Source of the DNA: Kalmusia sp. IMI 367209
Lineage: Eukaryota > Ascomycota > Dothideomycetes > Pleosporales > Didymosphaeriaceae
Reading direction: 5' to 3'
DNA: 64,000 nt
NCBI GenBank assembly: GCA_027946365.1
Contig: JAPEUQ010000005.1
Location: 434,001 to 498,000 of the forward strand
Made by a program: the position numbers and the translations under genes. Below, one piece after another: positions 1-64,000 of this stretch (the stretch's first letter is position 1; each line of letters starts with the position of its first letter). Under the pieces are notes generated by a model, which saw nothing but the letters and a program-made list of their open reading frames with translations, was not told where the DNA came from and made no database searches.

Positions 1-146
1 CTCATACTCATGGCCGAACATATAGGCCCACCTTGTCATCACCACACTCCTTCAGTGCCCTTTTCCCTCATTCAAATTGGGAACAAAATCTATTTCTACA
101 CATCAAAGCCGCAGTGTTACACCTCTTCAGGATTGGCCTTGGTATC

Positions 147-1931
147 ATGTTGGAAGACAGTAATACTGGTGTAAACTACATCTTCAAGTTGCCCGACGAG
201 TTGCTACTCAATATAGTGCAATGTATCTCAGGATCAAAACCAGGTATTCCGGCGGACCACCACGCTCGGAATCACGTTCGTACGGCGTCGTGGAGAAAGC
301 CAACCTTGCTGCCGCTTTCGAGCTACCGCTCTATTTCCTTGGTATCCCGTCGGTTCAATAAGATTGCAACTACTGTCTTGTACACCCATTTCGATCACGC
401 ATATAACGGCAGTTCCTCGACTCAATTCATCGAAACGATCTTTCAACACCCAAACATTGCGCAGAACATTCAGAGTGTCAAAGAAATTGGAACTCGCACG
501 TTAGGTTGGTCAATGGAGTTGTTGAAACCTCATGAACGTCCAGCTCGCAGCATTGACTGCCTCTGCTCTGCAGTGCGATACCTCAATTTACCACATACAG
601 ATGTGGTGATACGCTTGTTTCAAAGTGGAAAAGATGCTATTCACAACCTCGAGGCTGCACTCATCATTGCTTTAGCTCCAAACCTTCAGTCACTAGCAAT
701 AAATAGCGCCCCAGGATTGGTTCTGGCCCCAAGGCGTTTTCAAGCTAAGGCAACCTCAAGCAAGTCTGCAAATGATACTTCACGCGGCTCAGGGCCTTCA
801 TTACGGCAAAGTCCATCAATTCGAGCATCTCCGCAAGTTGAGGCTAAACATAGCTGGCATGCATATCAACACTATGTCCAGTGTCCTTCGATTGAAATCA
901 CTGGTCCAACTCGTTCTATTCAGCTACACTATACCTGACTTTGACTTCGATAGGCCGGAGAGTCCTTGGGGATGTCCTCCAAAAGAATCTAGAGTCAAAA
1001 CAATTCGATTGGAAAATTTCGACGTTCATGTCCCATCGTTGGTAAATCTAGTGTCATCATGCCAGTCCCTAGAAACGTTTGCTATAAAAATCCCATTTCT
1101 CTATAGTATTCCTCCAAATTTGGCTCATTTCATTAATGAGCTTCAACAGCACCAACCTAGGCTACAAGTCCTAAGCATCGCCGACACTCACAACCGCTTG
1201 GATGATTCGATCCAAATTGGTAGCCTCAGGAAATTCGGTCATCTCAGATATCTGGCTGCACCCCTAGAAATGCTTGTTGGTCAGTCAGAGAAGAATAAAA
1301 CTCTTGTAGATCTCTTGTCTAAAGTAAAGCAGATCCTTCTGGCACGAACCCTAGTCTCCACCTCGGAAACATCCTTCCACAGAATCTACAAACCCTAGTG
1401 CTTAGCAAGGGAGAAACCACGTTCGACGATGAGAGCGTACAGAAGCAATTTGGCAGGGCTTTTTGTGACGAACAAGTTCACAGCTTATTGCACGCATGCC
1501 TAAGTCAATCAATTAACATGAGATCCTTCGGCATACGATATCGCACCAATTTCGCATACTCTGGGGCCTTGAACGGACTGGCGATAACCAACAAAGACTT
1601 GGCACGGATGGAGGATGTACACTTCGATTTCGGGAAGTACAGTCGGACATTCAAGGAGTGTGGTGTTCATTTCGACTACGTTATCGAAGTCGACCATGAT
1701 CGTCAGCACGGTAAATACTCCTTTCTAAAAATTCCGGGTGCAGTATTGACAAGGTGTACAGAAGCTCACGAGCGATTGATCTCTGTACGTAGGATCAACG
1801 GCAACGCTGTAGCGGAAGAGTACGGTGATCATTTATCTTCGATGTTTGAACGTAAACCCCACCATGAACTGGTAGATTTTGAAGAACCGTCTTCCCTAAA
1901 TGATGATGGGGAAGAATTCCAATGTGTCTGA
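147..1931 (+). CDS. F-box-like / leucine-rich hypothetical protein, multi-exon
   Basis: Probable fungal F-box-like protein. Near the N terminus it has an F-box-like core (LPDELLLNIVQCI) and later a SLVSRRFNKIA stretch, as in adaptors that recruit substrates to SCF ubiquitin ligases. The rest is leucine-rich with repeats such as LRKLRLN and LQTLVLSKG. The first in-frame ATG is at 147. The coding frame changes twice. The second change is explained by a plausible 53-nt intron at 1280-1332 (GTCAGT donor, GCAG acceptor), which joins PLEMLV to a continuing LRR-like frame. The first change, between about 689 and 795, has no convincing intron: a 76-nt GTCACT...CAAG intron at 689-764 fits the phase but has weak sites, so a one-base indel is equally possible. 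The substrate is unknown. The family call is moderately sure, the exon model less so. Confidence 0.6.
1280..1332 (+). other. Predicted intron in the F-box-like gene
   Basis: Fifty-three nucleotides from GTCAGT to GCAG. Removing them joins frame 1 to frame 3 and yields a continuous leucine-rich reading (LEMLV|DPSG, then LGNILPQNLQTLVL). This supports a spliced gene rather than a pseudogene at this point. The branch point is weak (CTAAA). Confidence 0.6.
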
Positions 1932-2710
1932 GATTGAGAAGTGGGGTTGTATGAAGAGTGGTGAAGCATCAAATCACTGTGGTTTTGACAAATCAAACCT
2001 TGACGGCAAGATGGGAGCTCTCCTTGTCCTTCAAAATTTACTAGTGCTTTTGAATCTTTGATAGAGCTTCTCGCCTAGATTACATTTTAGATGACTATGC
2101 TCAAGACTTTCTTAGTTTTAAGATACCACCCATACATCTACTTTACCCTCTGACATGCATGTCATGTGGCCTGATTCTTTATCATATTTGCACTTGAAAT
2201 GTGATCGCCCCCGTTTATCTTGCTTCAGACTCTTTACCAACACTGATTTTCAGGCCCGTATGCATGCAGAACACCAATTAACCGAAAGGCCGGAACTTGA
2301 AACTATTACACTTCAACCCATACGTACGACTAAATATGTTATGTTTTAGACTTATTTGACTCATGTGATAAGACAACATTGTCACCTATCCCTGTACCTA
2401 TGCAGCACCGCGGTCATCAAAAAGGGCGCTAACTTGCTCAGTCATTTCTCTACCTACAAGGATCATGTACTTCGCGCATTCGGATTTAAAACACTCCGCG
2501 CTAAGTCTACAACGGCCAACAAATCGGTTGGAGTAGACGGACATGCGAAAATTAAATGGTCTGCATTTTTGGTCGAGGGAGCATTTAGCCCACGTGGTAT
2601 AAGTATATGAATATCCTGGCAGATCTTCAAATGTAGAGCGCCGTCAACTAGTTTCAAAGTAAAAGGTATTCTCAGAGAGCGTCCCAAGACCGTAAATCCT
2701 GTTATACAAC
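1932..2710. other. Intergenic, no gene seen
   Basis: This stretch separates the end of the F-box-like gene from the start of the DJ-1-like gene. Short open frames here have no recognisable domains or splice-linked extensions. It presumably holds the F-box gene 3' end and the promoter of the next gene. Confidence 0.5.
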
Positions 2711-3521
2711 ATGCGTGCCTTTATCTCGTCCATTCTCATCGGGGCCCTACCTACCGCACACTCAGAACCAATACAACCACCCATCACCAATACCTCCGTC
2801 ATCCCCATCAACTTCGGCCTGGTCATCTTCCCAGGTTTCCAAGCCCTCGATGTTTTCGGACCTCTAGATGTCCTCAGTACGTCTTTCTAGTCACTCCTCC
2901 TAGAAGAAAAGTAACCCTAAGTCTTCCCAAAAGACATGCTATCAGATCTTTATAAGACAAACATGCATCTCGACATCATTTCCAAGACCCTAGACCCTGC
3001 GTCCACGAAACTTAACGCGACAGGCAATGCCTTCGGAGAACACCTCGTCGTAACGACCACCTTCAACGACGTCCTATCAACCCAGCAAAGCTTCGACGTG
3101 CTGCTCATACCGGGAGGCGTAGGAACAAGGGCATCTGTGGATGAAGAAATCGCTTTTACGAAAAAGATGTACCCCAAAGTACGACTTCTATATACTTTCT
3201 AAATAGATGTCACCGCATACCTAACCGACGCAGGTCAGATACATCCTCACAGTGTGCACGGGCGCCACCATCGCGGCGCACGCAGGCATCCTCGATGGCC
3301 GCAAAGCCACTACAAACAAAAAGGCGTGGGCATGGGCAACCTCAACAGGACCAAATGTTGACTGGCAGCGTACCGCGCGATGGGTCGTCGACGGTAATAT
3401 GTGGACTTCGTCGGGAGTTTCGGCAGGTATGGATTTGACGCTTGCGTGGGTGGCTCATGTTTATGGAGAGAGGCGGTGGCGAATTATTTGGCGGATTCGC
3501 AAGAATATAGGCGTACAATGA
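2711..3521 (+). CDS. DJ-1/PfpI family protein with signal peptide, altered C terminus
   Basis: Member of the class I glutamine amidotransferase-like DJ-1/PfpI superfamily; substrate not predictable. Exons 2711-2876, 2934-3178 and 3234-3521 give 232 aa. Intron 1 (GTACGT...AAAG) joins GPLDVL to NMLSDLY, and intron 2 (GTACGA...CTAAC...GCAG) joins YPK to VRYILTVCTG. The N terminus (MRAFISSILIGALPTAHS) looks like a signal peptide. FGLVIFPGFQALDVFGPLDV is the family N-terminal motif, and TVCTGATIAAHAG carries the expected nucleophile-elbow cysteine. After HVYGE the frame is lost at about 3466. The reading that continues the family C terminus (VANYLADSQEYRR... to a stop at 3557-3559) is in another frame, and the annotated frame ends in an unrelated short tail at 3521. 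A single-base indel, real or a sequencing error, is the simplest explanation. Confidence 0.85.
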
Positions 3522-3559
3522 ACTCGACTGATGATCCCTTTGCGGCAATTTGGTCATAA

Positions 3560-4182
3560 GTTGGTGGGAGGCACGGTACTATGATGAAAGCTAGGAAGGG
3601 GGATTGTGGGCTGAGTTGTCACAGAATACGTCATAAGCACAATTATTGTCTCTAGACTATTGTTCTACACTCGATCAAGTGCATGGTGCATGAGGCGTTT
3701 GTGAGTAATTCGTCGGTAAAAAAAAGGCTTCGTGGACACGATGCGTACTTATGGTCGTGTTGTGAGATACGAGTAGCCAGGTATGCGATAGCGTGGAGAG
3801 CACCTATTGACTTGAGACATTTGCCGTGAGAGTCACAGAGCTAATTCGTGAGAATATGAAGGGGTTAGGAATAGTTCGAAAAGCGGTTCAACTTCGTGGC
3901 TCGTTATGCAATTCAATTCCAAGACTTTGACAATCGAATAGTCGCATGACAACCAACACAGATGTGCTCGTGATGTAGCTCTGAGCGAAAGAGCCTTCAG
4001 TCACATAACATGCAAGATGAGTGCAGTACAATAGAGCGCCAAATGAGGACTGAAGGATGACGAAGTACACAAGGGCCAAATAATGCTAGAGCCTGTGATC
4101 TATGATTGCATTGAGACCTGGAAACTATTCACACGTAGGTAGTACAACCCAGACCGGGGAATTCTGAAGAGCAAAGAAACGC
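3560..4182. other. Intergenic between convergent 3' ends
   Basis: It lies between the DJ-1-like gene (+) and the ATP synthase d gene (-), so it should hold only 3' UTRs and terminators. I see no supported gene. Confidence 0.5.
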
Positions 4183-4953
4183 TTAGAGCACCGAGAGGTC
4201 TCCGAACTTCTCCTGCGAGGGTGTCAGTTGCAATTCCATATCATTTAACACGATTCGTTGAAAACTTACCTTGTAGCCCGGCACGGCCCAGCGACCCTTC
4301 GACACGAGCTGCTCGGTGCGCTTGTCAATGTCTGGCTGAGCAGCGGCAACTTCGTCCTACGCCAATCGTTAGCGTTCGCCCAAAATCCGTTTCAACATCT
4401 GCATCATATACGTACCACCGTCAGCTCATCAAACGCCCTAGCCTCCTCAATGTTCTTCAACGTCTTCTGCAAATCGCTCAACTCCCTATCTACGACGCTC
4501 TTCGTCTCCTCAGCGCTCTTCACAGCCTGCGCCTCAAATGCCTCAATAGCCTTGATTTGCCGTCCTACATCGTAGGTCTGAGGCTTAAAAGCATTGAAGC
4601 TTTTCTCAATCTCATCGACGATGGCCGTGTTTTTCAAGGTGGACCGGTAGTACGAGAAATCGACGGTTTGGGGCTGCTCGGAAAGGACAGTCACTTTGCG
4701 GCGCGCATCATCGTTGCGCTTCTTGAAGGATTGGAGGGCAGCGGCAGTCTGGCCTTTGAGGCCGAGCTGCGTGCCGAGCTTCGTCCAGTCGAGCTTGAGG
4801 GCGGCGCTGCGCTGTAAAGCAGAGTGAGTTAGTTTTGAGCTTTCGAAATTGGGTATGCCATTGGGGGATGAAGGGCGCTTCCGGAGGAGCAATTAACCTG
4901 CTAGAAGCTTTGGAAGGTGAGGGAGAGGTGAGGGAACATACTCCGACGGCCAT
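4183..4953 (-). CDS. ATP7: ATP synthase subunit d, mitochondrial
   Basis: Peripheral-stalk subunit d of mitochondrial F1Fo ATP synthase, which helps hold the F1 head static against the rotor. Four exons, read on the minus strand: 4953-4942 (MAVG), 4811-4416, 4356-4270 and 4212-4183, giving 174 aa, the usual length for fungal subunit d. Conserved stretches include [42 protein letters not shown] and [18 protein letters not shown]. The last exons encode [20 protein letters not shown] and EKFGDLSVL. All introns have GT...AG ends and consistent phases, including the first, which follows only four codons. No separate presequence is visible, consistent with the family. No frame damage is seen. Very confident. 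Confidence 0.95.
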
Positions 4954-5362
4954 TGTGATGGATTGGGACGGGTTGTGGTGGGGAGGGTTTGCGGAGAGGG
5001 AGGTCGAAGTTCCGCAAGAGCGACCGAGAAGTCTGGCCTTGGCATGGGTTATGTAAGCAGAAGATGCTGAAAACCTCGGGCGTATGCGGATGCCTTCAAG
5101 TATTGGTAGATGATCCAACCAAATATGCAGATGTTCATATTCGAAATAAATCTGTGCCATGCGTTAAGATTGCAACATAAAAAATCTCACGACACGCAGC
5201 GGAATGAAACAAAATTTTATCATAACGAAAAAACCAAGGTCTTTGGTACATTCGTGTATAGCTTATACATTGATTCTAGAAGTTGTAAGGACTCCCGAAC
5301 GTTTAGATAAAGCCATTCATTTTCCTGCAAGTATAGCCGTAATGCATCAGATGCCAATCCGC
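4954..5362. other. Intergenic, ATP7 promoter side
   Basis: Upstream region of the ATP synthase d gene and downstream region of the NAC alpha gene, both on the minus strand. No gene is supported. Confidence 0.5.
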
Positions 5363-6140
5363 CTATATGCTGAGCGCCATAATGGAGTTGACGATATCGT
5401 TGTCGTTCTCCTTGAGAGCCTTAACGGCCTTCTTCCTCGAGACACTCGCCTGCTGCATAACCAGCTCGATGTCCTTGGCCTCGAGACCAGAGTCGTCGAC
5501 CTCCTCCTCATCGTCCTCCTCTTCCTCCTCGTCCTTGGCCTGCTCGGCAGCCTTGCCCTTGCCATGGCTGTGGTCGTGGTCATGGTCGTGATCGTGGCCA
5601 GAGTGATCGTGGCTAGCAGCCTCCTGTGCGGCGATCTGCTGGGCAGCGTTGGCTTGCGCAGTGGAGTTCAAGTCCTCGATCTTAGCCTCGCCGAAAATGC
5701 TGCACGGCTGTCAATGACGAGATAGGGTATAATTCGACTAACTTACATGTACGTATTGCTGGATGGCGACTTGTACACATCGGGCTGGTTGATCACGAAG
5801 AGAATCTGGATAAAGCTGTCAGACAAATTTGGAACAAGGATAACGCGGATGATCGAAGTGTTGCATGCACCACTTCAGCACCCATTGCGCGAGCTGCACT
5901 CACTCCCTTGGGTCGGCGAAGCGTCACACGAGTGATGCCCTCAATGTGCTTGAGGCCGAGCTTGCCGATGGCCTTGCGTGCCTTCTTTTCGTTGCGCGAG
6001 TGCACGGCGACGGAGGCACCTGCGGGGATGCCAGACTCCTCGCCCTCGCCCTCAGACTCAGAGCTCGACTCTGCATCCTCAACTTCGACGCCCTTCTTCT
6101 CGGGCTCGTCTGGGAGTTCCTCAATGCGGGGGTTGGCCAT
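5363..6140 (-). CDS. EGD2: Nascent polypeptide-associated complex subunit alpha
   Basis: NAC alpha dimerises with NAC beta and binds nascent chains at the ribosome exit, controlling early sorting and folding. Three exons, read on the minus strand: 6140-5904, 5805-5747 and 5699-5363, giving 210 aa. The acidic N terminus is followed by the NAC beta-barrel ([55 protein letters not shown]). A C-terminal UBA domain follows ([20 protein letters not shown] through [10 protein letters not shown]). Between them lies a linker rich in alternating His and Asp ([19 protein letters not shown]) followed by a run of Glu and Asp. Splice sites and phases are clean. Identification is very secure; the function of the His/Asp linker is unknown. 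Confidence 0.96.
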
Positions 6141-6795
6141 GTTGACGTTGTGTGTGTGGAGTGGTGATGTTGATGCGAAATTGGGTTAGGGTTGGTGCAC
6201 CTCAAGCGAGCTTTTATTTAGCGAATCTCAGGTCGCGCCGCCTTCTTCCTCACTGACGAAAGGCGACATAGCGTTATATGATTCACACAACCAGAAATAT
6301 GAGTAATTAGACGCCTGAGCGTAAATTACATAGTCATGGCATCAATTGCAAAATTGAAATGGGATTATCTATTAGCACTCGAAAAGCCGGATGGCTTGCC
6401 TCGCCCACAGCAACGGCCAGAATCAATAAATTGACTGTTGCGCTCAAAAGCATCATGTCTTGCGATGCGTCGAAAATTTGCGGCGTACATGGCTGTGGCT
6501 TTATAGCTGTATGTAGGTATGCATGCATAATAAACAGGATATCAATTGAGAAATGCTAATGTTGGGCTCATGAACTTTGGAATTGACTCTTTCTACATGC
6601 GCTCACATGAGAGAGTCGGCTTAACCTCCAGATCCGAATTGCACCATGCCAGACAGGAAATAATTTGCCCCAGTTAGGATTGGAATTTTGAATGCCGTGG
6701 ATAGCCTTTCGACATGATCATGACGTGCGGGTGCCCTCCACTGTGACCTGGGACGAAGCACCCGCCTCCCATACCTCCGACGCCGTTGATACCAT
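6141..6795. other. Intergenic, NAC alpha promoter side
   Basis: Upstream of the NAC alpha start and downstream of the eL14 stop, both minus strand. No gene is supported. Confidence 0.5.
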
Positions 6796-7350
6796 CTATG
6801 CTGCGCGGACCTTGGCGAGAGACTTGCGGACCTCGAAACGAGCCTGTAAATCCGTCAGCGATAAGTTTTTCCAGGTGTGTCCTACCCAGGTTTCGTGGAC
6901 AGAGAGCACCTACCTGCTTCCTGAGCTTCAGAACCTTGAACCTCTCGAAGTCATTGAGCTGCCTCCTCTTCTGGAACTGAATGCGCTTCTTAGACCAGCT
7001 GTTCTCCGACCACTTCTGGTCAACCTGCTCCTTCTCCCACTGCTGGGCAACGAAGCCGCGTCCGGTACCGCGGGGAAGCTTGGGAATGACGATCGGGGTG
7101 AGAGACACCTTGGCGAGGGCTACAGCGTGGCGAGGGACGGGGGCGTCCTTAGAGGGTCCGTCTACGAGCACCTAACGTCCTGTGAGCGACGCGCAAGACC
7201 CAAGATCACACATGGGCTCCATACACGTTTGTGATCGATGATCTCGACGATAGCGGCTAACCGACCGTCATACTGGCCACCGCTGAAGGTAACGACGCGG
7301 CCGACCTCGACCAGCCTCCACTGGCTCGTTGTGATATCAGCGTCACCCAT
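6796..7350 (-). CDS. RPL14: 60S ribosomal protein L14 (eL14)
   Basis: Structural protein of the cytosolic large ribosomal subunit. Three exons, read on the minus strand: 7350-7225, 7171-6914 and 6843-6796, giving 143 aa, normal for the family. The N-terminal KOW-like domain reads [20 protein letters not shown] and [12 protein letters not shown], continuing over the first intron into [20 protein letters not shown]. The basic helical tail contains [20 protein letters not shown] and ends [14 protein letters not shown]. Intron phases are all zero. The gene is intact. Confidence 0.95.
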
Positions 7351-8460
7351 TTCGACGGTATGTGCTATAGTCGCGGGTTAGAAAGCGAGAATAAGTGTGA
7401 AGAAGTTTGTCGCAGGCGTACCGGTCGGAAGAGGAGTCGTTGGCTGTGTTGTCGTTAGTTGTCGAGATTCAGTCGTCGCACCTGCGAAATTGGTTGATGG
7501 TGGTGCTCGCCAAGACGACTTAAGCGAACGTGCTAGCGTGCTAGCGCGGAAGAGCGGCCCCGACCTTTTTCTTTTCTTCGGCCTCCCTCACAACATCACT
7601 TCTCATAGCAACATCAACACGGTTCTTTCGGCCTATTTGTTCGGTGTGCTGCGTATCGCACAGTAGAACAAGTACCGCCATCTAGTCGTGCGCAGGCCGC
7701 GGAGGCTCGAATTGTGTAGCTGGGCGTCGCAATGTCGCTCCTGCTTCTCTGACTTATGCTTATGACAAGCAGTGCAATGAGCCATCACTCCCAACTCATA
7801 GAGGTACGTCCCTTTCTTCTCGGTCCCCCCGCCATGATGAGTCAAATTTGCGATTGAGTCCTTTGCCGGAGACCCTCGCCGGGGTCTTGTTAACGGCCTA
7901 GAACCTATGATATTCAATTTCTTACATATTCTGAGCACATTTTTCCGTTGCCTGCTGCCCTCATATTTGCAGCATTTCGCTGACTCAAGGCAGGCCTTTT
8001 AGCACTCCTACATGCAGCCCTTTTTTAGTATCTAGTGACACTGATTTCTAGGGTAAAATCCTTGGTCATCACGCTTTATCTTGGTAAGTCCAGCGATTAC
8101 CTTATTTATCAATTTTCTCCTATCCTTCCGATGATTAAAAACCTTTGCCTAGATAGTACATGACCCTTCGGGTATGATTTTCACCTTTATCACCAAGATC
8201 ACTGAGGAACTTCATCATTACACTTTATGCTGGTTACTCTGAATGAGTTGATTCGCTAACGCAATCATGCAGGCATAATCCAAACATTGGGAGGGCTCGG
8301 TAATGAAGCAATTGAGGAATATAGAGATCGTCTTCCCAAGGCGCACCCGAAGTCAGACGTGCGTTTCGTCGCATGGCATTGGTTCGTAAAAAGGCACATG
8401 TATCTTCATTTCATTGTATCAGTACCGAAGCTGTTCAGTAGTTTTCAATGCACTTCAATG
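7351..8460. other. Intergenic, RPL14 promoter and flank, no gene seen
   Basis: About 1.1 kb between eL14 and the next minus-strand gene. The part next to 7351 should be the eL14 promoter and leader. Short frames inside show no domain, no clear start context and no splice partners. Confidence 0.5.
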
Positions 8461-9713
8461 CTATTCGCCATTCATATGCTCCTCTTCGTAGGTTTGCTGT
8501 CTTCGCCGTACATTTGCAGTGATCTTCCTCCCGTAACTCCTATATAGTCGCACCAGCAGCTCTCGCACGATGTCTTCGAAGACCGTCCTGGGATCAAACT
8601 TGGCTCCACCATATGGGAACGGTACAATCTTTGCTCGGACACCGTCTTCGCCCTCCAGGTAAAACTCCAGTGAGAATTTATCAGCTTTCCTAAGTAGATC
8701 TTTGAGCAGCACACCCTTTCCCTCATGTGTGTCTGCCCATCGCCATAGCGCTGGATCTAAAGATTGAAGTGCAATTAGCATATGTGAGCCGTGTCATCAA
8801 TGGTCTGCGACAACTCACCATGAAAGTTAAGAGACTCTTTTGGAGAATTTTGATGTAGGATTTGCGCGTTGAATAGAAGTTGCCGCACAATGTTGATGTT
8901 GCATCCACAGTCCACTACTGCATACCGGATGGTGCTGGTGTCAATAGCCTGTGCGATACCTAGCAGAACAGCTAGGGCAGCCACCGCTCGCTCGTTGTTC
9001 TCTTCAATCGCTTGTCTCAAGCCGGCTTTCGCGATCTCCCCGGCCATACTACCCTCCCAATCAAGTTCTCCATTTAGTGAAACCAGAACGTAGAGTAGTG
9101 ATGCTTTCTCAGCTGACCAAGGTCCGTGGAGCAGCTTTTCTGGGATTCGGAAACCCTCTGCAAAGCTCAAGTACGTAATCCTCATAAACTTGAAAGGAAA
9201 GAGTCCATCGAAGGTTTCAAGGCCCGGCACCTGAACACTCGCATCTTTCCATATAGCACCTCTCTGCTGGATCAACGTGCTCTGCGCTTTCTCCACATAC
9301 GTACGAAAGAAGGTCCAGGTGAAAAACCGGCAGGCGAGCAGCTGGGATTGGATTTCAGGGTCTCCAATCACCTTACGGTCTCGATAGTTGGACTTGTGGT
9401 CCACAGTATGGAAGAAGGACCGCATGACAAACTCTATAGTCACAGCTTTTGACGATAATTTGCGGCCAAGATTAGGTGAGGCGCGAGGAAGGGATATGTT
9501 CATGCTGTACAGAAATATTATCTCCAATAATTCTTGCGGTAACCCTTGTAGCGTCGGCATAGCTATCTCTATGATCTTCTTTGATCTGGCGATCTTTGCA
9601 GTCTTTAATGTTCGTTGTCGTTTTGTTTGTGATGATGACGCCGGTAGAAATTTGGGAAGAGCGGCGGCAGGTTTCTTTTTCTTTCCTCTGATTCTGACAG
9701 GCGTCAAGTCCAT
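8461..9713 (-). CDS. Fungal F-box-like hypothetical protein
   Basis: Two exons, read on the minus strand: 9713-8819 and 8756-8461, giving 396 aa. The intron has a GTGAGT donor and TTTAG acceptor and joins LNFH to DPALWRWADTHEG. The N terminus is very basic (RIRGKKKKPAA). Then comes a short F-box-like core (MPTLQGLPQELLEIIFLYSM, with LPRASPNLGRKLSS) seen in many ascomycete hypothetical proteins. The rest is predicted helical with no recognised catalytic motif. If the F-box is real, it could act as a SCF-type adaptor. I chose the ATG at 9713, since the open frame upstream lacks another ATG. It faces the nucleoporin gene across a divergent promoter. Confidence 0.75.
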
Positions 9714-10196
9714 CCTTCTACTGCACAATGAATAGGCAGCAGCGGTTTGGCGAATAATGTCGTTGAATTCGTTTTGGGCAAAAGAAGCGTCGAGTGCCAG
9801 GAGTAGACTAGCTCGTGGCGCACGGGTGCTTTAGCCACATGTGGCTTTGTAGACGGATTGGATGTTTCTAGATTCACCACCATAAACAAAGTGTTCTACC
9901 TCGTGACGGTCAACACATACAATACAGTCGCGCAGCACGATGCAGGTCCACGCAGTCCCCGATTCAGAGCGCGCCTATGACTCATCTGGGCGACGCTTAC
10001 CATGGGGGTTTGAGCTGCCAGAGTAAGTCTCTCATCACAGTCTTGCGGTGGTTTCACTGCGCATGCGGCAGCGGCGCTTGTCGCACCGCAAAAGAACAAA
10101 CAACCCACACACTATTTGCATCTAAGCCTCCAAATTATCCTCCGTCCAATCGACAACCTCACCATCGCCCCAGCCTTTCTAGAATCGCCAGCTAAC
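9714..10196. other. Divergent promoter region
   Basis: It separates the minus-strand F-box-like gene from the plus-strand nucleoporin gene, so it should carry both promoters. No coding feature or clear motif is seen. Confidence 0.45.
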
Positions 10197-11420
10197 ATGT
10201 GGCACTTCTTCAGCTCAGAGAACTCCAAGCGCCGTATACCCGAAGAGAAAGGCCCCTTTGGCAAGGCACGCAAGCGCGGCGTCAGCCGAAGCAAGACCCC
10301 GAACATCTCGAGCGCACAAGACCTAGCCAAGCAGGAGAACTTGAAGGCCATCGACGACATCTTTGCGCGGTACAAGGCAGACGACAAGCAGAGGTCACTC
10401 AGGAAGAGTTCTTCTTCGCAGCTCCCCGTAACCACATCCGCACCGAACTTGCTAGACGCTGGAGGATTGTCGGCATCTTTGCAGTCTGGCGCTCCCGTAA
10501 ACGGAACAAAAGTGTCAAAGGAGGTCATAATATTTGGCTTTGGGAAGGACCAACAATGGGCGGCAATAAATAAGTTTGAGGAAATATCAAAAGGCTGTAT
10601 CTATGAAGAATACGAGCGCGGACCGCGAGACTCGAAGTTTAGCCTATCCTTCACCCCTCAACGCGCATCGCAATTCAACAAACTCTCGGGTTCGGCACGC
10701 GCAAAAATAAACGAATATGTCGGAGGTGAACACTGGATAAAGGTCACCTTCGACTCAGTGGAAGCGGCAGATCTCGCTATCTACTTCTCACCGCATACTA
10801 TTGGCGGATTCGAGGTACGTGTTGAGGAATATAGAGGAATGGGTCCAAACGTGGGGGATGTGGCAGTCCCTGCGGGAAGAGCATCAGTCACAGCATCGCC
10901 GAACACAATGTCCTCAGCCACCATGCAAGGGGGCGCTTCGCAGTCCTCAGCTACAGCGTCTTCCGCTACGGCGACTTCCGGTCCAGCATCGACACCCGCA
11001 CGACGTGTATCAAAGCCGCGTCTGGGCGCATTTCTATCTGACGACGAAGACACTCCTGCACGAGATTCCCTAGCATCTGGGTCGCAAAGCCAGTCCGTTG
11101 GTCAAACAACCTCGTCACAGTCCCGTCCCCCGGGTCGGTCAACACTCCGCCTCAAAGGTAGCAAGTCTCGGCCATTCTTACAAGGAGATAAAGTCTTCCT
11201 ACCTGCACGCCCCAAATGGCAAGAGACTCTCGGTCAATTCCCTATCATTGGCTGGGTGGTCGGCTCTGGAAATGGTCTCATCGGTGACCAAGTTCCTCGG
11301 AAGGAGGATGGAACTTTCGATAGCTCGAACGCGAGCTTGTACTGGAGGACTTGGTATATGGTAGATTCATGTTTTGGTACCGATTTTTGTGGTGTCAAAG
11401 AGGCAGAATTCGAGGAGTAG
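10197..11420 (+). CDS. NUP53: Nucleoporin of the Nup53/Nup35 type (MPPN RRM-like domain)
   Basis: Likely a linker nucleoporin of the inner nuclear pore ring. Single exon, 407 aa from the ATG at 10197. Residues about 1-105 are basic and disordered. Residues about 108-215 match an RRM-like Nup35/MPPN fold (KEVIIFGFGKDQQWAAINKF, HWIKVTFDSVEAADLAIYFS, GFEVRVEEYRG). A Ser/Thr/Ala-rich linker follows. The end (PFLQGDKVFLPARPKWQETL, then FPIIGWVVGSGNGLIG) is the conserved C-terminal stretch of filamentous fungal Nup53 proteins, where an amphipathic membrane-binding helix may sit. The family is clear; the yeast symbol is by analogy. Confidence 0.88.
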   Translation: MWHFFSSENSKRRIPEEKGPFGKARKRGVSRSKTPNISSAQDLAKQENLKAIDDIFARYKADDKQRSLRKSSSSQLPVTTSAPNLLDAGGLSASLQSGAPVNGTKVSKEVIIFGFGKDQQWAAINKFEEISKGCIYEEYERGPRDSKFSLSFTPQRASQFNKLSGSARAKINEYVGGEHWIKVTFDSVEAADLAIYFSPHTIGGFEVRVEEYRGMGPNVGDVAVPAGRASVTASPNTMSSATMQGGASQSSATASSATATSGPASTPARRVSKPRLGAFLSDDEDTPARDSLASGSQSQSVGQTTSSQSRPPGRSTLRLKGSKSRPFLQGDKVFLPARPKWQETLGQFPIIGWVVGSGNGLIGDQVPRKEDGTFDSSNASLYWRTWYMVDSCFGTDFCGVKEAEFEE

Positions 11421-11778
11421 TGTGTGGTATTCGACTTACAGCATTGGGCGGCGTTTCGGTGGATCGGAATAACTTGCATGACTAAGGGTGCTATCATTGC
11501 TGCTTTGCGCGAGCTTGAATATCGTACAGGTCCAAATCAATCTCCTAGATCCTATTTCGTAACACTCTAGATCACGTACACAGTTTTGTTCTCATGGGGA
11601 TCATGGGTGATAATGCAACTGGCATTCCTAAATACAAACGCCAGTTCATGAAGGGGGTTAGATTTGTCGTACGTGAAAAAGCCATCATACATCCAACCTC
11701 ATCCGCTCCCCACGCCTCATGCAATCGATATATCACGCCGATTTTGGCGTACAACAGGCCTCGTTTCGTTTTCCATCC
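11421..11778. other. Intergenic between convergent 3' ends
   Basis: Lies between the ends of the nucleoporin gene (+) and SAR1 (-). No gene is seen. Confidence 0.5.
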
Positions 11779-12924
11779 TTAGACGTACTGGCTGAGCCAG
11801 CGAATACCCTCGCCGTATCCCTGTCGCATAACTACACTGCACATAAACACCTCGATCGGCCGAATACCCTCAAGCGGTACCTTGCCCTTGCCCGTCGTCT
11901 GGTACAGGCCCAGGGCTGCCCTAAGCTGGTCTTCCGAAATAGCGTCGGGGTGATCGATCTTATTGCCGAGAATAACGAAAGGAGTGTTGGCGAGCTCTTC
12001 CATAGCCAGGAGGGCGTCGAGCTCGGCTTTCGACTCGGTAAGACGCTCATGGTCCTTTGCGTCGACAAGAAAGACTATGCCGCTTACTTCGGGGACTGTG
12101 AGGCGTTAGACTAACGTCTGGAGGTCTAGGATCGAATATGTACAGTAGTCGCGCCAGAGGCGGCGGGCTTGCGCGTGACCGCCGAGGTCAAAGGTCGTGA
12201 ACTTGACGTTGCCGATGGAGAGCTCTTCAGAGGTAGGGTGCAAGGTGGGTTGGCTGTAGTCACGTTTTAGCCAAACGCTATTGATGGGAACTAATAGAAG
12301 CCTTACAGGACTGCCACCCTGTCATTCTTGAGCATGTGAAGAAGCCTGTTACTATCAACCAAGTGTCTTTTAGGTGTGACGGTCATCCATACGTGGTCTT
12401 TCCGGCATTATCTCTACATACAAATTAGTCTGAGAGTTGGAAAATGAGGTCTATATATGGGCACATACAGTCCGAGGAAGAGCAGCTTGGGCGTGCTTTT
12501 TCCTATGTTAGCTATGCGCGTGCGGTCGTGCGGACGCTATTTACCTTGTTGAGCAGGCCCAACGAAGCCAAGACATCGTAGACTAATTTTGAATTAGATT
12601 ACGTTCCAAAATATCGATATATTATATAGTGCTACGCTGTGGTGGCAGATCCGTGACGGGTTCGACTGCGCCGTGCCACCGATAAGGCCAGCCCATATGT
12701 CCACAATGAGGGCACGCCGTTCTTAGTAGACTGTCGGATGACAGACGTCTAACTGATCGGCATCACTTGCACTCTATGTCGTTATGGGGCGGTGGCAGGT
12801 TGTAGATAACGTGCGCTTTGAGGGTGTAGACGTATGAAGGATCCATTTACTTACACCTGTGCACGAGTTAGTAAGGGACTTCGAATGGAATGCGAGGCTT
12901 CGCCTACCAATTTATGATCCACAT
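11779..12924 (-). CDS. SAR1: Small COPII coat GTPase SAR1, with a predicted 2-nt micro-exon
   Basis: SAR1 recruits the COPII coat at ER exit sites. Exons, minus strand: 12924-12908, 12856-12855 (2 nt), 12582-12545, 12485-12469, 12413-12393, 12345-12307, 12253-12144 and 12095-11779, giving 186 aa. The micro-exon restores the family N terminus [19 protein letters not shown]. Later motifs are LLFLGL-DNAGKTT (P-loop), FTTFDLGGH (switch II), [15 protein letters not shown] (guanine specificity) and the terminal IRWLSQYV, all typical. Exon 3 is uncertain. With the acceptor before 12485 the frame is open, but three residues (HAK) usual before the P-loop strand are missing. With an acceptor at 12496 those residues appear but one extra C breaks the frame. 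The 272-nt second intron is much longer than the others. The gene identity is certain; the 5' structure needs cDNA. Confidence 0.9.
12855..12856 (-). other. Predicted 2-nt micro-exon (GT) of SAR1
   Basis: On the minus strand a 51-nt intron (12907-12857, GTAGGC donor, perfect TACTAAC branch point, GCACAG acceptor) is followed at once by the two bases GT. A strong GTAAGT donor at 12854-12849 then opens a 272-nt intron. Exon 1 ends in TG and exon 2 begins TCTAC, so only an added GT produces TGG TTC TAC, the expected W-F-Y of SAR1. Confidence 0.7.
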
Positions 12925-15899
12925 GATTATGGTTGTGTGTGATTATGGGTATCTCAGGGCTTGCGGTGTGAGCTTTGGTGGTGAGGTGGTGAGCAGGGCC
13001 GGGCTTAGGTACTCTTAGAGGCGGCGAACCGCACCTCGTTGATCGCTCGGTTTATAGTTGTTCCGTGCCACGCTAGTAAGCAAAACACGTGAGAGCTCTT
13101 TCACCTTAATGCATCTATCTGAACGACCTTGGACTGATGCACTGCTTTATATGTAGGTAGAAGCTCGTAGTGAATCTAAAAGGCTATGCGACACGATGAT
13201 AAATGGCCTTATATAGTCAAGCAGTTTTAGACGCCTTTTGAGTTGAGAAGTAGGAGAGGAATCGCTGCTATTCTATCATGTACTAGTCTTTTCGGTCACC
13301 TACACCTCCTACTGCAAATCTAGTAGAATAATAACCAAGTAGTGTTATGTCAACTGTTCGAGACAACTCTCCTATGCATCGCGTAATCTAGGTCAGAATA
13401 TGCAGTAATGAATCTCTAGACTTCTAATTTGGTACCTTGTGTAAATCAAGAACGAATTGCCGTAAGTTCAATTTGAATATTACGATAAACTTCTGTTTGC
13501 ACGGCGCAAGATACAAATCTCGATAGGAAATACGTACACCCTACATGCCGAAAATGCCGAAAGCCGCAGTGCTGGAGCCTAACGGCTGATGGCATCTGAT
13601 CCACGGTCCTTTTCGTCCGAAACCAGGTGGGGCACCATATCGACAAGCCTTATCCAAGGCGTCCAGTATAGTGTTAGTGTCCATGGACTTCTTGGGGACG
13701 ACAGCAGTGTATGACCAAAACCTTCTGATCGGGCAGTACCCAAGCATATGTCCGTTCTCGCACGGAACGATTTTTCCCTAGGCATGTGAGATATATGACG
13801 AGGTCAATGCACTCAAACATATGTGTATACGTACGTAAGCCTTTCTTGTGCCCCGTCCGGCATGTTCAGAAGTCCATTGCCGATGCCCTTTGGTCGAAGA
13901 ATATGATCCAGTTTGATGATGATTGCCAAGTTGAAGAGGGTTGTAGTGCTACAAACCTGGAGGCGTTGATAGATCTTAGTAGGGTGGTGGAATGACCTTT
14001 GTATGACAGCGCTAAATCAACGTTAACATCAAGCTTAAGCTGATTGTCGGGCCCTCTGGACACCCTAAAGGCCGCGTAATCCTTGTGCAGTTCCGGAACT
14101 TGGCATGTACCTAGGTTTTCATTGGACTAGATGAGCTGTTTGTGAAAAAACCCAATTTCACTGCCATCTTAGGTGTGCTCATCTAAGCCGCGTAGGTTAT
14201 GCTTACTGCTAGCGGCTGATCACCGAATGCTTGTTTTCGAAATGCAACGCTGTCTAGTATTCTATTCGCCCCCGGCTCCTAGCGAACGGATACGAATGTT
14301 TGAGTCCGGATACTGAGCTTTAGGGATAGTGTGTGCATTTCGTCCGATACCCAGTCTGACATCAGAAAGCAGGGCAGTCGCGTGGACTCTGGCATGCACG
14401 ATATTAGCTTCATGTGATCATAAATCGCCGCCCCTAGGCACCTTTAGCATATCCTCTGGTCGGTGAATTTTCCCTCCTGGTGCTTGATCTCCGACAATAT
14501 GGGTTTGTGAGCCGATTGATGAAAATTGCGCCACTTTGAGATCTTCAATCCGATATAATGAGGTTCTTGCGTTGAAGCACGGTCACCTTTGGACACTCGG
14601 TCTTATACACAATCTATGTCCGGGATGATAGTGGAAAGATGGTAATGTGCGCCATCGCTGCTGCCGAACGATTGATGGCCACTCTATAGATAACGTGGTT
14701 TGAAATCGTAATGGCGCTGAACTGATGGTATCCGCCCCCGTTTGCGAAGTAGAAGCAGTGTCATTATGATGGAAGCACAGGAAGGAGCGGTGAGGTGCGG
14801 TTCTATGTTGGAAATTGGAGGCTGAGCGATGACCAAGCGGTCGTGGCGCAAATCACTAGCCACCGCACGGTTGACACAGCATCCGAGCACCCATTATCGC
14901 GGCACCGGGCGCCTACTCGCAACGCTAAAGGTTACTATCCCGGTCATCTACATCAGCACCAGCCTCACCACCTGAGCGCACTGCCGAGCACTTAGTACTC
15001 CTACACGGTACTAAACATTCTGATAATACACACGGAACGGCATACATCCGAGCAGTCACGACGCCTGACGCCTCTGTCTGCGAATTTTAGGCACAGTAGT
15101 ATCCATCCATAGCTGAATCATGTGCGTTATGTGGATGGAGGCTTATTCCTACAGCCATCAAAGAAAGTAACCGTACAGCGTCAACGGCCGGTCCGCAAAA
15201 TCTCCGCAAGCCAGAACCTAACCCGTTCTAGGAAGACATCTTACATGTCTATCTGTGCATTTCGTATACCGGGGTGACTCAACGCAAGCGAACTACGGTG
15301 CAACAAATGGCATCACTTTGAAGTCGTATCCACATCGGAGCTATGACTAGTGCTTGATTCCAATGGTGCTTCTCTCTTCGCAAAGCTGCATATTACCCCT
15401 ACAGCACCGTCATGAAACCCCACCGGAGTCTTGGAACGTGGAGCCCTAGCACACAGCTGAGAGATCTTTGCGTCTCACCAGCCTTGACAGGCGGGAGATC
15501 CGCGATATGCAGCCAAGAATCCTATCTACTTCCCAAAAATGAGGCCCTTGGGCTTAAAGGGTGATCAGCGGGGCCCTAGAATGAGGTCTATTTGGTCATC
15601 CACATTCCTTACGGCTAGGGATTTACCCAAATCGTACGTCTTCATCTCGATTATGCCATAATATTTTCTCTTTCACCCTCCGAGTAGTTCAATCCAGCTG
15701 CCTTCATGACGGTGTGGCTCCGGACCTATGACCGTTTTGGCTTCATGAGCAGAGACACTAACCTGTGCTTTCCCGTGCTCGTCCAGCGCCCTGGCCCCCT
15801 TGCGTTCCCTTCTATCAGACCATATTATCTACCCTTTCATTGAGGTCCGCAGGTCGGCCAGAGAATACTTATAAAGATCAATGACCTATCTACGACCTC
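12925..15899. other. Gene-poor stretch, about 3 kb
   Basis: No open frame here has a recognisable domain, coherent splice structure or ATG context. The part next to 12925 should be the SAR1 promoter and the last few hundred bases the promoter of the next plus-strand gene. No tRNA, transposon or repeat stands out by eye. Confidence 0.45.
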
Positions 15900-17099
15900 A
15901 TGGATACACCACCGCAGGACAACGCTCCTATCACTTCACCTAGCTCGACTACGACCACCTCAACAGCTCTCAGCATTGCGCCCTCGAGTTACCTATCAGT
16001 GCCTGGCTCGATACCTTTTGGAACACATTTACATCAATCAGAGTCCACCTCTCTCAACGACGAAACGCTTGATCTGTTCTTCGCACCAGCAGTGACCGAA
16101 CCTAACGGCCCTATCCCCCAAATCTTTGAGCCCTCCCGTTCACTAGAGAGGCAAAATTCACGCTCTCCAAGCTTAGTGGGAGATCAAGGAACACCTCAAC
16201 CTTCTATGTCTGTCTATTCTACGAGCTCTATCGATTCGGACACCAGCAACTTTAGCAATCCGCCAGCAAGGGAATATCGCATCCCTTCTTTTCACAATAT
16301 GTCTGCATCTCGTTCTACAATCACTGCGGTAAGTGTTTACTTTGCTTTAAAAAGAAAACAAACATCAACCCTCCACATAATGTGTGTCAGATTCCGAATA
16401 TTGCCTCATAAACCATATTGCTGTCTTTCTCTCGTTGCATGAGATAGTACAATACTGACAGATTGCAGGCTGAAAAGGAGCAGATGATCCAAGCGCTCAA
16501 CTCTCATCGCATCAATACACTCGGTGAGCTTCGCCGCATCGAGAAAACGTTTGCAAGAATTGGTTCATCGGACGTCGCCGCCCCAATGACTGCGGCTTGT
16601 GAGTAACTAAGCATGGCGGAAATGATGCATTGAGCTGATGTTTCGTTCAGGGTCGTACTATGTCAATTCACACGGTCTGCTCACCGAACTACGCGGGCTG
16701 ACAAAGAATTATCCATTCAGGTATGTGCAAACCTCTCGAAGTAAGACTGTTTGAACCCTAATGGGATACCCTCTAGCTCGGAGTGTCTTGAAGAAGCGAA
16801 GCGACGAGTCTACTCTGATCCCGAATCTAATCGAAGCTGGAACTTCTGCTGGCTGGTCCTGAACAAGATTGAACAAGAGTAAGCTCACAGAAGTGATGAT
16901 CATAACACAACTAAGCCTGACTCTTTTCAGCCAACTCATTCCTTACTATGCTCAGCATCAGGCATCACAGCCTAGCATGTGGGGAGGACGGGCCCCATCC
17001 TCCGATGGTGTGACCCAGTTGACGAACGCTTTCATCGCAGAATGGCACTGGGCGGTCCAACAAATGCTCAGGCACTGGGACCAGCCGCCCAGCCGCTGA
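15900..17099 (+). CDS. Hypothetical protein, Ser/Thr-rich N terminus and helical C terminus
   Basis: I do not recognise this gene. Five exons (15900-16328, 16469-16598, 16651-16720, 16777-16878, 16931-17099) join in consistent phase to 299 aa; introns 2-4 are about 50 nt, intron 1 is 140 nt. Residues 1-140 are low-complexity and rich in Ser, Thr and Pro. The later exons encode an ordered, probably helical region (EKEQMIQALNSHRINTLGEL, WSYYVNSHGLLTELRG, SWNFCWLVLNKIEQD, FIAEWHWAVQQMLRHW). There is no signal peptide, membrane segment or catalytic motif. Open frames and matching splice phases over five exons support a real gene. A regulatory role would be a guess. Confidence 0.75.
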
Positions 17100-17768
17100 A
17101 TTAGAGATAACAAGTGCCGATATTCAATCCCGTACAGTAAGTCCGCCCCCACCAATGGATTCTCAAGTGACCCATGCTGAAATTTGGTGCCTAGGACCCC
17201 ACTGCATGCAATTGCGTGCGGCGAATTGATGATCATAGCTTCTTCCACCCTACAGCGTTCTCGCAATCGTTGCACTTTCAGATTCCCCGCAGTCGTTTGC
17301 TATCTATAGAGTCTTTCAGTCCGGTTTTCTCTTCGTATTATTCATTCGCCAGTCGATTCTGGCCCCATTTCATTTCACTATCGTCTGTGGACGTTGACGT
17401 TCCCATTCGGTTCTATGTTTCCTTCTCTCTTATTGGTCCGTTCTTTTTTTGGTCTCTCGTTTGTCAGCGCTACTTCGAAATTCGCCTGAGTCGCTCAGGC
17501 ACGGAGTTTGCCATTGCACAATCGCATCATGGCTCGAGAGTGCCGCTATCTTTTCAGTTTGCTTGTTCCTTTTCCTTTCGTAGTCCTCTTTCTCTTTGAC
17601 AGTCAAATTTGAGCTTTTCTCATTGCTCTTTATGAATTTCGTTTGCGTCACGTCAGTCAAAGTCAGTTCTTCGTCAGGTCTCCGATATCTCTCACACAAA
17701 GCAATCTCGCACTCTGTTTGTTCGATAACGAAGAATTTCGCCCTTAGGCTTTTCCATTCGTATTCAAG
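17100..17768. other. Intergenic between convergent 3' ends
   Basis: Lies between the five-exon hypothetical gene (+) and the zincin-like gene (-). A pyrimidine-rich stretch with T runs occupies about 17340-17640. No gene is seen. Confidence 0.45.
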
Positions 17769-19030
17769 CTAACTGATGGCGTTGAGCCCTAGAAGGAAGA
17801 CGACCGCCCACGTGAAGAACACCACATATCCTGGTGGCATCCGAACCCTCGCCGCCGCGGATGAGAGCATTGCTCCCTTTTCCATCGTCCCATCGGTGCG
17901 ACGCCTGTAACGGGATGAGCTAGAGCGACGTGTTGTACGAGGATCAGGAACTTACACTACATCCGACATCTCAAAACAGGCAAACTTCTTCTTATCGCCG
18001 TCCTGAATCTGCTCGTTGGTCAAGACAGCCATGTCGTTTCCAAAGTTCATGATGGGCATGTTCGGGAAGAAGCCCTTCATTTGCATTACATATCGCGCTT
18101 GCGCGTAGAGGGCGTAGTTTTCGGCATTGTTGACAGTATCATAGGCATTTTGCGTAGACAGCGTCGCCAGAAGTTTCGCCCTCGTCACGCCGTACGCGTA
18201 CTTCAGGACCCGGATATTGGGGCCCATCGTTTCCTTCTCGTCGTCTCTGACTCCTGCCAAGACAGACGTGTTCATTGGGCCCATGGACGAGCTCATTGTC
18301 CATTCGCGCGTAGCGTTGGGTTGAAAATTCGGTACGGGTCGCATGACCACGGCCGATCCGACCTCTGCAATGTGCATTACCATTCGTGCCCATAGGGTGG
18401 CTATGGTACATGTTAGTCCAGACGGCTCCCAGAATCGGAGGTAAATTCGACCGCCTCACCTCGATTGTAATATTTTATCAATCCCAGTTTCGACTGTTCA
18501 TTACTCGCTTCATCATTCACCGTCTCATCCAGTGGGTCTAAATCGAAATATCTCTTGCAAAAGTTGATGTGCGGCTCGTTCCCGATATTATAAGCCGCAT
18601 GTTTCCCGTCGTTCTTGTTCCCCTCGTCGCACATAAAATTCGGGTCATCGCATCTGACATGTATATCCGGATTGCGCGTCTCATTGCCTTGGAGATTTGC
18701 ATACTGCGCCGCCCGCCGCAGATTCCCTATAATTACGTCTGTGTAGTTGTTTATCCGGTACGGGCGGCCGAAGAACTCGATCTCGCATTCGTGTTCGAAA
18801 TCGGGGGTTTGCGCGACAGCGAATAATCTGTTCATCTCGTGGAAGCCGTCGCGGATCCATTTCAGGTCTTTGTCTTTGCATCCTTCGCCGCCGGTGAGAG
18901 ATGCGGCATAGTTTTGGAAGGTATCTTTCTTGTTGACGTCGATGTAACCCTCGGGTGCAGCCAGGGCATGGGTGATGATTGTGCTGGAGAGGAAGACGGG
19001 GAGCGAGAGTAACGCTTGTAGAGTAAGCAT
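17769..19030 (-). CDS. Secreted zincin-like (deuterolysin-type) protein, probably catalytically degenerate and membrane-anchored
   Basis: Three exons, minus strand: 19030-18460, 18400-17956 and 17904-17769, giving 383 aa with consistent phases. The N terminus (LSLPVFLSSTIITHALAAPE) is a signal peptide with an A-x-A-like end. The central part resembles fungal secreted putative peptidase (aspzincin-like) proteins: several Cys, INFCKRYFDLD just before the expected zinc site, then a late NAENYALYAQARYV helix. Where such enzymes carry HExxH this one reads MVMHIAEVG, so the catalytic Glu next to the first His is missing. The last exon encodes a hydrophobic tail (YVVFFTWAVVFLLGLNAIS), suggesting a GPI signal or C-terminal anchor. 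Potential N-glycosylation sites (NYT, NET, NAT, NTS) are present. The family link is by motif memory, so moderate; secretion is well supported. Confidence 0.7.
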
Positions 19031-20734
19031 CGTGGGTCGAGTCCAGACTCATGTGTTCGGCTATGCAGCGGATTTGTCGATTATATCGTAGTCATGTTCA
19101 ATGTCGAAATCCGTCGTATTATGGTCGGCGCATCGTTCGAAGGCGATTAACTATGGTACAGGCAACGGTAACGTCGGAGGCGAAATCAGAATTAGTCGAT
19201 CTAGGTGCAAGACAGTTCCCTTAAGATGGGTTCTGGGTCTGCATGAGATCTAGGCAGGCTGGAAACGCTGTGTTCCAGCACGCGACACGACAAGCCGGGG
19301 CCTTGTACGGAAGCGATTTAGTTGACAGGAGGTGGGGCCTTTGATGAGGGATTATATGCTTCTTGGGTAGTCTATGTGTGCGAAGTGCGATGTTCATTAT
19401 TGATATTACTGCACCATTCTGCAACTGGGCTCTTGAAGAGTTCTGAGGCCTGCATGAAGTACTTAGCTAGCATTTAGTGACACTGTCAACGACATAGCTC
19501 TGGTCGTGATATGGTGTTCGGATATCATGCGCTATCGTTCTCTGTCGTTGCGCGTCTCATGTGTGCCGAAAGTGGACAAGCAAGGTCTGAGGCTGATCTG
19601 AAACGCGAGTCGGGACATCGAAGCGCTTGTGCCTGCGGAGCTACATCTCTTCATAAGGAATCAAAGAAAAAGGGGAGAGAAAAACTCGTTTTCTACTACG
19701 ATTCCAACTTTTTGCTAACCCTATCTCTTGAGACGTCTTGTGGAAGGCATGGGGTGTGGGGTCAGAGTGAAGATGCAGGTGTTCATTAGTATGAAGAATC
19801 AAAGTCGTTGGCCGACCCATAGGAATGTGTATCTGTCAAAAGAATGACATTCATTCCTCGCTATACGCTCGCGATCTTGAGCTTCATTCCTCGCACATGA
19901 TGATGAGTGCATAGTAGTAGATGGAGGACGCCGCGTTGGGAGTTCCGAGTTGAAGTGGAAATAAGCGCTTATGTAACCATGCTATATCCGATCCCCAATC
20001 CCATACACCACCATCAAGCAAAGTCCCATGCATCGATCGCCAGAGTTAACCAGTATAAACGCCTCGTTACGGCCGCAACGCTCAACGACCAACGCTTCTA
20101 GAACGCATGCCTGGCCTGGGTCGCTCGACAAGGCAACTCGAAAGCTTCTTACACGATAAGCTCATCCCGCAAGCGATCGCCCAGACCCAGACGGGAAGGT
20201 GATATAGCCGCGGGAACACGACCCGGGATAGTCACCGCGCGACGAAGTGAACTGATAGTAGCCTCGGCAGCATCGCTTGCCATGGACGCCCGCCATGGGT
20301 GTGTCTAGCTTAGACTTGATTTTATTACTTTTGCAATACCCCGAGGAGCGCAATGTAGAATGTAGGAGCCGACTTACTTCCTAATTGACCGTCATCTTGT
20401 GCCTTGCGGGAGAGCAGCGCTCGATATTGGGTATTCGGGGGCGCTATACGGATCGATTGGACGAGTTGTATATTGCAAGGTAAGGCGACCTCGGGGCGCG
20501 ACTATCACTTCGCCACGGGCCCTGCGTACGGAGTACCTTGTGACGCGGATGAGGGAATTCGAGTAATAACTTACATACATACACAGCATCCGTAGCAGCC
20601 TCGCTTCTAAATTGCCGCGCCAACAACTACCCACATACACCGTCCAACCCGCATTTTTCGAAGCGCTTTCTCGACAGCGCAAAAGTGGCAGCGCGAAGGG
20701 CCCCCGCAGCGACAATCAAGCTTCTTCCTGCGCC
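19031..20734. other. Intergenic, about 1.7 kb, no gene seen
   Basis: Upstream of the zincin-like gene and upstream of the small membrane protein, so it acts as a divergent promoter region. Open frames here lack domains. Confidence 0.45.
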
Positions 20735-20944
20735 ATGACGAAACTCACAACCCAGGCCTCGATAGGCATTGGCGTGCCCCTCGGCGTCATCCTCGTCTTC
20801 ACGCTCGCTGGGATCATCTACGCCAACGTCGCGAAGCGGAGGAAGCGCGCGCTCGGCGAAGTCGAACTGACAAAGGTGGATGATCCTGAAGCACCGTCCG
20901 CACCCGCGCCAAAAGTAATCAAGTGGAACCCTCATACGTATTAA
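20735..20944 (+). CDS. Small single-pass membrane protein, hypothetical
   Basis: I do not recognise this 69-aa protein. From the ATG at 20735, residues about 8-30 (ASIGIGVPLGVILVFTLAGI) form one clear membrane segment. A basic cytosolic-type patch (KRRKRA) and an acidic, proline-containing tail ending WNPHTY follow. This layout (short N terminus, membrane segment, positive patch) suggests an N-out, C-in topology. No introns are needed. Small size and lack of a known family limit confidence. An upstream open extension without ATG exists back to 20612. Confidence 0.45.
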   Translation: MTKLTTQASIGIGVPLGVILVFTLAGIIYANVAKRRKRALGEVELTKVDDPEAPSAPAPKVIKWNPHTY

Positions 20945-21501
20945 AAGCAACTGCCATATACCTGGGAAGGAGGGTGGAGCAAAACGAATTGGACTGTTCA
21001 AAGTCGACGTGTTGTGCCGTAGGAGGGTGAGGTAGAGGTTGGCGGTATTGGACAGTGGATTCCAAGCATAACGGCTCGAAGGCCAATACGACGAATTTGC
21101 AATGTATCCGCGCATCGAAACGCTCAAAAGCGCTTTTCAAATGTTGACCACTGGCCTTGCATGGACTGGCCTTGCATGGGAATTCCAGGCGTTATGAGAC
21201 ATGCATGTATGAGGACCAGAGTGTGGGGCTTTTGGGAGGCGTTGCATGTTTATATTATTTATATTGCTAGCGAATACTACCATCGTGGGACTCAGATTGC
21301 TTGCTTGGGCACAACATCCGTGGTTCTACTCGAGGCAGCCCTGTTATCACACTGGATTCTGACGTCGCGGAATAACACGTGAGCAACCACAACACCCAAG
21401 AATTGCTTAAAGTCATAAATCATGATTCATTCTCATGCTCATTTCCGCTAAATCGACACGCTTTTAACCCCCAAAGGCGCCAATACACACACACAATCTC
21501 T
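20945..21501. other. Intergenic between convergent 3' ends
   Basis: Lies between the small membrane protein (+) and the large disordered protein (-). No gene is seen. Confidence 0.45.
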
Positions 21502-24363
21502 CTACTCCCACTTCTTCCACTCCTCCTGGTTCTCCTTCAACTCTACCTTCGCCATCTCCCACCCCGCCGTGCCCCTCTGCAGCCCATCCATCCACGCCAA
21601 AATATCTCTCCTCTCTCGGCTGATCTTCATCTCCGCCCTCTTCCTCTCCAACACCTTCCTCTTCAGATACCCAAAGTCCTCTTCTTGGACGCTGCGCTCC
21701 CACACCTTGCGCATCCGTGGACTATACAAGCAGCAGCTGGACCCAACCTCGGGGTCCTCGCCGGGCACAGGTTGAATAGTGCGATTGAATAGGTTAGGGA
21801 TAGTGGAGGGCGGGTGACCAGACGTAGATGTGATGCCAGGCCAGATGAGCTCGTCGAAACACTCCTGGCAGACTGTGAATTCGGGCAGCGAGGTGATGAA
21901 ATGCCACGGTTTGCGAAGGAGTTGCTTGTCGCGGGCGCATTCGTTCTTGTACGCGTTCTCTCGGGCGAGTTGCACGAAGCGGTGGATGTTGGGATGCTGG
22001 CCGAGGAGTTGGGCTTCGGCGTCAAGCTCGACAAGGAGGTCAAGGTACTTGGGAAAGCGGCGGGATTTGATGCGGAGGCTGCAGGTGTATGGGGTGGGGA
22101 TGGCGTAGGGGCTGCTGGCAGGGAGACGCGTGAAGTAGCCTATCATGCTAGGAAATAGTGTCTCGACCATTTTCAGATCGCAAGGGCAGATAGCAAAGTT
22201 GGCGACGTGGATGCCGTCTCTTGGGTCGGAGATGCCGAACCAAGCAATGTGGTCTGTACCCAGCTCACGATCACCTGGACATTGTCTCTCGAGTTCGGTA
22301 ATGCTAGCAAGGTTGTATAGCAGATCTAGAGATTGCCGTCTTTGTTTGATTGTCAGGAGCCACGCGAGACGCATCCATGGGCTACTAAAGTCGCAGTACC
22401 GCTCTATAGGGCGTTCATATTGACGGGTCTGTGAGAAGTATACGGAAAATGGTGTGTCAGCGAAGACACCCTCATAACAGCTCGGACAGAGGTCAAAGGT
22501 AGGATAATTTTGCAGGGTGTACCAATCGTTGTATTTTGACGATGGCTCGGTCCGTGGACAAGATGGAAGAGGCCTATCTAGACTCAGCGGCACAGTTGTC
22601 TTCCGCTCTCTGCGGCCTCCATCATTACTGGTCTGTGACCGAATGCTATTAGACCTGACCCTTGGCGAGCGGGGAATTTCGTCCGGATTGGAGTTCTGTC
22701 GGCTACTGACTTGAGGTCGGAAGGCTGACGACCGTTCACGAGGCGAGCCTGGAATTTGCGAGTCCAAGCGTGTTGCTCTTGGGGACGAAGCCACGGGCGA
22801 ATAAGGATGATCATATTGATATTGCTGCTCTGGTGGCATGAAGGCTTCCACGGGCCTATCATCAACTGGGTATGGTAGTGGGTTCTCGGCCTTTGGTGGT
22901 CTGGCAGGTGACGGACTTTTGACATTGATGGAAGGCATGGGCACTGGCATAGTTTCGTATCGCTCGTGGCGAGGAATTGGTCTCGATCTGTCGGTCGTGG
23001 GAGGGTATGTAGCATGCCAATCTGCTTCCGTTATTGGCACTCGTGGAGATTGTTGGACGTGCGTGTACGAAGGTAGCGGAGAAGGAGGTCTCCCAGATCT
23101 TGAAGAAGGTCTATCCGTGTTTGGTGAGGGCGGTCGGCGTGGTGGAAGACGCGGCGAGCGTGGAGGGGATCGGTCATCATTGATCCGTGGCGAACTCGGG
23201 CGAGAAGCTGAATGCTTGGAGCTTCTTGTGTAGCCTGTTTCAAGAGGGGCGGGCTTGGATTTCCGGGGCTCCTTGTTGACAGACGAAGAGGATGATCTAG
23301 GTGAATCGGATGAAGGCGTGGGCTGTTTTGAGGATCCCGAGGAGGATGTGCTTCCACTGCCTCCAGCGGCATATGCATCGCGCCGTGCCGACGAAGGAGG
23401 AGAAGAGTCCCGCTTCCTTCTTTCCGACTTTGCTTGAGTTTCCAAAACATTTGCTCGGAGATCTTCCTTCTGCAAGTCGCTCTTCACGAAGCTGTACCGC
23501 GCTGGTCTTCGTTCGGTACGGAGGTGGGAAGTATCCGACTCGACGTCAGAGTCTTCAAATACGTCTTCTCGGCCTTTACTGGGGGACGGCGGTGGATAGA
23601 CAGATTCATGCCTGCTACGGACGGGAATCTGTTTGGTTGATCTGGCATTCTGGTCGCGGGCGTCCAAAGAGTCCCGGTTCGGAACGGTTCTCGGAACGGT
23701 CGAGGATGAGGGAGTGATAGCCTCGGGCGACAAGAAGTATTCGTTGGAAGACGGGGCCAGCGACTCCTTCTGTGGTTTCGTATATGCGTATGGCGTAGGG
23801 GTCCGTTCTGGCAACAGAGGCGCGTCGTCAATGTCCGTGTTCAAAGGCGCCATATTTCCTCGTTCGGCGAAGCTCTTGCGCCTCCGGTCCCTCGCTGCAT
23901 GTCTAGGGCCATCACGATCGCCGGGGTCTGAGACGAGAACGAATCGCCGTTCGTCGTTGTGGGGTGGCTCGATCTCCTCGATGATGGGGTACTGATCGAC
24001 ACTGCCCCGCGACTTCGCTTCACCGCTGTTGTCCTCGTCTACCGACCCCGCCGATGAGGGGACCTCTCGAGCAAGCGAGGCAGTAGCGTCCTCGACGCTG
24101 GGTGAAGGAGGCCATCGGTTTCTGCGTGTGTCGGAGCGGTACCGTGGTTTTGCGGAGGAGCGCGAGGCTGGCGGGGTGGCGTAGCGGGGTTCGTAGCTAT
24201 AGTACGACGTGGGATAGGAACCTGGCTCGTTGTAGCCGCTCCTCATGGCCGATGCTGGAGGCTGCGGGCGCCTCGAGTATGGGTCTGTGTCGCGAGAGGT
24301 TTGGAAAGACGACTCATGGCGTAGACGGTGCGTGTAGCGGCTGTCGTAGTCGGAGTAAGCCAT
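21502..24363 (-). CDS. Large disordered protein with a conserved Cys-containing C-terminal region
   Basis: Single exon, 953 aa from the ATG at 24363 (MAYSDYDSRY). An alternative upstream in-frame ATG at 24669 would add 102 residues; I prefer the downstream one because the added part looks like translated leader. Residues about 1-640 are disordered, rich in Ser, Pro, Arg and Tyr, with many SPR/SSPR-like phosphosite contexts. The last 300 residues are ordered, with cysteine pairs (LCPSC, CPC, CQEC, CC) that may bind zinc, plus aromatic stretches such as DWYTLQNYPTFDLCPSCYEG. It ends in a charged helix (LKRKVLERKRAEMKISRERR). I know such proteins only as conserved uncharacterised ascomycete proteins. 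Location and function are unknown. Confidence 0.75.
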   Translation of the reverse strand: MAYSDYDSRYTHRLRHESSFQTSRDTDPYSRRPQPPASAMRSGYNEPGSYPTSYYSYEPRYATPPASRSSAKPRYRSDTRRNRWPPSPSVEDATASLAREVPSSAGSVDEDNSGEAKSRGSVDQYPIIEEIEPPHNDERRFVLVSDPGDRDGPRHAARDRRRKSFAERGNMAPLNTDIDDAPLLPERTPTPYAYTKPQKESLAPSSNEYFLSPEAITPSSSTVPRTVPNRDSLDARDQNARSTKQIPVRSRHESVYPPPSPSKGREDVFEDSDVESDTSHLRTERRPARYSFVKSDLQKEDLRANVLETQAKSERRKRDSSPPSSARRDAYAAGGSGSTSSSGSSKQPTPSSDSPRSSSSSVNKEPRKSKPAPLETGYTRSSKHSASRPSSPRINDDRSPPRSPRLPPRRPPSPNTDRPSSRSGRPPSPLPSYTHVQQSPRVPITEADWHATYPPTTDRSRPIPRHERYETMPVPMPSINVKSPSPARPPKAENPLPYPVDDRPVEAFMPPEQQYQYDHPYSPVASSPRATRLDSQIPGSPRERSSAFRPQVSSRQNSNPDEIPRSPRVRSNSIRSQTSNDGGRRERKTTVPLSLDRPLPSCPRTEPSSKYNDWYTLQNYPTFDLCPSCYEGVFADTPFSVYFSQTRQYERPIERYCDFSSPWMRLAWLLTIKQRRQSLDLLYNLASITELERQCPGDRELGTDHIAWFGISDPRDGIHVANFAICPCDLKMVETLFPSMIGYFTRLPASSPYAIPTPYTCSLRIKSRRFPKYLDLLVELDAEAQLLGQHPNIHRFVQLARENAYKNECARDKQLLRKPWHFITSLPEFTVCQECFDELIWPGITSTSGHPPSTIPNLFNRTIQPVPGEDPEVGSSCCLYSPRMRKVWERSVQEEDFGYLKRKVLERKRAEMKISRERRDILAWMDGLQRGTAGWEMAKVELKENQEEWKKWE

Positions 24364-25807
24364 GCACTGTGGATGTGACTTGAGGTCAGGCGAGCACCAA
24401 CTGGCTGATGGCGGGCGTCGTGCGCTTGGAACTGGAACGAGGGCGGGGTGCTCTGCGTAGGTCGGAGGTGCACAACGAGACTGGGAGACACGCAATATGA
24501 GGGGGCGGCGTGCGGTCACATAGCGGAGGATATAAGGAATAGCGGAGCCGTGGTGTGTGGGCCACTGTTCGGTGCACTCTGACGCATCTCTCACTGCGCT
24601 TGCACCGTTGCTGCACGGCAAGGGGTCCGCTGCCCGCGCTCGCTTCACCCAGAAGCGGCCTGGCTGCATGCACCCAGCCCATCATTTGCCCGTTGCTCTC
24701 CAGTTCCTGACCGCCGCCGCACATCATCCGCTCCGAGAAATCCAGCCCTGTCTGCTGCTCAGCGAAGACCGCATTCTGTTGCGGCAGGCGGCAACATCAG
24801 CAAAGGGAGCTTTCCATCCTATTCTAAGCGGCATCCAGATGCTACTTCGCCATCGTTTGCTTAGTCGGCTTACAGTCCGTTACCAGTATACATATCAAGA
24901 CTTTTTTTGCCTTGTGTCGCCTTCTGTGGGAAGTCCAACCACGGCCCTCAACGTGTAGGTGCTGCTGCAGCACACTGCTGTACCTCTTACCGCAACGTAC
25001 CAAGTGCTGTTGCTCAGCACCTGTTTGTGTGCTACATGGTCCCACGTCCGCCCACACAAGGAAATCCAAGCGCCATGCTCCTGCATATGACCCTTCATTC
25101 TTCCATTTTGGCCATCTCTTCCAGCCAGTGTAGAAGTTCTTGCACCGTACTGTCTGCCCAACCCGTTCGCCCAAGTCGTCCCCCGGCCGCTTCCGAAAAA
25201 GCGGTGGGAGCCACATCCGCACAGCCACCACCACCAACTAGCCTCACTCCAACCCCGCCTTACGCAGAGCCGCACCATCCCCTGTAGGTCTAATCGCTGT
25301 GAGAACCTGCGGCTTGGTCATCTCACAGAGTGAGCTAGTCGGCTAAGGCGGACTGCACACGTCGTAGAACGTTCCGTGAATGCCGTACACAACATCACTG
25401 AGAAGGCCACATGTACGATGCAGTGCCGGGTACCGAGCTGAGGGCTCTCCGGGGCATTTGGCCTCTGTTGCATCTGTCTTCCCGAGGTCGAATTTTGTCC
25501 ATAATCCTCCTTATCGTCGGTTGCCGGAGGGCTTGCACCATCATCACATCAGGAGCCACTCTCATTGTAATGGGCCCCAGGATAGTCGTGGGGATGTATC
25601 ATTCAAAACAAAACCCAATATTTGGTCCTTGTAACGTTATTTATTGTGTCGATCTACGGCAAAGGGACTGGGTATCATCAACACGATCCATCTCCCCTTT
25701 CCCCTAAACATGTTCCTTTGCTATCGCCCATGAAGTGATGTTCGAGATGAGGAATATTACACGTGATTGCATCACACCACCTAGCCCCCATACGCACGTA
25801 ATCCAAC
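24364..25807. other. Intergenic, about 1.4 kb
   Basis: Promoter and leader of the large disordered gene, plus the 3' flank of the RRM gene. An open frame extends upstream of 24363 but is likely leader sequence. No other gene is supported. Confidence 0.45.
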
Positions 25808-28800
25808 CTACTCTCCAAAGAGAGGAACAGCACCAGCTTTACCAGCCTTCTCCAAGCTACCCTCCGGAAGGAACTCGTCCTCCAAATAGTGGATCAACCC
25901 TGGGTTGTCCTGTTCCTCTTGGCTTATCAATGCCTGCATCTCTCTGGGCGTCATTGGCTCCACTTCCATTCGATCTTTACTCCATGCGCTTTCCGACACG
26001 CGAGCGTAGCCAGAGGCCTTCTCTCTCACATACGCATGGACTTGTCGAATGAGACTTTTCGGTCCCTGTCACCCTTCTCAGCCAGCTTCTCAGGCCAAGG
26101 GGTAAGGGATTCACGCACCTTGTCCTCTTTTGGCAACTCGAACTCTTCCTTCTCAGGAAGATTCCCGTCTCGAAGAGCATAGTATCCCGTCTGCGCATTG
26201 GCAATCTGACTGAGTTGATCATGAAATGCATCTTCGACAGCTCCTGACGCAACAGCCTCTTCCGTATTGCCGGTTGCTTTTGTTTTCTTCTTTCTCTTGG
26301 GCTTCTTCTTTTTTGTGCCCTCTGCAGGCAGCGAAGGCAGAGCCGTAGGTGTCTGTAACGGTGTGTGAAACTCCTTCGCAGGGGAGCTTACTGACATCGG
26401 GGGAGGACTAGGCCCTCGAAGGGTTGAGGAGCTTGCCACAGAGACCGAGTCCTGAGCAGAGGCGCCGGACGGAACTGAGACATTTTCTTTAGTTCACACT
26501 CAAAACCGGATTGAAGAAAACATACCCTGTTCATCTTGTTGAATAGGCGGCATTTCTACGGAATTATGCGCCGAGCTAGCCTTATCAGACGATGAGGAGG
26601 CCACCGAGAAATATGCTGTATGTGGAGGTTCTGTAGCACTTGGAGGTGACGGCTTTACCCTCGAATGTTTTATGCTTGGGATGGCTGGGACGGCAATCTT
26701 TAGAGGGGCCACTTTAACTTTCTTTTCAGGCTCTCGTGCGTGGTGTTGAACACTTGGCGGAGCTACTGACTCAGCGGTACCGCTCGTAGCTACATGGTCC
26801 TTCTCGTGAGGCCACACAGCAGTCGAGGATTTCTCATCTAAACAAGGTTCCGAAGTGACCTTGCCGGATTGTTGAGCTTCCGATCTTTGAGTCATTGCAA
26901 CCAACGTAGATATGAATGGGTGCTTACCTTGCAGTTCTTTGGTCTCGTTGTCGTCGTTGCTCTGCAAATGAATCTCATTCGTGGCGACATGCGGAACTCC
27001 ACGAGTTATTTTCTTCTCGTCAGGGTCTTTCTCGCTGACTGACTTCTCTTGATTCTGCACCTCTCCCTGGTTGCCTGGTTCGGCTTTAGCTTTCTCTTTC
27101 TCCTTTGACTTGTCCTTCTTCTTAGCTTGTTTTTCTTTCTTTATCTGACTCCTGCTGGATTTGGCAAACGGGTGGAGAGACTCAGTTCGTTTTGCACCTT
27201 GCTTTCTTCCAGTATCATTCAAGCCCTTTCCTAGCATCGATGCGGTGTCCTTCTCCTCCAAATCATCAGGTTCAGAGGTACCCGTAGTACCAACATCGAG
27301 CTCTTTATGAGGTCTTCCAGACTCGACTTTCTCGTCTGTGAGCTGTGCTAGGACAGACAACTCATCACTCGTATTTGCATCATTCTTCCGGAAAGGTGTC
27401 TGCGCTTCTGTTTTCTGAACATCTGGCTGTGATTCCTGGGCGGAGTGAAAACTGAGATCGTTCTTCTGATCATCATCTGACGTGCTTTCTACTTGTGCTC
27501 GAGGGGTTACAGCAACGTCTTCATCCTTTTCAACTTCGGTAAAGGCTTCTTCGTTCTGCTGCTCATGCTGACCACTATCCGACGACGGCATCAATGCAAT
27601 TTTGGTAGAGGAGCAGAAATTAGAAGGTTGTTGATCCGTAGGAGTGGGATCGGATCTGCTCTTAGGGGCGATTAGACTACCCTCGGTTGAAGAGGTCTGG
27701 TATGGGATAGAGACCTCCGCGTTCCGTTCTTTTGCAAGGGTGTCCACTGGAGATGACTTCATGGGCTTCAAATCTACAGTGCCGCCAAGTTTCACATCAG
27801 CTGTTTCTAAGATGCCAACTTGATCAGTCCCACTCTCATGCTGACTATCGGCAGACAGCTTATGCATATCCGTAGAAACATTGGCGAAGTTGCTCCCAGT
27901 AGAAGGTCCAGGAGCAGACGATGAAGGAGCCCCTACTTCCCAATCATCAGCGGTTTGTCCCTCGCGTGCATTTTGAGACTTTTTGGCCGACTGGTTCTTC
28001 TTTGCCTTTCGAACTTCCGGACTTCCGTGTGTTGCTGGATTCTCTTGCTGCTGCTGTTGTAGATTCAAACGATGCAGGTCGCTCCTAGCATCCTGTGGTG
28101 AATATTGAAATGGTTCTGCAGGCGTGGCGCTGTTATTGGCGGACCGATATGAATTTTGGGTCGTTATACGTGATGCGCTAAAGTACCGCCTAGCAACACT
28201 GACTTGCATCTGTCTGTCTCTGACCAATGCATTGTCCGCCTTCAGTGCCTGTCTCGCTTCGTCTGGAGAGGAGAAGTGTACAAAAGCATGGGAAACTTCG
28301 TCGTTGTAAGAGCTGCGTTTGAGTTCCAAGTTTGAAGGTGTGACACCGGCGATTTGTCGAATTACAGCCTCAATCTCTCTCCCCTGAACATCGCCAGGAA
28401 TGTTCTTAACGTAGAGTTGACGGACAGTATCATTCTTCGGGCCAATCCAGTGGGTATGGCAACCATACTCCGAGTCATTGATGATATGCTCATCGTATTG
28501 ATAGCTTGCGCCTCGTGGCTGTGAGCCTTCAATATTATGACCACCGCTAGGTCTTACGTTGTTGTCCGGGTGATCTTTTACATATGGACCATGGCCAGAA
28601 CGATCGAGGGTTCCTGCTGAGTGCTTGCGCCCTTTACCCATGTTACTGGGATAGTTATTACGACTGCCTCGCCTACCGCCCGACTGGATACCTGTTGTCG
28701 CAAAACCCGCTTTGTCGGGCCTCTCAGCACCGTATGGGTTGTACAAAGCTACTGGACGGCTGGCCTGGTTATTGCGTTGAGGCATGCCACGGGCATCAGA

Positions 28801-30249
28801 ACCACGTGCTGGCGGGTATTGCATGTTGTTCGCCATGTCGACAAAAGGCCCAATTCGCTGCCCAAAGTCTCCAGGGTTAAATTGCTGGTACGCAGGATCA
28901 TTAGGCGGTGGTGCAAACGGGACAGGTGGAGGTACCATCGCGCCTGGTGGTATGATCTGAGCGTACTGCATCTGACTTGGATGATGCATGGCTGGCGATG
29001 TCATTGAAAAATTGGGCGGAAATTGTGGTCCTGGATTAAGGGGGTTCATCATGCCTGGCCCCATCGGCATAGGGGGAACAAAGTGCTGCATGGGACCATT
29101 CGGTATATGGCCCGAGGACTGTCGCATGTGGTTGCCAGAACCTAGATGAATGTTTTCGTTCATTCCGTGCAGATGCGGTTGCTGGGTGAATTGAGCTGAT
29201 CCAGATCGAGCAGGCCTCCTGGTGTTGTAGATTTGTCCGCCATTGTGATTGGGCATCCTGGCAGCATTGTGAATCATAGGGGGGCCTCCACCGCGATTAA
29301 GAAAAGGCCTCTGCGGCTGCGGTGGGCCAAAGGATGGATGCCGTGTTAGTGGACTATTATGTGCGGACGGAACAACGACTGGAGACGTGTAAGGATTGTT
29401 GACAAGCGCTGGTTCTGTCAGCATATCAGCATACAGGCTCGTAGTTGGGGGAAGAGATGCCTCACGCGATCTGGCAAACATCGGCGGGTGCTGCTTCACC
29501 TCGGCTACAACGGCGTGCTCTCCTGGCATGGGATGGGACGACCCGTTCTCAATCCCCTTTGCACTGGTCCTAGTATCAGCCGGTAGTCTGACAGAGGCTG
29601 TTGGCTGTGGTGCTAGATATTTCCTGCCGTAGACGCGCATAGTCTCCCGTAGGATTTCCAAAACTTCGAACAGAAAATCGCGCGGATAGTCGTCGCGCTC
29701 GCCGTTTGTAAACATTTTGTCGACAATAGCAAATCCGTCATTAGGATCATTGAAGTGACTGATGTCACCTCCTAACACGTCCATCTTGTCATGGTGTTTT
29801 TGACTCCATGCAGCGGCAAAGTTCTGCGCATGGGCAACGTTATCATGAGTGATGAAGTAGAGCACCTGCTGAAGAAATTCGGGCGATTCGACGTAGATGT
29901 CTGCCTCATCCCATAGATCGTCGATGACCCATCCACGACGCGGGAAGAAGCGATGGTAGTAGTACGGATACTTCTCGCGCCAGTAGTTGGCAAACTGCAC
30001 GACACTAATGATCTTGTCGCTGCGGACTATGACTGGCGGTAGGGGATAGGGAGGGCCACGATGGGGTCGCCGGCCATTGTCAGTAGAGAAAACAGCGGCG
30101 CCTTGAACGGGCCGCGCTGTCATCTCGCGCGGGCGCAGGCGTGCGCTGACCGTCTTTTCTGAGTCGACCAGAGAAGTGGCAGGTGGTACGTTGCTGGTGG
30201 CCGTTTCAAGGGTTGCGGGCGCTGGCGGATGAGCCTTGATGTCCACCAT
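25808..30249 (-). CDS. Large RRM-domain RNA-binding protein, C-terminal frame uncertain
   Basis: Exon 1 (30249-26526) encodes 1,241 residues. A GTATGT...CTCAG intron leads to exon 2 from 26474. Residues about 80-215 form an ordered N-terminal region (FANYWREKYPYYYHRFF, FLFEVLEILRETMRVYGRKY). A Pro/Gly/Met-rich low-complexity region follows. One RRM lies near residues 605-690 (RQLYVKNIPGDV, HAFVHFSSPDEARQALKA). Then come long acidic and Lys-rich stretches (KKEKQAKKKDKSKEKEKAK) and Lys-rich exon 2 (KKKKPKRKKKTK). At about 26030-26046 the frame ends (stop at 26026), but clear coding continues in another frame to a stop at 25808 (SAWSKDRMEVEPMTPREMQ, HYLEDEFLPEG). A one-base deletion, or a 59-nt GTATGT...AAAG intron, would link them. 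It may act in mRNA handling; the target is unknown. Confidence 0.8.
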
Positions 30250-31054
30250 AATGGGAGATGTTTTGCGTACCGTGATATACTAAGAAAACACCTGGTGAGG
30301 AGCCGGCGAAGAAAGAAGTTTCGTAAAGACTGCCTAGAAAGAGCTATGTTTTGGCAGGAAAGACCCAGCAGACACCGTAACGCCAGAAAGGAAAGAGCAG
30401 CAGTGGAGAAGCTGAGGAAGTGGAAAGTGCAGACGGGCGGGGTGAAGTGGACGTAGAGCAAAGACTTGTTGCGACGCTGTGGAAAGAAGAAGGAGCGCGC
30501 TCGCCAATCCTGACCACCCGCTCGTGCTTCACCAGGGTGCAGCGGTGAAGCTAGAATTGTATAATTAAAAGGCGGTGCGATGCGCGACCCTCACCGACGA
30601 CTCCGAGCCCCGCGAAACGCCCAATTGACCGGCACGAGAAGGCACATAGTAGGGGAAATGAAGTAGACTAGGATAAAAACGCACAGCACGGGGAAAATTA
30701 AGTTTGCAGCACAGAGTCAAGTTTAAGAAACGCTTACCAGGGCATCGGGTCGCGGGATGAGGTGGAGGTGGTGAGAAGTGCAGCTACACTCCCCGCAGTC
30801 AAGGTACGCACTCACGCTATGAGGCCACTGCGGCCATGGACGAGGAATGGAAATATTTGTTTCGGATTGGAGATTTCTGGACCAGTATCATGCCGTGAGT
30901 GCAGCCGCCCGTCGCCGCCCACCTTTCTGTTTGTTTTCTTCCGTCCTGACACAATGACCAGTCTGGGCACTTGTGCAACGTAGGTCAAGCGCCTCACTTC
31001 GCTCAACGAAACACAATCGATAGTCATACACACAGTTCAGATGCCATTACAGTA
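30250..31054. other. Intergenic, RRM gene promoter side
   Basis: Upstream of the RRM gene and downstream of the Fmp46-like gene, both minus strand. No gene is supported. Confidence 0.45.
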
Positions 31055-31660
31055 TCATGCCTTCTCGGTTTCCTTGGGAATGGAGCGCAACAATGACAGG
31101 ATCTCAGACTCATTCTCTCCAATGACTGCCGTAGTTAGTTGAAGTATCACGAGCGAGTGAGCCAAAGCGGCAGCATACCTGCTTTGCCCTGGTTCCAGTC
31201 CACCACCTTGTGCTGTTAGCGCTGGCCAGAATCTCGAGACAGAACAAACTCACAAGAGGCCGCTCAAACGTCTCACCATCTGCCTTGAGCCTCCTCATAG
31301 CATCCGCCTCATCTTGTGCGCCGCGAATGACCTTCGATGCAGCTCCTGGTCCGCCTAGGTAGTCGATGATTGACTTGAGCTGATCGGCTGTAGGTGGTGC
31401 CTCCGTCACGTCGAGGTCGAACTCCACGCGCTCAATCTTGTTCTGCGTCTGGTGGGAGCTTGCCTGATCTTCCGTCGCATGCGCCACTGCTTGTGCGTTT
31501 GTCTGCTTGAGGAGAGTAAGCACGCGGGTAGATGCGGTGCTCGACGGCTTGTGGAAGAGAGTCACGACGTTCTTCGCGCCATGCTGCACAGTTTGTCAGT
31601 AAAAGGATCTTGAGCGTCAATGGTAAGTTTCCATACCTCCTTGAAGAATCGCTTGAACAT
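31055..31660 (-). CDS. Fmp46-like mitochondrial putative redox protein (DUF1687)
   Basis: Four exons, minus strand: 31660-31637 (MFKRFFKE), 31583-31254, 31206-31179 and 31125-31055, giving 150 aa. Phases are consistent and introns have GT...AG ends. Features of the Fmp46/DUF1687 thioredoxin-like family are KNVVTLFHKPSSTASTRVL near the start, a central DVTEAPPTADQLKSIIDYLG, then RLKADGETFERPL-VVDWNQGK and the terminal AVIGENESEILSLL. The basic, aromatic N terminus fits a short mitochondrial presequence. The yeast homologue is mitochondrial with a presumed redox role; its reaction is not known. No CxxC motif is visible, so enzyme activity should not be assumed. Confidence 0.85.
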
Positions 31661-32269
31661 GTTTGTGATTAGTGACGTGCAAAAGTTAATGGGAGCTGCA
31701 CACGCAATGTTAGGAGGAAGCTGTGCGGAGCTTCAGAAGCTGGTGTTAGGATGTGACGTAGATCGCGTGTTCGCTTAGGGCCTTATACTTGGCAAACGCG
31801 AGATCACTCCCCAGAGCAACGCCCGAGTTGCTAAAGCAAAGCGGGTAGGGATGCGGGGTGCCTATGTGAAATGTCTTACTAAATCCATGGTCTGTAGTGC
31901 TATTGATATCTCGACCAAGTTAACATTAATCTCTGATATAGAACCAACAATCGCAAAAGTGACAACTCAGGTAATTTAGCCAGCAACGTAAACACGCAAG
32001 GCAAAAACAAATCTAGGCATGGTCGAAACACAATAACTCATATTTCATATGCAGCTTAAGAAGCCGAATGTACATTGACGCCGTGAATATGCCCTTTCCT
32101 CCCAAAGTAAGGGATTCTCTAACGAACAGACATGCCATGATCACATTCGTGTCGTAACGAGCCTCCCAATCCCTCTGATCCAGAGTCATAGTCATCCCGA
32201 GGAAACCAAATTCATGACAGATGATTGAGCCTGCGTTCCACCCTGTTCCTTTCCCCTATCGGCCATCGT
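31661..32269. other. Intergenic, no gene seen
   Basis: Promoter side of the Fmp46-like gene and 3' flank of the eS30 gene. Confidence 0.45.
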
Positions 32270-32654
32270 TTACGATCCAGGGTTAGGGTTCATCTACAGA
32301 TACGTCAACGCTATTTCCAGCAGTGGCTCTATTGACAAAATCACTCACCTTCCTCTTTCCGCCAGTCAAGGTGACGTTTACGAAGCGGCGGGTGTATGTG
32401 AGCCTCTTCTTGGCGCGGCCCTTGGGGGTCTTCTTCTTCTCCTGGGGCTCGACCTAGAAATGACAGAGTCAGCACATCATGTCCCAAGAAGCCCCATGCT
32501 CAATCATCCGCAAATGCGCCCAGTCCAACCGTTTCCAGGCAGGGAAATTCTCTGTCCAAGTGCAACCCCCCGCCTTTATATCCAATATGCGTACCTTTGG
32601 CGTCTGAGACTTGACCTTTCCGGCACGGGCGAGAGATCCGTGGACTTTACCCAT
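32270..32654 (-). CDS. RPS30: 40S ribosomal protein S30 (eS30)
   Basis: Small basic protein of the cytosolic small ribosomal subunit near the decoding region. Three exons, minus strand: 32654-32595, 32453-32349 and 32293-32270, giving 62 aa. It reads [20 protein letters not shown], then [20 protein letters not shown] and [15 protein letters not shown], ending MNPNPGS, the normal full length. There is no ubiquitin-like N-terminal fusion, as usual in ascomycetes and unlike the animal FAU gene. All introns are phase 0. It faces the CREG-like gene across a divergent promoter. Confidence 0.95.
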
Positions 32655-33285
32655 GATTGCGGTATTCGGGTGCGACGAGTGTGGATGGGAGCGCTTTCGG
32701 TACTCGAGGAGATGTCTGTGTGGCGAAAAGTAAGTTAGCTTCGTCTGCGGGGCGGTAGGACGCGGAGAAAAGTGTAAAATGGCCGGACGGCGATGGTGCG
32801 AATCGGTAGCGAACGATTTCGATGAAATGGGATACGTACGGGTTGCTGTGGTGGTCGTGGGTGAAAGATGACTGCGAGGGCGACGTCCAAAATACGGTTG
32901 TGGGCGGCGTCTTGGCGTTTCTAGATGATCAGATTAGATTCGACACACCGAACAAAATGCGAGCATGTATCACTAGGGAACATCAGCTTGCACAGGCGAG
33001 GCTGCTTATTCACCGTTTTCACTTAGTAATTTTTTTCCCGCTTTACACGTTGCACCTCTACAATAACATTCCTGAAGAGCTTCTGTATACCAGCGGTAAA
33101 CGATGAAGCTAACCGGAATTCTGCGCAGACGCTCGGGTGATCTTGTGATGCGATACACTACTGCGACCCGTGGGACCCTTTCCCCAACCTCATCCGTTCC
33201 CCCAGTATATCCATCCCCGCCGCGGTGAGGTACCAACGCTCGCATACTTGTTGTAACAAGAACATATTCTCTCGCCTCCAGCGCG
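32655..33285. other. Divergent promoter, RPS30 and CREG-like gene
   Basis: Separates two divergent starts and should hold both promoters. No coding feature is supported. Confidence 0.45.
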
Positions 33286-34044
33286 ATGCATTTAAGAACC
33301 GCAGTCCTGTCTCTTTTCTCCTTGACCTCGGCGTCAAGCATACCATCACCTCACGACGCCTCTACGGGCGTAGCATACCACGATGGAGTCGCGTACAAAA
33401 TACCTACCGTGCACGAGTCCGCCGTGCAAGCGCGCCGCATCCTCCATCTCGAGACCATCGGCACGCTCTCTACCATCTTCCCATCTACCCACAGCGCCGA
33501 GCAGCGCCCCTCGGATGTAGGCGGTTCGCCCATCGGCCTGATGGACTACTTCGGCGACTGCGAGCCTGACACCGGCAACCCGACCATCCTAGCTATCTCG
33601 ATAGCGACGTCATTCAAGAACGTCGAAGCAGGCTCCAACATCTCCCTCTCCCTACGATGGCATGCACCGTATAATCGTCCGTATAGCGCTGCCGGCGTGC
33701 CCCGCTTCAACCTTGTTGGCTATTTAGAGGAGCTCACGAACGAGGATGTCAGAGATCAGAACGTGGCGGTGTGCTTCGTCAAGTACCACCCTGATGCTGC
33801 CGCATGGCTGCCCGGCAACAGGATACACGAAAGCAAGTGGGTTCGTCTTGTTGTCCAAGAGGTCTACTGGATTGGCGGGTTCGGAGACCGCGCGTACATT
33901 GGGTGGATTCCGCTCGAGGAATGGCAGAGCGTGACCAAGGAAGAGATTGAGAAGGTCAGACTGCCAGGCGAGAGGACGGGATGGAGCTCATGGAAGGCAT
34001 GGTTGGGCATGGGAGACGACCAACAAGCGATGTTGGAGCTATGA
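33286..34044 (+). CDS. CREG-like secreted protein (FMN-binding split-barrel fold)
   Basis: Single exon, 252 aa. A signal peptide (MHLRTAVLSLFSLTSASS) is followed by a domain of the CREG type, a pyridoxamine-phosphate-oxidase-like split barrel. Key stretches are AVQARRILHLETIGTLSTIF, DVGGSPIGLMDYFGDCEPDT, ATSFKNVEAGSNISLSLRW and VYWIGGFGDRAYIGWIPLEE. Animal CREG is a secreted, endolysosomal glycoprotein that lacks oxidase activity. Fungal members are uncharacterised, so the role here is open. One N-glycosylation sequon (NIS) is visible. The frame is intact. Confidence 0.85.
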   Translation: MHLRTAVLSLFSLTSASSIPSPHDASTGVAYHDGVAYKIPTVHESAVQARRILHLETIGTLSTIFPSTHSAEQRPSDVGGSPIGLMDYFGDCEPDTGNPTILAISIATSFKNVEAGSNISLSLRWHAPYNRPYSAAGVPRFNLVGYLEELTNEDVRDQNVAVCFVKYHPDAAAWLPGNRIHESKWVRLVVQEVYWIGGFGDRAYIGWIPLEEWQSVTKEEIEKVRLPGERTGWSSWKAWLGMGDDQQAMLEL

Positions 34045-37000
34045 GATCTCAGCCGCCATAATTACACCGGCCTCTAGGCATTCTCGCAGGTGCAATCTCG
34101 GTACCATCTTTTTGTCTGGCACGTGTTGGTGAGTGAGTCTATTACCTATATGTCGTGGAACTATTTGTATATCTGCGCTCTTTAAGAGCCACCAAATGCA
34201 CATAGCTCTCTGGTTGCGAAGGAATCCAGCACGGCTTGCAGTCAGGATACCTCGTGTACCGCATGAAAACCATCAATATTGCCGTGCATCCTACCAATTA
34301 TTCATTTCCAGCATCTTGGTTCATCCCGTACAGAAGATGCAAGCCACGGGACTCGCCCAAGATGCTCATCTCCCGCCCAGACGCAGGCGCATCCGAGTCA
34401 TCTCAGTGCCCCTCCTCCCTTCCAGCGATGTTCCCTGCGCCCTCGCCTAGGCGAAGTGACACCATCCCCGCCACGCCCGTCCCTCTTCGACAATCATCGT
34501 CTCCACTCAGGCATCAACGCCCAGCAATACTCCGAAGCGCTCGCGGGAAAGGTTCTCGAGGGACCCAAAGGGCCGATTGACCTGATGACGTTGCCTTTTT
34601 GGCGTTTTACCCCATCCTGCTGTACCTTGTATGACTCGCGCCGTCCCGGGGCCAGCCTATCCCTCCCTCCGTGTAGAATGATCTCCCGGGAGCTGGCTGG
34701 GAGAGGACGAAGATCCCTTTAAAGAGGGGGGAGACATGGTTTGGTTTTGTATGCCGTCCGGCGCCGTGCGGCAGATGGGCGTGCTTGCTTTGAAATGCGA
34801 CGCGCCGTGTCAGTGGTGGCCGAAGAAAACCCACGGCGAGATTACTCTGATTCATATCGTGGCCGTTGACTCGAGAACGAAGCAGCCAGGCCGCACTTCG
34901 CGATGGAAGCGCCGGAAACGAATCTTCCCGTCTGCCCTTCTAGCTCTGCGAAGGCTCTTGTCGGAGCGCGAAATGCTGGGTCCCTCTGGCTCTCTGCACG
35001 ACTCGTGGTTTGTGTACTAGGCGAACGCGGTGCAAAACTCAGCTACATGACAGCTGCAGCGCCCGTTGCTTGAGTGCCCATTGACACCTGACGGCGTCTT
35101 GTGCCAGCAAACTCTCGAGACAAAAAGGCGCCGAAACCTTGCCGGACGGCGGACGGCGTGCGGAACAGAGATGATCCATGCGCTAGGTGCCGCTTGCAGT
35201 GGGCGCCCACGTTTCCTATGAGGCGGGCGATAATAAGGGCATAACGGTCGTGGAATCTTCCATTTGTGGGTTAGACGTTTCTTGCTGGGATGAAGGCTGT
35301 CCGGGCGTGGGTAGGGATGAGAGGTGCGACGGTCGATATAGTAGTGAAGTGTCTAGAGCGTGCAAAGGGGGGTTTCCATGAGGCTGCAATATTGACTCGA
35401 GACAAGAGATGTGCCGAGAATAGGCAGAGCGCAGTGCATCGGACGACGACTATTTTGCAAGACGGTGGTGCGCATGGCTTCTGGTCGCTTCCCTCCAGTC
35501 GGGACAATGTTCTTCGGAGCATGACGCTCGCATCGTACGACTGCGCACATCTCTCACCCTGCTGTGTTCTTGCTTCTGGGGACAGCAAGCCTGCATCGCC
35601 AAATGCATCCCATGGCAAATGTCATCACCGCGCTAGCAGCTGCCCGTCGTACTCTCCGTATCACATCATTACCCGTTCAGCAAAAGCTATGGGAAGTGCC
35701 GGCTGCACGGTCTGATCCCGCGATCCTGGTCATCGTCCAGGTCCTCGCGGCGGCCGACGGCAGCGTAACACTCCGCCGAAAATCGCAACCTCCCATGTGC
35801 CTATACCGCATCCCGTCGCTGCCCCGACCCGCCTCGTGGAATGGCTGCATCAGATCAGCATGGTCGTTGCGGGTGAACGCCGGCCAGTGCGTGCGTGCCC
35901 AAGTCCAGCCATTCTTTGCTTTTTGTCCCTCGCCTCTTGTTGCTCCCGTCAAAACCTTCTGTATGAGAGATGCCGCAGAGGATTTCCCAAGCCGGCCACC
36001 ACGTTGCTTTTTGATGCTCACGAGGGAAGCTCCACCAGGTGGCCTGGCGCTCGGGCCGGGAGGTCTGGTCTGAGCCTCCACATCCCTTCACACACGTGCT
36101 GCTCTGAATCCTTTTCCTTTTTTTCTCAAACCGCGCATCAAGAAGCTCAACGAACGCCATGTGTAACGAGACGCGCCTGAGCTAGACCTTGACTCCACAC
36201 CGTCCCTCACGATTCGTATCCAATCGTGCCCGGGGCCTGGTAGGCAGAATGCCACTATTGTTGTTTCTATCTCCTTCGCCCGCCCCCCCGCTTGTCCAAA
36301 GGAAGTTGTGAATGCATGTGCAGTGCAGGAGACTAGGACGTTGTGCATGGCTGGTGGCAATCATATCACAACGGGGACCGCGACCCGTCCGTGAGGATCG
36401 TCACCCGATGGAGATCACCGGCACAGACGTGATGTGAGCTCTGGGGGATGCCATTTCTCGGCCTATCGTCGCCCGGCATACTGTTTGTAGCGGGCGGCGC
36501 AAAAGCAAAGGATCACTGCCATGAGGGTGGCTTGAGGCAGCGGTTCCGGTTCGTGGGATGGCAGTTGGGATTGCAGGACTGCAAGCACACATGACACTAG
36601 CCTATGTCTAATGGTGATAACAAACAATCCGTAGCTTAGTGTCTCGGTCGAGATTCGAAAATGGCGCAGAAGCGTTCGACGAGCGAAAGGGGCGGCGATT
36701 TGTTCTGTCGAGGCCCTGCATCGATCATGTTCATCACTTCCATAGAACACCTTCCTAGATGCATGTTCGTGTTGTGTAAATGTTAATATTCTGCTGTTCC
36801 TGTTCTGAGGGATGGTTTCTTGGAGATTCTCCATATATTCTCCGCATTTTACGCACGAACAACCCCTGGGGCGCCTGCTATTGGCTTGCATATGTACATG
36901 TTGATCTTTACCTTCGTTAACTCCTGTGATACGTAGTCCAAGCAAAGATTGCCAGTATCGTACGATGGTATAGCATGGACGGACCTCGACCAAGAGGTAC

Positions 37001-38005
37001 GCGTCCAGGAGAAGCTTTTCAGACCGTACGCTGAGTGTCTACGTAGTGATGTGTTTCGGTAAACGCGGGAGTACAAACAGCAGACGGAGAGGGGTTTCAA
37101 GTGTCCGATGCGATATGGCTGGCATCGATATGTGTGCATGTTCAGTTTGACGAAGACAGCAGGACAGTGTCCTCGGGAGGGCAGATCTGATCGGCCCCCT
37201 TCAGGCACGGCTTCATGCATGCGTGAAAGCGGTGGTTGCTCGAGCACGCGCAGATGTTCCCCAGTCATTCATGCGTCCCAAGGTCTACGCGGCCTCGTCG
37301 CACGTTAGCTTCTCTTCTCAATAAGAGCTCCTAGAAACGGAAATAGGCGAATGACAAACAAACTCGCCCATAATCCGCCCATGGATGACCCCCAGATGAC
37401 AATTATCAGCCGCTCTTATGGGCATGCAAATGTCCAATTTCGACCTAACATTGCGGTTACCACTTTCAAACGCTTTGACCAAGCGTCAATGCGTTCCGGA
37501 ATACGGCATCCTTACACCGCCAGAATCAAACGACGACAACAAGGATGGTAGTTTGAGGGTGAAGTATTGGATTTCGTCCTGTTTGCACAGTGCGTCAAAG
37601 CATTGTATGCTCATGCGCGGGTTTCCTATAATACAGCTGGCAATGAACAGTCGCCAAAACATTCCAACAGCCCCTTGAAGGCACCAGATCCACCTCTAGG
37701 ATCTTTCAGAACAGACATGATCAACAATACACAGTCGCTTCCTTGGTCAAGCGGCAAGAAAACCTTGGGATATAACCAAACCCCCCAATCCGCAAATCAG
37801 TGAACGCCGTGGTGATGCAGTGAAATGAAACATTAAATGCCGCTTCGAATAACGCCGGTGCCTTCCATTGGTATCACGCCGAGCAAAGAATGCTAGAATG
37901 ACCGAAAGCAGGCGCGCTAGAAATAGTCTGACAAGAGCCAATGGAGGCCGTAACACGTAACGCCAGTAGGAGAGAGAAAGAGTGATCCGATGTAACGGAG
38001 CGTCG
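34045..38005. other. Gene-poor stretch, about 4 kb
   Basis: Many overlapping open frames occur on both strands, but none has a recognisable domain or consistent splice structure. Part may be the 3' UTR of the FlbC-like gene, whose 3' end faces this side. Confidence 0.45.
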
Positions 38006-39181
38006 TTATGTCGTGAGGGTTGTTGATGCGTGGCAGCCCCGCTCGTGGCGTTTCATGTTACTCCGCACGCTGAAGGCCTTGCCGCAGCCCGGTTGTGGGC
38101 ACTTGTATGGTTTTTCGCCGGTGTGGCTGTGGCTGTGAATGCGCAGACTGCTGGGCCTCGAGAAGGCCTTGTTGCAGGTTGAACAGATGTAGCGGTCCTG
38201 TGACTGCGGGAATGCGGATTGGCTGGAGGTGCTGATGTAGTGGTGGTGTTGCCATGGATTCGAGCCGTTCGCAGAGGGCGTTGGCACCGGCAGAGGCATC
38301 TGAGGTTGGAAATTCGAGGGAAGTGGTCGCTGTCCGTACATGCCCATAGAGTAGGGATGGGGTTCCGGAGAATAGAAGGAGGCTGCTGAAGCGGCTCCAG
38401 GAGAAGATGCATACGGCGAGGGAGCGTACGATGAAGCACTGTAAGGAGACATGGAAGACTGCGGGAGCGAGGTGCGCTTGATGGCGGACATGGGAGGGCC
38501 GTTTTGGCGTTGCTGGTGAGGCTCCATGTTGTTGAGCGATTGGCCGAGGTAGTAAGAACCGGCGCCGGAGTGGCTCGAGGCGGTCGACGGAGACTGATTG
38601 CCGTCAACCACTGAATCCGGATGCATTGGCGGCGTAGGAGGGAGGGTCATTCTGGGGTGGCTCACGATCGTAGGACCGAAGGCTTGCGTCACGGGCTCCG
38701 GACGGCTCTCTGGCTGCTGCTTCGCACCTGCCGCGCTGTGCTGCTGCTCCTGCCTAAGTTGCGGCGAGTGTTGCTGTGACTTGGGGCTTTGGCCGGCTGC
38801 ACTTGCCGTTAGCACAAAGAAGGAAGGAGCGGCGGGGTTGTCATTACCTGTCTCGGACGCTGCCTTCTCACCATCCGCAATGCCCAGCAGGCTCGAGATG
38901 GAGGGCAACGAGGGCTTCTGCTCTTCTACGGGCGGCGAGGGGGGCGACTGAGGATGCCGCTGATACTGGTATTCGACTGCCTGCGGGGGGTGCTGGGGGT
39001 GCTGGGGAGGATACTGGCCCGGAGCATAGGATCGTGGCTGGGGAGGCGGCTGCTGCTGCTGTTGTTGTTGTTGCGGAGGATAGTATTGCGAGTGTTGTGA
39101 GTGGTGGTGTTGATAGTGACGGTCGTGCGCCTCACGTTCCCTCCCGCTGCCGTGTACCATACTAGCAAGATGCATAGCCAT
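38006..39181 (-). CDS. C2H2 zinc-finger transcription factor, FlbC-like
   Basis: 391 aa if read through, from the ATG at 39181. The N-terminal two-thirds are disordered: a His-rich start, a poly-Gln run (residues about 36-44) and Pro/Ser-rich segments. The last 60 residues hold two C2H2 fingers: [20 protein letters not shown], then a TGEKP linker, then [19 protein letters not shown] and a final CH. This finger pair closely resembles the C terminus of the Aspergillus conidiation regulator FlbC, so a role in development is plausible but inferred. A 51-nt segment (38847-38797) has a GTAATG donor, a GCTAAC branch point and a TGCAG acceptor; it is a multiple of three and has no stop. Both forms are therefore translatable (391 or 374 aa). 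It is flanked by unusually long non-coding regions. Confidence 0.85.
38797..38847 (-). other. In-frame 51-nt candidate intron in the FlbC-like gene
   Basis: GTAATG donor, GCTAAC branch point 11 nt before TGCAG. The length is divisible by three and no stop occurs in frame, so retention adds 17 residues between the disordered segments ASET and GQSPKS. Confidence 0.6.
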
Positions 39182-40230
39182 AAAGAAGTCACGGGTCACA
39201 ACAGTGGGTTTGCGTAACAGGAGTGTCGAGGTGGAGAGGGGGAGTGTGATGACAAAAGGTGAAGAGGGAACAGGACGGGTGTATGCAGATGTACAGAATG
39301 GGCGCCAGAACCTCGGGGTGTGGCAGAGCGGGACGAGTCGTCGGGCCTGCAAGCGTTCAAGTACGATGGGCGGTTGGCGAGATTCAGCAGCAAGCACAGT
39401 CCCTCAGCGTCAACGCTGGAAGGGCCCGCGGTGACCAAACCGTTGCCGGCAGGGTGGGTCAGACAGCAGCGAGGGGCCCTGGCTCGTGTGTCCTGTGCAG
39501 AGCGCGCTGCAAATTGCTATTGAGCGGTGGACGAGGCGGACCGTTGTCTCCACGCCGCCAGCCGCTCAGAACAGTTAGGGAGCGCCGCCTGGCCTGCAAC
39601 GGTAATGCAGATGACGAACGAAAGCGGTTCAGGAGGAGGATGCGCAAGCCCCCAGACAATGCCTTGGCTAAGCGATCCGTCCTCAGACCCCCTGGCCTGC
39701 CAATCTATACTGTACCGGCTATCGAGCCTGATGCGGACTCAAGGCGGTGGAGGCGCGCCGGGATCCCTGGAGGCGGTCAAGGACAGGCCGTAATGCACCG
39801 CAGATCGACGTCCCAAGGGCAAGCGCCGCACACGGAGATAGGTGGGGGGGACCCCTCGACGAGCAGCCGTGTTGGTTGCAAGCACCCGCAGTCGACGAGG
39901 AGATGAGAAAAAGGACGGTTGGCCAATGTTCACAGAACTGCAGGCGGAGCGGCGGATGAAGTGATGGCAGCCGGAAGATTGAACTGGCCTCTGTCCAGCA
40001 CCCTAGGACACAATGCGTGGTAAGGTCGGCGATCAAAACTGCCTGATCCTGTCGGCCGGCTAGAGTTGGTGCTGAATGCTGGGGGCGTGGTATTAGGTAG
40101 GGATAGACCTGCACGTCTCCTCGGGTGTGAGATCGATCGACGACGGGCGTCCGCGAGCACTTGCTGCGTGCTGGGCCGTGTGTGTTTCCAAAGCAGGCCA
40201 GAGTCAGACGCCAGCAAAAGTGCGTTCCTG

Positions 40231-40262
40231 AGCAGTGGAGCAGTGGAGCAGTGGAGCGGTGG
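40231..40262. repeat. 8-bp tandem repeat
   Basis: Four units of AGCAGTGG, the last with one change. Confidence 0.8.
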
Positions 40263-40888
40263 GACGATGCCTAAGGGCCTCGACGGGATGGCCCTCGAAG
40301 AACCTCACGCAACGAGAGCCCCAGAACCAGGTGTCGAGACAGGCGCGGAAAGGGCTGACGAAGGATTACGTGGTGGGTCGTTGCGAACGCGGGGGCTTGA
40401 CTCTTGGGAGCGCCGCTGGGAAGGCCACGGCAGAGGAGCCTGAGACGGACGGGCAGAGATGATACAGAGGGCATCTTCGAAGACCCTGGGCGCGCTCCCT
40501 GTCATATCGTCTACGCTGTGGTGGGGGAGACGGTGGGCGCGAACGAAGCCAGATGCGCCTCCAGCTCCAGCACCAGCACCAGCGTGCCGCTTCGGTGGGA
40601 CGGCGATAGAGCGAGCGTAGCGCCGCCCGCCGCCTGTTGAAGCTCCCTAGTGCCGTAGTGCCGTCGAGGCGGTGTCAAAGCAAGCCGCGGACAGCGACGA
40701 AAGTCACGATAGACTGCCGTGCCGGCCGCTAGGAGGGCTGGCGCCTGCGATGCACACAGAGACTGCGCCAGCGTCGACATCGGCCGCACGACAGCGCAGT
40801 CGTATCAACCAGCCTCTCCTGAAGGTATGTATGTACGCTGCTGACGCCCTGCAGCCGTCCCCAGCGTCCCCAGCGTTGCCGTGTCGTT

Positions 40889-40919
<31 letters not shown>
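40889..40919. repeat. TTG trinucleotide microsatellite
   Basis: About ten uninterrupted TTG units in non-coding DNA. Confidence 0.85.
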
Positions 40920-41480
40920 GCCTCGTCTTGACTCGCGCCCCGGGGTGAAGGGGGCAGGCATAATACGGCTTGCGCTTCCTCGCCCAGGTCCAACAGCACG
41001 ATGCGCGGAATTGCGGATGACGAGACTCGCACCGTCGGTTCATGGTCCGCCTCACGGCACCACCTCCTGCGACGGGTTCCTCCATGGACTAGTGTTTGCC
41101 AGGCCGCGGCGTCGTCGAGAAGTGTTTCAGAGCGCTGGCAAGCGCGGGAGCGTCTTTGTTGCCGGCTTGCCGACTCAGGCCCCTTTCGGCACGCTCTCCG
41201 TTCACGCTACGCGAGCCCTCCAGGCGGGTTGTGGCCGGCCCTTGGCGCCCGTCCGCCTGTGGAGGATCTCTCGAGAAGACGCGGGTCGATCAGCACAAGC
41301 GTCTGCAGCTAAACCCTGGAAGCCACGTTGGCTGTCACCCTTCTGCGCCCTCGAGCCTCGACGACATGCCCGAGAGCTGTAGCCGAGCTGCCGTCACCAC
41401 ATCCGCTGCCCGCCACAGCGCTCTCCCGTGCGTTCTGGAACTGCGAGCTGACGCGACGTGCGAGCCTTGCCTCTTCCATG

Positions 41481-41536
41481 TGTCTGCGTCTGCGTCTGTC
41501 TCTGCCTCTGCTTCTGCCTCTGCTTCTGCCTCTGCA
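41481..41536. repeat. Imperfect TCTGCx hexamer repeat
   Basis: Repeated TCTGCC/TCTGCT/TCTGCG units. On the opposite strand it would encode alternating Ala/Glu, but no supported gene covers it. Confidence 0.75.
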
Positions 41537-44500
41537 TCGACACCGGCCTCCGCACGAGCCCATGCATTTAGCCACCTCGAATCCTCACAAGCTTCGTGGT
41601 ACCAGGACCACCTGTCGCACACTTCCCCTTCCCTCGCGGAAAACACCACAATCTTGCCCGCAGTGCGAAAGTCTCCACCTAATTTCACCGCGGTCAACAT
41701 GCGCACGCTGTGCATCTGTGCGACCAGGCTCTTGCGGTTGGTGTGGCGCCCATATCATCATCATGTAGGAGATGAAATACCAGGGTCTTCTCTTGACGGA
41801 AAATCTCCAGCTTTATGCGTCGTGCGCGATTGGCAGAGGCTGCCCTGGCACCCTGGCGATCACCGCGGGAGTGGAGTTGATAGGACAGCCCTCCTCTCGA
41901 CCCTTGAACGAAGAGCTCACGATTCCTACCTCCGCCCCGTCGGCAAAACTTGCACTGCCACTAGCAAGAGCTGAAGTGACTGCAATGCCCAAGCAGGACG
42001 AGGCATTTTCGACAGAACATCTCAATGCAGCGGACAATTTGTCGTGCAGGGAGCGACGCATGATCTCCCGGGAGAGAAACCATCCAAGCCTTGTCATGGT
42101 CAGAGCGAGGCGTGGGAGCGGAGCAGGGATATCGAGGCGTGGCCCGTAGCACGAGCCCGTCATCTCAGCGCTCCAGGCGGACAAGCTTAATTCCACGCGA
42201 CCTTTCTGTCGTCAGCTTCTCCAGCATTCGCCTCGGTTTGTCTGGCTTGAGCGGCTTCAGTCGAAACGATACAAGAAGGGACTGTTGTCTCCGACTTCGT
42301 TCCTGCTTGTGATCACAAATGCTATTTTTGAACACTGCGATAACGTCGAGAAGGCTTACCCGCCTGCCTAACTGGAAATTTTGAGCCCAGCCGTCGGGTT
42401 ACGTTGTTGGCTCAATAAACAGAGCGCATCACCATGCCGGCTGTGTGGTTCTGCAAATCTCGCGAGTCACCAGGTAACAAAGCGTTGGCACCCTGCACTC
42501 ATTCCGGATAAAAAGGCCCCGTCGTACTATTCCGGTTTGGGAAAGGCACTGTCCCCCACGCGAACTGTGATTGGGATTCGGGCTATTGATCTGCAGCCTC
42601 ATCCTTTGCCATGCGTCGTGGGTCTTCGTTGTGTCCCCAGTTCGCTAGGTGCTGCAATAACGAGCTCCGTTCAATATCGTATCCGGAGCGCCTTCTTTCT
42701 CGCTTCTACGCTACGTGCTCAAGCGAGAGTCCTTCTACTACGACGATCATCCCAGCCGACATTCTCCTAAATCTCCGCTTACCGACCAGGCAGCGCAGGT
42801 TGTCGTGAGATCCAAACACAAGGTACTCCGTATCCAGCATTATAAAGCTATTCGCAGGAGCAAATCTCATCGACGACCCACCTCGACGATCCAGAAAATC
42901 CCAAGCACAGTCAGGCCATAAACAGTTCTCTCCCAGCGTGTCAGCAGGCTTCGATTGCATTTCCATTGCACGGGAATAACACGTTGTGCACGGCCTCTCT
43001 CAGCAAGAGGCATTCTTGTGCGAAGTCAATCTAGGCCGCGGATTTTGGTCGACACTCACCGAGTTTATTCGAAGTGACGCAGAATCTACGTAACAGCAGT
43101 TCCATCTTGATTCTATCTAACAAACACGACCTGGCTATTGTGTGTTGTATGTATATCATATAATCCACTCAAGCATATCTGTACATTTCTTGCTGTACAA
43201 GCTGCAATGTGGTATCAAGTAGCGGAGAACGCTCGACACACCAGCATAGCTGGCGTTCAGTTATTCGGGTCGGGCTCAGGGGTCGTCTTTCTCACGTAGT
43301 CCGTGCTGGGCCGCTCCGAGAATCTACTTCACTGCTTTAGTCTCGATCCTCTCTAAGAGTATACTTGAGCAATCAGGACGGAGCTGCTCGGTGTGCAGCT
43401 AGCCCCTGACAGATGCACATACCCTTACATATGCTAGGCTCTAGTTCTGCAGCTTCCCAGGATTCGGCTGTGCTCCTTCAAGCACGAACGGAATCTTCCG
43501 TTAGATAAATTTAAAAACGTCACGACTCAAACCAGCTCCATAGTCGTAGCCGGTGCCGTTCATCTTCTCCATCTAACGGTTGATGTCGACTTCAACGTCC
43601 CGTGCTCTTAGCAGGGGTAAGGTGGTAAAAAGAAATTTTGCACCCAAAGGAATTTCCCCTGCAAGCCAGAACGGGAACCGAATAATGAATCCGGCACTAA
43701 AGGAGACACTCACCCACGAGCTGTTCCTCTGACCTCAGCCCTTGATCCATGCGCAGCCGTTTTCAGTTGGTCCTCCGAGGGGTCGACCGCCACGGCAAGG
43801 GTGGAAGAACGGCTGACGTAGATCCATCTCGAATCCTGACCGACCAACACACATCGCGATGTTCTCGGCTGACCACGCCCCCGGGGCCAAGTCTCAGATC
43901 AGCCGGATTGCAACCTTCGCATCCGCTGCCTCTCAGATCAAAGACAAATCTATATCCACTCCCAGACTGCAAACGTTTATCTGTAGTATACAATACATGT
44001 GTCCACGTACTCGGGCGTCATGCCCCTACCCGCTTAGGCGCCCGGTGTTCACTCGGACTGGTCAAACACTAAGGACCCAATCTAGCGCTTCAACCACATG
44101 TTGAAACGTGAGCGGCTCGTCATTATAGCCGTATTGGGCTGTAGGCATGCTTGCTCCAGCCCCACAGTGAGTTATGGGGTCTTACAGCTAACGTGCAGGA
44201 GTGCTTCTCGCCACCAGCAGAACAACGGAAGATACCTGAAACTCAGATCATTCTCAACGTGAGCCGTTGTTCCTTCAGTGTGAGTGGGTCTCACTAATCT
44301 GCAGGGCAGTGTGTCCCACTTCTTTCACAACCGCCGGAGCGTGTCAAGCTAGCCAACGTCCGCGTCGCCTTGCCGTGCGTGGCCGTTCAGTCTTGGCATA
44401 TTCTCTAGGTACACAGTAAAGATGCTCTGAATCACGCCAGTCATTCTCAGGCGGTACGGGATCAGTTTCGAACTTGTCTTGGCATATGTTATCAGCCCTG

Positions 44501-47500
44501 TGCAGTGTGTAGCATGGTGGATGTCCTTCCGCGTCGCCTCGAAGCGATCCTGCAAGCTTTGATGCGGGTTGAATTTACAGGACCTGGTAGCGAGCGAATT
44601 TTGATATACCTTCACCAGAGTCAGCATGGCCAGGTTTCCAGTCCTGTGGTTCTACCGCCCTCGAGCATCCTTTGAAGATTGGGAAAGCCAATCTCATACC
44701 TGGGATCAAAGGCGCTCCGCGCGGTAAGCCAGTGCTACAAAGAATCGCCCAGAAGTCATACGACTTTTGCAGGTATTCCGATTCTCACGCGCCATTTCCA
44801 CCAGTAAGGACCATGGCGGACTTTCGAACCCTAGCGTTTAAGTGAATCATCGAAATAAGATCTGCAGATGTTCGCTCCAGGATCGCTCTGGCAAAACTGT
44901 CTATTAGAGCACGTGCAAACCCATCTGCAAGTCGTCGTCACGCTCATCAACTTTGATTTGAAGGCCGTTACACGCCTTTCCTTTCTCACGATTGTCTGCA
45001 TCCCGGCCTTCCTCCTCGAATGAAAAGGGTCCGCGCAATGCAGGCCTTCGTGCAATGCGTGCAGGTCATCGTCGATTTATTGAATGCATGTAACACGCGG
45101 CACGCCCGTCACGTTCTTCACGAACACCTACTCGCTATGGCATGTCACTTCCCATGTACGGATCTTCAGCTGGACCATGGCTTCGTTCCCCGGTCGCTGA
45201 CGGAGATAAATACCGACTCTATGGAAATTCAGAATTGAAGCTCCGACTGCATCCAATCAGTGACCGACACCGCAGTGATATTACAGGGGTTAAATAGCCG
45301 CTCTGCAGTCTCAAGCCGCATTCGCAAAGACTGCTGCACCTCACCCAGAGACGGCACGCGTTCTCCGACTTCGCGGGCTTACGCTTGGCTGCAATGCAAC
45401 CGTTAGCCTCCACGTTCTTGCGCATCGTATAACGCGATCTGCAAGTCATATAAGGGGTCTTTGACGATCGAGGCAAAAATTCCCATCGCAATCATACTAT
45501 GCTTCCGTAGTCACTGTAGCATCGCACTTTTGACGGTGCACGCGAAAACAGGATAATGCCGGGCGATCGAGCGCTGAAGCAGCATGAGACCTTGTCGCTA
45601 TCAAATATTAATGACCAGTTAGCGCAGGCAGGTTACCTGGACGCCGGAGCTTATGAGCTGTCGTGTACGAATGATTGCTCGTAAGGATGCGTAGTCTATC
45701 GGAGACCTAATCTACTGCCGGAGCTCGTTACCACTCACGAAGCGACCCATGCAGCCTGCCATGCAGTGAGCATCAGCCGACCTTCAATCTGGGTGCGGTG
45801 GAATTTCGTCAGACTGCAATGTCTCATCGCGGGGACATTTTGGCTTAGGGCAGTGAGGGACCTGAGCCTCCCCCAGTTTATGACGACACACAGACAGATC
45901 AGGTACCGTTGCACGCGGTCCAACACTGCTCCATGCTTGCTATGATGTAGTCTGCAGGTACGCAAGCATATTGCTACGGCTGCGATGGAATGCGACAGAG
46001 AGATCATAAGCACTTCGATCAGTATTGGGTTCATCCTTTCGTCCAGAGCCTGAAATAGCCCCATAATCAATTAGTGTATTGCGAGACCACCCTCAACAAG
46101 TGCAGTGTAGCTGCAGCCTTAGATCGACGATACAGCAATCATCCGGCGACTCCGCCCACGCGAGGACTGTACAACGTCGCTACCAAGATCGACACCACCG
46201 GTGGGTCGTGTCGGGCTTATCTATGGGCAACGTGAGTCTCTCTGTTCTTTCTTGTGCATGACGTCGTATTCGTATTTCCCTCACATTGTGCAATCCTGGC
46301 TCCAACACGCAACCCTTCAATATATGCCGCTTATGTACGCACACGCTAATAAGAAACAGCATCCTTACAGCACCGCCGCACATGTGCTGCGGTTGGTCAC
46401 ATAACTAGGACCTTGACCCCAACGTCGATCGTCGCATCTTTTACGATCGCAGCACCTAGGCGAGCGCATCATCCAGCCGAGGCTGTTGCAAGGCTGACGC
46501 ATGGTCAGCTGCTCTACACCGCCGAGACAGTCCGCAGTCGTGTACTTTGCAGATTCACGATCTCGATGAAAAAGCCTCCAACAACACTCGTAGACTACAA
46601 CCTACAGGACCTTCCGGTTGAGGAACAGCTTGACAAGGGTGAGTGGGGTTCCCCACGCAGCTCAACAGCTTCTCATCAACGACCATCGGCGACTGGGTAG
46701 AGATCGAACACTTTTTGAGGGAGTGGTGCACGATTATTTTGTCCTTGAGGGTGCGTGTTGGTTGGTGTCGAGGGGCCAGGCATAAGTGAAATCATTGCCT
46801 GCTGGCGAAACAACAGACTATCAAAACAGCGGATCTCACGCCACAGACCGAAGCTACACAGGACTTGTGCATATACCAGCTGAAATTCAGTACTGCTGAA
46901 TCACGGCTCCCGCTCCAGGTTCGGCTTTCCCTTCACGACCCGAAGCAACGGTTCAACCCGACGACTACGCCGACTCCTTCCTCCATTTGTTCACCGTCTC
47001 TACGAGTAACGACCAAGATCCACAACTTCGTTCAAAAGTTTCTGAAGCGTAGGGATTATGTGTCTTGGCAAGAACAACGCGTGCCAATCCAAGGCAACAG
47101 ACTCACCCTGAACGCTGACTCAGCATACAAACCCACGTCGAACGGTGAAGCCTTCTGACATACGCCACCCAGAAGAGGCAAAAAGCAGAAAGACTACTCT
47201 CTGGGAACAGGCATCTGCATAAGCATTTCTTCCATAACGTAAAAGCACCCCGCCTGTCATCCCGCTGAGCCCCAAGTTCCAGGTGCCACGCGTTTACCCC
47301 GGGACCACCGCCACTCCACCTGTCACCGTACACGACATGATTGCTACACTGGACTATGTACAATCAACGCCAGGTCATACCATATACAGCCTGCAGCGTC
47401 AGTGCGGTGCACAAGGGTCACGGTTGGTAATCTATCCGCGGGTGTCTGCTGTTTACAGAAGCACCTGGACAGATTGTTGTGGGGTTATCACCCTGCATGC

Positions 47501-49081
47501 ATATGGTGCGTGGACCGAGTCGGATGCCTCCAAAGGCGTATGACTCAGACTCGAGTCATGGCCGTTTGGTGGCTTTGCGTAGTGTCAACGATACACCTCG
47601 GTGTACACTTTTGCTTCATGCATCTGGAGGCCGCTTGCGTTTGTATCGTGCCTTCTAGGAAGTCTTGGCCCGTTGGTGTTGCTATAAGTCTTCCATCTAA
47701 GACCAACTTTTTAATAGTCCAGCGGCATGTATCATGTTCCGAATCTACCCGGGCGGTGAGTTGGTAGGAATGCCATGAGAAGACGCTCATTTTGTAGACC
47801 TCTGCGAAGTAAGTAGTTGACTGTTCCAGTCACTATCCCTTGGGAAATAAAAAATATGCAAATTTGCCGAGCTGTTCGTTCATCGTAACACGGTTCGTGT
47901 ATTTGATTTTGCACCTAAACTAGAGTTGTTGCGGACTCAATCCGTATCCCGTCCAAGATGTACCATGCCTACCTTGTCCAGTGAGAATAATCAGTCAAGC
48001 TGGAAACATGTCGGTTACGTTACCCCAGGATTTGTAATATACGTCACGAGCTTACTACCAGCTTCGCTCAGTGACTTAATACGCCCCTATTGCACTAGCG
48101 AAGAACCTCACTGGATGCCACTATTATCCACTGCATGTCTTTCTTTCAGTTAGTCCATCGTACTCCTTCATTGTAAGGTCTTTACACCAAAAAAGCGTCA
48201 GGATGACTAGGTTTCTACCACGATAGAGATTTAGCACAATCTAGATTTCTTGGTCGTGGATTTAAAGTGAACTTCTGTTCGACAAGTTATGTTCACAAGA
48301 CAAATTGGTCAAGTATTCAATCTGCTATCCTCTTAGCTTATATATTCTAATAATTCACGGTTATATCATATATCCTAGGATTATACCTGCAAGATAGATG
48401 GCTGGGCACGGAGAGACGACCGGGGTCTCTTTGAGGTCGAATTCGATGCCGAGATGGCGTGTAGGGATTTCCGCGATAGTAAGTGGTATTCCTATTCCCC
48501 GTGGGCAAGCAGTACGTGTCGTTGATATAATGGCAGCTTGCGACAACGAATTCTAGTCAGTTGGAAATTGAGGAGGACGCTAGCAGCCGCCTTTATCCCC
48601 CTCCTTTCCTCATCAACCACAAGTCGAGTGGACATTAATGTGTCCTCACCTAACTTACTTTTGAACTTTCGACTTTTTCGTGGTGTGCTAAGTAATTCCC
48701 GCTTAGTATATAAGTAACATGCATCCTTCGTTCAACCAGTCGACGTACGTAATTTGGTAGACGAGTAGGACAGAAATCTGCCATTATTGTCTGCCTGCAT
48801 TGAGTACGTATACCTACTTAGATATTGCTTTCACGTAGTTTAACACTAGTATACCTGCAATTGTCTAAAAATCGGTACAAGTGCAGTTTGAGATTCGCCG
48901 TTCGACTACTGTGATAAATTTCTAAAAGCAACTATGAAATGATACCACGTTCAGCTTGGCCTGATCGGCCTCGACTCCACACGCATTACAAATTCTTACC
49001 TACAACAATCATGCCTGGATACTCTGCAAATCGTATAAGGAATTGTATCAACTTGCGCCATTGGTATCTTGGATATGTAAC

Positions 49082-49133
49082 GGTCAACATTATTTCGGTC
49101 AACATTATTTCGGTCAACATTATTTCGGTCAAC
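49082..49133. repeat. 15-bp tandem repeat
   Basis: Three perfect copies of GGTCAACATTATTTC at 49082-49126 followed by a partial, diverged copy. Confidence 0.9.
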
Positions 49134-49573
49134 CTTGATTTGTATTCCCTCGCAAGGTCTCATTTTACGTGGGGATGAAACCATGTGGAATGTAGTCAGT
49201 GCCAACCGAGCCGTCAACGAGGTTTTCGGCATCTTGTGGACCCTTTGTTACGCATTGAAGACATGTACGGTAGACACTCACCAGATGTTTCTATGTTGCT
49301 GATTACTATATCGGTGACACAAGCATGGCGATCGTCAAAAGCAATCGGAGATTGCTGCCGTCATAGCTAGCAACCCTACTAGTATGAAAGATCCATGGGC
49401 AGATGGAAACATATTGAGAAGCAGTGTGAAACAATGCTTCAAATAAGTGCACTCGTAGACCACAGGTGGCCCGACACTATATATTACTATCTAGGGTATC
49501 ATTTACATTCCGTTCCATCATTATCGTATCATCATATGCCTGTGCTGAAAGACCAAGGTCGCTTCCACATTGC

Positions 49574-51614
49574 TTAGTCGTACTCCTCCCTTTTCTCGAA
49601 GACTAGAAACTGAGCAGGATCTTCATCTGTGATTGCCTGCCATATATCTCGCACGCGACTGAATACCGAGTCATCGACAGCAAGATCTAGTGGCGTGGGA
49701 GATAGGTTGAGAAAGTGAGCACTTGCGCCCTCCGGCGATGCCAATGGCAGGGTGTAGGGCATAGCACGTTGTTCGTACTGCATGGACCAGAGTACTGTTG
49801 GGGAAGGAGAAGCATCGATACTCCCCATCAAAGAGGATGTTGCTTGTTTGAGGAGCTCGAAGCCGCGCTCGCCACCCAGGCTCGTGGAAGCATACAAGAC
49901 ACCTGAGGATAGTCAGCACTTGCCAATTTGACAGAAAAAAATTGAGCTTGATGAAATGCCAAAATCAGTTTGTCAGAGGATATCTATCGTCAAGGGTTGT
50001 TCAGACAATGTAGATAAGTATTCAAAAAATCAATCATCATAATCGGCGTGGGTAAGGGTATTGGTGTCGCACTTACTTTGTCCCGGTGGACATTCAGCCG
50101 ACTCGCTAGAATGGGCTTGAATGTGGACCGGAGGATAGTCTTGCTGATGATAACCTGCTATTGATAGTGAACCGGAGGGGAAGACGAGAATAGCAGAGCC
50201 AGACTGGTACACTTTGTCCGTGCTATGGACAGGCGGGAATAGTGTCTCCAATGAGGAAGACACAATAGTAATGGACTTGCAGGAAGGCTCTCCTATCTGC
50301 GGAGGAAGACTTTCGTACACGATCCATTGTGCGGTGACAGCCTCGCCGTCTTTCAGGTGGACTTTCACCCGCGGAACGTGTTTTTGTTGTTCGACGCTTG
50401 CCATTTTGTCGATCGAAGCTTCCGCTTGACCGTCTGAATCTGTGTTGACGTGTTTCTTTGTTTCGCCACTTGGTGTTCCATCAAGGGGGTCGGAAGACTG
50501 AGATGAATGCCCCTCTGTGAATGCATGTCCTTCGTTTATACTCTTGTCGACGACTTGAACTTGACCTTCTGGCTTGTCCTCGCGAGAGGGGACCTGTACT
50601 AATGACAGAGAACCATTTGAGGTCGACAGCCCTTTGCCAAGAACATATACTCCACCTCCAACAGCGCAAGCGCGACAAGCCACCTGGCAAAACTCGTCCA
50701 GACCACCGTACCTGGGGCTCAAGGCACTAAAGTGACCCAGCGTTCCAATAGACTGCAGGTGCCGAGCTATCCGCGGGAGTGCATACTCGGTCGTCATGCT
50801 TTCTGGGCTCTTACTCGACATGGTGAGAGCAAGTAGCGGCGCCAAGAGAACGACCGGTGTCTTGAACGTGGCTGAAAGGAATGAGGAGAAAGGTAGAGTG
50901 CGATGCTCTTCCCACTTCGCTCTCTCGTCTTCATCTTCATAATTCAAGACAAAGCGGAGGACTTTCACGAGCTTGCGCTTTGTCGGAAAGTCGAGTGTTT
51001 TATCACCAAACAAATCCTCTCTTGTATTCGGGACCTTTTCAAGGCTCCCTGTCATTGCAACGCTCTTAGATGAGGTCCCGGGGCTACCCTTTTGGGTATA
51101 CACCCACCAGCTACCGACAGGAGCGAACTGTACCTGATGGTATGCTTGTGAGCTGACGAGGTAGCGTCTGAACGCTGAGCCTGAATATATGATTTCAGGA
51201 GCAAGCGCCAGGTTATATCGCCTTCCAGGCAATCGTGAGAGCGTGGGAGCGCCCGACTCCGAGGGTTCTGACTCATGTATAGAGGCGTTGGCGAAGGCAC
51301 CATAGAAGAGACCTGCACTTATGTTAGAAGCGATCGCGCGTAAGTAGGGCGATGATAATGACCTTGATTGACTTCGGCTGCCCATTCTTCAGCTTCCTTC
51401 AAGTTGAAGGCAGCTGCAGCACCGCTATAGTAGGGTCTCTCATCCACATGGAGGATCTTCTTGCCGGAGCGTGACAGTGCTCTTCAGGTACTGCGTCAGT
51501 CAGATTGCGGAACGAGTTGCGGTGAAAGTTTATAACGTACAGGGCGAGTATAGACTGCTGCAGGCCGGTGCCTACAATGAGAACGTCCCAGTCAGTATTG
51601 TCGAGCGATTCCAT
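49574..51614 (-). CDS. MRS6: Rab geranylgeranyltransferase escort protein (REP, component A)
   Basis: Presents newly made Rab GTPases to geranylgeranyltransferase II and delivers them to membranes. Four exons, minus strand: 51614-51541, 51481-51363, 51312-50077 and 49902-49574, giving 585 aa with consistent phases. The GDI/REP dinucleotide-fold start reads WDVLIVGTGLQQSILALALS, then SGKKILHVDERPYYSGAA. Later GDI-like blocks are GRRYNLALAPEIIYSGSAF, RRYLVSSQAYHQVQF, TEYALPRIARHLQSIGTLGH and SPRYGGLDEFCQVACRACAV. A charged insert (about residues 375-425) interrupts the fold, as in fungal REPs. The C terminus is not the short tail of GDI. Exon 2 uses an AAG acceptor. The gene is intact. Confidence 0.93.
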
Positions 51615-52226
51615 GGTGGATCATGGAGAGCGAAAGAAGAGATCGCGCAGCAGAACTTGAAGGCCGTGTGGCTGCGGGTCAAAGCTTAGCGCGCATGACT
51701 AAGCATACACGCGACAAATTCCTCGCAGCAGCCGAGCAGTCTTCTCAATACAACGCGCTCGCCGAGAACAGTCCTTGACGCGTGGGACTATTCGCAAGGC
51801 ACCGGGGCTTCATTGCCTCTGGATCAGCGTGAAGAAGAAACTCTTCGTCCGGTATCTACCGCTAAGGATTTTACCTGAACTAGCGGCTCGAATGTGGCGA
51901 TACATTATGTGTTCAAAGTGCTATGATATGTGATGTTTTGCCTGGCGCTGAAAAGGTGCTGAGAGTCGTTTTTTCCCAGATGATATGTCAAATATGTGCC
52001 ATTTTTGGTGGTCGGGAGAGTTGCATGCTGACTGCCTGGCTTTGGTGTTGCCCACACGCGCCGGTGCAGTTTTTCTCCTGCCGAGTGGACAGCCATTCAT
52101 CGGCCACGTTATCGCTTCCGATGCTACTAGAAAATTGTAATTACTGCGCAGGCAACCAATAATGATGTACTATATATATACTGTAGCTGTAAGTCCTTTC
52201 ATCAATCAAATCGAAGATAAGCATCG
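51615..52226. other. Intergenic, Rab escort promoter side
   Basis: Between the Rab escort start and the tRNA-Asp gene. No gene is seen. Confidence 0.45.
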
Positions 52227-52263
52227 TCTTCCTTGGTCTAGTGGTCATGATTTCCGCTTGTCA

Positions 52264-52285
52264 AACGTTATACGACGTTAACAAG
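52264..52285 (+). other. Canonical tRNA intron, position 37/38
   Basis: 22 nt after A37. Its 3' end ACAAG can pair with CTTGT of the anticodon loop, the usual arrangement recognised by the eukaryotic tRNA splicing endonuclease. Confidence 0.8.
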
Positions 52286-52299
52286 CGCGGGAGACCGGG

Positions 52300-52349
52300 G
52301 TACGTGAGCTCTCATCCTGAACATACACATCATCCTAACTTGTGAAAAG
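52300..52349 (+). other. Spliceosomal-intron-like insert in the tRNA T arm
   Basis: 50 nt: GTACGTGAG donor, CATCCTAAC branch-like motif, GAAAAG end. Exact removal restores the 5-bp T stem and 72-nt tRNA. Its signals match the mRNA introns in this window, for example the DJ-1-like gene (GTACGT donor; CCTAAC branch). Confidence 0.75.
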
Positions 52350-52374
52350 GTTCGATTCCCCGAGGGAGAGTAAA

Positions 52375-52383
52375 TTTTTTTTT
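52375..52383 (+). terminator. Pol III terminator of tRNA-Asp
   Basis: Run of nine T starting four bases after the tRNA 3' end. Confidence 0.8.
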
Positions 52384-53045
52384 GGCATCTGTTCGATTCG
52401 TCACTGCGAAGAGTCGGTTTTTTTGTTTTGCTTAATTCACGCTAGAGCGTTTAAGGTCTTCGCCTTTTTATCCAATTAGCGTAGGGTATAATGCAGCTGG
52501 CACTCTGATGCGAATGGCATACATTGGAATATTCCTAGAAATGAGACACAAGGAAACAATCTCTATGTGTTATGAAATGTTGGGTCTTGGGAAGGGGTGT
52601 GTGTAATCGATTCTTTACAAGGCAGCTAGTATATAGCTTTACACAGCCAAGGAATAGACAGGACGACAGAGCAGGCACCTTTCATGCACTTGTATAGGTA
52701 AATTCAAAAGTTTGGTATATCGGATATTGAAAAGCTACGCATTACAAGGAGAGCGCTCCAGGAGTGCGATATCACAGCATGAGTAATATATCAGATTATA
52801 GTTCCGTCTTTTAGCCAGGCTCAGCTAGCAGACGTTACTCAGAGCTCAAGAGGAAACTCTTCATGAAATGTAGAAGAGAAATCAAAAAGACAAACTGACA
52901 ACTATCAGCAGGATAGAGGCGATGTGACGGTCACCAATAAATTAAGTCTCTGGATGTTGTGGTTGTATTAGGAAAGGACTAACTTTTACACCTGTACGGA
53001 CAGTTCGCCTTCGTGAAGTCCTCCCGTGCAGTATCTGTTTTTATA
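52384..53045. other. Intergenic between the tRNA-Asp and the tRNA fragment
   Basis: No gene is seen, and no copy of the tRNA-Asp 5' half is present on the plus strand. Confidence 0.45.
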
Positions 53046-53077
53046 CGGAGACCGGGGTTCGATTCCCCGAGGGAGAG
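53046..53077 (+). pseudogene. 3' half of tRNA-Asp, uninterrupted
   Basis: This repeats the tRNA-Asp sequence from the end of the anticodon stem to G73, without the 50-nt insert, and is followed by seven T (53079-53085). No matching 5' half, A box or acceptor partner lies upstream, so it is a fragment with only a B box. It shows the uninterrupted form of the T arm. Confidence 0.75.
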
Positions 53078-53085
53078 GTTTTTTT

Positions 53086-53705
53086 GCTTTCGAGTGATTA
53101 TTGATTGGTGGTAGAGAGGGAGCGCGGTGTAGTAAAGAGAGTGGAGTGTTCCCCGGCTTTTTTGGCCCCCCACCACACCCCTCACACTCTCCACGGCTAA
53201 CAAACTCCATTTGCGATGATTCTTAATCGTTTAAGCTTCACAACATCAAGCAGTGGTTGAAGAATATTCAGTTTTGTGAGTATTTGTCCTAGTTGTGATG
53301 AACGACTTTAGTACACACTCGTTGGTACGCGGCGCTCGGCAATAGCCAAGATAGTTGCAAGTCAAATACGCTTTATAATACTAAGTATTCGTTTAAGAAC
53401 ATTGAATTTTGGTAGGGTTTGTCCTGGTCGAGATGCACGATCTTGCGTGCAACTCCCTTGGGAGCGGCGCTCGACGAGGAATTCCCACCTGAAAACTCAG
53501 GATACTTTGCTACTGCTCGAATAACTTCCCGAATGCGTATATCTCCAATTGCTGTGATCCCACGTACAAGGCGATGCAATTATTGATTGCTTGGCGTCGA
53601 GCATCGTTCCATTTATCGGACCCACACCGACTTTTCCGTGGCACACTGCAACAATGACTGCCAGACACGACCTCACCCATGCTTGACCAGGGCTCTATCC
53701 CCACA
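53086..53705. other. Intergenic with two diverged similar segments
   Basis: 53251-53345 and 53380-53480 align imperfectly (shared TTTGTCCTxGT, GCGGCGCTCG and flanks). Many differences are C/T or G/A changes. Minus-strand frames over the second segment do not form a recognised protein. Confidence 0.45.
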
Positions 53706-55377
53706 ATGCCTTTTTTTGCTCACCATCGTTCCTCCATAATTATTTCCGCGGTTGTCGTCGCGTTTGCGTTTTCATGGAACGCCTGTCGCACGTGCTTCTC
53801 GGCATGCCCTTCATTAAATCAAGACCAGACTCACGCAGGCTATTTCCAATACGAGTGCGCCGGGAAGCCGCATCATGCGAGCTGGAAGAGCTGGTACCAT
53901 CCACAGTGGTCCTCTGGTATCGAACGGCGCGTTGACAGCCGGGGGCAGCGGGCTGGTGCTGTAACGCGGGACTGGAATATCCTCTATCATCTCGGTGGCA
54001 ATGGTCCTTGGGTGGAGAAAGTCGTAGATGTTGTCGAGGGCAGCATAGCGGTGCCAGAAGGTTGTGAGGTCGAGCAGGTACACATGATGGCCCGACATGC
54101 CGAGCGGTACCCTACTCGAAAAGTGGCATCAAGTAGGTTTGACTTTGCAAGATACACACATCTCATAATAGATATATACGCGGACTTACCTATGTCAGGG
54201 GTGCAGAATCTCGTCAAAAGAATGAATGACAGTGGGGTCACATTCAAAGGCGACATGGCTTTCTTCAACGACTGGCAGTTATTCTGGTCAGACGACGCTC
54301 TGATTGAACAGCTCACGTCTACTGGACCTTTTTCTGGCACGCTCGGTTCATTCACCACGGGCGTACGCTTGAGAACGCGCTACCATGACCTTATCACTCG
54401 AGCCTATTCTCAGCATGGCAAGATCAGATACTGGGCTAGCGATTGCCAAAGAGTCATCGAGACTGCGAGGCATTTTGGCGCTGGGTTCTTCGGTCTCGAC
54501 ACGCAGAACAACACGGAGCTTGAAGTTATATCCGAAGACGCTTCTATGGGCGCCAATACACTGACACCGGGCGATACATGCTTGGATTATATCAACGATA
54601 AAGAAGAAGGGCACGACAAGGGGTATTCGATGCTTGCCAAGTTTCGAGGAACCTATCTTGGCGCGGTTCGAGAGCGACTGCTTGAACAAAATCCTGAAAT
54701 TGAGTTCACGGACGACGAACTGTACGCTATGCAAGAGATATGCGGCTTCGAAACTACGGTGCGTGGAAGTAGCCATTGGTGTGACGTTTTTACCCAAGAT
54801 GACTTTTTAAGCTTTGAGTATGCGAGGGATCTGCTTCATTACTATCGAGCCGGGCCTGGGGTCAAGCATAGCGCTCTGATGGGTTGGCTGTGGCTCAATG
54901 CGACTACTAATCTGATGCTCAAAGGGCGTTTAGCCGGGCCGTTGTTCTTCAGCTTGTGAGTAGTCATGTTCTGAAACGTCATGCCTGACTCTCAGCAGCG
55001 TTCACGACGGTGACATAGCACCCATGATTACGGCCCTGGACATTATTACTGACGCTGAGCACCTTCCGATCACCCACGTTGTTCACTCACGCAAATGGCG
55101 AAAAAGCCAGGTGTCTCCAATGGGCGGACGGACGATATTTGAGCTTCTCTCCTGCAAAGCGAAGAGTGACCTCGAAGCTCCAAGGAGGTATGTGAGGATC
55201 AACATCAACGACGGTATCACAGCGCTTCCCGAGTGCGATAGTGGTCCCGGGAAGAGTTGCCCGCTCGAGGAATTCGCAGCTAGGACGAGGAAAAAGGGTC
55301 GCGAGGTTGGAGATTTCAGAGAGAGATGCGGGCTGGGAAATAATGCAGCCGATCGGATCACGTTTCTTTATCAGTGA
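53706..55377 (+). CDS. Histidine acid phosphatase (PHO5/phytase-like), membrane-anchored or secreted
   Basis: Two exons, 53706-54955 and 54999-55377, giving 542 aa. The 43-nt intron (GTGAGT...CAGCAG) joins FFSF to VHDGDIAP. The active-site RHxxRxP motif is ARHAERYPT with the nucleophile at about His131; the proton donor is the HD of VHDGD. Other family stretches are LYHLGGNGPWVEK, FTTGVRLRTRYHDLI and YWASDCQRVIETARHFGAGF. Histidine acid phosphatases release phosphate from organic esters outside the cell. A hydrophobic N-terminal segment (SSIIISAVVVAFAFSW) after a short basic start suggests a signal anchor. Cysteines are numerous in the ectodomain. Substrate (phytate or others) is not predictable. 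Confidence 0.92.
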
Positions 55378-56008
55378 TCAATATGCAGTGGCACCGCGAA
55401 AGCGGTTAGCCTGTCTCTCAAAGGCAACGCATGTCTCCGCCTTTCCACTCGAACGACACTGTACATAATCGCCTTGCATATTAGACAGCCTCTTTTCTTT
55501 TGCCTCGTAGGCGTGCCCGACCTATTCCGCACCTACGCTTTCCCACCCATTCCCAGCTAAGTGCACCTAGAGCGTGCATGGTGCATAACGGAAACTCTTG
55601 CTTTTGGGTAGCGTCTGCATGTCTGAGTCGCACCTGCCCTCCAAGGCGCGACTGCTCCCTTCTTCATGTGTGCGATGCGATGAGCAAGTTCTTGATTGGC
55701 TTCCAATCTACCTGCATCTGCATGCACAGGCGGCCACCTCGCTCTCTATAGGCAGCACCAAGGTTCCCCGCCACGCTTCTCTCATCTCATTTCTAGGATA
55801 AGGAAGTTTAGCCTGCCGCCAGCACCCCGCCTTTCTGGGTCGTTCGAATTTCTTTCCAGGTTCCCTCTTCTCCACGCTTTCCTCCCACGCTTGTCACTCC
55901 CTGTGCCTCCCATCCACCCTTTCGTGCCAGTCTCGTTCACAAGCGAACAGCTGCGACTAGCTTGCGCGCCTTCCTCCTTTCATCATTCCATTAACCTTAT
56001 ATAATTTA
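55378..56008. promoter_or_regulatory. Pyrimidine-rich upstream region of the coiled-coil gene
   Basis: Between the phosphatase stop and the next ATG. Long CT-rich tracts at about 55800-55990, typical of ascomycete promoters and leaders, and a TTATATAATTT element directly before the ATG at 56009. Confidence 0.4.
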
Positions 56009-58195
56009 ATGCAGCCTTTCGCTCCTTTATCGCGCCAAGCTTTGGCCAATGATAACATGAGCTATCGCAATTCTGGTGAAGGACTGATTGGAACGTCTCC
56101 GCAGGCGTCATTGCCGTCGTCCAGAGAGGATGGATCTTCTGAGCTTCGAACTTGCGCAGGGGTGGATAACGCTCCGTCTTCTCAGCAGGGTCAGACACAA
56201 GGCAAAACCTCCTACATGTTTTCTCGCGAAGGGAATTGCTTCCAACCTACTCGCAAGTCGATCTCCAGCGAGCGCAGTAGCAGCGGATATGCTGGTTACG
56301 ACAGCGTCATGAAACGCGTTGGCGGCTCAGCTCTTCCGCCGGTAGAAGATGCGATGGAGGACAGTAGCCCTCGGATAAAAAGACCTTGTGCGACCACATT
56401 GGACAAGGGCGCAACAGGTACTTTCATGGGCCCGAAGAAACGAAAGACGAGCTCGCTCGAGAGGCTATGCGAAATCCAACTGAACAAGTCAAATTTCAGT
56501 CCTTCTACAAAACAAAGCGGACTGTGGCAATCGAAAGCAGCAGCAAAAGAGTCAGACTTCCCTGGAATAGTGGGAGAGCTCTGTCGAGAGATAAGTCACC
56601 GTGTCGACGATGTGGAGGGCAAAGTCAATGATCATGATGCACAGTTCAACAAGCATGACGCTATGTGGAAAGCTTACGACAGCAGGTTCATGCACTTGGA
56701 GCAAGTAATCAAGGAAACCCCTTCGGTAGATGACTTGGTTGTCAGAATGAAGGAAGGCTGGGACATGGAACTTGAGCGCATCCGGAAGAAGTTGTCACAG
56801 ACATCGACAGACCTCCTAGAGAGATCTACTAGACAGGAAATCTTAGAGATCATAGACGAGGCTTTGCAGAGCGCAAAGGATGAGATATTTCGGGCGCTCA
56901 TTTCGAGTGTGACTCGTGTTCAGGATGCCTTCGAGGCTAAGATCAATGCTTTTGAACACGATCAGTCACACACGAGGAATGGCGTTGACTCCTTGAACGG
57001 GCTATGCACGACAAATAAGCAAGAGCTTGAAGCGCATTCACAGATGATCGGTGAGATCAAAGACCGACTTCCCAAGAACGATGAATGCCTAGCGAATCAC
57101 GGGCGAGCGCAGCAGAATCTTCTCACACGAATCGATGACCTACAGGCTAAGCACAACAATGTAAAAGTCCACCACAAGACTTGCATGGATATTCTCAACC
57201 GCCGGTGCCTGACATCCCACCAAAAAATATCAGATCTACAAGCCGAGATTACGAATATCGGACGCGGGGCGCAGGAACTCAAGCAGACCACTGCAGACAC
57301 AGCGTCAATGTCTTTGACCGTCAATGCAATATTGACCAGGCTTCAAAGCGTGGAGAAAGATTCAAAGGAATCCAAGTGCCAAATCGAGGAGCTTAATGAC
57401 CAGGTGACTACGGCGAAGAAAGAGTCGCAAAGGTGTGAAACCAGTATTGCCACCCTCCAAGGAAACTATAATGCTTCGGAGAAGCGGCGAATCCAGTTGA
57501 CAGGACATCATGATGATCTACGACAAGACTGCGTCTCTCTTGCACAGCAGCACAAGTCGCTGGTGGAGGATCACCTCAAACTGAAACAGAAGTATGACAG
57601 CCTTGGGGAAGCTCACAAGGTTCTCGAGCGGAATCACCAGTGTCTAGAACAACGACACGAAGCTCTGGTGCAGGCACAAGACAGTCTCAAAAGAACTTTC
57701 AAGTCCTTGAAGGCGGATTCTACAGCTGCAGTGCTGGGAAACCATTCCATGAGAGAGTCAACGTCAGAGACAACCAAGCGGATCGAGCACGAGCAAGCAG
57801 TCACCCGACAGGATGCGATGATCAAAAAATTGGAATCCGGCCTTGCGACACTCGAAAATGACCACAAAGACCATGGTATTTCATTGGACAGAGATATGAC
57901 TATTGTGAAAATTGCTCTGTCAGCGCTGGAGAACAGATCAACCGCTCACGAGAACAATATCAAAGTGATCGAGGGCCTTCAAGCAAAACTACACGATAAA
58001 CAGCCCGTGAGATTGCCAAGGCCACTCTCTACAGCGCCATCTTCACTCGAGGATCACGAAGGAGATCAGGTCGCGCAGCTATTGGAAACTATGGACGTAT
58101 ACGTTCAACGCGTAAACGACTTGGAAATCAAGCTTCGAAATTTGACAAAAGTCGTCAACGCGAAGATGCCCGAGATTAACAACATGCATGCTTGA
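56009..58195 (+). CDS. Long coiled-coil protein, hypothetical; possible continuation to 58375
   Basis: 728 aa to the first stop. The first ~190 residues are disordered with a nuclear-localisation-like patch (GPKKRKTSS). From about residue 195 to the end it is a nearly continuous coiled coil (repeats such as LKLKQKYDSLGEAHKVLERN). No motor, kinase or DNA-binding domain is visible, so it is probably structural. After the in-frame TGA (58193-58195) the same frame continues (PKLELER), then a good intron at 58217-58270 (GTCAGT...ATACAG), and another open exon to TAA at 58373-58375. Three explanations are possible: a nonsense mutation, stop-codon readthrough, or a 48-nt intron (58154-58201) that removes the TGA. 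An alternative start is the ATG at 56057. Confidence 0.75.
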   Translation: MQPFAPLSRQALANDNMSYRNSGEGLIGTSPQASLPSSREDGSSELRTCAGVDNAPSSQQGQTQGKTSYMFSREGNCFQPTRKSISSERSSSGYAGYDSVMKRVGGSALPPVEDAMEDSSPRIKRPCATTLDKGATGTFMGPKKRKTSSLERLCEIQLNKSNFSPSTKQSGLWQSKAAAKESDFPGIVGELCREISHRVDDVEGKVNDHDAQFNKHDAMWKAYDSRFMHLEQVIKETPSVDDLVVRMKEGWDMELERIRKKLSQTSTDLLERSTRQEILEIIDEALQSAKDEIFRALISSVTRVQDAFEAKINAFEHDQSHTRNGVDSLNGLCTTNKQELEAHSQMIGEIKDRLPKNDECLANHGRAQQNLLTRIDDLQAKHNNVKVHHKTCMDILNRRCLTSHQKISDLQAEITNIGRGAQELKQTTADTASMSLTVNAILTRLQSVEKDSKESKCQIEELNDQVTTAKKESQRCETSIATLQGNYNASEKRRIQLTGHHDDLRQDCVSLAQQHKSLVEDHLKLKQKYDSLGEAHKVLERNHQCLEQRHEALVQAQDSLKRTFKSLKADSTAAVLGNHSMRESTSETTKRIEHEQAVTRQDAMIKKLESGLATLENDHKDHGISLDRDMTIVKIALSALENRSTAHENNIKVIEGLQAKLHDKQPVRLPRPLSTAPSSLEDHEGDQVAQLLETMDVYVQRVNDLEIKLRNLTKVVNAKMPEINNMHA

Positions 58196-58216
58196 CCAAA
58201 GCTCGAACTTGAACGG

Positions 58217-58270
58217 GTCAGTCTACCACTTCATCATTTTATTGAACTATACGCTGACTCAAATATACAG
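58217..58270 (+). other. Predicted intron beyond the annotated stop of the coiled-coil gene
   Basis: 54 nt, GTCAGT donor, GCTGAC branch-like motif, ATACAG acceptor. It joins LELER to LKDKLDSGDHGSG in phase 0, in the frame of the upstream gene. Confidence 0.55.
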
Positions 58271-58375
58271 CTAAAGGATAAATTGGACTCAGGGGACCAT
58301 GGAAGCGGTGAGACATGTGGTGAAACAGAGGCTAGTGTCATTGTCAGAGATAGACAGCTGATTAAGGTATCCTAA

Positions 58376-58674
58376 TATTCTGAATCATATTCTTCCATTC
58401 ATATGTTGTTTGTTTTGAAACTCTTAAGTACTATGGCACGAATTATCCAATCGTTTATACTATGCCTCCCAGAAGTCCCTCGAACATGAAATGACTGACT
58501 TTCATACATAATGCTTTGCAAGCAGCTCTTAGACCCGTTTCCACAACCTTCCCCCCGATAGCCCCGTCCAATTACCAAGACCATAACTGAATCTACATCG
58601 CGCCTGCTCCTTCATCTATACAACCACTCAATTTTCTATCAGCCTACCTCTCTCCGTACGATACGCTCTCGTCC
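58376..58674. other. Intergenic between convergent 3' ends
   Basis: Between the coiled-coil gene (+) and the secreted Cys-containing gene (-). No gene is seen. Confidence 0.45.
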
Positions 58675-59445
58675 TTAATTTTTCTGTGCCACAATCCTCA
58701 TCTCCTGCCCGTTGCTCAAATTGATGTTGTTCAGCCAGTGCAACTTGCACCGCATGCCATCGAGCGGAGCCGTAGCCATGCAAGTAAGATAGCTAGTAGG
58801 AGCGGTAGAATTATCGCTGCTCACATTGACGGAGCCGCTGAAAGAGCTTTGGCATGATCATCAGCGACGTTTGTGAAGGGAAACGGAGGTACCATAGAAT
58901 ATGAAGAATGAGAAGTAAAAAAAAAAGGAACGCGGTTTCTGCACTTACGATCCGTCAGCCAACGCTCGCGAGACGCTCAACCTGAACGGCATCTCCGGGG
59001 GCGCATCATCGGACAGATCTGTCCCAGGAACCCTTCCTACCAAAAAAGATTAGCCTAATTTATCACGCTGCTTGCTCTTAGATTTCTGGAACCTACAGCT
59101 CTCAATACGGGATTCCACACTGCCTAGACCCTCCAGGTCCTCCTTGGTCCCCTTCGCAAGACACCCAAACCCACCCGTCGGCAACGTGCCATTCGGCCAG
59201 CTGGTCTCGCAAGTCACCGTCCAGTTCGCCCTGCTGCCGTTCGGGATCTGCACGTCGAGCGAGATGGTCGAGTTGAAGTAGGATTCCGGCGGCCAGGGCA
59301 TATGCGGCGGGCCGAACCCAGGCCAGGCCGTCATGTAGTGGTAGTCAAGACGGGTGACGGTCCAAGTCTCCGTATCAGCAGAAGACGAGGTAGGAAGACA
59401 TATCGCGACGGGAACCAAGAACGGGAGCACGATTGAGAGACGCAT
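58675..59445 (-). CDS. Small secreted Cys-containing protein, candidate effector
   Basis: I do not recognise the family. Three exons, minus strand: 59445-59093, 59032-58949 and 58837-58675, with matching phases, give 199 aa. The signal peptide is MRLSIVLPFLVPVAICLPTS. The mature part has five cysteines (TCETSW, FGCLAKG, ESCRV, LTCMAT, MRCKLHW) and several N-glycosylation sequons (NST, NGS-adjacent NWT, NGT, NVS, NNIN-type). It has no catalytic motif. Intron 1 uses an AAG acceptor, since the nearer TAG acceptor leads to an early stop. Size, secretion and cysteine content fit fungal effector-like or cell-surface proteins, but function is open. Confidence 0.75.
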
Positions 59446-60303
59446 GATGTGCGAAGTGATCGAGAGCGGGCGCGCGTGGCTGGAATCTCTGGAGCTGACG
59501 GCGGGCCTAAATAGCTGAACTGGCAGGGCCCGTGGAGGGCACAGAGCTTGCTCTTTGGCAGCGGCGAAGTGCATGGTAGGCAACCGTCCATGGTAGCACG
59601 GCACCCGGGCTCGTAGCATCGCCTCGTTGCATCATTCCACAAACTTTCGCTGATGCCGTCGATTTCTCTCCAGCGTTGTGCGACGGTCCTGCGCTGCGCC
59701 ACGCAGTCGAACGAAGCAGGATGAGATTTTTCATGTCGTACAGAGCTGACGCGTGGGAAGACGGGGATCCGCGGTAGTACAACCTTCATATTATCGAGCC
59801 GTAGTAAATCGCCCCATGCTGCACGCTATGATATCGCTAGCCAACTTTGTACAGCTATCCCGCGGCGGCATAGCGAGTCCTATGCACGAGAATCACAAGC
59901 GAATGCGCAACGAGGGCTCAGTGTGTTTGTGGATTGAAACTTTTTTTATGGCAGGTAACACGTGGTATATCTTATCAGTGATATTCGAGGCGAAGTAGTA
60001 CGGGGCGCGGACACAGTTGCAAGCGCACCGGCTATGCCAGGCACGAACAGGATTGACACGAGAATGTGGAAACCACAATAATGATAATTGTTTAGATGCT
60101 ACACTGATGCATGTAATGACTGTCGTCATCATCTACTGCGCGCGTCCGGGTCGAGAAAATGCGGACCGGGGAGGCAAACTTCATACGGACAACCCGACAC
60201 TAGTTATTACACAATACACATGTGCTCTTCATACTCTTTACGTCTCAAAACAACGTGGCTCACACACAGAATAAACAACAGATGGATGCGCAGAGTCGCT
60301 GAA
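59446..60303. other. Intergenic, about 0.86 kb
   Basis: Promoter side of the small secreted protein and the 3' flank of SMC5. No gene is supported. Confidence 0.45.
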
Positions 60304-63913
<3,610 letters not shown>

Positions 63914-64000
63914 TCTTTTGTGCTTGAAAAGCAAAGTGATTGTGGTGGCGGTCCGAAAGCGTTGACGTATGTATGTAGTTGAAGGTGTATTCGTGGTTGG
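63914..64000. other. SMC5 upstream flank, window edge
   Basis: Start of the SMC5 promoter; too short to say more. Confidence 0.4.

What the first reader, a model, noticed from the sequence alone, without database searches (positions are those of the whole stretch)
52227..52370. tRNA-Asp gene with a GT-AG, branch-point-bearing insert inside the T arm
Seen: removing 22 nt at the standard 37/38 site and 50 nt at 52300-52349 leaves a perfect 72-nt tRNA-Asp(GTC) with G73. The 50-nt piece starts GTACGTGAG, contains CATCCTAAC and ends AAAAG. Known: nuclear tRNA introns almost always sit at 37/38 and are cut by the tRNA endonuclease; spliceosomal introns act on Pol II transcripts, with rare cases in rDNA of some ascomycetes. 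Inference: a spliceosomal intron has entered a Pol III gene, with the insert's last G keeping the B box intact. If spliced, it would need the spliceosome or an unknown activity. If not, the gene is a young pseudogene.
Basis: partly seen in the sequence, partly recalled or inferred. Interest (0 to 1): 0.9.

Follow-up and report, generated by a model that had tools for sequence, protein, structure and literature searches.

The report
mRNA-type introns inside fungal tRNA genes
All four copies found of this fungus's aspartate tRNA gene are interrupted, inside the T arm, by a short insert that bears the start, branch and end marks of an mRNA intron, and similar inserts sit in several of its other tRNA genes, so the cell likely needs its mRNA-splicing machine to make tRNAs that it presumably cannot live without.

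Summary
Confirmed, and larger than reported. The window lies in the genome of Kalmusia sp. IMI 367209 (Pleosporales). The tRNA-Asp(GTC) gene has a 22-nt intron at 37/38 and a 50-nt GT-AG insert at 52/53. Four tRNA-Asp genes were found in the 42.8-Mb genome; all four carry both inserts, with identical exons, and no full-length copy without the T-arm insert was found. Both tRNA-His genes found are interrupted at 53/54. In all, 13 of 83 catalogued tRNA genes hold 15 such inserts at 9 sites: 48-71 nt, 14 GT-AG and 1 GC-AG, each with a CTRAY motif whose A lies 9-12 nt from the end. With them removed, ARAGORN of 13 genes correctly; uncut it of 13. None of 49 ordinary anticodon introns shows GT-AG plus branch motif (only 12 of them are 30 nt or longer). 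Best reading: spliceosomal introns in Pol III tRNA genes, predicted to be removed by the spliceosome, while the anticodon intron goes to the tRNA endonuclease. No RNA data were available, so splicing is inferred. A bulge-helix-bulge test was inconclusive. Some borders rest on the splice motif itself.

The parts
52227..52370 (+). tRNA-Asp(GTC) gene with two inserts
   Evidence: 72-nt cloverleaf with G73 once both inserts are removed
52227..52263 (+). tRNA exon 1 (37 nt, 5' acceptor strand to anticodon loop)
52234..52244 (+). A box TGGTCTAGTGG, Pol III internal promoter (consensus recalled)
   Evidence: read
52264..52285 (+). ordinary 22-nt anticodon-loop intron at 37/38
   Evidence: ARAGORN i(38,22)
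52286..52299 (+). tRNA exon 2 (14 nt, position 38 to 52)
52300..52349 (+). 50-nt spliceosome-type intron in the T arm, between positions 52 and 53
   Evidence: present in 4 of 4 genomic copies found
52300..52305 (+). 5' splice site GTACGT
   Evidence: the same hexamer in 4 of 4 Asp copies
52335..52339 (+). branch site CTAAC, branch A at 52338, 11 nt from the intron end
52348..52349 (+). 3' splice site AG (of AAAAG)
52349..52359 (+). B box GGTTCGATTCC, its first G supplied by the intron's last base
52350..52370 (+). tRNA exon 3 (21 nt, position 53 to 73)
52375..52383 (+). nine-T run, likely Pol III terminator; a T-run follows in 4 of 4 copies
53047..53077 (+). 31-nt 3' half of tRNA-Asp without the T-arm insert (joined as the spliced product would be); a second copy lies at C23:298925-298955

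Best explanation
The 50-nt piece inside the T arm of this tRNA-Asp gene has the sequence marks of a spliceosomal (mRNA-type) intron, and the spliceosome likely removes it from the Pol III transcript, whose ordinary anticodon intron is predicted to go to the tRNA endonuclease. Shown by calls: the insert, its GT-AG ends and branch motif, its presence in all four tRNA-Asp copies found, and 11 more inserts of the same kind at 8 further sites in nine other tRNA genes. Inferred: (1) Pol III transcribes the gene from its A box, its B box (kept whole by the intron's last G) and ends at the T-run; (2) U1, U2 and U6 recognise GTACGT, CTAAC and AG and excise the piece as a lariat; (3) the joined T arm folds, and end trimming, CCA addition and anticodon-intron removal follow in an unknown order; (4) such introns have been gained many times, and those that broke the A or B box or brought a T-run were mostly weeded out.
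For: All four tRNA-Asp places found carry both inserts; exons are 72/72 identical while the T-arm insert is 41-47 of 51 and the 22-nt intron 11-20 of 22 identical, yet GTACGT, CTAAC and AAAAG are kept in all four. No full tRNA-Asp without the insert was found: 72-mer at E<=10, 23 nt of the 3' half with up to 3 mismatches, B-box pattern. Fifteen inserts in 13 genes at 9 sites: Asp 52/53 (x4), Ala(CGC) 25/26 (x2), Ser(AGA) 47/48, His 53/54 (x2), Pro(CGG) 34/35 (inside the anticodon), Glu(TTC) 13/14 and 51/52, Leu(CAG) 19/20 and 30/31, Leu(TAA) 19/20. All 15 have a CTRAY A 9-12 nt from the end; 14 are GT-AG, 1 GC-AG. Blind excision gives that one product for 4 of 4 Asp and 2 of 2 His genes; uninterrupted relatives fix the Ser and Pro borders. 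ARAGORN calls the right tRNA in 12 of 12 and 1 of 1 cut genes. Control: 0 of 49 ordinary anticodon introns have GT-AG plus branch motif. No insert has more than three Ts in a row. Seven mRNA introns from three of the genome's own gene models are of similar size in six cases (43-59 nt, one 174) and 4 of 7 have CTRAC 10-14 nt from the end. Both tRNA-His copies found are interrupted.
Against: No RNA evidence of splicing or lariats. The bulge-helix-bulge test does not exclude the endonuclease: the Asp insert scores 8-9 of 12 pairs (p 0.03-0.07 against random positions), as high as the same gene's ordinary intron (8), and 49 ordinary introns score 3-10, so the test hardly tells the two kinds apart. 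The 49-intron control is weak, as only 12 are 30 nt or longer. The Asp 3' site is AAAAG and not the YAG favoured in fungi (recalled), though 2 of 7 mRNA introns here end AAG; 3 of those 7 have no CTRAY at all, and the alignment admitted only GT..AG introns. For Glu 13/14, Leu(CAG) 19/20 and Leu(TAA) 19/20 the best-scoring blind cut is another one, a few bases away; for Ala(C1), Ala(C3), Leu 30/31 and Glu 51/52 other products tie; for Ser and Pro the scan alone does not fix the border. Identical Asp exons may partly reflect recent copying, since about 100 bases of 3' flank are well conserved too. The Glu 13/14 insert falls inside the A box.
Confidence: 0.84

Rival explanations
1. The inserts are removed by the tRNA splicing endonuclease through bulge-helix-bulge structures, as for non-canonical tRNA introns of archaea and of the red alga Cyanidioschyzon merolae.
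For: Such tRNA introns exist in eukaryotes (PMC4090602, passages). BHB pairing is mildly raised for Asp (8-9 of 12 pairs, p 0.03-0.07) and Leu 30/31 (8 of 12, p 0.04), and the Asp value equals that of the same gene's ordinary intron; over 49 ordinary introns the score is 3-10, so the test cannot rule this out.
Against: It would not explain GT/GC-AG ends and a branch motif at nearly fixed distance in 15 of 15 inserts, nor their absence from 49 ordinary introns. No insert reaches 4 of 4 central pairs at any equivalent cut. PMC4033280 (passages) states that the yeast endonuclease cuts only introns at 37/38.
Confidence: 0.1
2. Young pseudogenes: the inserts are never removed, and functional tRNAs come from other genes.
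For: PMC4090602 (passages) says that short D- or T-arm insertions in eukaryotic tRNA genes are mostly found in one of many synonymous genes and are supposed to be pseudogenes. For Ser(AGA) and Pro(CGG) uninterrupted relatives do exist here.
Against: All four tRNA-Asp and both tRNA-His genes found are interrupted, and no other copy was found for these amino acids outside contig C22, taken to be mitochondrial. ARAGORN's labels His(atg) for L058 and Asp(atc) for L088 are misreadings of Arg(TCT) and Ala(AGC). Exons are identical among the four Asp copies while introns drift.
Confidence: 0.03
3. Introner-like mobile introns: one element family copied itself into the tRNA genes, as an account of origin.
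For: Such elements are reported in Dothideomycetes (PMC4457414, start of abstract; passages).
Against: Among 91 pairs of 14 inserts, Asp and His copies score 50-82; the best cross-family pair scores 19 (reached by 0 of 100 shuffles, in 91 comparisons), the rest 18 or less. Even the two Ala(CGC) inserts at one site score only 13. The 161-bp tRNA-Asp query found only the four tRNA-Asp places.
Confidence: 0.03

Closest known systems
mRNA-type intron in the U6 snRNA gene of fission yeast (PMC10484740, passages)
   Same: A spliceosomal intron inside a Pol III gene for a small structured RNA
   Different: There it is one gene, near the catalytic bases of U6, thought to come from reverse splicing. 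Here it is 13 tRNA genes and 9 sites, while the three full-length U6 matches found in this genome show no intron
Spliceosomal introns in nuclear rDNA of lichen fungi (PMC8527467, abstract and passages)
   Same: mRNA-type introns in a non-coding RNA gene, removed although the transcript is not made by Pol II (yeast also removed one from its Pol I transcript)
   Different: Pol I transcript; here tRNA genes with internal promoters that the intron must not break
Non-canonical tRNA introns of archaea, C. merolae and nucleomorphs (PMC4090602, passages)
   Same: Introns in D, anticodon and T arms, several per gene; for the nucleomorph of Guillardia theta excision was confirmed by RT-PCR
   Different: Those of archaea and C. 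merolae rest on BHB-type motifs, and those of the G. theta nucleomorph are 3-24 nt with unknown splicing. Here GT-AG or GC-AG, 48-71 nt, with a branch motif
Spliceosomal introns of fungal U3 snoRNA genes (PMC5832005, passages)
   Same: Normal spliceosomal introns in a small non-coding RNA gene (that abstract describes U3 as transcribed by polymerase III)
   [quoted passage not shown] not a tRNA

Membership tests
Spliceosomal intron | GT-AG (or the minor GC-AG) ends at the exon joint | tested here: met
   14 GT-AG and 1 GC-AG of 15. Borders independent of the motif for Asp, His, Ser and Pro; for the other sites the motif helped to choose among near-equal cuts
Spliceosomal intron | Branch motif CTRAY a short distance before the 3' site | tested here: met
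   15 of 15, A at 9-12 nt; null for GT..AG plus this motif 0.04%
Spliceosomal intron | Size and signals like the genome's mRNA introns | tested here: met
   48-71 nt against 43-59 nt in 6 of 7 mRNA introns and 174 in one; 4 of 7 with CTRAC; small sample, predicted models, only GT..AG admitted
Spliceosomal intron | Exact removal restores the gene product | tested here: met
   13 of 13 genes by ARAGORN; computed, not seen in RNA
Spliceosomal intron | Removal by the spliceosome as a lariat | not testable with these tools
   no RNA data
tRNA endonuclease (BHB) intron | 3-nt bulge, 4-bp helix, 3-nt bulge at the borders | tested here: inconclusive
   15 inserts: central helix at most 3 of 4 at any equivalent cut, sums 3-9 of 12; but 49 ordinary introns score 3-10, so the test does not discriminate
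tRNA endonuclease (BHB) intron | Position 37/38, as for the yeast enzyme | tested here: not met
   sites 13/14, 19/20, 25/26, 30/31, 34/35, 47/48, 51/52, 52/53, 53/54
Introner-like element | Near-identical copies at many loci | tested here: inconclusive
   no cross-family likeness among 14 inserts and only the four Asp places with the 161-bp query; the single inserts were not searched against the genome
tRNA pseudogene | Degraded exons, with intact copies elsewhere | tested here: not met
   4 of 4 Asp copies identical in exons and interrupted; 2 of 2 His interrupted

The most novel reading that the evidence does not exclude
In this fungus the spliceosome is an obligatory tRNA-maturation enzyme: tRNA-Asp, tRNA-His and several other tRNAs can be made only if Pol III transcripts are spliced like mRNA, some of them by two unrelated machines (endonuclease and spliceosome) acting on one molecule, and spliceosomal introns have colonised tRNA genes at nine separate sites, one of them inside an anticodon.
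Probability: 0.8. Interest if true: 0.95.

Novelty: new variant of a known kind. Interest (0 to 1): 0.9.

Why it matters
The usual division of labour gives tRNA introns to the endonuclease and Pol II transcripts to the spliceosome. If this reading is right, translation in this fungus depends on the spliceosome twice, gene finders that look only for anticodon introns miss essential tRNAs, and the question whether the spliceosome needs Pol II becomes testable with many natural substrates. It would also give a set of intron gains in genes whose tolerance for insertion (A box, B box, T-runs) is known base by base, which is good material for the open question of how introns arise.

Tried and rejected
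Uninterrupted tRNA-Asp or tRNA-His: no full-length copy found. BHB folding of the inserts: inconclusive, since the score does not set ordinary introns apart. Common ancestry of inserts of different families: none seen among 14; the Leu(CAG) and Leu(TAA) inserts share a site and may be related. U6 as another invaded Pol III gene: no intron in three full-length matches, a fourth is shortened. Splice-motif-plus-B-box patterns found the four Asp genes, the Glu T-stem site and nine places not followed up that read like chance (its reversed control gave as many, 15 against 14). Plasmids, one bacterial-genome scan and one viral scan gave nothing of use; the single bacterial hit was not read. No DNA of related fungi is held, so conservation in Pleosporales is untested. 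A mobile-element origin of the four tRNA-Asp loci (5' flanks unlike, 3' flanks alike) was considered and not resolved. The rDNA of this genome was not searched, nor were intact copies of Glu(TTC), Leu, Ala(CGC), Ser or Pro genes sought one by one.

The tRNA catalogue is incomplete. The Rfam search scored 63 of 1270 candidates. Of the 77 places, 18 were fetched by eye and 9 were already held; two places (C29:1627118, C30:208794) were not fetched. The count of 83 is 73 distinct ARAGORN genes (74 calls, one gene counted twice) plus 10 genes resolved by hand; three of the 73 carry an insert that ARAGORN misread, and three with very long introns (L119, L120, L124) are uncertain. Contig C22 was left out as presumably mitochondrial. 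The 49 ordinary introns come from the same list (one gene twice, the three uncertain ones included; eight loci with inserts left out). Notes of mine speak of 10 sites; the recount is 9.

Full report
What is there. The gene at 52227-52370 is a tRNA-Asp(GTC) in three exons (37+14+21 nt) with a 22-nt insert at 37/38 and a 50-nt insert at 52/53. A scan of 3465 single excisions of 30-124 nt, scored only on the cloverleaf, gives one best product for this gene (score 59, next 55), reached by four equivalent cuts, one of which is GT..AG. The intron's last G gives the first G of the B box GGTTCGATTCC, and a run of nine T follows the gene.

Where it is. The genome held as G000 has 42.8 Mb in 30 contigs. 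A window protein matches N0V90_005463 of Kalmusia sp. IMI 367209 at 100% over the part aligned, on a contig of 2,682,870 bases, which is the length of contig C26 on which the window lies; two further window proteins match the same organism and contig length at 99%. Kalmusia is in Didymosphaeriaceae, Pleosporales.

It is in every tRNA-Asp gene found. A 161-base query gave four places: the window, C1, C23 and C8. All four carry both inserts, of 22 nt and of 50, 51, 51 and 51 nt. The 72 exon bases are identical in all four; pairwise identity is 41-47 of 51 for the T-arm insert and 11-20 of 22 for the anticodon intron. About 100 bases of 3' flank are well conserved too, while the 5' flanks are not alike, so the identical exons may owe something to recent copying. 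The spliced 72-mer, searched at E<=10, found only these four genes and two 31-nt 3' halves; 23 nt of the 3' half with up to three mismatches found only the two halves. The halves lack the T-arm insert and are joined as a spliced product would be; they are too short to be tRNAs. An assembly error or a lone pseudogene is therefore very unlikely.

It is in other tRNA genes. I fetched 76 further candidate loci, chosen by Rfam tRNA score or by B box plus T-run and not by splice signals, and 20 more picked by eye from two pattern lists. Nine more genes hold inserts away from 37/38: Ala(CGC) at 25/26 in two genes; Ser(AGA) at 47/48, with an uninterrupted relative L073; His at 53/54 in two genes; Pro(CGG) at 34/35, splitting the anticodon, with an uninterrupted relative L100; Glu(TTC) at 13/14 and 51/52; Leu(CAG) at 19/20 and 30/31; Leu(TAA) at 19/20. 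With the four Asp genes that is 15 inserts, 13 genes and 9 sites, out of 83 genes catalogued (how counted is told in Tried and rejected). A search with the spliced tRNA-His found two places only, both interrupted. ARAGORN's labels His(atg) for L058 and Asp(atc) for L088 are misreadings: with a plain cloverleaf score they are Arg(TCT) and Ala(AGC).

The signature. All 15 begin GT (14) or GC (1), end AG, are 48-71 nt long, and have a CTRAY motif whose A lies 9-12 nt before the end. Random segments of flanking DNA meet GT..AG within three slides in 1.1%, and GT..AG plus the branch motif in 0.04%. Of 49 ordinary anticodon introns, 3 allow a GT..AG cut within slack and none has the branch motif too; only 12 of the 49 are 30 nt or longer, so this control is modest. 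Seven mRNA introns taken from three of the genome's own gene models in the window are 43-59 nt in six cases and 174 nt in one; 4 of 7 have CTRAC 10-14 nt from the end, 3 of 7 have no CTRAY, and two end in AAG as the Asp insert does; the alignment admitted only GT..AG introns. No tRNA insert has more than three Ts in a row, as a Pol III transcript would need; the sample is too small to call this a depletion. ARAGORN calls the right tRNA in 12 of 12 cut genes and in the thirteenth. Uncut, it of 12, one Ala(CGC) gene as Ala with the piece read as a misplaced 48-nt intron and the other as Val, and not the thirteenth.

Limits of the border calls. Borders are free of splice motifs for Asp and His (blind scan) and for Ser and Pro (relatives). 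For Ala(C1), Ala(C3), Leu 30/31 and Glu 51/52 the GT-AG product ties with others. For Glu 13/14 the best blind cut starts 1 and ends 3 bases away (63 against less), for Leu(CAG) 19/20 it lies 4-6 bases away (65), and for Leu(TAA) 19/20 four other cuts score 64 against 62 for the GC-AG cut.

The endonuclease alternative. A bulge-helix-bulge count gives the inserts 3-9 of 12 pairs, raised for Asp (8-9, p 0.03-0.07) and Leu 30/31 (8, p 0.04) and unremarkable for the other sites tested (p 0.10-0.85). The central helix is never complete. But the ordinary intron of the same Asp gene also scores 8, and 49 ordinary introns score 3-10, mostly 5-7. The test therefore does not discriminate and I count it as inconclusive; the case against the endonuclease rests on the splice signals.

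How it likely works. Inferred: Pol III makes a precursor with both introns; the spliceosome takes the GT-AG insert, the tRNA endonuclease takes the anticodon intron, in an unknown order. Because every tRNA-Asp and tRNA-His gene found is interrupted, removal would be essential for translation. Most inserts spare the A box, and GTTCRA of the B box is kept in the 12 genes measured; the Glu 13/14 insert lies in the A box. The A to B box spacing is 107-174 nt in those 12 genes.

Known things. Spliceosomal introns are known in the fission-yeast U6 gene (PMC10484740, passages), in lichen rDNA (PMC8527467, abstract and passages) and in fungal U3 genes (PMC5832005, passages). Non-canonical tRNA introns of archaea, C. 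merolae and nucleomorphs look like a different kind (PMC4090602, passages; the stem 'spliceosom' does not occur in its main text). tRNAscan-SE 2.0 describes its search for non-canonical introns for archaea (PMC8450103, passages), which may be why such fungal genes go unseen; that is inference. Ten searches of the open-licence library listed no paper that, by its title or the start of its abstract, reports spliceosomal introns in tRNA genes; most lists were capped at 15-20 rows of up to 175 papers, and subscription journals and bioRxiv are not held, so this is no proof of absence.

Verdict. Removal by the spliceosome is a strong prediction that an RT-PCR could begin to test.

Noticed in passing
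window 53024-53077 and G000:C23:298902-298955: A 31-nt 3' half of tRNA-Asp without the T-arm insert, preceded in both loci by the same short stretch (53 of 54 bases alike). A relic from before the intron gain, or a copy of a spliced molecule; why it is so well kept is unexplained.
   Followed up: partly
window 52371-52468 and the three other tRNA-Asp loci: The four tRNA-Asp loci are unlike upstream from about the first tRNA base, but some 100 bases downstream are well conserved and include a second B-box-like TGTTCGATTCG and T-runs. The duplicated unit seems to start at the tRNA's 5' end.
   Followed up: partly
L119 and L120 (G000:C23:1747470 and 1747865, minus strand): Two neighbouring tRNA-like genes with very long introns; one holds a near-perfect inverted repeat and both share an ACACAAGTTCTGATTGA stretch, perhaps a small mobile element inside tRNA introns.
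   Followed up: no
window 7830-7936: C/D box snoRNA Afu_514 (Rfam RF01515), 60.8 bits.
   Followed up: no
window 53706-55374: Phytase-like gene; the public model N0V90_005463 starts at 54255, but relatives align from 53706, so that model probably lacks its first part.
   Followed up: partly
window 53232-53338 and 53367-53473: Direct repeat of about 109 bases, 72% identical, a little downstream of the tRNA-Asp 3' half.
   Followed up: no
G000, tRNA genes in general: Ordinary anticodon introns are very common: 49 parsed by ARAGORN among 68 loci (76 less eight with the new inserts; one gene counted twice), 6 to 124 nt.
   Followed up: partly
G000:C25:1482098, C23:1905492, C28:670135, C28:665708: Four U6 matches, three full-length without intron and one shortened to 73 nt.
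   Followed up: no
L099 and L104 (tRNA-Ala(CGC), C1 and C3): The two inserts sit at the same site but are hardly alike (local score 13): either they diverged fast, or the site was hit twice.
   Followed up: no
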